DNA of 49,878 nt from contig QIGO01000067.1 of NCBI GenBank assembly GCA_003230015.1, positions 1 through 49,878 of the forward strand. The letters are read 5' to 3'. The DNA comes from Alphaproteobacteria bacterium. Lineage in GTDB: Bacteria; Pseudomonadota; Alphaproteobacteria; UBA6615. The notes beneath the pieces were generated by a model, which worked only from the letters and a program-made list of their open reading frames with translations, was not told the origin of the DNA and made no database searches. Made by a program: the position numbers and the translations under genes. Positions within the stretch are counted from its first letter, which is position 1. Every line of letters starts with the position of its first letter. Positions 1 through 49,878 of the stretch are shown here, piece after piece.

Positions 1-52
1 CGAGACGGCCGCGAATTGCGGCCCGCCGGCCCTCCGGCGCGCCCGCGCAGAC

Positions 53-69
53 GTGGACCAAAGGTCCAC
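53..69. repeat. Perfect 7-bp inverted repeat
   Basis: GTGGACC and GGTCCAC flank an AAA spacer, giving a perfect 7-bp inverted repeat. It could be an operator or a short hairpin at the end of a gene to the left of the window. There is no T-run after it on either strand, so a classical terminator is not well supported. Confidence 0.4.
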
Positions 70-75
70 TGTCGT

Positions 76-140
76 GAGCGACCAAGACTCTTCTCGCGAG
101 CGCAACAGACTCTTCTCGTCAGCGACAAAAACACTCAACA
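76..140. repeat. Degenerate tandem repeat, about 22-bp unit
   Basis: Two adjacent 22-base units (76-97 and 98-119) share the pattern GAGCG, then an A/C-rich stretch, then AGACTCTTCTCG. A third decayed partial unit starting CAGCGACAAAA follows at 120-140. Each of the first two units contains GACTC, a GANTC site that the CcrM methyltransferase encoded at 34538 would be expected to recognise. The repeat lies just downstream of the stop of the minus-strand VOC gene. Its function is unknown. Confidence 0.45.
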
Positions 141-146
141 AAAAAA

Positions 147-1043
147 CTAGCTCTCGCTGCCCCAGCCGAATTCCAGCAGCACGCCGCAGGCCTGTTCCGC
201 CGACACCAGCACGGTGCCGTCGGGCTCGCGTTCATACTCGATTTGCTGACCGGAAAGGTAGAGCGCCGTGGCTTTCGGGTCGCGCACGGCCAGGGTCAGC
301 GCCGCCAGCCGAGGCAGGCTCAGCGTCGTGTCCAGCGCCACATCATAATGGCGTTTGGGGAATGCCTTGGGTGTCACAAACAGCAATGTCCCGTTGCCTG
401 TCGCCACGCTAAGAGCGCCGCGGCGCACATCGCCGCGAATGGCATCGGCGCCGAACAATGTGCCATAGCCCTCGCGGACCCCGTCCAGGGACTCCATCAC
501 CACCGTCACCTCGGCGATGGCATGTGCCCCATTCGGGTGTGACAGCAAATCCGGCCGACGCAGCAAATCTGCGGTCAGATGGTGGAATGCATCCAGTTGC
601 AGGCCTGGTGTCAACTCTGCGGGCAGCGGCACCAGCTTGAAGCGCAATGTCTGCTCGCCATCGGCATATCCGATCAGCCGGCCCAGATCCCGTGTCGGTT
701 GTGCCGGGTAGCCGAGACCGTTGAGCCAATCGGCCAGCTGCGAGGCATCCTCCGTGCCCAGCCGGATCTTATAAAGCCCGTCGCCACCGGCGAGAAACTC
801 ATCGAGATCGCTGACATATTGGCTGCCATCGACTATGCCCAGCAGTTCCACATAATCATCGGGGAAAACGATGGTGTAGTTTGCCGTGCCCCAACCGATA
901 TGCCGTCCCCGCGGCGCCACCGTAAAACCAAGCCGCGTAAATGTGTCCCGGGCAACTTCGAGGTCGCTGACGCCGATGCGCGCATGATCGATCCCCGTGA
1001 CCGGACGCCGGGCTGTTTCTTGATCGACCACATTCATCGTCAT
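147..1043 (-). CDS. VOC-family (glyoxalase-like) protein
   Basis: A 298-residue protein with the layout of a two-module vicinal oxygen chelate (VOC) protein. The N-terminal half opens with GIDHARIGVSDLE, a typical first strand carrying a potential metal-ligand His, and continues through a YTIVFPDDYVELLGI segment. The C-terminal half repeats the fold in weaker form. It most resembles the Glyoxalase_3-like group of about 290 residues; members can be dioxygenases, lyases or of unknown activity, so the substrate cannot be assigned. The ATG at 1043 has an AGAGG ribosome-binding site just upstream; a second ATG lies two codons in. It follows mtnP on the same strand after a 172-base gap, so cotranscription is possible but not shown. 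It may be unrelated in function to mtnP. Confidence 0.8.
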   Translation of the reverse strand: MTMNVVDQETARRPVTGIDHARIGVSDLEVARDTFTRLGFTVAPRGRHIGWGTANYTIVFPDDYVELLGIVDGSQYVSDLDEFLAGGDGLYKIRLGTEDASQLADWLNGLGYPAQPTRDLGRLIGYADGEQTLRFKLVPLPAELTPGLQLDAFHHLTADLLRRPDLLSHPNGAHAIAEVTVVMESLDGVREGYGTLFGADAIRGDVRRGALSVATGNGTLLFVTPKAFPKRHYDVALDTTLSLPRLAALTLAVRDPKATALYLSGQQIEYEREPDGTVLVSAEQACGVLLEFGWGSES

Positions 1044-1215
1044 GCTGGGCCTCTGCCCTTCTCACAATGCACCGTGTAGCCAGGCCCGCCCCGGTGCGAG
1101 CGCGGCCAATGGCAACACGGACCTATCCAAACGGAGAGCCCCTAGGGCACAGGCCCCGCAAGGCACTACCCCCTCCGCAGTATATATTGAAACACGGTTG
1201 CCGCTTCCCGGCAAA

Positions 1216-2109
1216 CTATCGCGACGATCCCAGGACCCGCCCCGCCACCGCGTCGAGTCGGTCACACAGCGCCCCGTCGCGGCTGCCGGGCGCGGTAATG
1301 AGCGCGTTATCCAGCGCCCGCTGGCACCCGGCGCCGCAAATTTCCCCTCGCCGCGCCAATTTTTCCGCCGCCGCCGCCACCAGCTCTTTTGCCCTGCCGG
1401 CATTCGCCAACAAGACCGCGATCACCTTATCCACTGTCACCGCGTCATCATCGTCATGCCAGCAATCATAGTCGGTGACCATGGCGACGGTGGCATAACA
1501 AATCTCTGCCTCCCGCGCCAACTTCGCTTCCGGCATGTTGGTCATCCCGATCACCGAGCAACCCCAGCTGCGATACAACGCCGATTCCGCGCGGCTCGAG
1601 AATTGCGGCCCTTCCATCACCAGATAGGTGCCGCCCCGCACCATCTCGACGCCCACATCCCCCGCCGCGGCCATCAGCGCATCGCCTAGCCGGCCGCATA
1701 CCGGGTCCGCCATGCTCACATGGGCCACCATGCCGTTGCCGAAAAAGCTCTTGTCGCGGGCAAAAGTACGGTCGATGAACTGATCCACCAGGACGAACAC
1801 GCCCGGCACCAACTCTTCGCGCAACGACCCCACCGCCGACAGGGAGATAATTTCGGTCACGCCAACCCGCTTCAACGCGTCGATATTGGCCCGGAAATTG
1901 AGTTCCGACGGCGCCAGGCGGTGGCCGCGCCCATGACGCGGCAAAAAAACCAATTGCTGCCCGCCCAAGGCCCCGAACATCAAATCATCCGAGGGCTCGC
2001 CGAAAGGCGACTCAACACTCTCCCAGCGGACATTCTCCAAGCCGTCGATATCGTAGACGCCACTGCCGCCGATAATACCAACGACCGGCGGCACCCCAGG
2101 CACACTCAC
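1216..2109 (-). CDS. mtnP: S-methyl-5'-thioadenosine phosphorylase
   Basis: This enzyme cleaves methylthioadenosine with phosphate to adenine and 5-methylthioribose 1-phosphate, recycling the by-product of polyamine synthesis. The family signature is clear: IGGSGVY near the N-terminus (phosphate binding), PRHGRGH, LSAVGSL, then VMEGPQFSSRAES and IGMTNMPEAKLAREAEI, which form the purine and ribose pocket, followed by VTDYDCWH. About 297 residues is normal for the family. No ATG is available near the N-terminus; the GTG at 2109 is preferred because GGGGAGG lies 8 bases upstream, whereas the GTG at 2130 has no ribosome-binding site. It lies 81 bases downstream of petC on the same strand, so it is probably at the end of the petABC transcription unit, an arrangement seen in other alphaproteobacteria. 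Confidence 0.93.
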   Translation of the reverse strand: MSVPGVPPVVGIIGGSGVYDIDGLENVRWESVESPFGEPSDDLMFGALGGQQLVFLPRHGRGHRLAPSELNFRANIDALKRVGVTEIISLSAVGSLREELVPGVFVLVDQFIDRTFARDKSFFGNGMVAHVSMADPVCGRLGDALMAAAGDVGVEMVRGGTYLVMEGPQFSSRAESALYRSWGCSVIGMTNMPEAKLAREAEICYATVAMVTDYDCWHDDDDAVTVDKVIAVLLANAGRAKELVAAAAEKLARRGEICGAGCQRALDNALITAPGSRDGALCDRLDAVAGRVLGSSR

Positions 2110-2190
2110 CGACCCGGCCTCCCCATCCACTATGCGTGGCCAACCACATGGGCTAAGCCCACCAACCCATCGGCCGCAACGACTTGCGTG

Positions 2191-2967
2191 TTAATGAAGG
2201 TCTGCCCACATTTTGCGCTTCGAAGCGTATAGCAGCCCGGCCAGGATAATCAGAAAGATAACGACAACAAACCCCGTTTGTTTGCGCCGCTCCAATTCCG
2301 GTTCGGCGGCCCATGCCAGGAATGCGGAAACATCACGCGACATTTGTTCGGCTGTTGCCGCCGTCCCATCGGCATATTCCACCGCATCGTCGAACAGCGG
2401 CTCGGGCATGGCGATTGTCCAGGATTTGAAGTAGGGGTTGTATTCCGTGCCCGGGCTCGGCTCCAGACTTTCCGGCAGTTCCTCGCCATAACCGGTGAGC
2501 AACGCGTAAACATAGTCCGGCCCCGACCGTATTTTGGTAATCAGTGTCAGATCCGGCGGAAAGGCGCCGCCATTAGCGGCCCGCGCCTGTTGCTCATTGT
2601 CGAACGGCTGGAAATAGGGGTCCGAGGGCCGTGCCGGCCGCTCGAAGCTGTCGCCAAATTCGTCCGGACCGTCGACGACGTCATTCTCGGCCGCGATCGC
2701 TTTTATTTCCTCCGCGGACAACCCGATTCCGATCAGATGCCGATAGGCCAAGAACTCAAGCGAATGGCAGCTCGCGCAAACTCGATTGAACACATTGAAC
2801 CCGCGCTGCAACTCGGCCCGGTCGAATTTTCCGAATATCCCGTCGAACGACCATTCCTGTTCGGTCGGCTTGCGCGGCTTGCCATCCTCCGACGCTGTAG
2901 CGGCAACCAGGGGCAATGCAACCAGCGCTGCAACGCCGACGAAACCAATCCCCAAGCGACCCAGCAT
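2191..2967 (-). CDS. petC: Cytochrome c1 of the bc1 complex
   Basis: Membrane-anchored c-type cytochrome of ubiquinol-cytochrome c reductase; it passes electrons from the Rieske protein to a periplasmic cytochrome c. The 258-residue protein has an N-terminal signal peptide (residues 1-25), the haem-binding CASCH motif at residues 64-68, a probable axial Met in TIAMPEP near residue 200, and a C-terminal membrane anchor (about residues 228-248) followed by the basic tail KRKMW. The start is set by an ATGA overlap: its ATG at 2967 shares a base with the TGA stop of petB, pointing to translational coupling. A longer open frame exists upstream but runs inside petB and would bury the signal peptide. 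It is the third gene of petABC. Confidence 0.96.
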   Translation of the reverse strand: MLGRLGIGFVGVAALVALPLVAATASEDGKPRKPTEQEWSFDGIFGKFDRAELQRGFNVFNRVCASCHSLEFLAYRHLIGIGLSAEEIKAIAAENDVVDGPDEFGDSFERPARPSDPYFQPFDNEQQARAANGGAFPPDLTLITKIRSGPDYVYALLTGYGEELPESLEPSPGTEYNPYFKSWTIAMPEPLFDDAVEYADGTAATAEQMSRDVSAFLAWAAEPELERRKQTGFVVVIFLIILAGLLYASKRKMWADLH

Positions 2968-4292
2968 CACGCCTTCTCCATCGGCTTGGCGGCGGCCCCG
3001 GAGCCCACCGGCCCACCACCTTTTTGAGTTCCCAGGACTGCCGCCGAGATACTTTCCGGCAACGGCAGCGGTCTCTCGAACCGACCCAGCAAGGGCAATA
3101 CGACAAGGAAGTGGATGAAGTACCACGCCGTCGTGATGCGCCCGAGAGCGAGGAAGTCAAACGACTCGATGCCCTCGAATACCGTTTCGTTTGGCGGTTT
3201 TCCGCCCACATAACCAAGCACCAGCACATTGGCGATGAAGATCCAAAAGAACCACCTGAAAATCGGCCGGAACTTACCGCTGCGCACTTTCGCGGTATCC
3301 AGCCAGGGCAACACGAACAACACGAATATCGACGCGAACATGGCGATCACACCGGCCAACTTCGCCTCGATAAACCAGATTGCGGGCACCGCGCGCAGGA
3401 TCGCGAAGAATGGCAGGAAATACCATTCCGGCACGATTTCCTCCGGCGTCTTTAAGAAATCGGCTCTTTCGTAATTCTCCGGCTCGGAGAAAAAGTCCGG
3501 CGCGAAGAACACCACGATGGCAAAAATCACCAAAAACACGCCGAGGCCGAAACTGTCCTTGATTGTGTAATAGGGATGGAAGGGCACCGTGTCTTGTTTG
3601 CTCTTCGGCTCAATCCCCAAAGGGTTGTTCGAGCCCGTGACATGCAGCGCCACCACATGCAATCCCACCACCCCGACAATCAGGAACGGCAGCAGAAAAT
3701 GCAGGGCATAAAACCGGTTCAACGTCGGGTTAGCGACCGTGAAGCCACCCCACAGCCATGTCACCACCGCGTCGCCCACCAACGGGATGGCCGAGAACAG
3801 ATTGGTGATAACCGTCGCGCCCCAGAAGCTCAGCTGCCCCCAGGGCAGCACATAGCCCATGAAGGATGTTGCCATCATCAGCAGCAGGATCACCACGCCC
3901 AGCATCCACAGCAATTCGCGCGGTGCCTTGAACGAGCCGTAATACATGCCGCGGAATAAGTGGATATAGACAACGATAAAGAAGAATGACGCCCCGTTCA
4001 CATGCACCAGCCGGATAAACCAGCCTGAATTCACATCCCGCATGATCCGCTGGACCGAGGCGAACGCCAGATCCACATGCGGCGTGTATTGCATCGCCAG
4101 CCACAGCCCGGTGACGATCATCGTCACCAGCAGGAACATGGCCAGCGCGCCGAAATTCCACCAATAGTTGAAATTCCGTGGCGCTGGGTACTCGCCATAT
4201 TCTTTTTGCATGTAGGAGAAGATCGGCAGCCGGCTGTCGATCCACTTGACCAGTCCGCCCCCGGCACCGGTTTCGATAGAATTTGCGCTCAT
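2967..4292 (-). CDS. petB: Cytochrome b of the bc1 complex
   Basis: The eight-helix core subunit of the cytochrome bc1 complex, holding haems bL and bH and the two quinone sites. Haem-ligating His residues appear in the second helix ([15 protein letters not shown]) and the fourth (LHFLLPF and LHVVALH). The Qo-site PEWY motif is present in [12 protein letters not shown]. At about 441 residues it is full length and separate from c1, unlike fused fbcH genes. An in-frame GTG at 4316 would overlap petA; the ATG at 4292 is preferred, with GAGGCAGGGG upstream and a 13-base gap from the petA stop. The C-terminus extends about 30 residues past the last helix and is Gly/Ala-rich. Confidence 0.96.
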
Positions 4293-4305
4293 GGCCGCCC
4301 CTGCC

Positions 4306-4848
4306 TCAGCCGACACGTATGGAACTATCGGTCAAAAACGCATATTCCGGAACGTCCAGATTGCGCGGTGCCGGCCCCTTGCGGATTCGGCCTGATGTGT
4401 CGTAGTGGGAACCGTGGCAGGGACAGAACCAGCCGTCGTACTCGCCCCGGTTGTCGTCTGTTTTCTGTCCCAGTGGGACGCAGCCCAGATGTGTGCAGAT
4501 ACCCACGACCACCAGCCATTCCGGCTTCAAGACGCGCTCGCCATCGCTTTGCGGGTCGGGCAAATCCTCCGGCAGCAGGTTGGCCAGGGCGATTTCTTCT
4601 TCCGTGCGATGGCGGATGAACACCGGCTTGCCGCGCCACACCACGGTCACGCTTTGCCCGACCTCGATCGCCGAGAGATCCGCCTCGGTACTCGCCAATG
4701 CCAACACGTCGGCCGATGGGTTCCACGCGTCAATGAATGGCCAAATTGCCGCCGCACCGATGGCTGCCGCAAACGCCCCTGTCGTTATGTACAGGAAGTC
4801 CCGACGGCCCTCGTCATGCCCGTCATGGTCTTGCACCTGTTCGCTCAT
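4306..4848 (-). CDS. petA: Rieske iron-sulfur subunit of the bc1 complex
   Basis: The 180-residue Rieske protein of ubiquinol-cytochrome c reductase. Its mobile head carries a 2Fe-2S cluster that shuttles electrons from quinol at the Qo site to cytochrome c1. The N-terminus has a twin-Arg-like motif (RRDFLY, residues 15-20) before a single membrane helix (about 22-39), consistent with Tat export as an uncleaved anchor. The cluster motifs are CTHLGC (C118 and H120 as ligands, C123 in the disulfide) and CPCHGSHYD (C142 and H145 as ligands, C144 in the disulfide). It is the first gene of petABC, so the operon promoter should lie in the 205-base gap shared with trmL. Confidence 0.96.
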
Positions 4849-4907
4849 TGTCGTCGCAACCCCCTACTGCGCGGCCCCGCAACCGGACGCTACCGCCATG
4901 CTCGCAG

Positions 4908-4921
4908 GTCACAAATGTGAC
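4908..4921. promoter_or_regulatory. Palindrome in the petA/trmL divergent gap
   Basis: GTCACA and TGTGAC flank an AA spacer, giving a perfect 14-base palindrome 60 bases upstream of petA and 133 bases upstream of trmL. Its symmetry and position suit a dimeric regulator site controlling petABC. It is not a classic CRP or FNR consensus, because the half sites face the other way, so the binding protein is unknown. Confidence 0.35.
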
Positions 4922-5053
4922 ACCGTGACGCGGGCGATAAGAACCACCTCGGCAAATGCCGGGGCGGGTATAGTCCAAATAGCCGAACTTGCATAGCCCG
5001 CGCAACCATCCTCTGGAAACCATTTACACCGCCACCACCCAGGTCACTTGCCC

Positions 5054-5515
5054 ATGCGACTCGCCCTCTACCAGCCTGACATACCCCAGAACGCCGGTGC
5101 CATGATGCGCTTGGCCGCTTGCCTTCATGTCGCCCTGGACCTTATTGAACCGGCGGGTTTCGTGCATTCCAACCGCCATCTGCGCCGCGCCGGCATGGAC
5201 TATCTCGACGATCTCGATTTCACCCGGCACGACTCTTGGGACGCCTATTTGCAGGCCCCGCGTGGCCGCCTGATTCTTCTCACCACCAAGGCCGATTTAT
5301 CTTATCTCGAGCCCACCTATCGCCGCGATGACACATTGTTGGTGGGTCGCGAGTCGGCAGGTGTCCCGCCCGCCGTGCACGACACCGCCGACATCCGTGT
5401 CCGCGTGCCCATGGCCCCCGGCCTGCGCTCCCTGAACGTGGCGCTTGCCGCGGCAATGGTGCTAGGTGAGGCGATGCGGCAAACTCAACAATTCCCCACC
5501 CGAGGCCACCGATGA
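5054..5515 (+). CDS. trmL: tRNA (cytidine/uridine-34 2'-O)-methyltransferase
   Basis: A small SPOUT-class methyltransferase that puts a 2'-O-methyl group on the wobble base of tRNA-Leu isoacceptors. Its 153 residues match TrmL. Visible motifs are the N-terminal [18 protein letters not shown] (family signature), [11 protein letters not shown] in the knotted SAM site, and the C-terminal [18 protein letters not shown] segment that completes the trefoil knot. A TTG at 5048 is in frame, but the ATG at 5054 with AGGTCA upstream is the better start. The stop overlaps the hemF start as ATGA, so the two are almost certainly cotranscribed. Confidence 0.93.
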
Positions 5516-6375
5516 CCGAGACCACCGACAGGCAGCAGCGGGCCAGCGCCTGGTTTGCCCAATTGCGTGATGACATATGTGCCGCCTTCGAGGCTTGCGA
5601 GGATGCGCACACCGGCACATACGCCGATCGGCCTGCCGGCCGGTTCGAGCGCAAATCCTGGCGCCGCGACACTGGCGAGCCCGGCGACGGCGGCGGTGGC
5701 GTGATGGCCGTCATGCATGGCCGGGTCTTCGAGAAAGTCGGTGTCAATATTTCCACGGTGCATGGCAGCTTCTCCGAGGAGTTCCGCAACAACATACCTG
5801 GTGCCGGCGACGACGGCGGATTTTGGGCCAGCGGCATTTCCCTGGTTGCCCACCTGCACTCCCCTTTGGTCCCCGCTGTGCATATGAATACCCGGCATAT
5901 CGTCACCACCAAGAGTTGGTTCGGCGGCGGCGGCGACCTCAATCCCAGTCATCCCAACGACCGCGACACCGCAGACTTCCACGGCGCCTTCAAAGCCGCC
6001 TGCGACGCCCACGAAGTTGCCGACTACGAGAAATACAAGAACTGGTGCGACGAATATTTTTTCAACAAACATCGCGGCGTCCCGCGCGGTGTCGGCGGTA
6101 TTTTCTACGACTATCTCGACAGCGGCGACTGGTCGGCTGATTTCGCTTTTACCCAGGATGTCGGGCGCGCCTTTTTGAACACCTACCCAGCACTGGTGCG
6201 CCGCCGCCAGAATGAACCCTGGACCGACGAGCAACGCCACCGCCAGCTGGTTAAGCGCGGCCACTATGCCGAGTTTAATCTCCTCTACGACCGCGGTACT
6301 CAGTTCGGCTTAAAGACCGGCGGCAATGTAGAGGCCATACTGATGTCCTTGCCGCCGGTCGCCATCTGGCCATAG
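5512..6375 (+). CDS. hemF: Oxygen-dependent coproporphyrinogen III oxidase
   Basis: Catalyses the aerobic oxidative decarboxylation of coproporphyrinogen III to protoporphyrinogen IX in haem biosynthesis, in the cytoplasm. The 287-residue sequence is unmistakable: [20 protein letters not shown] near residue 60, [20 protein letters not shown], the [18 protein letters not shown] region, [20 protein letters not shown] and a C-terminal MSLPPVAIW. It is full length. Its ATG overlaps the trmL stop by four bases (ATGA), so translation is probably coupled. Haem made here supplies the bc1 complex encoded on the opposite side of the gap, a sensible although not exclusive pairing. Confidence 0.97.
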
Positions 6376-6416
6376 CCGGCACCCTCTGCCGGGCCAGGCA
6401 GTAAGAGGACTCAAAA

Positions 6417-6956
6417 ATGACACCGCGCCTTCGGCTTTTCCTGCCCTTCATGCTGTTGTTGTGGCCGCTGCCTGCCACCGCCCAGCCCTTGCCCATCGAC
6501 GCCTTTTACGGGCAGTTCCAGGGTTCTGGCGTCGCCGAGAACGATGACAGCCTCTATTTCGGGGTTACGGTCCGCGACGTCGATGTTCGCATCGGCCCTC
6601 GCGATCAGGGCTTTTATGTCGAATGGACCAGCGTCATCCGCAGCGGCGGCGACCCCGACAATCCGCAGATTCGCCGCCGCACCAGCCGTGTCGACTTTCA
6701 GCCCGGCGACCGCCCCGGCATTTTCCCGGCCAGCGACAGCGGCGAATTGCTGGCTGGTGAGCCGGTAATTTGGGCCCGGGTGGCCGATCAGACCCTGACC
6801 ATTCACGTCATCGCCCTGGGTGACGATGGCGGTTACCGGATCCAGACTTATGACCGCACCCTGACCGGCAACGGCATGGAGCTGCGCTTCAAAAGCATTC
6901 GTGACGGCGAGCCGGTTCGCTTGGTCAGCGCCCGCCTTGTTAAAGTCGCCAACTGA
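6417..6956 (+). CDS. Exported protein of unknown function, paralogue A
   Basis: A 179-residue protein not assignable to a named family. Residues 1-22 form a signal peptide (hydrophobic core ending ATA, then Q), so the mature protein of about 157 residues is periplasmic or outer-membrane associated. The mature part looks beta-rich with alternating polar and hydrophobic residues, and contains no Cys. It aligns along its length with the next gene (7055-7618): shared elements are YxGxG near the mature N-terminus, RDxDVxI, GFxxxW plus VIR, a GIF turn, LxGEPxxWA, QxYxRTL and a final RD segment. AAGAGG precedes the ATG. It follows hemF by 41 bases and may be cotranscribed with it. Confidence 0.85.
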   Translation: MTPRLRLFLPFMLLLWPLPATAQPLPIDAFYGQFQGSGVAENDDSLYFGVTVRDVDVRIGPRDQGFYVEWTSVIRSGGDPDNPQIRRRTSRVDFQPGDRPGIFPASDSGELLAGEPVIWARVADQTLTIHVIALGDDGGYRIQTYDRTLTGNGMELRFKSIRDGEPVRLVSARLVKVAN

Positions 6957-7054
6957 CGCCATTTGTCAGCAGGTAACGGTGTTTTTACCACCTTGGCCTG
7001 AGGCTGCGCAGGATCGGCTCGCATCGGCTTGGGCCAGCAACGGAGATTTAAGCG

Positions 7055-7618
7055 ATGACACCAACTAGCTTCCGCATTCTGACATTCATCGCTGTCTTGC
7101 TATTGGCGGTCCCCGCCTATGCCCAAAGCAGCCTCGACCCGTTCATGGGCACCTATGTTGGCAGCGGCGTTGGCGTGCGCGACGGCAAACCCGACGAACA
7201 GCGCGACATGGATGTCACCATAGAACCCTACAAGAATGGTGGTTTCACGTTGAAATGGATCACCGTCATTCGCGGCCCCAGCGGCGAACGCGCCGGCGCC
7301 GACGTCAAACGGCGCGGGATCACCGAGAGCTTTCTGCCTTCGGAAGATATCCCGGGTGTTTTCATTCGCGCGCCTGAGGGCACTTTGTTCAAAAAGGCCG
7401 AATTGCCCAACCCTCTGCGCGGCGAGCCCATGCGCTGGGCGTCTATCAACGCCGAGACCATGACCGTATATTCCCTGGGCATCACCGCGACAGGTGGCTC
7501 GGAGCTGCAGATTTACCACCGCACCCTGTCCCCCAGCGGCATCGAGGCCGATTTCCTGCGCATGCGGGACGAGCAAGTGGTGCTTCGTGTCACCGGCAAA
7601 CTAACCCGCACTGAGTAG
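7055..7618 (+). CDS. Exported protein of unknown function, paralogue B
   Basis: A 187-residue protein with a clean signal peptide (residues 1-23, ending AYA before Q). The mature domain is homologous to that of the gene just upstream, with matching blocks YVGSGV, RDMDVTIEP, GGFTLKWITVIR, GVFIR, LRGEPMRWA, LQIYHRTL and the closing RDEQ. It carries a few extra residues around GEPMRWA and PNPLRGEP. The pair arose by tandem duplication, and divergence is substantial, so it is old. The 98-base gap before it holds GGAGAT as ribosome-binding site. It could be a lipocalin-like or other small barrel; I cannot assign a ligand or activity. It converges on cca with a single base between the two stop codons. 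Confidence 0.85.
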   Translation: MTPTSFRILTFIAVLLLAVPAYAQSSLDPFMGTYVGSGVGVRDGKPDEQRDMDVTIEPYKNGGFTLKWITVIRGPSGERAGADVKRRGITESFLPSEDIPGVFIRAPEGTLFKKAELPNPLRGEPMRWASINAETMTVYSLGITATGGSELQIYHRTLSPSGIEADFLRMRDEQVVLRVTGKLTRTE

Positions 7619-7619
7619 G

Positions 7620-8894
7620 TCAGGCGTCCGCCGCCACCATCTCCCCAAGCCGTGCCAGGCACGCCTCGCGGTCGGCGCTAAAATCGCCGGCGATCCACCA
7701 TTCCTCCAGTTCCCGTAGAAGCCGCCCGATAGCCGGTCCCCTGGCCACCCCCAGCGCCCGCACATCGCCGCCACGGACCGGCAACAGCGGCGGCGGCCAT
7801 TGCCCCGCCAGCGCCAACAATGCCTGCCAGGCTTCATCGCGCCCCTGGTCCTGTACCACCCCTTTGGCCACCTGATCGGCCCAGGCCAAAAGCACCGAAT
7901 CGACAAAATCCGCCTTGCCAAGCCGATACAGCAACGCCCGTTGTGCTGGCGGCGAAACCACTTTGTCTAGGTCCAGCGGTATCTTCGCCATCGCCGCCAG
8001 CCGCGACTTTTGTGCGTTTGACAGGCGCAACCGCTCAGCGGCCGGCCCCGCACCGCCTTCATCGGTCGCCAGCATTGCCGCCAGCCGCCGCAACGGGTCG
8101 CCACCCACGGTCCGGTCTTCGATTGGCACCAGCGCTGCCAACCGATCGATAACCAGCGCCTCTGGCAACACTAATTTGAGTATCCCCTGACCCGCCATCA
8201 GGCTCAGCACCGGCGCCGGGTCTTGCGCCCCAAGCAGGCGCAGCAATTCGTGCGCCACCCGCTCCCCCGGCAGGCTCACCAGCAGTGGCGCCATTGCCGT
8301 GCACGCCGCCAACGCCGCCTTGTCTGCCGGCGCCCGCCCGTAAACCGCCTGAAAGCGAAAAAACCGCAACAACCGCAGCACATCCTCGGTGATCCGCTGT
8401 TGCGCATCGCCGACAAAACGCACCCGCCGTGCCCGCAGATCTTCCAGCCCGCCCACCGGGTCATAGATCGCGCCGTCGCCATCGGCATAGAGTGCGTTGA
8501 GGGTAAAATCCCGCCGCCCGGCGTCGGCGGCCCAATCATCGATGAAGGCCACCGTCGCCCGCCGCCCGTCGGTCTCCACATCTGCCCGCAAAGTCGTGAT
8601 CTCAAAATGCTTGAAGGGAGAATCGGGATCGTCGACGACGGCGGTCACCGTGCCATGCTCGATCCCCGTCGGCACCGTTCGCACCCCTGCCTTTTTCAGC
8701 CGGTCCATCACCTCGGCCGGCAGCAACGGCGTCGCGATATCCACATCGCTGACATCCCGGTCCAGCAGCATGTCGCGCACGCATCCGCCGACAAAGCGTG
8801 CTGGCGGACCATTCGCTGTCAGGGCCTCGACCACGCGCCGCACCGCCGGGGACCTCATCCAGGCCTTCGGCTCGATCCTTTCCGCCGGCTGCAT
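7620..8894 (-). CDS. cca: CCA tRNA nucleotidyltransferase / poly(A) polymerase family
   Basis: A class II nucleotidyltransferase that builds or repairs the 3' CCA of tRNAs. The 424-residue protein has the signature GGCVRDMLLDR followed by DVDIAT (the DxD metal-binding pair) at about residues 33-55, then RRDFTLNALY, the GG-DL-RRVRFVGD segment and RITEDVLRLLRFFRF, which forms the nucleotide-selecting helices. The C-terminal third is helical and variable. The ATG at 8894 is preferred over an in-frame GTG at 8903, with GGAAG upstream. It ends a minus-strand run with DUF6111, NUDIX and DUF1285 genes, an order conserved in many alphaproteobacteria. Confidence 0.94.
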   Translation of the reverse strand: MQPAERIEPKAWMRSPAVRRVVEALTANGPPARFVGGCVRDMLLDRDVSDVDIATPLLPAEVMDRLKKAGVRTVPTGIEHGTVTAVVDDPDSPFKHFEITTLRADVETDGRRATVAFIDDWAADAGRRDFTLNALYADGDGAIYDPVGGLEDLRARRVRFVGDAQQRITEDVLRLLRFFRFQAVYGRAPADKAALAACTAMAPLLVSLPGERVAHELLRLLGAQDPAPVLSLMAGQGILKLVLPEALVIDRLAALVPIEDRTVGGDPLRRLAAMLATDEGGAGPAAERLRLSNAQKSRLAAMAKIPLDLDKVVSPPAQRALLYRLGKADFVDSVLLAWADQVAKGVVQDQGRDEAWQALLALAGQWPPPLLPVRGGDVRALGVARGPAIGRLLRELEEWWIAGDFSADREACLARLGEMVAADA

Positions 8895-8912
8895 GTTTCC
8901 CACTTCCGGAAT

Positions 8913-9206
8913 TTATTCCGCCGGCTCCACAAATCCGGGCACGATTTTGCCATCGATGTAGCGCGATGGCACATATTGGCCGTCGGGAAGGGTTTCCTGA
9001 GTGACGGCCCAAACCGCAAAGCCGATTATCACCAGCACCAGCCCGGACCCCAACAGCCATCGCCAGGGGCCGTTTATCAACGACGGTGCGGGCCCCGGCG
9101 GCAGCCCACGCGCTTGCGCCAGCTTCCTCGTCACGCTTGCCCAAGTGAAATAAAGCACCAATGGCAGCAACAGGGGCACCAGTATCTGCAATAGCGTTCT
9201 ACTCAT
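8913..9206 (-). CDS. DUF6111-like small membrane protein
   Basis: A 97-residue protein with two predicted membrane helices: one near residues 3-22 (LLQILVPLLLPLVLYFTW) and one around 50-68 (WLLGSGLVLVIIGFAVWAV). A basic, Pro/Gly-rich cytoplasmic loop lies between, and the C-terminal tail (about 25 residues) ends in FVEPAE. It matches in size and layout the DUF6111 proteins found between NUDIX and CCA-transferase genes in Rhodospirillales-type genomes. The start is set by an ATGA overlap with the NUDIX gene stop, so it is translationally coupled. No biochemical role is known. Confidence 0.82.
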   Translation of the reverse strand: MSRTLLQILVPLLLPLVLYFTWASVTRKLAQARGLPPGPAPSLINGPWRWLLGSGLVLVIIGFAVWAVTQETLPDGQYVPSRYIDGKIVPGFVEPAE

Positions 9207-9832
9207 CTGGCTGTCAGCACCTCGTAAAGGTTGATCAGCATTCCTGCCGTCGCGCCCCAAATATAGCGCTCTTCATAGGGCAATACATAGAATTGCCGCT
9301 TCCTGCCCGCAAACATTTTGCTATGCCGCTCATGATTTGCCGGATTGAGGATGAATCCAAGCGGCACTTCGAACAATTCCGCCACTTCGAAGTCGTCGAG
9401 CCGCGGCTCGAAAGTCGGCGTCACCACGCCGACGACGGGTGTCACCGTAAATCCGGTGCCCGTTTCGTAATCGTCCAGCCGGCCAATCAGCGCCACGAGA
9501 TCCGGTGACAATCCTATTTCCTCCTCCGACTCCCGCAGCGCCGCGGATTCGGGCGAAGTGTCGCCGGGTTCGATCCGGCCGCCTGGAAAACTGATCTGCC
9601 CGCCATGATCGCGCAGATGTGGCGTGCGTTGGGTCAGCAAGACCCTGTATCCCTCGGCCCTTTCCACCAAAGGCACCAATACCGCCGCTTCGATCAGCTT
9701 CCCTGGATGGTGAAAACCTGGATTGAGGTCGCTATCGCCGCGCCGCGGTACGCCCGGGCCATCTCGCGAGCCGCGCCGGCCCAGCCGCGTCTGCGCCCCC
9801 GCCAGGCGCGCAATGATCTCGCTACGCTTCAT
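9203..9832 (-). CDS. NUDIX hydrolase, CoA pyrophosphatase type
   Basis: A 209-residue NUDIX protein of the NudL/YeaB type, which hydrolyses CoA and its derivatives to 3',5'-ADP and phosphopantetheine. The NUDIX box runs from GGRIEPGD through AALRESEEEIGL. The upstream CoA-pyrophosphatase-type stretch LLTQRTPHLRDHGGQISFPGG is present. A C-terminal ERYIWGATAGML segment is also characteristic of this subgroup. The ATG at 9832 is chosen over a TTG at 9841 that would overlap the DUF1285 stop. It sits in a tight minus-strand operon: DUF1285 ends 5 bases upstream and DUF6111 overlaps its stop by four. Confidence 0.93.
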   Translation of the reverse strand: MKRSEIIARLAGAQTRLGRRGSRDGPGVPRRGDSDLNPGFHHPGKLIEAAVLVPLVERAEGYRVLLTQRTPHLRDHGGQISFPGGRIEPGDTSPESAALRESEEEIGLSPDLVALIGRLDDYETGTGFTVTPVVGVVTPTFEPRLDDFEVAELFEVPLGFILNPANHERHSKMFAGRKRQFYVLPYEERYIWGATAGMLINLYEVLTAR

Positions 9833-9837
9833 GTCGG

Positions 9838-10392
9838 TCAAACCACCGAGCCCAACACGAAATAGACACCGCCACTCCAGACGCCAAGTTTTTGGTCCTG
9901 CATGACCCCGAGTTCGACCAATTCGTAGAACACCGAGCGTACAATCAGCGCGTCCAGATTTTCATGTACGCGTACGTAGGGTGAAGGTTCTTGAGTTTCT
10001 AGGTCGGTGACCACGCAAATTGGCTGATCGGCACCTGCCGTCACCCACCGGTCCAGGTTGGTGCGAAACCGCAACTGCTGATCGCGGCCCGCCCCCGATA
10101 CGGCCATCTCGACAGCCACGAAGACCGCATCATCGACATCGATTCGCCCCTTTTCCATGGGCGTCTCCAGCCAGCACTGGCCCTGGCCGTCGCGCTTCAA
10201 CACCGATGAAAATAACTTGACCAGCGGTTTACGCTCGATCAACGAACCACGATAATACCATTTGCCATCGCGGGCGATTCGAATACTGAAATGGCCGCAA
10301 TCCCTCGGCCCACCGCGGTTCTTGCCGGCAATCTTGCCGGCCTGCAATGTGTGCGCTAATTCTTTTGCATCGGTGCTGCCGGTCTTTGTCAT
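9838..10392 (-). CDS. DUF1285-family protein
   Basis: A 184-residue cytoplasmic protein that matches DUF1285 in length and motifs: HFSIRIARDGKWYYRGSLIERKPLVKLFSSVLKRD, then WLETPMEKGRIDVDDAVFVAV, then a beta-rich second half with VRVHENLDALIVRSVFYELVELG. These describe a two-domain PH-like fold known from structural genomics; the function is unknown. The frame is open for another 53 codons upstream, but that region would run into the divergent MoxR gene and lacks homology, so ATG 10392 is used. Only 34 bases separate it from the MoxR start, so the two promoters must overlap each other or the coding regions. Confidence 0.88.
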   Translation of the reverse strand: MTKTGSTDAKELAHTLQAGKIAGKNRGGPRDCGHFSIRIARDGKWYYRGSLIERKPLVKLFSSVLKRDGQGQCWLETPMEKGRIDVDDAVFVAVEMAVSGAGRDQQLRFRTNLDRWVTAGADQPICVVTDLETQEPSPYVRVHENLDALIVRSVFYELVELGVMQDQKLGVWSGGVYFVLGSVV

Positions 10393-10426
10393 CCTGGCGC
10401 ACGATAAATTGACCTGGAGACGCCCA

Positions 10427-11452
10427 TTGTCTGCCCTCACCACCAGCGACCTCAGCCACGACGACGCCAAGACCCAAGACGCCCTGCTCGCCGAAGTCGA
10501 AGCCTTGAGCGAGAGGATTGCCGCCGTAAAGACCAGTGTCGGCCGCGCCATTTTCGGTCAAACCGACGTCGTCGACCAGACTCTAATCACTTTGCTGGCT
10601 GGCGGCCATGTTCTGCTTGTCGGCGTCCCCGGTCTGGCCAAGACCCGCCTCGTCGAGACCCTGGGCACTGTACTCGGTCTCGACGACCGCCGCGTCCAAT
10701 GTACGCCTGACCTCATGCCGGCCGATATTCTTGGCTCCGAGGTGTTGGAGGAAAGCGACTCCGGGCGCCGTTCCTTCCGTTTTATCAAGGGCCCGGTTTT
10801 CACCAAGCTGCTGATGGCCGACGAGATCAACCGCGCCAGCCCGCGCACCCAATCGGCACTGTTGCAGGCCATGCAGGAACATCGCGTCACTATCGCCGGC
10901 CGGCCTCACGATCTGCCCGAGCCCTTCCATGTCTTGGCGACCCAGAATCCCCTCGAGCAAGAGGGCACCTACCCCCTGCCGGAAGCCCAGCTCGACCGCT
11001 TTCTCATGCAGATTGAAGTTGGCTATCCCGATATCGACGCCGAACGCCGCATGCTCATCGCCACCACCGGCCTGCACGAGGACGAGGCCCACCAGGTCAT
11101 GGACGGCGCCGAACTGATCGCGGCCCAGCGGCTGATCCGCCGCATCCCCGTCGGCGACAGCGTCGTTGAAGGCATCCTCACCCTCGTCAACGCCGGCCGG
11201 CCGGGAATTTCGACCCATCGCGACATTGTCCGCCACATCGCCTGGGGTCCCGGCCCCCGCGCCAGTCAGGCGTTAATGCTCGCCAGCCGCGCCCGCGCCC
11301 TGCTGTCGGGCCGCTTGTCACCTTCCATCGACGACGTCATCGCTCTCGCTCCGCCGGTCTTGCGTCATCGCATGGCCCTGAATTTCGCTGCCCGCGCCGA
11401 TGGCGTCACCTTGGAGCAGATCATCGCCCGCCTTTGCGAGCAATTGGGCTAA
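10427..11452 (+). CDS. MoxR-family AAA+ ATPase
   Basis: A 341-residue AAA+ ATPase of the MoxR group, generally viewed as chaperones that act with VWA-domain partners. Walker A is GVPGLAKT (about residue 62), Walker B LLMADEINRA (about 127), followed by RTQSALLQAMQEH, the sensor-1 ATQNPLEQEGTYPLPEAQLDRF segment and a C-terminal helical lid (HRIDIV-like RHIAWGPGPRASQ). No ATG lies near the N-terminus; TTG 10427 with GGAGA 7 bases upstream is chosen. It heads the cluster with DUF58, DUF4159 and GATase-like genes, all within a few bases of each other, so it likely works on or with these membrane proteins. Confidence 0.92.
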   Translation: MSALTTSDLSHDDAKTQDALLAEVEALSERIAAVKTSVGRAIFGQTDVVDQTLITLLAGGHVLLVGVPGLAKTRLVETLGTVLGLDDRRVQCTPDLMPADILGSEVLEESDSGRRSFRFIKGPVFTKLLMADEINRASPRTQSALLQAMQEHRVTIAGRPHDLPEPFHVLATQNPLEQEGTYPLPEAQLDRFLMQIEVGYPDIDAERRMLIATTGLHEDEAHQVMDGAELIAAQRLIRRIPVGDSVVEGILTLVNAGRPGISTHRDIVRHIAWGPGPRASQALMLASRARALLSGRLSPSIDDVIALAPPVLRHRMALNFAARADGVTLEQIIARLCEQLG

Positions 11453-11471
11453 TGGGCGTGGTCTGACCTCG

Positions 11472-12392
11472 ATGCCAGCATCTCAGACCGGCCACGTCGC
11501 CACCCACGCGAATCGCCAGCAGCAGCGCGCCGAGCGGCTGGCCTCGGCACTACCGCCACTGCTGGTCGCGGCCGAGCGTGTCGCGGCGACTGTCGCCCAA
11601 GGCGTTCACGGCCGTCGCCGCGTCGGTCAGGGCGAGACATTTTGGCAGTTCCGCCGCTACGAATTCGGCGACACCCCCCAACAGATCGACTGGCGCCGTT
11701 CCGCCCGCGCCGATCAAATTTTCGTTCGCGAGACCGAGTGGGAGGCGGCCCAAAGCGTCTGGCTGTGGCGCGACAATTCGCCCTCCATGCACTACCAGTC
11801 GGATCCGGCCCTACCCACCAAGCAGGCGCGCGCCGATTTATTGACGGTAGCCCTGATGGCGCTACTGATCCGCGGCGGTGAGCGCATTGCCCTGCTTGGC
11901 GACCCCGCCACGCCGGCCACCGGCCGCGCCGCTCTCACCCGCCTGGCCACCAGCCTTGCCCTTGAGCAACCGCCGCCACCCGGCGCCGGCGACATCGGCA
12001 TACCGCCCGCCATGCCCCTGCCCCGCCACGCCACGACAGTGCTGGTTGGCGACTTCCTCTCGCCATTCGAGGCCATTGACAGCGCCATCCGCAACCTTGC
12101 CGCGCAAGGGGTGCGTGGCCATATACTGCAAGTGTTGGATCCCGCCGAAGCCACCATGCCTTTTACCGGCCGCAGCCACTTTCTTGGCCTTGAGGCCGAG
12201 GGCGACTTGCTTGTCGGCCGCGCCCAGGGACTACGTCAAAGCTATCTCGACCGATTGCAGGAACACCAGGACCGCCTGCACGACTTGGCCAGTGTCGCTG
12301 GCTGGAGCATGGCCACCCACCACACCGATCACCCACCCCAACCTGCATTGCTGGCCCTGTATGTGGCGCTGGCCGATCAGCCTAAATTCTAG
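11472..12392 (+). CDS. DUF58 domain protein with VWA-like fold
   Basis: A 306-residue DUF58 protein, the usual partner of MoxR ATPases. The DUF58 core FRRYEFGDTPQQIDWRRSAR lies around residue 60-80, followed by VRETEWEAAQSVWLW and DNSPSM, which has the DxSxS arrangement of a metal-ion-dependent adhesion site typical of VWA folds. There is no signal peptide or membrane segment, so it is probably cytoplasmic or membrane-peripheral. The ATG at 11472 is 19 bases after the MoxR stop; a longer open frame overlaps MoxR and is rejected. Three bases separate its stop from the next gene, indicating an operon. Confidence 0.92.
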   Translation: MPASQTGHVATHANRQQQRAERLASALPPLLVAAERVAATVAQGVHGRRRVGQGETFWQFRRYEFGDTPQQIDWRRSARADQIFVRETEWEAAQSVWLWRDNSPSMHYQSDPALPTKQARADLLTVALMALLIRGGERIALLGDPATPATGRAALTRLATSLALEQPPPPGAGDIGIPPAMPLPRHATTVLVGDFLSPFEAIDSAIRNLAAQGVRGHILQVLDPAEATMPFTGRSHFLGLEAEGDLLVGRAQGLRQSYLDRLQEHQDRLHDLASVAGWSMATHHTDHPPQPALLALYVALADQPKF

Positions 12393-12395
12393 CCC

Positions 12396-15113
12396 ATGCT
12401 GACCCTCGGCCCCTTGGCATTTGCGACGCCCTGGTTGCTGATCGCGTTGGCCGGTTTGCCCTTGCTTTGGTGGTTGCTGCGCGCCGTCCCGCCGGCCCCG
12501 CGCCTGGTGCCGTTCCCGGCCATCCGTTTGCTTTTCGGCCTCGATCCCACCGAGGAGACGCCCCACCGCACCCCCTGGTGGCTGTTGCTGCTCCGTCTCA
12601 TTCTGGCATCCCTGGTCATCTTCGCCCTCGCCCGCCCGCTGCTCAATCCCGGCAACGATCTGCGTGGCAGCGGCCCGCTGCTGCTCGTCGTCGATGACGG
12701 CTGGGCCGCCGCCAAGAACTGGCCTGTCCGGCAGGCCGCCATGACCGAAGCCATCGATCAGGCCGACAGTGCCGGCAAGTCGGTGATGATCCTTACCACC
12801 GCCCCCCTGGCGACGGGCGAGCCCCTGACGGCCGGCAGGCTCATGCGCGCTGGCGAGGCCCGTCGTCTGATACCGGGTCTGGCGCCGAAACCCTGGCCGG
12901 TGGACCGCGCCGCCGCCCGCCAAGCCATCGCCAATGTGGAATTGGCCGGGGCCGCGAATATCCTTTGGCTATCCGACGGAATCGAAGACGGTAGTGCCCG
13001 CCAATTCGCCCAAAAGCTGCAGCAGCTCGGCGCCACCCGCATACTGACCGACCCGCCCGGCGAACTGCCGGTGCTTCTGTTGCCGCCTGAGCCCGAAGTT
13101 GACGGTCTCGTTGCCCGCGCCCTTCGCCCCGACGGTAGTGCCGCCCGGAATTTCATCGTCAGCGCCAGCACCGAGGATGGCCGCCAGCTTGCCCAGGAAA
13201 CTTTGCGGTTTGCCGCCGGCGAGACTGTCGCCAGCGTCGCCATTAGTCTGCCCAGCGAATTGCGCAATCGCATCACCCGCTTGTCCGTGGCCGGCGAAAG
13301 CACCGCCGCGGCCATCGCTCTTGTCGATGAGCGTTTCCGCCGCCGCCCCGTTGGTCTGGCTTCCAGCGACACCCCCGACGTCGACCAACCCCTGCTCGGC
13401 GACCTTTATTATCTCGACCGCGCCCTCGGTCCCTTTGCCGAAATCCGCCGCGGCAATATCGAAACCCTGCTCGACCGCGAGCTCGCCGTGCTCATTCTCG
13501 CCGATATTGGCACCCTGACCGGCGCCGAGCGCGATGCCTTGGAAGATTGGCTCGACCGCGGCGGTGTCCTGGTGCGCTTTGCCGGCCCCCGCATGGCCGA
13601 GCGCGACGACGACCTGCTGCCCGTCACGCTCCGCCGCGGCGGCCGCACCTTTGGCGGCATCATGAGCTGGGAGCAGCCGGTGGGCCTGGCGCCTTTCGAG
13701 GCCCGGGGGCCTTTTGCCGGACTCGCTATTCCCGATGATGTCGTTGTCCGCCGCCAGGTCCTCGCCGAGCCGGCCCCTGACATTGGCAGCAAGACCTGGG
13801 CCCGGCTGAGTGACGGCACCCCTTTGGTGACCGCCGACCGCCGCGGCGCCGGTTGGATCATTCTCGTCCACACCACCGCCAATACCGCCTGGTCCAACCT
13901 CTCCTTATCGGGCCTTTATGTCGATATGCTGCGCCGCATCGTTATTCTCAGCCAGGGGGTCGTCGGCGATGACGGCGGCAACGCCCTGCCGCCCTTGAGC
14001 ACTCTCGACGGCTTCGGTCAGCTCACCGAGCCCGCCAGCAGCGTCGTCGCCATCCCCGCCGGCGGTTACGCGCAAGCCGCCGTCGGCCCGCGTACCCCGC
14101 CCGGTTTTTACGGCACCGACACCGCCCGCCGCGCCCTCAATCTCGGTGCCGATATCGACCAGTTAACGACCATCGCCGACTTGCCCGCCGGCATCGTCAC
14201 CGCCTCCTATGGCGCCACCAGCCTGCGCGATCTCAAACCTTGGTTGCTGCTCGCCGCCTTGGCGCTGCTGCTGACGGATTTCCTCATCGGCCTGTATCTG
14301 CGCGGTCTTCTGCCCTTGCCCCGCGCCAAACATCTGGCCGCCGGCAGCATCGCCATTTTATTGCTGCTGCCCCAACCAGCACCGGCCCAGAACGCCGACG
14401 AACGCGCCATCGCCGCCACCCGGCTGACCCACTTGGCCTATGTCATCACCGGCGACAGCCGCGCCGATGAGGTCAGCCGCAGCGGCCTGGTCGGCCTCAG
14501 CCTCGCCCTGCGGTCACGCACCTCCGTCGAACCCGGCCCCCCCATCGCCGTCGATATCGAGAGTGATGAACTGGCCTTCTTCTCGTTGCTCTATTGGCCC
14601 ATGATCCCCGCCCAGCCGGCCCTCAGCGACACCGCGCGCAAAAGCCTGAATGCCTATTTGCGCAACGGCGGCATCATCCTGTTCGATACCCTCGACCAAC
14701 AATTTGCCGGCCTCAACGGCATCGGCCCCGGCACCAACACCTTGCGCCAACTGGTCGCCGGCCTGGATTTGCCGCCCCTGGTCCCCGTCCCCCCCGATCA
14801 CATACTGACCAAGGCGTTCTACCTGCTTCAGGAGTTCCCCGGCCGTTGGTCCGGCGGCACCCTGTGGGTCCAGCAACCCGACAGCCGCGTCAATGACGGC
14901 GTCTCGCCGGTGGTTATCGGCGGCAATGATTTTGCCGCCGCCTGGGCCAGCGACGAATTTGGCCGCCCCCTCTTCCCTGTTGTCCCCGGCGGCCAGCGCC
15001 AGCGCGAAATGGCCCTGCGCTTCGGCATCAATCTGGTCATGTATGCCCTCACCGGCAATTACAAGGCCGACCAGGTCCACATCCCGGCCATTCTTGAGCG
15101 CCTCGGACAATGA
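12396..15113 (+). CDS. BatA/DUF4159 membrane protein
   Basis: A 905-residue protein. Residues 1-80 are a BatA-type N-terminal region with two membrane helices (about 8-28 and 64-82). A VWA-like domain follows, but its metal site is degenerate (VVDDGWAAA in place of DxSxS). Two more hydrophobic segments lie at about 615-665. The C-terminal 230 residues match DUF4159, a GATase-like fold: HLAYVITGDSRADEVSRSGL, DIESDELAFFSLLYWPM and GGIILFDTLDQQF. It is full length for this alphaproteobacterial family. It overlaps the next gene by ATGA. The protein is expected to sit in the inner membrane with large soluble domains; its role with MoxR and DUF58 is unproven. Confidence 0.9.
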   Translation: MLTLGPLAFATPWLLIALAGLPLLWWLLRAVPPAPRLVPFPAIRLLFGLDPTEETPHRTPWWLLLLRLILASLVIFALARPLLNPGNDLRGSGPLLLVVDDGWAAAKNWPVRQAAMTEAIDQADSAGKSVMILTTAPLATGEPLTAGRLMRAGEARRLIPGLAPKPWPVDRAAARQAIANVELAGAANILWLSDGIEDGSARQFAQKLQQLGATRILTDPPGELPVLLLPPEPEVDGLVARALRPDGSAARNFIVSASTEDGRQLAQETLRFAAGETVASVAISLPSELRNRITRLSVAGESTAAAIALVDERFRRRPVGLASSDTPDVDQPLLGDLYYLDRALGPFAEIRRGNIETLLDRELAVLILADIGTLTGAERDALEDWLDRGGVLVRFAGPRMAERDDDLLPVTLRRGGRTFGGIMSWEQPVGLAPFEARGPFAGLAIPDDVVVRRQVLAEPAPDIGSKTWARLSDGTPLVTADRRGAGWIILVHTTANTAWSNLSLSGLYVDMLRRIVILSQGVVGDDGGNALPPLSTLDGFGQLTEPASSVVAIPAGGYAQAAVGPRTPPGFYGTDTARRALNLGADIDQLTTIADLPAGIVTASYGATSLRDLKPWLLLAALALLLTDFLIGLYLRGLLPLPRAKHLAAGSIAILLLLPQPAPAQNADERAIAATRLTHLAYVITGDSRADEVSRSGLVGLSLALRSRTSVEPGPPIAVDIESDELAFFSLLYWPMIPAQPALSDTARKSLNAYLRNGGIILFDTLDQQFAGLNGIGPGTNTLRQLVAGLDLPPLVPVPPDHILTKAFYLLQEFPGRWSGGTLWVQQPDSRVNDGVSPVVIGGNDFAAAWASDEFGRPLFPVVPGGQRQREMALRFGINLVMYALTGNYKADQVHIPAILERLGQ

Positions 15114-17236
15114 ACGCCGTATCCCTCGCCTGGGATCCGCTTTTCCCGGCGACGATACTTGCCGCATTGGCCGCCGCCAGTGCTCTCATTTTGGCCCTTG
15201 GGCTGTTTCGCCGCGCCGGCGGCCTGGCTTGGCGCGGCCTAGCCGCCACCGCCATTCTCATCGCCCTGGCCAACCCGGCCCTCATCGTCGAGCGGCGCGA
15301 GCCCTTGAGCGATATCGCCGTCGTCGTCGTTGACGAAACCGCCAGCCAGGCCATCGGCGACCGCCCGGCCCGCACCCAGGCGGCACTCAAAGCCATCGAG
15401 GCACAGTTGGGCGATCGCGACGATATTGAGCTGCGGGTCGTTCGTGTCGGCCCTGGTGATGGCGCCGCCCCCGCGGCCGGCCTGGCCCGCAGTGGTCCGG
15501 TCGACGGCACTCATCTTTTTGCCGCCCTCGAGCGCGCCCTGGCCGACATCCCGCGGCGCCGTCTGGCCGGCGTCATGATGATCACCGATGGCCAGGTCCA
15601 TGACGCCCCAAATGCCGAATCGTTGAATTTGCAGGCCCCCCTCCATGCCCTGATCACCGGCGACCGCGCCGCCGGCGACCGCAAGCTGACCGTCATCGAG
15701 GCGCCCAATTTCGGCATTGTCGGCGAGCAGGTACAGGCGACCATCCGCGTCGACGATCCCGCCAACGCCGGTGTCCGTCAGGCCCGTTTGCAGTTGCGCC
15801 GCGATGGCGAGACCCAGACCCGCACCGTGCTTGTCGATATCGGCACCGATTACCGCCTCGACCTGCCCATCGACCACGGCGGCACCAGCGTCTTCGAACT
15901 TACCGTCGAGCCCGGCCCGCAAGAACTGACCGCCGTCAACAATAGCACCGTAATCGTCGTCAACGGCGTCCGCGACCGGCTGCGGGTCTTGCTTGTCTCC
16001 GGCCAGCCTCACCCCGGCGAGCGCACCTGGCGCAACCTGCTCAAGGCCGACCCCTCCGTCGATCTGGTGCATTTCACGATTTTGCGGCCGCCGGAAAAAC
16101 AGGACGGCACCCCGGTCCGCGAACTCAGCCTTATCGCCTTCCCCATTCGCGAATTATTCGAAACCAAGCTCAACGACTTCGACCTTATTATTTTCGACAA
16201 TTACGAGCGCCGCGGCGTGCTGCCGCAATTCTATCTCGCCAATATCGCCGATTATGTTAAGGCCGGCGGCGCTCTGCTCGAGGCTGTCGGCCCGGGCTTC
16301 GCCTCGCCGCTCAGCCTCTACCGCACCCCGCTGGCCGAAGTTCTCCCCGGCGCCCCCACCGGCAACATCGTCGAGGAAGGATTTCGCGCCCGCGTCACCG
16401 ATGCCGGCTACCGTCATCCGGTCACATCCGCGCTGCCCGGTGCCGGCACCCCGGGCGGTAACGAACCACCCGATTGGGGTCGTTGGTTCCGCCAAATCGA
16501 AGTAGACGCACTCTCCGGCACTGTTTTGATGGAGGGCACGCGAGAACGCCCCTTGCTTATTCTCGATCGCGTCGGCGAAGGCCGCGTTGCCCAGCTCTTG
16601 AGCGACCAAATATGGTTGTGGGCCCGCGGTTATGAGGGCGGCGGCCCCCATGCCGAGTTGTTGCGCCGCCTCGCCCATTGGCTCATGAAGGAGCCCGAGC
16701 TTGAGGAAGACCGCCTTGTCGCCGAACTCCAGGGCGACCGTTTGGCGATCGTCCGCCGCAGCCTCGAGCCCGACGACAGCCCCGTCCAGGTGGTCTTCCC
16801 TTCCGGCCGCGTCGAAAGCGTTCAACTGGAGGAAGCCGGCGGCGGTCAATCCACCGGTTTCATCCAGGTCGATGAGGCCGGCCTCTACCGTTTGGACGAT
16901 GGCACCCGCACCGCATTGACCGCCGTCGGCGCCCTCAACCCCCTGGAGTTTCAGACCGTCGCCGCCACCGACACCATCTTGGCCCCCATTAGCGCGGCCA
17001 CCGGCGGCGGCGTGGTCTGGCTTGCCGACAGTGCCACCCCCGACCTGCGCCGCATCGGCCGCGGCCGCGACATGGCCGGTACGGCCGCCGGCGGCACCCG
17101 GCCCTGGCTTGGCCTGCAGCGCAACGGCGACTTTATCGTCCGCGGCATCGCCGAGGTTCCAATTCTGCCGGCTCTGCTGATCCTCCTATTCGCCATGGCC
17201 TCCCTGCTCCTGGCCTGGCGCCGGGAGGGGCGCTGA
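15110..17236 (+). CDS. Membrane protein with VWA-like and GATase-like domains
   Basis: A 708-residue inner-membrane protein, last gene of the MoxR cluster. Two N-terminal helices (about residues 12-30 and 40-58) precede a VWA-like domain whose motif is VVVDETASQ, a partly altered metal site. A beta-rich section follows (230-290). Residues about 290-520 resemble a class I glutamine amidotransferase-like domain (RVLLVSGQPHPGERTWRNLL, then DLIIFDNYERRG and YVKAGGALLEAVGP), but no catalytic Cys nucleophile is visible there, so it is probably non-enzymatic. A final helix lies at about 685-702, ending in RREGR. The start overlaps the upstream stop by four bases (ATGA). Confidence 0.88.
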   Translation: MNAVSLAWDPLFPATILAALAAASALILALGLFRRAGGLAWRGLAATAILIALANPALIVERREPLSDIAVVVVDETASQAIGDRPARTQAALKAIEAQLGDRDDIELRVVRVGPGDGAAPAAGLARSGPVDGTHLFAALERALADIPRRRLAGVMMITDGQVHDAPNAESLNLQAPLHALITGDRAAGDRKLTVIEAPNFGIVGEQVQATIRVDDPANAGVRQARLQLRRDGETQTRTVLVDIGTDYRLDLPIDHGGTSVFELTVEPGPQELTAVNNSTVIVVNGVRDRLRVLLVSGQPHPGERTWRNLLKADPSVDLVHFTILRPPEKQDGTPVRELSLIAFPIRELFETKLNDFDLIIFDNYERRGVLPQFYLANIADYVKAGGALLEAVGPGFASPLSLYRTPLAEVLPGAPTGNIVEEGFRARVTDAGYRHPVTSALPGAGTPGGNEPPDWGRWFRQIEVDALSGTVLMEGTRERPLLILDRVGEGRVAQLLSDQIWLWARGYEGGGPHAELLRRLAHWLMKEPELEEDRLVAELQGDRLAIVRRSLEPDDSPVQVVFPSGRVESVQLEEAGGGQSTGFIQVDEAGLYRLDDGTRTALTAVGALNPLEFQTVAATDTILAPISAATGGGVVWLADSATPDLRRIGRGRDMAGTAAGGTRPWLGLQRNGDFIVRGIAEVPILPALLILLFAMASLLLAWRREGR

Positions 17237-17436
17237 GCCCGCCAGGTCGAGCTCGTCGGCCAGCTAGGCCGCTATCGAAGTCGCCCAAGAACCTTTTAAC
17301 ACCAATGGATTACGCCTTAGCCCATTAGGAATCGCACCGAGTTTATTCGGTTGAGGCCGAGGGCCGTTGCGCAGACACTATAAAAAATAAGCGGGGCTGG
17401 CATGTCCCAACGGTCTGTATGGGAGAGAACTTTAGC

Positions 17437-19305
17437 ATGAAGCTGATACAATTCTTGGCGGCTACAATTGTCGCTCTGGGTCTGAGCACCGCATTGGCCC
17501 AGGAGGTACCCAACGATCTGCGCGGCATCCTCTACGATATCGACCGGGCCGAGCAGCAGATGCCGAGCCTCACACCCGACCGCGGCGCCAATATCAAGCG
17601 CCTGCAAAATAGCCTGTCGCGGACCGCCGACCGGCTCCAGGCCTCGGCCAACAAGGACCACCCGGTGTGGCAGGACGCGACCGCCCGTTTGGACCGGCTC
17701 AACACCGACCTGACCGCCTTGGCCGCCGGCCGTTTGCCCGGCACCGCACCCGCCGCCGAAGCGCCGGCCCCCAGTGTCGTGCAGGTGCCCGCCCCGGCCC
17801 CGGCGCCGGCGCAACAAGAAATCCAGTTGATCTCGTCCGACGTCGCCAAACTCAACCGCCTCCGCCGTAATGTGGAGAGCAGTTTTGCCGACATGCGCAC
17901 CGGTGTGGCGACCGATGAGGCCCAGGCTTACCTCGACCGCCTGACCGCTATCGACTCCCAGTTGGCGGCCATGCCCCAGCACCCCGATGTGGTGGCGGTG
18001 CGCGGCTCCATCGCCCAAACCGTGCCTCAGCTTGAGACCATGATCGCCAGCACGCCGGCCCCCCAGGCCCCGCAGATCAACAGCGGCCAAAACGCCGCCC
18101 CCACCGAACTAGCGTCGGCCGACCGCGCCAAATTCGCCCGCCTGAGCCGCAACACCAACGGTGTTTTTGAGGAGCTCGGCGCTCTTGACCCGATACTCCT
18201 GCAGCCAACCGCAACGGTGGCAAGATACGAAAACACTCTCGCCGGCTTGCGGCAAAACCAGGCAAGCCTCATCAGCCAGGGCCACCCCGACGTCATAGCC
18301 GTCGGCGAGATGATTACCGCGGCACAGGCGATCCTGGCGGAAAAAGCCGCAACGGCCCGCGAACAAGTGGCCAGTCTCGGCGACTTCATGCCCCGTTTTC
18401 AGACCATCGGCGACAAATATCGCGGCATGCCCGAGGCCTTACGCGCACCGGCCACCCTGGAACAGGCCGATACCTATTTGAAATCGATGCTGGCGCTCAG
18501 CCGCAGTCAAGCCGAGGACATCCAATTCCTCAACGATTTGGCATCCCGCACCGTGCTGGTAGCGCAACAGGACATGCAGCGGATGCAAAACTGGGTCGGC
18601 TTCGAAGTCCTTCGATCCATCGACGAAAGTCTGACCCAGACGGTGGCCAACATGGGCGGCTGGGCCAACGGTACCATGATTGCGATCGAGTTCGTCGAAC
18701 AAACCGACCCGGCCAACCAGAACGACGTGGTCAATCGCCTCCTCGATCAGAACAGGTACCAGGCCACTCTCGACAACCTCAACGAGGGCGCGCTGGCGCT
18801 GCGCATAGCCGACGGTTTCGAGCAATTCCTGAAAATCGCCGATGCGCCGGACCGTAGCGCGCAGGGTGCACGGTTGCAGGCGGCATTGGCCAATTGGCCA
18901 GAGTTGCAAGCGATTGCCTTGCGCGATGTGCGGTTGCCGCAAGCGCAAAGCACCGATCCTGAGTTGATAGCCATCGCCAAAAGGGTGTTGAGCGAGCCCC
19001 AGGATGTGCCGGGCGGCCCCATCGCCCGGGTGGTCGTTAATTCCGATATTCGCAGCCTCTCCGAAGAGGTGGGAAATGCCTCGACCGGTGGTTCGCGCAC
19101 CACGGTCACCGTAAGATTCACCAATTTTGTCTGGGACGAGTTTCAGGTCGCCACGGCGGAGGAGGAGACGCCGGGCAACTTCCGCATCTACTACACCACC
19201 TTCACCTACTATACCGCTGGCGGCCGCACGACACCGCTCAACCGCTGGACTGTCAGCAACCGCGCGCGCTCAACCCCCATCCTAGCAGAGAATATTAACG
19301 ACTGA
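17437..19305 (+). CDS. Large exported helical-repeat protein, unknown function
   Basis: A 622-residue protein I cannot place in a named family. Residues 1-21 are a signal peptide ending ALA before QEV. The N-terminal half holds three helical units of about 75-100 residues, separated by Ala/Pro-rich linkers; each ends with an HP motif: DHPVWQDATARLD, QHPDVVAVRGSIA and GHPDVIAVGEMIT. A weaker fourth copy, TDPELIAIAKRVL, lies near residue 510. The last 90 residues are beta-rich with many Thr and Tyr. There is no Cys and no obvious catalytic motif. GGGAGAG precedes ATG 17437. It stands alone after a 200-base gap, in the same direction as the MoxR cluster, and may be a periplasmic scaffold. Confidence 0.85.
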   Translation: MKLIQFLAATIVALGLSTALAQEVPNDLRGILYDIDRAEQQMPSLTPDRGANIKRLQNSLSRTADRLQASANKDHPVWQDATARLDRLNTDLTALAAGRLPGTAPAAEAPAPSVVQVPAPAPAPAQQEIQLISSDVAKLNRLRRNVESSFADMRTGVATDEAQAYLDRLTAIDSQLAAMPQHPDVVAVRGSIAQTVPQLETMIASTPAPQAPQINSGQNAAPTELASADRAKFARLSRNTNGVFEELGALDPILLQPTATVARYENTLAGLRQNQASLISQGHPDVIAVGEMITAAQAILAEKAATAREQVASLGDFMPRFQTIGDKYRGMPEALRAPATLEQADTYLKSMLALSRSQAEDIQFLNDLASRTVLVAQQDMQRMQNWVGFEVLRSIDESLTQTVANMGGWANGTMIAIEFVEQTDPANQNDVVNRLLDQNRYQATLDNLNEGALALRIADGFEQFLKIADAPDRSAQGARLQAALANWPELQAIALRDVRLPQAQSTDPELIAIAKRVLSEPQDVPGGPIARVVVNSDIRSLSEEVGNASTGGSRTTVTVRFTNFVWDEFQVATAEEETPGNFRIYYTTFTYYTAGGRTTPLNRWTVSNRARSTPILAENIND

Positions 19306-19361
19306 CCGGACCATGACCGCGGCGCCGCGAAATCCGCCGCACACAAATCAAGGACCAGACA

Positions 19362-20351
19362 ATGGGTGTTCTTATCGACGGCATTTGGCACCAGGCCGAG
19401 CCCGCGTCTAAGGCCACGGGTGGGCACTTCATCCGCGCCGGCACCCAATTCCGCCACTGGATCACCGCCGACGGCTCACCGGGACCCAGTGGCAGCGGCG
19501 GTTTTACCGCCGCCCCCGGCCGCTACCACCTCTATGTCAGTCTCGCCTGCCCCTGGGCCCATCGCACCCTGATCGCCCGCCGGCTCAAGGGCCTCGACCA
19601 ACTGATTTCGATCTCGGTCACCCATTGGCTCATGGCCGAGAACGGCTGGACCTTCGCCCCTGGGCCAGGTGTCGTTGCCGACCCCATCAACAACGCCAGC
19701 TATGTCTACGAGATCTATAGCGCTGGCCAACCCGGCTATACCGGCCGCGTCAGCGTACCGGTGCTTTGGGACAAGGAGACCGCCACCATAGTCAGCAACG
19801 AGTCGTCCGAGATCATTCGCATGTTCAACCGCGCTTTCGACGCTTGGGGCAACGCCGATCTCGATCTCTATCCCCACCAATTGCAACCGCAAATAGAGGC
19901 CGTCAATGAGGAAATCTACGAAAATCTCAACAACGGCGTTTACCGCTGCGGTTTTGCCACCACACAAGACGCCTATGACCAGGCCGTACAAAAACTCTTC
20001 GCCTGCCTCGACCGCCTCGAGCAGCGCCTGAGCGGCCAGCGTTATCTCGCCGGCGACCGTTTCACCGAGGCCGATATCCGCCTGGTCACCACACTATTGC
20101 GCTTCGACCCCGTCTATCACACCCATTTCAAATGCAACCTGCACCGCATCAAGGACTATCCAAATCTCTGGAACTACATGCTCGAGATCTACCAGTTCCC
20201 CGGTATCGCCCAGACCGTCGATATGACTCACATCAAGCACCACTATTACACCAGCCATGAGAGCATCAATCCGACCCGCATCGTCCCCGCCGGCCCGCTG
20301 ATCGACTACACCGCCCCCCACGACCGCGACCGCTTCGCGAAAGCCGCCTGA
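19362..20351 (+). CDS. yqjG: Glutathionyl-hydroquinone reductase (Xi-class GST)
   Basis: A 329-residue Xi-class glutathione transferase that reduces glutathionyl-hydroquinones. The thioredoxin-fold N-terminal domain has the Cys active site LACPWAHRTLIAR (about residue 63), preceded by the family extension with FRHWIT. A VPVLWDKETATIVSNESSEIIRMFN segment forms the glutathione pocket. The C-terminal helical domain contains DRFTEADIRLVTTLLRFDPVYHTHFKCN and the motif NLWNYMLEIYQ. Length and motifs are full and typical. It is 56 bases after the preceding gene with no clear terminator between, and converges on the DUF924 gene, 6 bases away. Confidence 0.95.
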   Translation: MGVLIDGIWHQAEPASKATGGHFIRAGTQFRHWITADGSPGPSGSGGFTAAPGRYHLYVSLACPWAHRTLIARRLKGLDQLISISVTHWLMAENGWTFAPGPGVVADPINNASYVYEIYSAGQPGYTGRVSVPVLWDKETATIVSNESSEIIRMFNRAFDAWGNADLDLYPHQLQPQIEAVNEEIYENLNNGVYRCGFATTQDAYDQAVQKLFACLDRLEQRLSGQRYLAGDRFTEADIRLVTTLLRFDPVYHTHFKCNLHRIKDYPNLWNYMLEIYQFPGIAQTVDMTHIKHHYYTSHESINPTRIVPAGPLIDYTAPHDRDRFAKAA

Positions 20352-20357
20352 GCGCCT

Positions 20358-20921
20358 TTAGAACGACGAGCCCGGCTGTCTGAGAAAAGCCGCTTCCTCT
20401 TCGCTGCTGACGCGCCCCAAAATCTCGTTGCGATGGGGAAAACGCCCGAATCTCGCGACGATATCGCGATGGGCAACGGCATAGCGGTGGCACTTCGCAA
20501 GCGCCGGATCGGCAACGGTTAGCGCCGCGAACAGCGCCACGCTGCGCGCCTGATCGGCCAACCGCTCGCTATGCATGAACGGCGTATAGAAGAATTGCCG
20601 CCGCTGCGGCGCCACCTCATCGTCGAACCCGTTCGCCAGCGCCGCTGACGCATTGGCCAGCGCCATCTTGTCGGTGCCAAAGGCTTCGGCCCGATCCCGG
20701 AACATATTGCGCGGGAATTGATCCAAAACGATACCCAACGACAGCGCCCCGGCCGGCGTCTCCGCCCAGCCCGCCAGTCCGCTCTTGGCGGCAACGCTAT
20801 AGGTCGCCGCGAACCGATTGGTCAACTCGCCATCGAACCGCTCATCCTTGCCATACCATTTCTCTGCCCCAGCTTCATCGAACCAAAACCGCAGTATCTC
20901 CGGGGCTTCTGCGACAGCCAT
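20358..20921 (-). CDS. DUF924-family protein
   Basis: A 187-residue helical cytoplasmic protein of the DUF924 family. Recognisable segments are ILRFWFDEAGAEKWY at the N-terminus, LGIVLDQFPRNMFRD in the middle, RQFFYTPFMHSE, and the C-terminal HRDIVARFGRFPHRNEILGR. Folds of this family resemble TPR-like helix bundles; the function is unknown. The frame stays open upstream through the tRNA gene, but that part is not protein-coding, so ATG 20921 is used. It follows tRNA-Gln on the same strand by 89 bases and may be transcribed from the same promoter. Confidence 0.9.
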   Translation of the reverse strand: MAVAEAPEILRFWFDEAGAEKWYGKDERFDGELTNRFAATYSVAAKSGLAGWAETPAGALSLGIVLDQFPRNMFRDRAEAFGTDKMALANASAALANGFDDEVAPQRRQFFYTPFMHSERLADQARSVALFAALTVADPALAKCHRYAVAHRDIVARFGRFPHRNEILGRVSSEEEAAFLRQPGSSF

Positions 20922-21010
20922 ACCCGCCCTCCACTTCGTTTCCTGCGGCGGAACGGAACGCCTCCAAGAGCCATGTCGGCCCGCCTCTTGGAACATGGTC
21001 TTGCTGGAAT

Positions 21011-21085
21011 TGGCTGGGGCGGCAGGGATCGAACCTGCGCATGACGGGATCAAAACCCGTTGCCTTACCGCTTGGCTACGCCCCA
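21011..21085 (-). tRNA. tRNA-Gln(TTG)
   Basis: A complete 75-base cloverleaf on the minus strand. The acceptor stem TGGGGCG pairs with CGCCCCA, with discriminator G and an encoded CCA end. The D arm contains AGCCAAGCGGTAAGGC, the anticodon stem is ACGGG/CCCGT with loop TTTTGAT giving anticodon TTG, and the T arm is GCAGG-TTCGATC-CCTGC. The U1-A72 pair is typical of bacterial tRNA-Gln. It reads CAA codons and, by wobble, CAG. Confidence 0.96.
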
Positions 21086-21227
21086 ATCATCGCGTCAGCG
21101 CGACGATACTGACCCCTGCCGCTTCTGGCAATACACACCCGCACCGGCCGCCATCCATGACTAACGACACCATCGCGCGATTCGCTTATATTTCTGCCTC
21201 CAGCATCACCCGACTCGGAAGGTTGCC

Positions 21228-21602
21228 ATGGCCAAAGCAAAAATGCCTTGGAGTATCAAGGGTGTCAGCACCGAAGCGCGTGATGCCGCCAAGGAGGCCG
21301 CGGCCGCCGCCGGTATGACCATCGGCGCCTGGCTCGACCAGACCATTCTCGGCGCCTCCATCGGCCAGCTCGCCGATACCCAGGGGGATCGTATCGCCGC
21401 CTCTGCCCGGGCCGCCGAGAGCCTGCCCGAAGACCCGGTAATCGATGCCATACAGCGCCTGGCGGCCAAGGTCGCGGCGACCGAGCAGCGCACCGCGGAA
21501 ATCACCGCACCATTGCGAATACTGGTTGAGCAGCTGACCCACCGCGTCGAGGAAATGGAAAATCAGGTTCACCCCGCGATCCATGCCGCCAACCGCCGGT
21601 AG
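21228..21602 (+). CDS. Small protein with PodJ-type N-terminal motif
   Basis: A 124-residue protein without signal peptide or membrane segment. Residues 7-36 (PWSIKGVSTEARDAAKEAAA, then GMTIGAWLDQTI) are the motif found at the N-terminus of alphaproteobacterial PodJ-like and SEL1-repeat polarity proteins. The rest is predicted helical, with a likely coiled coil at about 85-115 (ILVEQLTHRVEEMENQV). The next gene starts with the same motif, so this is a tandem paralogue lacking the membrane helix and periplasmic domains. ATG 21228 has GGAAGG upstream. It may pair with the longer protein through the shared coil; this is inference. Confidence 0.85.
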   Translation: MAKAKMPWSIKGVSTEARDAAKEAAAAAGMTIGAWLDQTILGASIGQLADTQGDRIAASARAAESLPEDPVIDAIQRLAAKVAATEQRTAEITAPLRILVEQLTHRVEEMENQVHPAIHAANRR

Positions 21603-21734
21603 CGCCCCGGCCCTACCTTGCCGCTCCCTTGACCGCCGTCAATTCGCAAAATTCTGGGCAAAGCCCGGTAATTTTGTTATGCCCGCAATGGCTTATAGGG
21701 TCTGTCGAGTCGGTGTACCGGGGTAGTTCATTCC

Positions 21735-23204
21735 ATGCAGAAGCTTCGCCCCTGGAGCGTTAAGGGCGTCAGCGAGGAGGCACGTGAGGCGGCACGCTCT
21801 GCTGCCGCCGTGTCGAACCTCGCTATTGGCGCCTGGATCGATCGGGCGATCACCCACGCCACGGCTCAAACCGACCAGACCCCCACTCGGTCGGCCCCTT
21901 CTCAGGACAGTGCAGGCAAAACAACCACCACCGCGGCGATCGCTGACCTCGAGAATATCATCGCCGCCAGCCTGGCTCATCTCGCGGCGACTGTCGGCCC
22001 GCTCCGTGACGCGCTTGAGGATTTGGCGCTGCGCATTGACACGCTGGAGCGCCACCGGCGGCTCCTCCCCCGCACCACTCTGTTCATCGAAAAAGTTGAG
22101 CAGCCCATGGGTAGTGCCGAGCGCGGCGAGCCCGACCCGGCGCCAACATCGCGCCGCAAGAGCAAAGGACGTAGTGCCGGCCGCGGCACGCAGACAGGCA
22201 GCGTCCAGCCTCGGTCTCGCCGTGCGGGGCGGCTGATCAGGCGGATCCTCGTCGGCACTATTCTCATGTCCTCTGGTTTAATTGCCGCGTTTGTTGCCAT
22301 TTGGCTAGCCCTCTTCAACGGACCCGCCGGATCGACTCTGATTTCCGCCAACGTCACCAACGCCCTCTCCCGCAATGCCGTCGCGGAATTACCCCACACC
22401 CTGCCCTTGGTATTGCCGCCGGCCTCGGTCCAGGCCAATCCCGGCGAACTCCGTCTCAAGGCCGGGCGCGGCGATGCCCAGGCGCAGGCGGCATTGGGCA
22501 CATTGTATGCCCGCGGAGGCGTGCTCACCCAGGACTACGCCGCCGCCACTTACTGGTTTACCGAGGCCGCCACCGCCGGATTGGCCGCGGCGCAATACAA
22601 TCTCGGCGTCATCTACAGCCGCGGCCTGGGGGTAGAGCCAAACGCGACCCAAGCCACCATTTGGTTCCGCAGTGCTGCTGAGCAGAACAACGTCAAAGCG
22701 CAATACGCATTGGGACTTGCCTATGCCCAGGCAACGGGCGTTGACCAGAACTACCTTGAGGCGGCGGCCTGGTTGCAACGCGCCGCCGAGCAAGGCGATG
22801 CCGACGCCCAGTTCGCCCTGGCAACTATTCTGGAGGACGGCGTGGCCGGCCCCGCCGATCCTAACGGCGCCTATTATTGGTATCAGGCCGCCGTCGCCAA
22901 TGGCAGCCGCCAGGCTGCCGAACGCGCCGCCCTACTCGTTCCCAGGCTGGCGTCCACATCCAACGGCGAGGCGCTACCCTCGGTCTCCGCACCGGGCACA
23001 GCCCAGGTCAGCCGCCAAACGGTCGAGCGGATCCAACAATTGCTGGCGGCACTGGATTTCTTTGGCGCCCAGGTCACAGGCACCATGGACGCCGCGACCC
23101 GCGTCGCCATCCGTGACTACCAGGCTCAACTGGGACTGCGCGTCGACGGCGAACCGACCGCCAACCTGCTTCAGCACCTGCAGACCGTCACCAGCACCCA
23201 GTGA
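21735..23204 (+). CDS. PodJ-like SEL1-repeat, peptidoglycan-binding protein
   Basis: A 489-residue single-pass protein. Residues 5-37 are the cytoplasmic RPWSVKGVSEEAREAAR motif ending IGAWIDRAI, followed by a short coiled coil (about 75-110) and a low-complexity basic linker. A membrane helix lies at about 172-195. The periplasmic part has four SEL1 repeats (GDAQAQAALGTLYARGG, AAQYNLGVIYSRGLGVE, VKAQYALGLAYAQATGV, ADAQFALATILEDGV) and a C-terminal PG_binding_1 domain ending LGLRVDGEPTANLLQHL. This is the PodJ plan in compact form; classical PodJ has a much longer coiled-coil region. It may mark a cell pole or division site. It follows its short paralogue after 132 bases. Confidence 0.9.
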   Translation: MQKLRPWSVKGVSEEAREAARSAAAVSNLAIGAWIDRAITHATAQTDQTPTRSAPSQDSAGKTTTTAAIADLENIIAASLAHLAATVGPLRDALEDLALRIDTLERHRRLLPRTTLFIEKVEQPMGSAERGEPDPAPTSRRKSKGRSAGRGTQTGSVQPRSRRAGRLIRRILVGTILMSSGLIAAFVAIWLALFNGPAGSTLISANVTNALSRNAVAELPHTLPLVLPPASVQANPGELRLKAGRGDAQAQAALGTLYARGGVLTQDYAAATYWFTEAATAGLAAAQYNLGVIYSRGLGVEPNATQATIWFRSAAEQNNVKAQYALGLAYAQATGVDQNYLEAAAWLQRAAEQGDADAQFALATILEDGVAGPADPNGAYYWYQAAVANGSRQAAERAALLVPRLASTSNGEALPSVSAPGTAQVSRQTVERIQQLLAALDFFGAQVTGTMDAATRVAIRDYQAQLGLRVDGEPTANLLQHLQTVTSTQ

Positions 23205-23230
23205 GGCTTGGTTTGTTTTATCTCAGGCAA

Positions 23231-25033
23231 TTAGCTGTCGCGTTCGCCCACGGGGGTTGGCTCAGGCAACGACCGGCCCTGTAGTTTCTCCCGAATGATG
23301 ATTTCCAACTCTTCCTCGGGATTGGAACCGAGCGCTCGGTTCCATTGGAAGCGCGCCTCGTTGCGGCGGCCCACCAGCCAATAGGCATCCCCGAGATGGT
23401 CATTAATGATGGGATCACCTGATTCCAGCGATACTGCCCGTTCCAGTTGCTCCACGGCACCCTGGTAGTCGCCCAGCCGATACAGCACCCATCCCATGGA
23501 ATCGACGATGAAACCGTCCCCCGGCCGCTGCGCCACCGCATCCTCGATCATCCGCCGGGCGCGGTCCAGATTCAGACCCATCTCGACCCACGAATAACCC
23601 AGATAATTGAGCACCAGCGGCTGCTGGGGCCGCAGTTCGAGAGCCTTGAGGAAGTCTTCCTCCGCCCGCGGCCAATTTTTCGACCGCTCAAGCGCGATGC
23701 CGCGTGTATACATCAGCCGCCAATGGCGCGGATCGATCTCGTCCACCCGCTCGACGGCCACGTCATAGGCTTCCACCGCCTCGTCAAACCGGTCGTTCAG
23801 ACGCAGGAAGTCGCCCAATGTCTGTGCCACTTCGACCCGGTCGAGGCGCTCCTCCACCATCTCCTGAAGCAACAGCACGGCCTCGTCGAACGCGCCTGTC
23901 GCCTCTAGCATTCGCGCCAGGCTCTGGCGGGCAAACCACGAATAGGGTGACTCTTCGTCAATCTCGCGCAAGACGGCGATCGCGTCCTCCCAGCGACTTT
24001 GGCTGGCCAGAATATCGGCCAGCAATGTTTGCGTCATCGCGTTGCCCGGCCTCAGTTCAAGCGCCAGCCGCGCATAGACCAGCGCCGCAACGTCGCCGCC
24101 GTCACGATTGAGCGCCCGCGCCACGCTGACCAAAGCCTCCGCCATGCCTTCGGCCGGGCTCGTTACCGTTCGCGGCACCGTCTGCCGTTCGGCCAACGCC
24201 GCCACACTGGGCCGCAACAGGAAATCGTCGGCCTGCTGAACCCTGAACGCCTCGAGCGCGGCTTCGGCATCCTCCCACCGTCCCTCGCGGCTGAAAAAAG
24301 AGGCCTGCGCCAGGGCCAGCCGCAGCGGGATCGCACCATTGCTGTTGGCCCTTTCAAAAGCCGCTTCGACCTCTTGCCCACGCCCCGCCAGATCGGCGAT
24401 CAGCCCGTAATGCAGTCCTTCCAGGACGGCGAATCCACTGACCTCGGCCAACGGCCGCAGCGCCGCCAGCGCATCGTCGGTACGCCCCGCACCATACAAC
24501 GCCCAGGCGCTGAGCATCGGCGCCAGCAATTGATTGGTGCCTCGGCGTTCGATGGCGTCGAACCGCGCCACCGCGCTGGCGAAGTCGCCCTCTCTGACCG
24601 CGTTCAGCCCCAGAGTGATATTGGCAAACGGCGACTGGCGGTGGATCGCCACCAGCCTTTCGGCCAGCGCCACCGCCTCCTTCGACCGCCCTTCAGCGGC
24701 CAACAGCAGCTGTGTGCGCTGCAACAGGCGGGCACTGTCGGGCACCGCTTCCAGAACGCCCAGCAGCAGATCGGCGGCCTGCCCATAGTCGTTTTCTATC
24801 TCCGCATGCCGCGCCGCCAGATATTTGCCGGAGATTGAGTCGCCAACCGCGATTTGGCCGGACGGGGCCACCAGCTCCTCACCCGGCGGCGACAGCACGA
24901 TGCTGTCATCGTTGAGCGCCAGCACCGTGCTGGCTTGGCTTGCCGCGCATCCGGCAAGCACCAATAACGCGGCCACCGCGCTACCAGCCCCAAAATGAAT
25001 TCGCAAGCTGTTCTTCTTAGCCGGTCTTGGCAC
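23231..25033 (-). CDS. TPR-repeat lipoprotein
   Basis: A protein of about 600 residues with a lipoprotein signal: basic N-terminus, hydrophobic core and lipobox LAGC, giving a lipidated Cys near residue 29. The rest is a chain of TPR-type helical hairpins, clearest in the C-terminal half (RPQQPLVLNYLGYSWVEMG, DGFIVDSMGWVLYRLGDYQ, DPIINDHLGDAYWLVGR). These C-terminal units are typical of alphaproteobacterial TPR proteins of the envelope. No ATG is near; GTG 25033 with AGGAG 8 bases upstream is chosen over GTG 25042. It probably acts as a periplasmic scaffold, partner unknown. It lies 124 bases after ETF-QO on the same strand. Confidence 0.88.
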   Translation of the reverse strand: MPRPAKKNSLRIHFGAGSAVAALLVLAGCAASQASTVLALNDDSIVLSPPGEELVAPSGQIAVGDSISGKYLAARHAEIENDYGQAADLLLGVLEAVPDSARLLQRTQLLLAAEGRSKEAVALAERLVAIHRQSPFANITLGLNAVREGDFASAVARFDAIERRGTNQLLAPMLSAWALYGAGRTDDALAALRPLAEVSGFAVLEGLHYGLIADLAGRGQEVEAAFERANSNGAIPLRLALAQASFFSREGRWEDAEAALEAFRVQQADDFLLRPSVAALAERQTVPRTVTSPAEGMAEALVSVARALNRDGGDVAALVYARLALELRPGNAMTQTLLADILASQSRWEDAIAVLREIDEESPYSWFARQSLARMLEATGAFDEAVLLLQEMVEERLDRVEVAQTLGDFLRLNDRFDEAVEAYDVAVERVDEIDPRHWRLMYTRGIALERSKNWPRAEEDFLKALELRPQQPLVLNYLGYSWVEMGLNLDRARRMIEDAVAQRPGDGFIVDSMGWVLYRLGDYQGAVEQLERAVSLESGDPIINDHLGDAYWLVGRRNEARFQWNRALGSNPEEELEIIIREKLQGRSLPEPTPVGERDS

Positions 25034-25157
25034 TGGTATCACTCCTGTTCGCAGTCGCTCGCCCTGGCCCGAAGTTTAGCCGACACGGCCAGGACGGACT
25101 AGGACACGTTATTGTTATGTTCTGGCCGCAACCAAGGGCAGATAGTCCGCCCCGGCC

Positions 25158-26804
25158 TCACATATTCGGATAATTCGGCCCGCCACCGCCCTCTGGCGTA
25201 ACCCATTGGATATTTTGCCTCGGATCCTTGATGTCGCAGCTTTTACAATGAATACAGTTCTGCGCGTTGATCTGCAGCCGGGCTTTGCTTTCGCCCTCTT
25301 CCGTTACGATTTCGTAAACGCCGGCCGGACAATAGCGCTGCTCCGGCCCGTCATACTCGGCTAGATTGACCTCGATCGGCACCCTGTCGTCTTTCAAAAT
25401 CAGATGGTTGGGCTGATCTTCCTCATGGTTGGTATTGGAAATAAACACTGAGGAGAGGCGGTCAAACGTAATCTTGCCGTCGGGCTTGGGATAGACCGGT
25501 GCGACCGCCTTGTCCTTTTTATCCAGCGTTTCATGATCGGCATGGCCGTGATGCAGCGTCCAGGGCGCACGCCCCCGCAGCAATACTTGGTCGAGCCCCG
25601 CCAGCAGCGTTCCTGCCACCAAGCCATATTTGAACGACGGCCGGAAATTGCGTGCCTGGCGCAATTCGCTATACACCCACGAACGCCTGAACGCCGCCTC
25701 ATATTCTGTTAGCACAGGGTCGGGCGCCTCCTCGCACAGCGCCGCGAACGCAGCCTCGGCGGCCAGCATCCCCGACTTCATTGCCGTGTGGGTGCCCTTG
25801 ATCTTTGGCCCGTTCAGGGTTCCCGCTTCGCACCCTATCAGCGCCCCACCCGGAAACACCAATTTCGGCAGCGATTGCAAGCCGCCTTCATTGAGCGCCC
25901 GCGCCCCGTAACTGATCCGCCGCCCGCCTTCCAAAAGCGGGCGGATGGCGCCATGGGTCTTGAACCGCTGGAATTCCTCGAACGGCGACAGATAGGGATT
26001 GCGGTAGTCGAGCGCGACGACAAACCCCACCGCCACCTGATTGTCATCCAGATGGTAGATAAACGAGCCGCCATAGGTTTGCCGGTCCAGCGGCCAGCCC
26101 GCCGTATGCATAACCAGCCCCGGGGCCGACTTCGCCGGATCCACTTCCCACAACTCCTTCAGACCCAAGCCATAGGTCTGCGGTTCCACCCCGTCGCGCA
26201 GGTTGAAACGCACCATCAGCTCTTTACCCAGATGGCCGCGGCAGCCCTCGGCGAACAAGGTGTAGGTCGCCCGCAATTCCATCCCCGGGGTATAGGCCGG
26301 TCCCGGCTCGCCGTTCCGGCTCACCCCCTGATCGCCGGTGGTCACCCCCGCCACCTTGCCATCCTCGCCGTAAAGCACGCGGCGGGCGGCAAATCCCGGA
26401 TAGATCTCGACCCCCAGGCTTTCCGCCTGTTCCCCCAGCCACCGGCAAAAATTACCAAGACTGATGATATAGTTTCCCCGGTTCCGCATCGCCGGAGGCA
26501 GCAGCATATGGGGCACCGAAAAATGCTTTCGTTCACCCAGAAACAGCATTTTTTCTGCCCGCACCGGCGTCGTCAGCGGCGCCCCCTTTTCCGGCCAGTC
26601 GGGTATCAGCTCGTTCAGCGCCCGCGGCTCCAGCACCGCCCCGGAAAGGATATGCGCCCCCACCTCGGAGCCCTTATCCAGCACGCACACACCAATTTCC
26701 CGGCCCGCGGCCGCGGCCAGTTGTTTGATCTGGATTGCCGCACTCAGCCCGGCCGGCCCGGCGCCGACGATGACCACGTCATAGGTCATCGACTCAGCCG
26801 CCAT
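25158..26804 (-). CDS. Electron transfer flavoprotein-ubiquinone oxidoreductase
   Basis: A 548-residue ETF-QO. It takes electrons from reduced ETF, fed by acyl-CoA and amine dehydrogenases, and passes them to ubiquinone at the inner membrane. The N-terminal FAD-binding motif [14 protein letters not shown] (residues 10-23) is followed by [15 protein letters not shown]. The middle has the family elements [22 protein letters not shown]. The C-terminal ferredoxin-like domain has a Cys in [10 protein letters not shown] and three in NCIHCKSC, binding a 4Fe-4S cluster. Length is as expected. ATG 26804 is used; an ATG five codons in is possible. Reduced quinol then feeds the bc1 complex encoded earlier. 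Confidence 0.96.
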
Positions 26805-26871
26805 GTCATTGCCGTTATTGTCGGTCAGTGTCTCGCTCCCATGTCCGTCTTGTTACACTACAGGCGTAACC

Positions 26872-27672
26872 ATGAATACTCTCAATAGCCGTGCCGATCT
26901 CGTCGCCGCCCTGCAATGGCAGCTCGAGGCCGGCGCCGATGAGGCCATCGGCCCCGTGCCGGTTGACCGCACGAGATTTCCGCCCAAGGCGCCTATACCT
27001 GCCCGGCCGGCGGCGGACCAGCCGTCGCGCAGCACCTCGAAACCACCCTTGGCATCGGCCCAGGAAGTGCATGCCAGCGCCCGCGCCCTGGCCGGCCAGG
27101 CGCCCGATTTAGGCGCCCTGCGCCAATCCCTTGCCGATTTCGACGGCTGTGCCCTCAAGAGTACGGCCACTAATCTGGTTTTTGGTGACGGTAATCCCCA
27201 GGCGCGCCTGATGCTGGTCGGCGAAGCGCCGGGCCGCGACGAGGACCGCCAAGGCCTGCCCTTTGTCGGTGTCAGCGGCCAATTGCTCGATGTCATGCTT
27301 GGCCATATCGGTCTCGACCGGACATCGGTCTATATCACCAACATCCTGCCCTGGCGGCCACCGGGTAACCGCCAGCCCACCGCCGCCGAAATCACCGCCT
27401 GCCTGCCTTTTACCGAACGTCATATCGAGTTGGTCGCCCCGGCAATCCTGGTTTTTCTCGGTGGTACCGCCGCCAAGACCCTGCTCCGCCGCGCCGAGGG
27501 CATTACCCGCCTCCGCGGCCGCTGGTTCGACTACACCCTGGCCGCCACGCAAACCCCGATCCCGGCCATGGCGACCTATCACCCAGCCTATCTATTGCGT
27601 CAATCGCCCCAGAAACGCGCCGCCTGGCGCGACTTTCTGACCATCCGCGAACGGTTGGCCGAATACCACTAA
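26872..27672 (+). CDS. Uracil-DNA glycosylase family 4-like protein
   Basis: A 266-residue protein of the UDG superfamily, related to family 4 (UdgA). The first 85 residues are low-complexity. The catalytic region has [17 protein letters not shown] (motif 1 region, about 118-133), [10 protein letters not shown] and the C-terminal HPAYLLR motif. Family 4 enzymes bind a 4Fe-4S cluster through four Cys, but only two Cys exist here, C93 and C177; the partner positions are F90 and W161. The cluster is therefore probably absent, as seen in some alphaproteobacterial relatives. It is expected to remove uracil from DNA, but this is inferred. ATG 26872 is divergent from ETF-QO with a 67-base gap. Confidence 0.88.
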
Positions 27673-27837
27673 ATCGCCGAAAAGTGGCGAGATTTGGATT
27701 TGGTTAACCTTTGAAAACAGTATGTTAAGGGATCTCATTCCAAAATATTACCTAGGTGGTATCCCTTATGGCAGCTTGTTCCCTGGCCTGCCATCGCCCT
27801 ACGTTTGCACGCTGCTACAACAATCTTGGAACAGGCA

Positions 27838-29649
27838 TTGTCCCTCTCCCTCCGCCGTTCATTCCAACGAGCCTTGCTGGCGCTGCTTGTCGTCTTCGCC
27901 GGTCAGGCATCGGCATCGGCCGACGATCCGGTGGAAACCGCTGTTATAGGGCCCGGATCTATTGCCGTCGCCGGCATCGGAGAGGTCACTGCCGTATTGT
28001 CCCGGTCCGATGCCGCACTCTATCGGGAGATTTTCGCGCTTCAGGAGGACGGCCATTGGCCGGAGGCCAAAAAATTGGTCGCCCGTGTGGAAGACACCCG
28101 GCTCATCGGTCATGTTATTGCCCAGCGTTTGCTTCATCCGACCAAATATCGCTCGTCTTTCAAGGAATTGCGTGCCTGGCTCGCCGATTACGCCGACCTG
28201 CCCCAGGCGCGAAGGATCTACAGGCTGGCGGTCCGCCGCATGCCTTCAGGGGCCCGCGCGCCGCAAAACCCTGTCGTCTATGGCCTGCCGCCTGTTGCCA
28301 CTACCGGCAAGGTCGATCCCGAGGCTCCCAAGCGCAGCCGCACCCAGCGCCGCAAGGTCGCGAAAATCGAAGCGGAGATCAAACGCCGCGTCAATAACGG
28401 CTGGCCCACCGGCGCCCTGCGGACACTCGATGCGCCATCGTCGCGGACCCTCCTCACCTCATCCGAGGTCGTCGAAGCCTACACCCTGATTGCCCGCGGC
28501 TATTTCCGCGCTGGCGCCGACGACAAGGCGCTGGCTGCCGCGGCTCAAATCCCCGCCGGTTATAGCGACGCCGAGCCCCTGGTGCATTGGTGGGCCGGCC
28601 TGGCGGCCTGGCGTTCCGGCCGCTTCAAGGAGGCTCAGGATCATTTCACCGCTCTGGCCGCCTCGCGCACGGCATCGGGTTGGAACATTGCCGCCGGCGC
28701 CTATTGGGCCGCCCGCTCTTATCTTGTCGACCGCAAGCCGGCCGAGGTCAATCGTTGGCTCGCCATCGGCGCGGGATATCCATACACATTCTATGGTTTG
28801 TTGTCGCGGCGCGCCCTCGCCCTCGATCTCGATTTTGATTGGACCCTGCCCCAGCTCGATCACGACGCCGTCAACCAGCTTACCGCCACCGAAAAGGGTG
28901 CGCGCGCCATCGCTTTGATGCAAGTCGGTCAGTTCCGATACGCCGAGGCGGAATTGCTCGGCCTGGCCGGAGCGCGCCCGGATCAGATATCGTCCATTAC
29001 CGCGCTGGCGTCACGCACCAGCATGCCGGCCCTTTCCTACAAGCTTGCCCGCCGAGTCCCGCTCGATGATATTTCGCCGGCGGCCATGTACCCGCTGCCC
29101 CACTGGCAGCCGCCAGGCGGTTTTCAGGTCGATCGCGCCTTGGTTTACGGGTTTATCCGCCAGGAATCGAGTTTCAACCAGCGCGCCAAGAGCCCGGCTG
29201 GAGCCCGAGGCCTGATGCAACTCATGCCGCGCACGGCCAGCTTCATCGGTCGTCAGCGCTCCCTGCAGGGTGCCAAGAAACATCTGCTGTTGGAGCCTGA
29301 GTTCAATATTTCCCTGGGCCAGCGCTATCTCGATTTCCTGCTATCTCAGGATAGCAATGTCGGCGGTGATTTGTTCAAACTCGCCATTGCCTACAACGCC
29401 GGGCCCGGCAATTTACGCAACTGGCTCCGCAACGTCGAATTCAACGACGACGCCTTGCTGTTCATCGAAAGCATCCCTTCCCGCGAGACCCGTCTTTTTG
29501 TTGAGCGCGTGCTTTCCAACTTCTGGATTTACCGCCACCGCATGGGTCAGGAGACCCCGGCCCTGGACGCCGTTGTCGCCGGCCAGTGGCCCGGTTATGC
29601 TGCCCAGGATGGACAAGGACTCAGCGCCCCCCTCAGGATCGCCTACTAG
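27838..29649 (+). CDS. slt: Soluble lytic murein transglycosylase
   Basis: A periplasmic lytic transglycosylase of about 603 residues that cleaves the glycan chains of peptidoglycan to 1,6-anhydromuropeptides. It has a signal peptide (about residues 1-28, ending ASA), a long alpha-superhelical region, and a C-terminal SLT catalytic domain: YGFIRQESSFNQRAKSPAGARGLMQLMP, where the Glu in RQES is the catalytic acid, then AIAYNAGPGN. Only TTG starts are available; TTG 27838 with GGAA upstream gives a compact signal peptide, while TTG 27805 would add 11 residues, so the start is uncertain. It overlaps moaB by 41 bases. Confidence 0.93.
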   Translation: MSLSLRRSFQRALLALLVVFAGQASASADDPVETAVIGPGSIAVAGIGEVTAVLSRSDAALYREIFALQEDGHWPEAKKLVARVEDTRLIGHVIAQRLLHPTKYRSSFKELRAWLADYADLPQARRIYRLAVRRMPSGARAPQNPVVYGLPPVATTGKVDPEAPKRSRTQRRKVAKIEAEIKRRVNNGWPTGALRTLDAPSSRTLLTSSEVVEAYTLIARGYFRAGADDKALAAAAQIPAGYSDAEPLVHWWAGLAAWRSGRFKEAQDHFTALAASRTASGWNIAAGAYWAARSYLVDRKPAEVNRWLAIGAGYPYTFYGLLSRRALALDLDFDWTLPQLDHDAVNQLTATEKGARAIALMQVGQFRYAEAELLGLAGARPDQISSITALASRTSMPALSYKLARRVPLDDISPAAMYPLPHWQPPGGFQVDRALVYGFIRQESSFNQRAKSPAGARGLMQLMPRTASFIGRQRSLQGAKKHLLLEPEFNISLGQRYLDFLLSQDSNVGGDLFKLAIAYNAGPGNLRNWLRNVEFNDDALLFIESIPSRETRLFVERVLSNFWIYRHRMGQETPALDAVVAGQWPGYAAQDGQGLSAPLRIAY

Positions 29650-30175
29650 CGCCGCCCGCCCATTCGTGGCCGTCCGCATCGCCGTCATGACCGTGTCCGA
29701 CAGCCGCACGGCCGCCGATGACAAATCCGGCGATACCTTGGCCGCCCGCATAGATGAGGCGGGCCATCGACTGGCCGCCCGTTGCATCACCCGCGACGAC
29801 GTCGCAAGCATTGCCGCCCAACTCCGCCAATGGATCGACGACCCGGGTATCGACGTGGTTATTTCCACCGGCGGCACCGGCGTCACCGGCCGCGATGTGA
29901 CCCCCGAGGCATTCGCCCAGGTCAGCGAAAAAGACATTCCCGGTTTTGGCGAGCTGTTTCGCTGGATCAGTTACCAAAAGATCGGCACCTCGACCGTTCA
30001 GTCCCGCGCCGTCGCCGGCGTCGCCCGTGGCACCTATCTGTTCGCCTTGCCCGGCTCGCCCGGGGCCTGCAAGGACGGCTGGGACGGCATTTTGCGCGAC
30101 CAGCTTGACTACCGCCACATGCCCTGCAATTTCGTCGAACTGATGCCGCGGCTGCGCGAACACGAAAATATCTGA
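29609..30175 (+). CDS. moaB: Molybdenum cofactor biosynthesis protein B
   Basis: A 188-residue MoaB/Mog-type protein, which adenylylates molybdopterin in molybdenum cofactor synthesis or a related step. The fold shows IAVMTVSDSRT at the N-terminal strand, then DVVISTGGTGVTGRDVTPEAF (the GGTG and D-x-TPE binding motif) and the C-terminal LFALPGSPGACKDGWDGIL. The start is set at ATG 29609, giving a 20-residue leader before the conserved strand; an ATG at 29597 is an alternative. It overlaps the end of slt by 41 bases in another frame, a longer overlap than usual. No other molybdenum cofactor gene is nearby. Confidence 0.93.
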   Translation: MDKDSAPPSGSPTSAARPFVAVRIAVMTVSDSRTAADDKSGDTLAARIDEAGHRLAARCITRDDVASIAAQLRQWIDDPGIDVVISTGGTGVTGRDVTPEAFAQVSEKDIPGFGELFRWISYQKIGTSTVQSRAVAGVARGTYLFALPGSPGACKDGWDGILRDQLDYRHMPCNFVELMPRLREHENI

Positions 30176-30199
30176 CCGCGCCTGGCGCGCACCCACGGC

Positions 30200-31267
30200 A
30201 TGACGCCTGCAAACCTCCCCGCCTCACAACAAACCGTTGCCGCCTGTCATCGCGCGCTCACCCCGATGCCGCAATTCGCCGGCCTGTCCCTGGACGCCCT
30301 GACCCCTTGGCCCACCAAAGGCATCTCCCACGATCATATTGCCATCGCCGGCCACGATCTGTTGCTGCGCATCCCCCGCTTCAGCCAGTGGGGCATCGCC
30401 CCCGCCCAGCATCTGGCCTACGAGCGCGCGGCCTTCCGCCGGGCCGCCGGCAGCACCCATGTGCCGGCTCTGCTGGCTACCCTGCCGGTCTCATCCGACC
30501 TCCCCGCCGGCGCCCTGCTTGTCCAGCGCATCCAGGGCCGCCCGCCGCGCCTGCCCGAGGATTTAGCCGCCATCGCCGCCGCCCTGGCGGCTTTGCACGC
30601 CCGCCCCGTACCCCCGCCCTCTGGCCGCGCGCCCCTGATCAGCCAAACCCGGCCTGTCACCGCCACCCTGGCCGCCATCGAGGCCCAGGCCGCCGATCTG
30701 CCGGCGGCCGGCCTTGCCGCCGAAGCCGACGCCGCCTTGCGCGACGAACTGGCCTGGGCGCGCACCGCCGCGGCGGCCGAAAATGAAGATTTCCCCGTCC
30801 TCGCATTCGTCGGCACCGACACCCATCCCGGCAATTTCCTCATCGACGCCGACGGCAAGGCCTGGTTTCTCGATCTCGAAAAATCCCTCTACGGCGCGCC
30901 GCCCATCGATCTCGCCCACGCCACCCTGCCCACCTCCGTCGGTTGGGACCCCGACTGCGCCGGCGGCGGCCTCGACGCCGCCCACATCGCCGACTTCTAT
31001 GCCACCTATCTTGCCGCCATTGGCGCCGACCGGACCCGCCGGCTCGCGCCATGGCTGTTACCCATGCGGCGCCTCACATGGCTTCGCACCATGACCTGGT
31101 TCGTCCGCTGGCGCGCCCGCTGGAGCAATCAGGCCGAGGCCGCGCGCCAAACCGCCGCCGTCACGGCTCACATCGACCGCCACATCGCCGCCAGCTTCGA
31201 ACCCGCGGCCATCGCCGCCGCGCGCCGCGAATGGCTGGGGCCGGATCCGCTGCATCTGCCCAATTAG
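30200..31267 (+). CDS. APH-like phosphotransferase
   Basis: A 355-residue kinase-fold protein related to aminoglycoside and choline phosphotransferases. The catalytic region contains FVGTDTHPGNFLIDADGKAWFLDLEKSLYG; HPGN holds the usual HxxxN-type pattern (an Asp precedes as D-T-H-P-G-N) and DLE supplies the metal-binding Asp. The N-terminal lobe carries DLLLRIPRFSQW and PAGALLVQRIQGRPP (hinge). It has no transport signal, so acts in the cytoplasm. The true substrate is unknown: family members phosphorylate small molecules or sugars rather than only antibiotics, so resistance should not be inferred. It starts 24 bases after moaB. Confidence 0.82.
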   Translation: MTPANLPASQQTVAACHRALTPMPQFAGLSLDALTPWPTKGISHDHIAIAGHDLLLRIPRFSQWGIAPAQHLAYERAAFRRAAGSTHVPALLATLPVSSDLPAGALLVQRIQGRPPRLPEDLAAIAAALAALHARPVPPPSGRAPLISQTRPVTATLAAIEAQAADLPAAGLAAEADAALRDELAWARTAAAAENEDFPVLAFVGTDTHPGNFLIDADGKAWFLDLEKSLYGAPPIDLAHATLPTSVGWDPDCAGGGLDAAHIADFYATYLAAIGADRTRRLAPWLLPMRRLTWLRTMTWFVRWRARWSNQAEAARQTAAVTAHIDRHIAASFEPAAIAAARREWLGPDPLHLPN

Positions 31268-31305
31268 TTCTTGTTTTGTTCTTCGTGTTTGGCTAATCTC
31301 GATTG

Positions 31306-32400
31306 ATGAGCGACACGGTTCACCTGCCGCCCGGCCCCAACCCCCCGCGTCTGAAAGGCCGTGGCACGGCTACGAACCACGGCGGCCGCTACGAGGCCAC
31401 CACCAGTCACGCCGTCGATGACGGCTGGGGCAAATCCCCCGACGATGATTTGCCGCCACTCAGGACCACCTTATCCATCGACACGTCACGCACGGTCATT
31501 GCCTACAACCGCTCTCCCGACCTTGGCTTCGACCGCGCCATCAATCCCTACCGCGGTTGCGAGCACGGCTGCGTCTATTGTTACGCGCGCCCGACCCACG
31601 CCTATCTCGGCCTCTCCCCCGGCCTCGATTTCGAAAGCCGGCTTTTCATCAAACCCGATGCCCCCGCTATCCTGCGTCGGGAATTGGCCAACCCCAATTA
31701 CCGCCCCCGCCCCATCGCCTTGGGCACCAATACCGACCCCTATCAGCCCACCGAACAGCGCCTGGCCATCACCCGGTCGATCCTCGAAACCCTGTTGCAA
31801 CATCGCCACCCGGTCACCATCACCACCAAAAGCGCACGCCTGCTGCGCGACCTCGATTTGCTCAGCGCCCTGGCCGCCGAGAATCTTGTCAGCGTGGCCA
31901 TTTCGCTAACCACCCTCGACGCCGACCTCGCCCGCAAACTTGAGCCCCGCGCCGCCACGCCCTCCCGTCGCCTCAAGGCCCTGGCCCAATTATCCGCCGC
32001 CGCGATCCCCACCGCCGTCATGGTCGCACCGGTGATCCCCGCTCTTACCGACCACGAGCTTGAGACAATCCTCGAATCGGCTGCCGCGGCGGGCGTCACC
32101 GGCGCCGGTTACATTCTCCTGCGCCTGCCCCTGGAGATTAAGCAACTGTTCCAGGATTGGTTGCAATGCCACACCCCCGACCGTGAAGCCCATGTGCTCA
32201 ATGCCATGCGCGATATGCATGGCGGCCGCCTTTATGTCGGCAAATTTGGCGAGCGCATGTGCGGCAGTGGCCCCCGCGCCGACATGCTCGGACAGCGTTT
32301 CCGCCTCGCCTGCGCGCGTTTACGGCTAAATCAGTCGCGGCAACCCTTGTCGACGGATCGCTTTCGCCGGCCAGCCGGTAAACAATTGTCATTGATTTAG
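31306..32400 (+). CDS. PA0069-type radical SAM protein
   Basis: A 364-residue radical SAM enzyme resembling the PA0069 group, distantly related to spore photoproduct lyase. The cluster motif is GCEHGCVYCYARP (CxxxCxxC, about residues 85-95), followed by LGTNTDPYQPTEQR, TKSARLLRDLDLL and VMVAPVIPALTDHE, which are conserved through the family. The ATG at 31306 is used; the TTG at 31303 is one codon earlier. Such proteins are widespread in proteobacteria, but the substrate is not known. It lies 38 bases after the phosphotransferase gene. Confidence 0.9.
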   Translation: MSDTVHLPPGPNPPRLKGRGTATNHGGRYEATTSHAVDDGWGKSPDDDLPPLRTTLSIDTSRTVIAYNRSPDLGFDRAINPYRGCEHGCVYCYARPTHAYLGLSPGLDFESRLFIKPDAPAILRRELANPNYRPRPIALGTNTDPYQPTEQRLAITRSILETLLQHRHPVTITTKSARLLRDLDLLSALAAENLVSVAISLTTLDADLARKLEPRAATPSRRLKALAQLSAAAIPTAVMVAPVIPALTDHELETILESAAAAGVTGAGYILLRLPLEIKQLFQDWLQCHTPDREAHVLNAMRDMHGGRLYVGKFGERMCGSGPRADMLGQRFRLACARLRLNQSRQPLSTDRFRRPAGKQLSLI

Positions 32401-32436
32401 CGATTCCGCAATTATTCGCGCCACAATACTGACCTG

Positions 32437-32456
32437 CGATGATGTAAGTATCATCG
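32437..32456. repeat. Inverted repeat upstream of the antiporter gene
   Basis: CGATGAT and ATCATCG form a 7-bp inverted repeat around a 6-base spacer. It ends 23 bases before the ATG of the Kef-type antiporter, where it could be an operator or a hairpin in the leader RNA. It has no T-run, so it is not an obvious terminator for the preceding gene. Confidence 0.35.
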
Positions 32457-32479
32457 GCACCATCGCGGAAAGCTGAGCC

Positions 32480-33833
32480 ATGCCGATTCAAGAGGAACTG
32501 ATACCGCTGGCGATCGTCGCCCTCGTCGCCTTGTTATGCGGTCTGGTCTTGGCGCGTCTGCGCCAGCCGCCGGTGGTTGGCTATATCATTGCCGGTATCG
32601 TCCTCGGTCCATCCTTTCTTGGTTTGGTCGAAAACGAGCAGAATGTCGCACTGCTCGCCGAGCTCGGCGTCTTGATGCTGCTCTTCGTCGTCGGCATGGA
32701 ACTCAGCCTCCGCGCTTTCCGACGTGTCTGGAAGATCGCTGTCGCCACCATGGCGTTGCAGGTGTTCGGCACTCTTGCGGTGATGATTCTCATCGGCAGA
32801 GTCATGAACTGGCCGCCCGCGGCGGTGCTCCTGCTCACCTTTGTGGTCGCCTTGTCGAGCACGGCGGTCGCCATCAAGATGCTCGCCGATATCGGCGAAC
32901 TGCGTACCCCCACCGGCCGCGTCGCTGTTGGCGTTCTTATCGCCCAGGACTTGGCGGTGGTGCCCATGATGCTCATCCTTGAGGTCGCCGCTGCCGGTTC
33001 TTTCGACATCCTGATGCTCGGCCGCATCGCCCTGTCCATCGCCCTGATCGCCATATTGATTCTGTGGCTTAGCCGCCGCCGCCGCGTCACTTTGCCCGAA
33101 CCTGGTGTTGTCGTCCTCCACCCGGACCTGATGCCGGTGCTTGGCCTGGCCGTCTGTTTTGGCGCCGCCACGGCCTCTGGGCTCTTGGGGTTATCCCCGG
33201 CTTACGGCGCCTTCCTTGCCGGCTTGACCATCGGCAACAGCAATCTGCGCACCAGCATGCTGGAAACGGTGATGCCCATTCAGGGCGTCTTGATGATGGT
33301 CTTTTTCCTTTCCGTCGGCCTGCTCATCGATATCCGCCTGATCTGGGACAATATCGGCATCATTGTCGTTATGCTTTTGGTCGTCACGGTGCTCAAGACA
33401 GTCCTCAATGTCGGCATTCTGCGCGTCCTGCGGCTGCCTTGGACCGAGGCTGTGGTGACCGGCTTGGTCTTGGCCCAGGTCGGTGAATTTTCCTTCCTGC
33501 TGGCCGGCGCCGGCGTCCGCATGGGCATCATCGAAATCGGTGACTTCCGGCTTGTCATCACCGTCACCGCGCTGTCTCTGGCCATTAGTTCCCTATGGCT
33601 CGCGGCGGCCCGGCGCATGCAAAAAGCCGCACTCTCCCAGACCGCGCCGACGCGCCAGGACCTCAGCCTGGTGTATGGCCGTGAAGCCGGCCGGGCCGCC
33701 GGCCGCGCGTCCACCGGCTTGCGCCGCTTTTTCCGCGGCAGCACCCAGGCCGACGACACGCGCAAAGAACCCCCGGCTCTGGCCACCGCCGGCGATGCTA
33801 GTTCCGGCCCTGCCAGCGACCACGGGTCCATGG

Positions 33834-33844
<11 letters not shown>
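32480..33844 (+). CDS. Kef-type (CPA2) cation:proton antiporter
   Basis: A 454-residue inner-membrane protein with about 12-13 helices of the CPA2 family. Helix 1 begins [21 protein letters not shown], followed by [18 protein letters not shown], the signature of Kef and Na+/H+ antiporters. The ion-binding region is [12 protein letters not shown] followed by [15 protein letters not shown], where QD supplies the essential Asp. A second half contains [12 protein letters not shown] and [13 protein letters not shown]. The C-terminal tail is about 65 residues, low-complexity and basic; it lacks the TrkA-N/RCK domain seen in KefB/KefC, so nucleotide or glutathione control is unlikely. Probably K+ or Na+ efflux; the ion is not shown. 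Confidence 0.9.
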
Positions 33845-35662
<1,818 letters not shown>

Positions 35663-35804
35663 CGCACCGGCGAAAAACCGCTCATGTGGCGCCCCGGCCA
35701 CACAAGAACAAAAACTGAACACCAGCCGGTCGCGTCTCTTCTCGATCAGGCCCATCCGGCCTACAATCGCCGCGAAGTCGAACCCCCGCGAGCAAGGAAT
35801 CCAT

Positions 35805-36209
35805 ATGAGCGACGACAACCCCAGCATCCTCTCCCACGCCTCCATCGGCACCAATGATTTCGACCGCGCCACCGCCTTCTACGACGCCGTGCTCACGGCC
35901 ATCGGCGCCAAGCGGGTCATGGCCTTCCCCGGCGCCGTCGCCTATGGCAAGGAATATCCTGAATTCTGGGTACAAACCCCCATCGACGGCGCCCCGGCGA
36001 CCCATGGTAACGGCACCCATATCGGTTTTGTCGCATCGTCCACGCAGGCTGTGCACGCCTTCCACGAAGCCGGCCTGGCGGCCGGTGGCACCGATGACGG
36101 CGCCCCCGGCCCGCGCGAAGAATATGGCGCCGCCTACTATGGCGGTTTCCTGCGCGACCCTGACGGCCACAAGATCGAGGCCACCTACTGGGACATGTCC
36201 CTTACCTGA
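35805..36209 (+). CDS. Small VOC-family (glyoxalase-like) protein
   Basis: A 134-residue single-domain VOC protein. The first module begins ILSHASIGTNDFDRATAFYDAVL, with the potential metal-ligand His in the first strand, and the second ends FLRDPDGHKIEATYW, in which the Glu/His pair is typical. This size and the YDAVLTAIGAKRVM segment match the common bleomycin-resistance/glyoxalase-like cluster of small dimers. The ligand and reaction are unknown. It is preceded by a 142-base gap with AAGGA before the ATG, and it converges on mutY. Confidence 0.9.
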   Translation: MSDDNPSILSHASIGTNDFDRATAFYDAVLTAIGAKRVMAFPGAVAYGKEYPEFWVQTPIDGAPATHGNGTHIGFVASSTQAVHAFHEAGLAAGGTDDGAPGPREEYGAAYYGGFLRDPDGHKIEATYWDMSLT

Positions 36210-36216
36210 CACGCTC

Positions 36217-36238
36217 TAGCAGGCTGCTGAAGAAGTCC
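36217..36238. other. Possible mobile-element end remnant
   Basis: Between the VOC and mutY stop codons lies a 22-base stretch beginning TAGCAGGCTGCTGAAGAAG. It closely resembles a sequence I associate with termini of some insertion sequences, but there is no transposase or second end nearby. The internal AGCAG/CTGCT dyad could equally be a short hairpin between converging genes. Treated as a weak call. Confidence 0.2.
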
Positions 36239-36239
36239 G

Positions 36240-37307
36240 CTAGACATGCGCCAAGGCGTGTCCGGCTACCTTGCGCATAACACTTGGCAGCGCCTGCCCG
36301 CCGAACCGTTCCGGCAAGACCCAGGCGCCATCGGCAACCCCGCCCGCCGGCAGGCCGGCCGCCATCACCACCAGCTCCAGGTGGAAATGGGTGAATGTAT
36401 GCCGCACCATGCCCGGCAGTCGCTGCCAGTCCGCCACCGCCGGCGCCCCGCTCAGACTGTCGATATCCGCTTCCGGATCGCCATCGTGCCAAACGCTCGA
36501 CGGCACTTCGATCATGCCCCCCAGCAGGCCTTTTTCGGGCCGCCGCCGCAACAGCACCGCGCCGTCCGCCCGCACCAGCCAATAGGCCACACCCTTGCGG
36601 GTCGGCCGCGCCCTTTTCGCCGCCCGTTTCGGCAGGCTTTCCGCCTCGCCGCGCCGATGGGCAAGGCAATCGCCCTGCCACGGGCACAGCAAGCATTGCG
36701 GCCGCCGTGGCGTGCACAGGCTCGCCCCCAGATCCATCACCGCCTGGGCATAGTCCCCCGCGCGCCCGCCCACCTGTTTTGGCGTCAACGCCGCCGCCAG
36801 GTCGTACAGCCGGCTTTTGGCGGCGGGCAGCGGTTCGCCTACCGCGAACAGCCGCGCCATCACCCGCTCCACATTGCCATCGACCACCGTCGCCGGGCGG
36901 CCGAAGGCAATCGCCGCCACCGCCGCCGCCGTGTAACGCCCGATACCCGGCAGGGCCCGCAACCCCGCTTCGGTATCGGGAAACACCCCGCCAAACTCAC
37001 CGGCGACCACCTGCGCGCATTTATGCAAATTACGGGCGCGGGCGTAATAGCCCAGCCCCGCCCAGGCTTGCAGCACCTCGTCCAGCGTCGCCGCCGCCAG
37101 TTCATGAACACTCGGCCAGCGCGCCAGGAACGCCCGGAAATACGGCCCCACGGTAACCACCGTGGTTTGCTGCAGCATGATTTCGCTCAGCCACACCCCA
37201 TAGGGCTCGGGCCGCCGGTCGCCACCCGGCGGCGTCCGCCACGGCAACGCCCGCCCGTGGCGGTCATACCACGCCAGCAATCGTGCGGCTCTTTCCCCCT
37301 CGCTCAT
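36240..37307 (-). CDS. mutY: A/G-specific adenine DNA glycosylase
   Basis: Removes adenine opposite 8-oxoguanine. The 355-residue protein has the N-terminal signature LLAWYDRHGRALPWR and SEIMLQQTTV, the helix-hairpin-helix LPGIGRYTAAAVAAIAFG, then VVDGNVERVMARL, where the Asp is catalytic. The 4Fe-4S motif is CTPRRPQCLLCPWQGDC (C-x6-C-x2-C-x5-C). A NUDIX-like C-terminal domain that recognises 8-oxoguanine follows (VLLRRRPEKGLLGGMIEVP, then HTFTHFHLEL). It is full length and divergent from the DUF721 gene, with a 94-base gap. Confidence 0.96.
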   Translation of the reverse strand: MSEGERAARLLAWYDRHGRALPWRTPPGGDRRPEPYGVWLSEIMLQQTTVVTVGPYFRAFLARWPSVHELAAATLDEVLQAWAGLGYYARARNLHKCAQVVAGEFGGVFPDTEAGLRALPGIGRYTAAAVAAIAFGRPATVVDGNVERVMARLFAVGEPLPAAKSRLYDLAAALTPKQVGGRAGDYAQAVMDLGASLCTPRRPQCLLCPWQGDCLAHRRGEAESLPKRAAKRARPTRKGVAYWLVRADGAVLLRRRPEKGLLGGMIEVPSSVWHDGDPEADIDSLSGAPAVADWQRLPGMVRHTFTHFHLELVVMAAGLPAGGVADGAWVLPERFGGQALPSVMRKVAGHALAHV

Positions 37308-37401
37308 CCAACCTTCACCTTATGGAAACGGCCCATTGTACCACCGGCCTCGCCCGCATATCTTCATGCCAGCCACCCCGATACCATCGCTGAGGCCCGT
37401 C

Positions 37402-37923
37402 ATGAGCAAGCGCCAATCCCGTGGGCTGCTCGCCATCGCCACCACATTGCAACGCGTCACCGCAAGCGCCCGCGACAAGCGCGGTTTACCGGAACCCGCC
37501 CTGGTCGAACGATGGTCGGCCATTGTTGGCCCCACCCTGGCCGGTCAATGCGCCCCCCAGCGCCTCGTGCGTGGTCCCGGTGGCACCGACGGCACCTTGC
37601 ATCTCGGCGTCTCCGGCCCCCTGGCCCTCGAACTCCAGCACCTCGAGCCCCAGCTTCTTGAGCGTATCAATGGATTTTTCGGTTTCCGCGCCGTCGCCCG
37701 CCTGTCCTTGCATCAGGTCGCCCCGCGGCTGGCCAAGACGCCGCCCAAACCCCGCCCCCAGCCGACGCCCCGGCAGGCCACCGCCCTGGCCACCCGGCTG
37801 GCGGCTATCGACGATCCCCAGCTGCGCGCCTGCCTCGGCCGACTCGGATTGTCCGTGCTTGCCAGATCGCCGGATGACCCGGACAAGCATGGCGAGAATC
37901 CGCCCCAACAACCGGTCCGATGA
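37402..37923 (+). CDS. DUF721 (DciA-like) protein
   Basis: A 173-residue protein with the N-terminal DUF721 domain: PALVERWSAIVGPTLAGQCAPQRL, followed by a beta-strand pair LHLGVSGPLALELQHLEPQLLERINGFFG. This fold is KH-like and is shared with DciA, the bacterial DnaB-helicase loader, although a replicative role is not proven for this version. The C-terminal half is Pro-rich, then helical. A frame extends 22 codons upstream, but ATG 37402 has GAGG ahead of it. In related genomes it sits between mutY and a dsbA-smc pair; here a 252-base gap leads straight to smc. Confidence 0.85.
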   Translation: MSKRQSRGLLAIATTLQRVTASARDKRGLPEPALVERWSAIVGPTLAGQCAPQRLVRGPGGTDGTLHLGVSGPLALELQHLEPQLLERINGFFGFRAVARLSLHQVAPRLAKTPPKPRPQPTPRQATALATRLAAIDDPQLRACLGRLGLSVLARSPDDPDKHGENPPQQPVR

Positions 37924-38013
37924 GTCATGATTGCCGCTCCCGTTCCGGCGCCTTGCGCTAGACTCGGTCGAACCGATCATATAGACACTACATCTAGTGG
38001 TGCGGAGTTGGCT

Positions 38014-38100
38014 TTGCGTTGGAAACCTAATTTTGCCGGGCCTTTCACGGTCGGTCTCCTGCTGTCCACACTGGCGCCAACGGCGGCCACGGACACGTAG
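38014..38100 (+). pseudogene. Putative remnant of an exported-protein gene
   Basis: In the gap before smc, a TTG-started frame encodes 28 residues with the form of a signal peptide: basic start (RWK), a hydrophobic core VGLLLSTLAP and a small-residue TAAT end, then a TAG stop. The same frame reopens at ATG 38101 for 16 codons, then stops, and then becomes the smc frame. In many alphaproteobacteria a DsbA-like exported protein is encoded here, so this may be its eroded 5' end. The sequence alone cannot prove it, and no DsbA catalytic motif remains. Confidence 0.35.
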
Positions 38101-38175
38101 ATGGCTCAGGCTTTTACCGGCATCATCGAACCGCTCTTGCCGTCCAATTGAGCGGCGAAAACCAGGGGGCAGGCA

Positions 38176-41100
38176 CTGCAATTCACCAAACTGAGACTGT
38201 CCGGCTTCAAGTCCTTTGTTGAGTCGACCGATCTCTTCATCGCCCCTGGATTGACGGGAGTCGTCGGCCCCAACGGCTGTGGCAAATCGAATTTGTTCGA
38301 GGCCCTGCGCTGGGCCATGGGCGAATCCTCGGCCAAGCAGATGCGTGGCGGCGAGATGGACAATGTCATCTTCGGCGGCACCGCCAGCCGGCCGGCCCGC
38401 AATGTCGCCGAAGTGGTGATTTATCTCGACAATAGCAACCGCACCGCGCCGGCGGCTTTCAACGACTATGACGATCTTGAGATCACCCGCCGCATCGAGC
38501 GTGAAAAGGGCTCGGTCTACCGGGTCAATGGCCGCGAGGTCCGGGCCCGCGACGTCCAAGTGCTGTTTGCCGACCAGGCCACGGGTGCGCGCTCCACCGC
38601 TTTGGTCAGTCAGGGCCGCATTGGCGCCATCATCAACGCCAAGGCCAAGGATCGCCGCGGCCTGCTCGAAGAAGCCGCCGGCATCGCCGGCCTCCACTCC
38701 CGCCGTCACGAGGCCGAACTGCGCCTGCGCGCCGCCGAGACCAATCTCGAACGCCTCGACGATGTCCTGGTGACCCTAGACGAACAGCTTGCGGGCCTCA
38801 AGAAGCAGGCCCGCCAGGCCCGCCGCTACCGCAATATCTCCGACCATATCCGCCAAACCGAGGCCGCGGTCTTGCATCAGCGCTGGACCGCCGCCCAGGC
38901 GGATGTCGAGGCCGCGAGAACCAAATATGTCGAGGCCGAGCGCATTGTCGCCGAATTGACACGCCGCGTCGCCGCCGCCACCACCGGCCGCGAGACGGCG
39001 GCCCAGGCGCTCTCCCCTCTGCGCCAGGCGGAGGCCGAAATGGCCGCCCAGGTTCAACGTCTGACTTTGGCCAACGCCAGCCTCGATGCCGAGGAACAGC
39101 GCGTCGCCGCCCAGCGCCGTCAGGCTGAAATCCACCAATCGCAAGTCGCCGAGGATCTCCGCCGCGAGTCGGTCTTGTCCGAGGACGCCGCCACCGCCCT
39201 GCGCCAACTCGCCCAGACCGAGGCCGACCTGCAAACCGCCGGTGCCACCGACGCCGAGCATAGCCAGAAAACCCGCCACGACCTCCAGCAGACCTCGGCC
39301 GCCGCTGCCGCCATTGAGCAGGAACACACCCAGCTCACCGAAAAAGTGGCCAGCGGCGAGGCCCGAAAGACCGCGCTGGAACGCGAGAGTGCCAGCCTGC
39401 GCCAGAATGCCGACGGCCTGCGCCAGCGTTTTGGCCAGGTCTCCGAGGAATACCAGCGCCTCGATGCCGAAGCCGCCGATCGCCAGGCCTTGCAGACGGC
39501 CCAAGTCGCCGTCGCCACCGCGGAAAACGCCTTGACCACCGCCCAACAAGCCTTCGAGGCCGCCGAGCAGGCCCGCGGCCAGACCCAGCAAACCGCCAAC
39601 GCGGCCCAGGAACAGCGCCACGCCGCCGCCGAGGAACGCGCCCGCGTCCGCGCCGAAATCGCTGCCCTCACCGACCTCCTCGCCAGTACCGCCCCCGGCG
39701 ACTGGGAGCCCGTGCTCGACAGCGTGCAGGTCGATCCCGGTTACGAAACCGCCCTTGGTGCGGCCCTCGGTGACGATCTCGACGCCGCCGCCAGCGACAC
39801 CGCGCCCAAACATTGGCGCACCCTGCCGGCAACCCCGGGCCAGGCCCTGCCCGCCGGTGCCGAGCCCCTGGCCCGGTTCGTCCGTGGCGCCCTCGCCCTC
39901 AACCGCCGCCTTGCCCATGTCGGCGTTGTCGACAACAGCGCCGACGGCGAACCTTTGGCGTCCCGCCTCGCCTTGGGACAGCGTTTGGTCAGCCTGGCCG
40001 GCGACCTGTGGCGCTGGGACGGCTATACCGTCAAGGCCGGCGCCCGGTCCGCCGCCGCCGCCCGCCTCGAACAGCGCAACCGCCTGAAAACCCTCGCCAC
40101 CGGTCTCACCGCCGCCGAAGCCCAATTCGCCGCCGCCGAGTCGGTTTTGCGCCAGGCCCAGGACAGCGCCCGCCAGGCCGCCGAGAACGAAACCACCGCC
40201 CGCGACACCCAGCGCCAGGCCGAGCGCGCGCTCCATGGCGCCCGCGAGCGGCAGGCGGCCATCGCCGCCAAGGCCGCATCCACCGCCGCCCGCCTCGAGG
40301 GCTTGCGGGAATCGGCCGCACGTCTGGAACAGGAACTCAACGACGTCACCCGCCGCCTGACCACCGCCCTCGAGGATGTCGCCAGCTTTGAGGACCTCGC
40401 CGGTCAACGCCAACAGCTCGTCGAGGCCCGGCAGCGCCTGCGCCAGGCGCACAACGCCCAGGCTCAGGCTCAGGCCGCCGCCGATCAGCTTGCCCGCGAT
40501 ATCAGCGACCGCCAGCGCCGCCTCGCCACCATCGCCCAGGACCGCGATTCCTGGACCACGCGCCAGCACAATGCCGGCGCCCGGATTGGCGAACTCCAGC
40601 AGCGCCGCACCGCGCTTGCCGACGAGTTGGCCCAGCTGGCCACCAGGCCCCAGGAGATCGAACAGCAGCGCGCCACCTTGCTGGACAGTTTATCCCGCGC
40701 CGAAACCCGGCGCGCCGACGCCGCCGACCGCGTCGCCAGCGGCGAATCCGCCGCCGCCGAGGCCGCGCGCGCCCTCAAGACCGCCGAAGCCGCGATGGCC
40801 GAGGCCCGCGAGCAGCGCGTCCGCGTCGAGGCCTTGGTGGCCCAGACCGAACAGACCCGCACCAATGTGCGCGAACGCATTACCGAGCGCCTGGAATGCC
40901 GTCCCGAGGAGGTCTTGACCGTCGGCGGTTTTGCACCGGGGGCGACGTTGCCCGAGCGCGAGGCCTCCGAACGCAAACTCGAACGCCTGTTGCGCGAGCG
41001 CGACGGCATGGGTCCGGTCAATCTGCGGGCCGAGCAGGAGGCCGAGGATCTCGACCAGCAAATCACCGTCATGCAGTCCGAGCGCACCGACTTGCAGGCC

Positions 41101-41634
41101 GCCATCGCCCGCCTCCGTCAGGGCATTGGCAACCTCAATCGTCAGGCCCGCCAGCGCCTGACCGCCTCTTTTACCGAGGTCGACCGCCATTTCCAGGCGC
41201 TTTTTGTCCGCCTGTTCGGCGGCGGCCGCGCCCATTTGGAACTCACCGAGGCCGAAGACCCCCTCGATGCCGGCCTCGAAATCTTCGCCAGCCCCCCCGG
41301 CAAGGCGCTTCAGGCCCTCTCCCTGTTATCCGGCGGCGAGCAGGCCCTGACCGCGCTGGCCCTGCTTTTTGCGGTCTTCCAGACCAATCCCGCACCCATC
41401 TGCGTGCTCGACGAGGTCGACGCCCCCCTCGATGACGCCAATGTCGATCGTTTCTGTTCTTTGCTTGAAAGCATGGCCGCCAGCGGCGACACCCGTTTCC
41501 TCATTATCACCCATCACCGCATGACCATGGCGCGCATGGATCGGCTCTTCGGCGTCACCATGCCCGAACGCGGCATCAGCCAGCTGGTATCCGTCGATCT
41601 CCACCATGCGGCGGCCATCCGCCGCACTGCTTGA
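38176..41634 (+). CDS. smc: Chromosome segregation ATPase SMC, CTG start
   Basis: A 1152-residue SMC protein that forms the condensin-like ring organising the chromosome. The N-terminal ATPase head has LRLSGFKSFV, Walker A GVVGPNGCGKSN and the Q-loop region MGESSAKQMRGGEMDNVIFGGT. Long Ala/Gln/Arg-rich coiled coils surround a hinge at about residues 520-620. The C-terminal head has LSLLSGGEQALTALALLFAVF and the Walker B VLDEVDAPLDDANV. The conserved N-terminus begins at CTG 38176 (Leu-Gln-Phe-Thr-Lys-Leu-Arg-Leu), behind AGGGGG with 7 bases spacing. No ATG, GTG or TTG is available in frame before TTG 38251, which would remove the first 25 conserved residues; an in-frame TGA lies at 38149. Scp partners are not in the window. 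Confidence 0.93.
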   Translation: MQFTKLRLSGFKSFVESTDLFIAPGLTGVVGPNGCGKSNLFEALRWAMGESSAKQMRGGEMDNVIFGGTASRPARNVAEVVIYLDNSNRTAPAAFNDYDDLEITRRIEREKGSVYRVNGREVRARDVQVLFADQATGARSTALVSQGRIGAIINAKAKDRRGLLEEAAGIAGLHSRRHEAELRLRAAETNLERLDDVLVTLDEQLAGLKKQARQARRYRNISDHIRQTEAAVLHQRWTAAQADVEAARTKYVEAERIVAELTRRVAAATTGRETAAQALSPLRQAEAEMAAQVQRLTLANASLDAEEQRVAAQRRQAEIHQSQVAEDLRRESVLSEDAATALRQLAQTEADLQTAGATDAEHSQKTRHDLQQTSAAAAAIEQEHTQLTEKVASGEARKTALERESASLRQNADGLRQRFGQVSEEYQRLDAEAADRQALQTAQVAVATAENALTTAQQAFEAAEQARGQTQQTANAAQEQRHAAAEERARVRAEIAALTDLLASTAPGDWEPVLDSVQVDPGYETALGAALGDDLDAAASDTAPKHWRTLPATPGQALPAGAEPLARFVRGALALNRRLAHVGVVDNSADGEPLASRLALGQRLVSLAGDLWRWDGYTVKAGARSAAAARLEQRNRLKTLATGLTAAEAQFAAAESVLRQAQDSARQAAENETTARDTQRQAERALHGARERQAAIAAKAASTAARLEGLRESAARLEQELNDVTRRLTTALEDVASFEDLAGQRQQLVEARQRLRQAHNAQAQAQAAADQLARDISDRQRRLATIAQDRDSWTTRQHNAGARIGELQQRRTALADELAQLATRPQEIEQQRATLLDSLSRAETRRADAADRVASGESAAAEAARALKTAEAAMAEAREQRVRVEALVAQTEQTRTNVRERITERLECRPEEVLTVGGFAPGATLPEREASERKLERLLRERDGMGPVNLRAEQEAEDLDQQITVMQSERTDLQAAIARLRQGIGNLNRQARQRLTASFTEVDRHFQALFVRLFGGGRAHLELTEAEDPLDAGLEIFASPPGKALQALSLLSGGEQALTALALLFAVFQTNPAPICVLDEVDAPLDDANVDRFCSLLESMAASGDTRFLIITHHRMTMARMDRLFGVTMPERGISQLVSVDLHHAAAIRRTA

Positions 41635-41695
41635 GCCCCCGTAAACATTGAGAAAATGCGCCCTTTGACCGGACTCCATGCGGCCGATTGCCGTC

Positions 41696-41724
41696 TTGAC
41701 TTGGGCCCAGGCCCTCAGTACCTT
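41696..41724 (+). promoter_or_regulatory. Candidate sigma-70-type promoter for the F0 operon
   Basis: TTGACT at 41696-41701 is followed after exactly 17 bases by TACCTT at 41719-41724, about 65 bases before atpI. The -35 is near consensus and the spacing is ideal, while the -10 is weaker, which is common in high-GC alphaproteobacteria. It would drive atpI-B-E-b'-b. Confidence 0.5.
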
Positions 41725-41788
41725 GCCGGCGTTTTTCGGCTTCGCTTAATCGCCGGGCCGGATTCTTTGGGGGAGATTTGGAACACGC

Positions 41789-42154
41789 ATGACGCGCGAC
41801 GACAGGCCTCCGCCATTGGAGGATCTGGACGCTCGGCTGAAAGCTGCCAGGTCATGCCAAGCTGACAAGCGGGACGATAAGAGTGAGGACCGTAAAACTA
41901 GCGAACTAGGCCCTGCTTTGCGCATGGGTTCGGACTTGGTGGCGGGCGTCGCGGTTGGCGCTTTCATCGGCTGGGCCCTTGACCGGTGGCTCGGCACCCA
42001 GCCATGGCTGATGATCGTATTTTTCTTGCTCGGCGCTGCCGCGGGATTCTACAACGTCTACCGCAGCGCTAAACAAACGACCGGGGTCGCTGCCACCGAT
42101 AGCGGCGACAACGGCGACCAGGATTCGCCGTCCGACGGGACAAAAAAGGAGTAA
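41789..42154 (+). CDS. atpI: ATP synthase F0 assembly protein AtpI
   Basis: A 121-residue protein with an acidic, charged N-terminus (about 45 residues) and two membrane helices: LVAGVAVGAFIGWALDRWLG (about 50-69) and WLMIVFFLLGAAAGFYNVYR (about 73-92). This layout and the first position in the F0 operon identify AtpI/AtpZ-type subunit I, which assists c-ring assembly and may carry Mg2+ or Ca2+. The tail is polar and low-complexity. GGGGGAG lies 14 bases upstream of ATG 41789. It ends 3 bases before atpB. Confidence 0.92.
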   Translation: MTRDDRPPPLEDLDARLKAARSCQADKRDDKSEDRKTSELGPALRMGSDLVAGVAVGAFIGWALDRWLGTQPWLMIVFFLLGAAAGFYNVYRSAKQTTGVAATDSGDNGDQDSPSDGTKKE

Positions 42155-42157
42155 CCG

Positions 42158-43157
<1,000 letters not shown>

Positions 43158-43194
43158 TCTTTGCCGGTCAGCAGGCTAACGCTGGGAGGCCGCC

Positions 43195-43686
43195 GTGCCG
43201 CAGTTCGAAACGGAAGCATTCATCAGCCAGATATTTTGGCTGATTGTGACCTTCGTGCCCCTCTACTTCATCCTTGCAAAATCGGCTTTGCCGCGTATCC
43301 GCACGGCTCTGGAGGACCGCCAGAATCGTATCGACCAGGATCTCACCCGGGCGACCTTGCTCAGTGAGGAGGCCGAACAGGTCCGCGCAGCCTACGAGCA
43401 GGAATTGACCAATGCCCGGGCCAGTGCCCAGGAACAGGTCCGCAAGGTCAACGAAGCCGCGGCCGCGGCGGCGGCGGCGCGCCATGAAGGGCTTTCCCAG
43501 CAGCTAGCCCGCGACCTTGACGCTGCCGAGCAGCGCATCGCCCAGGCTCGGCAAGAAGCCATCGGCAACATCCGTGACCTGGCTCGGGATCTCGCCGCGG
43601 CGGCGGCGTCACGGGTCGCCGGTATTCAGCTCGATGCGCTCTCGATGCAGGACGCGGTCGATGCCGAACTGGCGGAGAAAAAGTAA
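43195..43686 (+). CDS. atpF': ATP synthase F0 subunit b' (duplicated b)
   Basis: A 163-residue peripheral-stalk subunit. It has one N-terminal membrane helix (FISQIFWLIVTFVPLYFILAK, about 9-29) then a long Ala/Glu/Arg-rich helix that dimerises with subunit b to hold F1 against the rotor. This b/b' heterodimer is a mark of alphaproteobacteria and phototrophs. Starts at GTG 43195 with GGGAGG 6 bases upstream. Its stop overlaps the next start as TAATG. Confidence 0.94.
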   Translation: MPQFETEAFISQIFWLIVTFVPLYFILAKSALPRIRTALEDRQNRIDQDLTRATLLSEEAEQVRAAYEQELTNARASAQEQVRKVNEAAAAAAAARHEGLSQQLARDLDAAEQRIAQARQEAIGNIRDLARDLAAAAASRVAGIQLDALSMQDAVDAELAEKK

Positions 43687-44168
43687 TGTTTCAAAATCCC
43701 GATATATGGATTGCCATCGCCTTCGTCATCCTCATCGCGGCACTGTATCGCCCGGTCTCGAAAATACTTACCGGCTCGCTCGATAACCGCGCCGCGTCCA
43801 TCAAGGCCCAACTCGACGAGGCCCAGCGCCTGCGCGAAGAAGCCCAGCACGCCCTGGCCGAGTACAAGCGCATGCAGCGCGATGCTGCCAAGGAAGCCGA
43901 GGAAATCCTCAACCTGGCCAAGGAAGAAGCCGACATCCTGCGCGACCGCGCCGAGCAGGCCCTCGCCGCCACCATCAAGCGCCGCGAGGAACAAGCCGTC
44001 GCCCGCATCGCCCAGGCCGAGGCCGAGGCCATCCAGGAAGTCCGCAACCTGGCGGTAGACGTCGCCATGGTCGCCGCCAGCACGGTCCTGCAAGACCGCC
44101 TCGACGGCACCGACGGCGACGACATCATCACCGCCGCCATCAAGGAACTCCCCGCCCGCCTCAACTAA
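43686..44168 (+). CDS. atpF: ATP synthase F0 subunit b
   Basis: A 160-residue peripheral-stalk subunit with a short membrane helix (IWIAIAFVILIAALYRPVS, about 6-24) and a long charged coiled-coil helix (EAQRLREEAQHALAEYKR and onward). It pairs with b'. ATG 43686 shares a base with the stop of b' (TAATG), so translation is coupled. It is the last gene of the F0 operon; a strong dyad lies about 88 bases downstream. Confidence 0.94.
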   Translation: MFQNPDIWIAIAFVILIAALYRPVSKILTGSLDNRAASIKAQLDEAQRLREEAQHALAEYKRMQRDAAKEAEEILNLAKEEADILRDRAEQALAATIKRREEQAVARIAQAEAEAIQEVRNLAVDVAMVAASTVLQDRLDGTDGDDIITAAIKELPARLN

Positions 44169-44255
44169 GCCGAAACCGGCTGCCGCACGATCTCTCGCCT
44201 GTTTCTAGAGCAAGCGGACACTGCTATTCCACCGGCAAACACGTCATATAAGGCG

Positions 44256-44294
44256 CCAGGGTCTGGTCTTGAGGCCATCGAAACCAGACCCTGG
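44256..44294. terminator. Strong 12-bp dyad downstream of the F0 operon
   Basis: CCAGGGTCTGGT and ACCAGACCCTGG form a perfect 12-bp stem with a 15-base loop, the strongest inverted repeat noticed in the window. It sits between converging genes (atpF and the lipoprotein gene), where it could end transcription in both directions. It lacks a T-run on either side, so it may instead be a factor-dependent terminator, a protein-binding site or a mobile short element. A second small hairpin with a TTCG loop lies at 44319-44332. Confidence 0.45.
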
Positions 44295-44384
44295 CTCACC
44301 GCACCGACATAGCCGGCCGTCGCTTCGGCGACCTGCCTCTGAGAAGGTTCTCCACGCGAACAACGCGTCCGAAACGGCGCCGAC

Positions 44385-44993
44385 CTATGAGCCGGATCGA
44401 ATCTCGGTGCGGACTTGGTCGTAATAGTCGGTGACGCCCCGGTCTGCGTGCACGTTGGTGTACTTGACCTCGCCGCGCTCGGGAGACCAGTACCAGGTAC
44501 GCGTGCGCTTGTCTTGACGGCAAACGACTTTGTAGGCGTCAATCAACTCTTCAGCGACCGAAATGTTCACGGTGGAGTCCACTTCGCAGCGGCGTGTGCC
44601 ACGCCGCCCATCGCTGTTTATGAACTCGTACTTCGCCCTGTTCCCCACTTGCAGCGGCCAAATCGCGCCCTCGCGCTCGGTTATTTCCCGCGACCCCGTG
44701 AAGCCTCCGCAATTCTCCCACTCCAAGGTCGGCGCGAACCAATCGGTTGAATTGACCCACCGGCACCCTCTGGTGCTTTGCGCGGTGATACGATCCCCCT
44801 CGACTGCCAAAATCGTCCAGCCACCTTCTTCGCCGGTCTGAACATCTTTTTGAACGAGTGTATAGCCCACCTGCCACTCGGGCTGGTCGACCGCTGACAG
44901 TTCGGCAATTGGCGATTGCTCTTCGACCGTGGCGCAAGCAGCCAAACCGGCCGCCGCAAATGTCAAAAAAATACTTTTCGGAATCAGACCCAT
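44385..44993 (-). CDS. Lipoprotein of unknown function
   Basis: A 202-residue protein with a lipoprotein signal: short positive N-terminus, hydrophobic core and lipobox LAAC, with the lipidated Cys at about residue 20. The mature part has several Trp and Tyr residues and four Cys: two in the GCRWVNS and ENCGGF regions and two in RRCEVDS and VVCRQD, which may form disulfides in the periplasm. The C-terminal half, with TWYWSPERGEVKYTNVH, resembles a beta-rich fold. I cannot name the family. ATG 44993 has GGGGGAG upstream. It lies 206 bases from the LuxR array on the same strand. Confidence 0.82.
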   Translation of the reverse strand: MGLIPKSIFLTFAAAGLAACATVEEQSPIAELSAVDQPEWQVGYTLVQKDVQTGEEGGWTILAVEGDRITAQSTRGCRWVNSTDWFAPTLEWENCGGFTGSREITEREGAIWPLQVGNRAKYEFINSDGRRGTRRCEVDSTVNISVAEELIDAYKVVCRQDKRTRTWYWSPERGEVKYTNVHADRGVTDYYDQVRTEIRSGS

Positions 44994-45156
44994 TTTCTCC
45001 CCCAGATTACGCGCCGGAACACCCGGCGCACGATTACGGACCGCTGGAGGTTAGCGAAGATATTGGCGCACGGCCCCACCCATATTAGGGGGTATACATG
45101 TCTATGTTACGGCTGCGGGCTGAGCGCCGTCGGAGAGCAAGCTCGCAGCCTGGCGC

Positions 45157-45172
45157 CAGTTGACGCCAACTG
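45157..45172. repeat. Small hairpin after the LuxR array
   Basis: CAGTTG and CAACTG flank ACGC, giving a 6-bp stem with a 4-base loop. It lies 27 bases beyond the stop of the last gene of the LuxR array in the direction of transcription. No T-run follows, so the terminator role is only possible. Confidence 0.25.
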
Positions 45173-45199
45173 AACTGAGGGACATTTTATCGAGTCAAA

Positions 45200-46372
45200 T
45201 TAAGTCGCTCTCCCTTCCGAAAGAAAGGAGGCGTCCGACAAGATCAGGCGAACGAGGTCTGCTTGACTATGGGTACCTGTCTTCGACATGGCGTTCTTCA
45301 ATGTCCAGCGCACCGTGTGCTCTGAGCGTCGGCCGGCCTCCGCATACTGTCTGACAGATTGTCCGCGCATCAGCGCCGCGACCAGGTTCGACTCGGCTTG
45401 GGTCAGCCCATGAAGTTGACTGATTTTATCGGCCGACAGCGCTAGCGGCACATCGGAGTCCTTGCTGAAAACCGCTGCGACCGGACGGCGGGCCCCGAAA
45501 TCTGCTTGCGCCGAGCGGATCGGGACGACCAGCAGCACCAATGGCCGGCCCATTGACGGACGGGAGATCCGGAGCAGGCCGCCGGACCCTGTCGCAACGC
45601 CCGTGCCCTGCCCGAGCGCGCCGGCGATCAGCGCTTGCAGTTCGGCGTCCTCCTTTCGAAACGAGGCCCTAAGAAGGCCGCGTTCACTGGTCAGACCGTC
45701 ACGCCGTCTGAGGATCCGACATGCACTTGCATTGGCCTCAAGAACATGCCCGTCACGGTCCAAAAAGAACACAGCCAGCCGCGAACCATCGAGCAACGCC
45801 GCGAGTGGTCTGTTTTCCGCCGACACCGAAGCGAGAGACTGCCGAATGCGCACGGCCTGCAATACATGCGGCAGGAGTTGCCGGATTTTCTTTGTCTCGG
45901 CATCCACAAAGGCGCCGCGGCCTTTTTCCCGGATAGCCGAAAAGACAATGCTGTCGCCCGCTGGTCCGTTCATGCGCGTGATGAGTTGGCTTTGCGCATC
46001 ATATTTTGCCAGAAACTCATTATAGGTCGCCGAGCTTTGCATTTCGGTCCCGCGGAACAGCGACTCGTGATGGGTGGGGACCGCGTGCGGCAACGCAAGT
46101 ATCCGCGGCACACGCTCGTCAATCAGCCCATACTGGGATACATATTCCTTGTTGGCTTCCGGATACCTGCTGACAAGACCAAAGACCGGCGCGCCGCTGC
46201 GCCGGTCAAAGACAAGCAGATGCATATTGTTGGCGTCCAGGGCGACCGCCATATCCTGCAGGACCTGCAGCCAGACTGTTTCGTCCAAGGCTGCATCATA
46301 GAGCCGAGCTATGAGTCCGAGGACAGGTTCAGCCGGGTTTTCTCCAGAGGCCACCGCGGCGCGCCGTGTCAC
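45200..46372 (-). CDS. LuxR-type regulator, array gene 3
   Basis: A 390-residue regulator. The N-terminal part (about 15-180) is the ligand- or partner-sensing region shared with its two neighbours, starting LGLIARLYDAALDETVW. A PAS-like segment follows (LAVFFLDRDGHVLEANASACRIL, about 205-230). The C-terminal LuxR-type helix-turn-helix (about 320-385) reads HGLTQAESNLVAALMRG, then RRSEHTVRWTLKNAMSKTGTHSQADLVRLI. It is more diverged than the other two. It starts at GTG 46372, whose bases overlap the stop of the middle gene once its frameshift is repaired (GTGA). No LuxI-type synthase is nearby, so an acyl-homoserine lactone ligand is not supported. Confidence 0.88.
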   Translation of the reverse strand: MTRRAAVASGENPAEPVLGLIARLYDAALDETVWLQVLQDMAVALDANNMHLLVFDRRSGAPVFGLVSRYPEANKEYVSQYGLIDERVPRILALPHAVPTHHESLFRGTEMQSSATYNEFLAKYDAQSQLITRMNGPAGDSIVFSAIREKGRGAFVDAETKKIRQLLPHVLQAVRIRQSLASVSAENRPLAALLDGSRLAVFFLDRDGHVLEANASACRILRRRDGLTSERGLLRASFRKEDAELQALIAGALGQGTGVATGSGGLLRISRPSMGRPLVLLVVPIRSAQADFGARRPVAAVFSKDSDVPLALSADKISQLHGLTQAESNLVAALMRGQSVRQYAEAGRRSEHTVRWTLKNAMSKTGTHSQADLVRLILSDASFLSEGRAT

Positions 46373-47506
46373 GTCTCTGCGCTAACAATCGGAACCGACA
46401 ACACCAGCCGCACAATGTCCGTTTGACGTCTGCTGTCGGTCTTCGATTGGATCTGCTTTAGGTGCCAGCGGACCGTGTTTGTCGAAACTTCGTTCGTTTT
46501 CGTCCGCGTAGTCCGCCACGGACTTGCCTTGGGCTAACGCTATGGCGAGGTGAGCCTCGCGCTCCGTAAGCCCATAAAAGCGGCGCAAATTTTGTGTCGG
46601 CTGGCCGGCGGCTGTTTCAGGATCGCTGACAAAAACCAACGCCGCTGTCGCTCGCATTTCTATGTGAGCGTCATTTTGCGGCGCCGGCGTCACCAAAAGC
46701 AGCAGAGGCGAGTGACCCGTCGACCGGCGTACGGAAACGGCCCCACCCGGTATGGAGACAACGCTCGATCTTGCCTGAATAGCGCCCTTCAACGCGGCCG
46801 AAAGCGCCGAACTATCGGTTGGCGCCTGCGCTCTGAGCCTCCGATCAACGGTCCGCAGCCCGTCACTGGCTGCCACCAGACGACGCGCAAATCGGTTCAT
46901 CCACACAATGCAATGATCACGGTCGACAAAGATCACGCCCTGGCGCAATTGGTCGAGAGCATCGAGAGCTGATTCTCTGCCCAACTCGACCCACCGCGTC
47001 TTTAGGCGGATTTGCATGCTCCGCACCAAATGCTGTTTGAGGATGGCAAACAGCCTCATATCGGCTGCGTCCGCGTGCCCCTGTTTCTGAGTGCGGTTCA
47101 CCGAACAGTAGCCCTTCAACCCGTCGATGCCGGGAATCGCACCGCCGATATAGTATTTGAGATTGTATGAGTTAGTCAGCCAATCGTAATACTCACTGCG
47201 GTCCATTTCCGATTCGGAATGGTGCATGTAGTCGCAGACCACATCACGCGGGTTGCGCGCGATATAGTCTACCCGGGGATCAATGCTCAAATAATGCTCG
47301 CCGAATTCCCTTAGGGCCGCATCGTCAACGCCATGCTGGACGAGCAAAGGAATCTCTGTGAGGTCCTTGTTTGCGTAATAGGCGACGCTGGCGGCCGCTC
47401 CCATCATACCGGAGATGCCCCTCATCGCTTCGGGCCACAACGTCGGGTCCACAGCCGCGTCGTAAATCCGACCGACAAGTGTGCGGAGGGTCTCCTCAGA
47501 GTGCAT
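46369..47506 (-). pseudogene. LuxR-type regulator, array gene 2, frameshifted in its HTH
   Basis: The reading frame from ATG 47506 gives 374 residues ending at 46382. It is homologous to array gene 1 through most of its length: LVGRIYDAAVDP, DYMHHSESEMDRSEYYDW, PAS-like VIFVDRDHCIVWMN, FYGLTEREAHLAIALAQGKSVADYADENE. It then leaves the HTH frame. The next frame carries the missing part: STNTVRWHLKQIQSKT, then RQTDIVRLVLSVP, ending at TGA 46369-46371. The switch point is a tandem TTCG TTCG on the plus strand (46489-46496); removing one copy restores a 377-residue regulator whose stop overlaps the next start. As it stands, the recognition helix is lost. Either a recent mutation, a variable repeat or a sequence error. 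ATG 47506 has AAAGG upstream. Confidence 0.85.
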
Positions 47507-47543
47507 CCTCACCTTTCATCAACGGCATCGCCCGTATCGCGGG

Positions 47544-48653
47544 CTAGCTTGTTGGCGGACTGGAGAGCAAAAGTCTGATCAGTTCTGCCTGCCGAATCGT
47601 GTATGTTTTTGAAAAGATCTGTTTCAGATGCCAGCGGACCGTATGCATCGATCTCTTTTTCTGCTCGGCATAGTCTTTGAGCGAAACCCCGGCGACGAGA
47701 GCCCGGGCAAGCCCGGCCTCGGTTATGGTTAGTCCGTAGAGTGCAATAATCTGCTCCAGTGGCGGTACCGCGACGCTCTCCGGGTCGCTGATGAAGATTA
47801 GGACACTGGGAATATCGCGCGCCCAAATAGCCAGGCTCGCCGGTGCGGACGAGATCGACAATATGTAGGCGCGCTTCCCCGATGGCCGCGCCATGACAAG
47901 CGAACTTGGCGTGCCGTCCCGGACCACGCCCGCGATCGCGTTCTGCAGGGCACTTCTGTCAGTTGACGAGGCACCCCTCAAACCGTCGGCGCCCCCATAG
48001 AGGCCGTCCGCATCACCGATGATACCTTCTGCGGCTTCATTCATGGACAGGATGCGTCCATCCCTGGCCAGCACCACAACGGCGGTTTTCAGCCTATCGA
48101 TCGCGCCAAACGCGGTTTCTGCCGCCAGATTCGCGCCCTCGAGTTTCATACCTATGTCAAGAGCGCGCTCAATATGGGGGGCGAACCGGTCGAATATCTT
48201 TGCTTCCCCGATATCGGCATGGCCCTGTCGCTTGGTCCGCTGCAGCGCTACCACACCGGCGATCGGGCCGGTGGCGCTGAACAGCCGCGATCCCAGATAG
48301 TACCTGGTTCCCAGTATTCTATGAATCCAATCGTAGTATTCGCTCTTATCAATCTCAGACTCTTCGATATGCATATAGTCAACGGAAGTTCTGATGCTTG
48401 GGTTTTCGTACTGAAAACCTACCCGTTTATCAATGGATATGTAATATTCGTTATATTCTTTTAGAACAGTAGATGGCATCCCAAGAGACAGGATAAACGG
48501 TGTCTCATTCTTTTTCCGGTCGACATAATAGACAACAATGTTCTCGGCTCGGAAATGTCTGCAAACGTCAGTAAGGGCACCATGCCAGCCAGCCGGGTCA
48601 ACAGCGGCGTCGTAGATTTGGCCGACTAGGCGGCTAAAGTCGTCCTCCCCCAC
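47544..48653 (-). CDS. LuxR-type regulator, array gene 1
   Basis: A 369-residue regulator, first gene of the array. The N-terminal domain begins FSRLVGQIYDAAVDPAGW and includes SVDYMHIEESEIDKSEYYDW, closely matched in gene 2. The central PAS-like part is AVVVLARDGRILSMNEAAEGI. The intact C-terminal helix-turn-helix (about 305-365) has YGLTITEAGLARALVAG, then KKRSMHTVRWHLKQIFSKT and a final IRQAELIRLLL. GTG 48653 is chosen: GGGGG lies 5 bases upstream and its first residues align with gene 2; TTG 48665 is an alternative. Its 5' part is noticeably more AT-rich than neighbouring genes. A 37-base gap leads to gene 2. Confidence 0.9.
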   Translation of the reverse strand: MGEDDFSRLVGQIYDAAVDPAGWHGALTDVCRHFRAENIVVYYVDRKKNETPFILSLGMPSTVLKEYNEYYISIDKRVGFQYENPSIRTSVDYMHIEESEIDKSEYYDWIHRILGTRYYLGSRLFSATGPIAGVVALQRTKRQGHADIGEAKIFDRFAPHIERALDIGMKLEGANLAAETAFGAIDRLKTAVVVLARDGRILSMNEAAEGIIGDADGLYGGADGLRGASSTDRSALQNAIAGVVRDGTPSSLVMARPSGKRAYILSISSAPASLAIWARDIPSVLIFISDPESVAVPPLEQIIALYGLTITEAGLARALVAGVSLKDYAEQKKRSMHTVRWHLKQIFSKTYTIRQAELIRLLLSSPPTS

Positions 48654-48838
48654 CTCTACCCCCAAGAGATCAAGATAAAGAGACTGCTACCGTTGCGTGT
48701 AACACCCTAGATCAAACCGCAGCCAATTGCCAATGCGGGAGCCCGGGTTGGTTTGGGCCTTCTGCGACAGGCCTACCCGTTAGCCCCGGGCGACCCAAAT
48801 CTGATCAATCACGCCCCGCCGCCTCGACTAACCCGAGG

Positions 48839-49300
48839 CTAGCGACACCAGCTGCGGCGCGCACCGTCCCAGCGCCGCGCCAGGCCCTCGGCAACGAGCG
48901 AGTCGCCCACCGACCGCCCGTCGACTTCGATCACCCGGAGTTTTCGCCCGTATTGGTCCTCATCGCGACCACCCGTGTAGACGGCCCTAACGGGCCCTGA
49001 GTTCAGCAAGCTCAACAGCCGGCGCTTGGCCTTTTTGCCCAGCGCTCTTTCCGAGGCACATTTGGAGGACCGAATTTCTGGTGTATCTATGTCTTCGAGC
49101 CTAATGATATTTCCGCCAAAATGGATGGTGTCGCCATCAACCACACATTGCTGCTGGCCGGCCCGGGCACAAAACCGAAACTTGGCGACGCTACCCTGAC
49201 GCGCTTCAATGCCAACCTTTCTCGGCTGCAGATCGAACGCAAAGAATCCAATCGCCGCCCCACTGATCAACACAGTCGGTAGCCATAAAGTAGCCTTCAC
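48839..49300 (-). CDS. Thermonuclease (SNase)-family protein
   Basis: A 153-residue staphylococcal-nuclease-like protein. A signal or anchor segment lies at residues 5-23 (LWLPTVLISGAAIGFFAF). The SNase fold has CVVDGDTIHFGGNIIRLEDIDTPE (catalytic Asp, Arg and Asp), then SERALGKKAKRRL and GRDEDQYGRKLRVIEVDG (catalytic Arg in YGRKL), ending LVAEGLARRW. Four Cys residues could form disulfides outside the cytoplasm. Starts at GTG 49300 with AAGGAGG six bases upstream, a strong ribosome-binding site. It is probably a periplasmic or surface nuclease. Confidence 0.9.
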   Translation of the reverse strand: MKATLWLPTVLISGAAIGFFAFDLQPRKVGIEARQGSVAKFRFCARAGQQQCVVDGDTIHFGGNIIRLEDIDTPEIRSSKCASERALGKKAKRRLLSLLNSGPVRAVYTGGRDEDQYGRKLRVIEVDGRSVGDSLVAEGLARRWDGARRSWCR

Positions 49301-49512
49301 AGCATGCCTCCTTGGCGAGTTGCCGCACGGCCACCTTATCAGAGCGACTTTTCGGAATTGCTTTACGGATCTATACGAGCAACAGGGGCCCTATGGGCTA
49401 GCGAAAAAGGCTCATCCCCTTGCACCTCGACACCTGCAAGGAGCCTCCTTGAACACTGGCGCCGATACTCTTTAAACAACTTCCCGAACCGACAATAATC
49501 TCGGAACGCGCT

Positions 49513-49878
49513 CTAACCCGCCATATCCTCGCGCCACCGCAGCACTGGCTTGCGCGCTGCCGCCGTCTCATCGAGCCGCCGTCGCGGTGTCAGCCGCGGC
49601 GCCGCGGCGAAAAAATCCGCCTCACCGGCTTTGGCCCGCGCCGCGAGATGCCGCATCACACTGATAAATTCGTCGAGGCCGCGTTTCGATTCCGTCTCCG
49701 TCGGCTCCACCAGCATCGCCCCATGCACCACCAGCGGAAAATACATCGTCATCGGATGATAACCCTCGTCGATCATCGCCTTGGCGAAGTCCAGGGTCGT
49801 CACGCCGCTGCCGTTCAGGAAACGGTCGTCGAACAGCACCTCATGCATGCACGGCCCATCGAAGGACACGGTCATCAC
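49513..49878 (-). CDS. gcvPB: Glycine dehydrogenase (decarboxylating) subunit 2, C-terminal part
   Basis: The last 121 residues of the P-protein subunit 2 of the glycine cleavage system; the gene starts outside the window to the right. Residues seen include CMHEVLFDDRFLNGSGVTTLDFAKAMIDEG and HPMTMYFPLVVHGAMLVEPTETESK, followed by a variable tail. The P-protein decarboxylates glycine and passes the aminomethyl group to the H-protein. The split subunit form (gcvPA/gcvPB) is indicated by the short C-terminal region. The stop is TAG at 49513. The gene is truncated by the window edge only. Confidence 0.9.
   Translation of the reverse strand: MMTVSFDGPCMHEVLFDDRFLNGSGVTTLDFAKAMIDEGYHPMTMYFPLVVHGAMLVEPTETESKRGLDEFISVMRHLAARAKAGEADFFAAAPRLTPRRRLDETAAARKPVLRWREDMAG

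What the first reader, a model, noticed from the sequence alone, without database searches (positions are those of the whole stretch)
46369..47506. Middle LuxR-type regulator broken by a 4-bp tandem duplication in its helix-turn-helix
The sequence shows TTCG twice in tandem at 46489-46496 (plus strand). Reading through, the protein leaves the helix-turn-helix frame right there. Deleting one TTCG copy gives a frame that continues through STNTVRWHLKQIQSKT, aligning without gap to the neighbouring paralogue (MHTVRWHLKQIFSKT). It then stops at 46369-46371, where the TGA overlaps the GTG start of the next gene as GTGA. Both the alignment length and the stop/start overlap support a recent 4-bp duplication. 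The mutant would keep sensor domains but lose DNA binding, so it may act as a dominant modulator, be a pseudogene, or vary by slippage.
Basis: seen in the sequence. Interest (0 to 1): 0.75.

Follow-up and report, generated by a model that had tools for sequence, protein, structure and literature searches.

The report
Recently frameshifted LuxR-type regulator gene
The middle one of three tandem gene-regulator genes in an environmental alphaproteobacterium carries a recent 4-base duplication that shifts its reading frame inside the DNA-binding part, so it has most likely lost its function; this is an ordinary mutation (or possibly an assembly error), with one experimentally known look-alike, TrlR of Agrobacterium.

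Summary
TTCG stands twice at 46489-46496 (+). The reading frame of the middle regulator leaves the LuxR-type (GerE) helix-turn-helix (HTH) exactly there, and the rest of the HTH lies one frame over. A family profile matches the gene up to residue 342 in one frame (308 bits). The other frame continues at once with profile positions 355-392 (49.7 bits). The spacing from the 'LT' motif to the 'TVR' motif is 30 residues in 37 of the 38 comparison genes the pattern could place; the single exception is a regex mis-pick. Only a 4-base excess gives 30 here. The out-of-frame HTH tail has not decayed: it ranks 13th of 40 tails. The event is therefore recent, or is an error. About 85-90 distinct homologues keep a complete HTH in frame. 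The window is a whole contig of a 74.6%-complete metagenome-assembled genome (MAG), with no same-genus genome and no reads available, so a true allele cannot be separated from an assembly error. Most likely this is a fresh loss-of-function allele. A dominant-negative role as for TrlR is possible but unsupported, because the neighbouring paralogues are only 25-36% identical. Slippage switching is unlikely at 2.5 repeat copies. Low interest.

The parts
46382..47512 (-). Middle regulator as it reads: 376 aa, GAF-like N-terminal domain, PAS-like domain and the first half of a LuxR-type HTH, then a 34-residue out-of-frame tail (from residue 343)
46489..46496 (.). Tandem TTCG TTCG (minus strand CGAA CGAA), the frame break
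46369..46491 (-). Rest of the HTH (recognition helix and last helix) in the other frame: EVSTNTVRWHLKQIQSKT...AET, stop TGA 46369-46371
   Evidence: 49.7 bits to family profile positions 355-392
46382..46384 (-). TAG stop used in the shifted frame, 9 nt before the GTG of the next gene
47544..48665 (-). Upstream intact paralogue, 373 aa, HTH ...RSMHTVRWHLKQIFSKT...; about 36% identical to the middle gene
45200..46372 (-). Downstream intact paralogue, 390 aa, HTH ...RSEHTVRWTLKNAMSKT...; about 25-27% identical to the middle gene

Best explanation
The middle gene descends from an intact GAF-like/PAS-like/LuxR-HTH regulator. A recent 4-bp tandem duplication (about 1.5 to 2.5 copies of AACG, the usual product of one slip in replication) put the recognition helix and the last helix out of frame. 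The product keeps the sensor domains and the first two HTH helices but ends in 34 unrelated residues, so it should not bind its DNA site. The allele is most likely a simple loss of function (an incipient pseudogene or a segregating null) that is present in the sequenced population. Shown: frameshift, its position and size, intact ancestral tail, intact state of homologues. Inferred: loss of DNA binding, absence of function, presence in real cells rather than only in the assembly.
For: Family profile: residues 2-342 in frame at 308 bits, the other frame continues at positions 355-392 with 49.7 bits, and the printed tail (residues 340-376) gives no hit. Spacing LT...TVR is 30 residues in 37 of 38 placed comparison genes and 30 in the middle gene only if four bases are surplus. 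The ancestral frame ends in a GTGA overlap with the next gene. The tail scores 61.0 bits, rank 13 of 40 in a leave-one-out test. Neutral substitution of 5% would already cost about 13 bits on average and 10% about 25 bits, so much decay since the event is implausible. 91 homologue entries, about 85-90 distinct genes, have the complete HTH in frame. There is only one copy of the locus in the genome.
Against: No reads, no second assembly and no same-genus genome, so the duplication could be an assembly or sequencing error. No expression data. The N-terminal part shows no visible decay (308 bits), which fits recency but also fits a retained function of the truncated protein.
Confidence: 0.68

Rival explanations
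1. Assembly or sequencing error: the living organism has one TTCG and an intact regulator whose stop overlaps the next gene's start.
For: The source is a draft MAG (74.6% complete, 244 contigs). The tail is undecayed and the GTGA junction intact, exactly as an error would leave them. Another MAG (G034/L073) has a homologue with two frame breaks, one beside a run of ten G.
Against: The break is not in a homopolymer. A 4-base repeat is far shorter than a read or an assembly k-mer, so short-read assembly rarely creates one (established knowledge; the assembly method is unknown). The other frame changes of a codon-usage segmentation lie close to ORF ends, so the contig does not look error-rich.
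Confidence: 0.18
2. Functional truncated regulator: the HTH-less protein dimerises with a neighbouring paralogue and damps it, as TrlR does to TraR.
For: TrlR of Agrobacterium is a frameshifted traR copy that lacks the DNA-binding domain and is dominant negative by inactive heterodimers (PMC6341043, PMC7856919). Here the sensor part is undamaged and sits between two intact paralogues.
Against: TrlR is 88% identical to its partner; the two neighbours here are 36% and about 25% identical. No relative shares the truncation. The event is too recent to show selection.
Confidence: 0.08
3. Slippage-driven on/off switching of the regulator through the TTCG repeat.
For: Gain or loss of one 4-base unit toggles the HTH frame.
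Against: Only 2.5 copies; the rate of tetranucleotide phase variation depends on tract length (De Bolle et al. 2000, cited in PMC11868660). Tandem Repeats Finder reports no array in 45000-49000, and such 4-mer pairs start at 248 places in this window.
Confidence: 0.04
4. Programmed +1 ribosomal frameshifting makes both the short and the full-length protein.
For: The needed shift is +1 and the downstream frame is conserved.
Against: No stop codon near the site in the original frame, no unusual RNA structure (z 0.26), no relative with the same arrangement, and such a shift would give a 31-residue instead of the universal 30-residue spacing.
Confidence: 0.02

Closest known systems
TrlR of Agrobacterium tumefaciens pTiR10/pTi15955 (frameshifted traR paralogue)
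   Same: LuxR-type regulator whose DNA-binding domain is lost by a small frameshift while the sensor part remains (PMC6341043)
   Different: TrlR arose by a 1-bp deletion, binds an acyl-homoserine lactone, is 88% identical to its partner and was shown to be dominant negative; here a 4-bp duplication, GAF-like/PAS-like sensor, no close partner, no function shown
Alphaproteobacterial GAF-like/PAS-like/LuxR-HTH regulators of 370-430 aa (homologues in 69 of 385 class genomes; distant similarity to NCBIfam BagY/FevT)
   Same: Same length, domain order and 30-residue HTH spacing; tandem arrays also occur elsewhere, e.g. G024 with four copies in 5 kb
   Different: This copy alone, of those examined, has its HTH split between two frames

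Membership tests
GAF-like/PAS-like/LuxR-HTH regulator family | Full-length similarity over sensor domains | tested here: met
   308 bits over profile 16-357
GAF-like/PAS-like/LuxR-HTH regulator family | Complete C-terminal LuxR-type HTH in the same frame | tested here: not met
   Profile ends at residue 342; the rest lies in another frame
TrlR-type dominant-negative LuxR | DNA-binding domain lost by frameshift, sensor retained | tested here: met
TrlR-type dominant-negative LuxR | A near-identical intact partner in the cell | tested here: not met
   Two other homologues in the (incomplete) genome, at 36% and about 27% identity
TrlR-type dominant-negative LuxR | Inactive heterodimers shown | not testable with these tools
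   needs an experiment
Slippage phase-variable gene | Repeat tract of many units | tested here: not met
   2.5 copies of a 4-base unit; no array found
Slippage phase-variable gene | Mixed alleles in a population | not testable with these tools
   no reads held
Assembly error | Reads contradict the contig | not testable with these tools
   no reads held

The most novel reading that the evidence does not exclude
A second, independently arisen TrlR-like case: a freshly frameshifted sensor-only LuxR paralogue between two intact ones in one operon, acting as a built-in damper of its neighbours.
Probability: 0.07. Interest if true: 0.5.

Novelty: new member of a known kind. Interest (0 to 1): 0.15.

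Why it matters
If real, it is a well-defined, very recent loss-of-function allele in a tandem regulator array, useful mainly as a marker for strain variation and as a warning that automatic annotation will list this gene as an intact 376-aa regulator. Only a demonstrated effect on the neighbouring regulators would make it of wider interest.

Tried and rejected
A 1-base deletion (e.g. in the TTT after the repeat) would also restore the frame but gives a 31-residue spacing, against 30 in the family, so it was rejected. Programmed frameshifting was rejected. A second copy of the locus in the genome was not found. The scan with A3 gave 43 loci, the best 35-37% identical. The structure model has low confidence (pLDDT 50.8; tail about 30); it was not used for fold searches and is only consistent with a disordered tail. 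A literature search for short tandem duplications gave nothing of use.

Full report
Observation. The open frame 46382-47512 (-) runs through this site and ends at TAG 46382-46384 with the unrelated tail SFDKHGPLAPKADPIEDRQQTSNGHCAAGVVGSDC. One frame over, the sequence EVSTNTVRWHLKQIQSKTDSRRQTDIVRLVLSVPIVSAET runs to TGA 46369-46371, and this stop overlaps the GTG start of the next gene.

Is it more than chance? The 8-mer itself is not remarkable: 2 in the window against 1.7 expected, and tandem 4-mer pairs start at 248 positions of the window. The frame evidence is decisive. A profile built from 37 homologues of other genomes plus the two neighbouring paralogues matches the gene over positions 16-357 (residues 2-342, 308 bits). 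It matches the other frame over positions 355-392 (49.7 bits) and not the printed tail. The distance from the LT of the first HTH helix to the T of TVR is 30 residues in 37 of the 38 comparison genes that the pattern could place. The one deviating value (L039) is a wrong pick by the pattern, and one further gene (L045, TTR instead of TVR) was not placed; by eye both also have 30. In the middle gene the distance is 30 only if four bases are surplus; a one-base difference would give 31. So a 4-bp tandem duplication is the best description of the change.

Age. The out-of-frame tail has kept the residues typical of the family. In a leave-one-out test it scores 61.0 bits, rank 13 of 40 tails (range 31-72). 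In a simulation, 5% neutral substitution costs on average 13 bits and 10% costs 25 bits, which would require an ancestral score at or beyond the top of the family. The change is thus recent on the scale of species divergence, or is an error. Homologues elsewhere keep the HTH in frame: 91 entries, some counted twice between collections, about 85-90 distinct genes. The only other copy not in one frame is in G034/L073, a MAG with two frame breaks, one beside a run of ten G. A further homologue in G022 has a nonsense codon near its start.

Context. The window is an entire contig (49,878 bases) of a draft MAG with 244 contigs, 74.6% complete. No same-genus genome is held; the best homologues are 35-38% identical. 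The three regulators lie head to tail on the minus strand. The first and second are 36% identical, the second and third about 25-27%, so they are old paralogues. Similar arrays exist elsewhere, e.g. four copies in about 5 kb of G024 (Sneathiellales MAG). Domain searches give weak PAS and GerE matches, and a profile search of solved structures suggests a GAF-like N-terminal domain followed by PAS (weak scores). The locus occurs once in the genome. In a codon-usage segmentation of the window, the other frame changes lie near ORF ends, so there is no sign that the contig is rich in indel errors. That segmentation is too coarse to see a shift as short as this one.

Mechanism and function. The duplication makes about 1.5 copies of AACG into 2.5, as one slip in replication would (inference). 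The protein would keep its sensor domains and the first two HTH helices and lose the recognition helix and the last helix, so sequence-specific DNA binding should be lost (from the known structure of GerE/LuxR domains; not tested). The simplest reading is a fresh null allele. The TrlR precedent (PMC6341043, PMC7856919) shows that such a truncation can be dominant negative, but TrlR is 88% identical to its partner, and here the nearest partner is 36% identical. Reads would settle artefact against allele; none are held.

Verdict. An ordinary frameshift in a MAG: low interest.

Noticed in passing
window 46370-46384 (-): In the shifted frame the middle gene is in the same frame as the downstream paralogue, separated by one TAG and 9 nt; readthrough of this amber codon would fuse the two regulators.
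   Followed up: no
L073 3600-3900 (same gene as L011, G034:C72): A homologue in a Lake Baikal MAG has its PAS region in another frame between two breaks, one beside a run of ten G; probably assembly indels.
   Followed up: partly
G024:C2 291759-296524 (L002, L010, L016, L051): Four copies of this regulator family side by side; tandem pairs also in G316, G390, G116, G304 and in Nitrospira moscoviensis (L055), so tandem arrays appear to recur in the family.
   Followed up: partly
L003 (G022:C357 9128-10129, -): A same-family relative has a homologue with an in-frame TAG near its start; the rest of the gene is intact.
   Followed up: no
window 48839-49300 (-): Small staphylococcal-nuclease-like protein (PF00565, 4e-8) upstream of the regulator array.
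   Followed up: no
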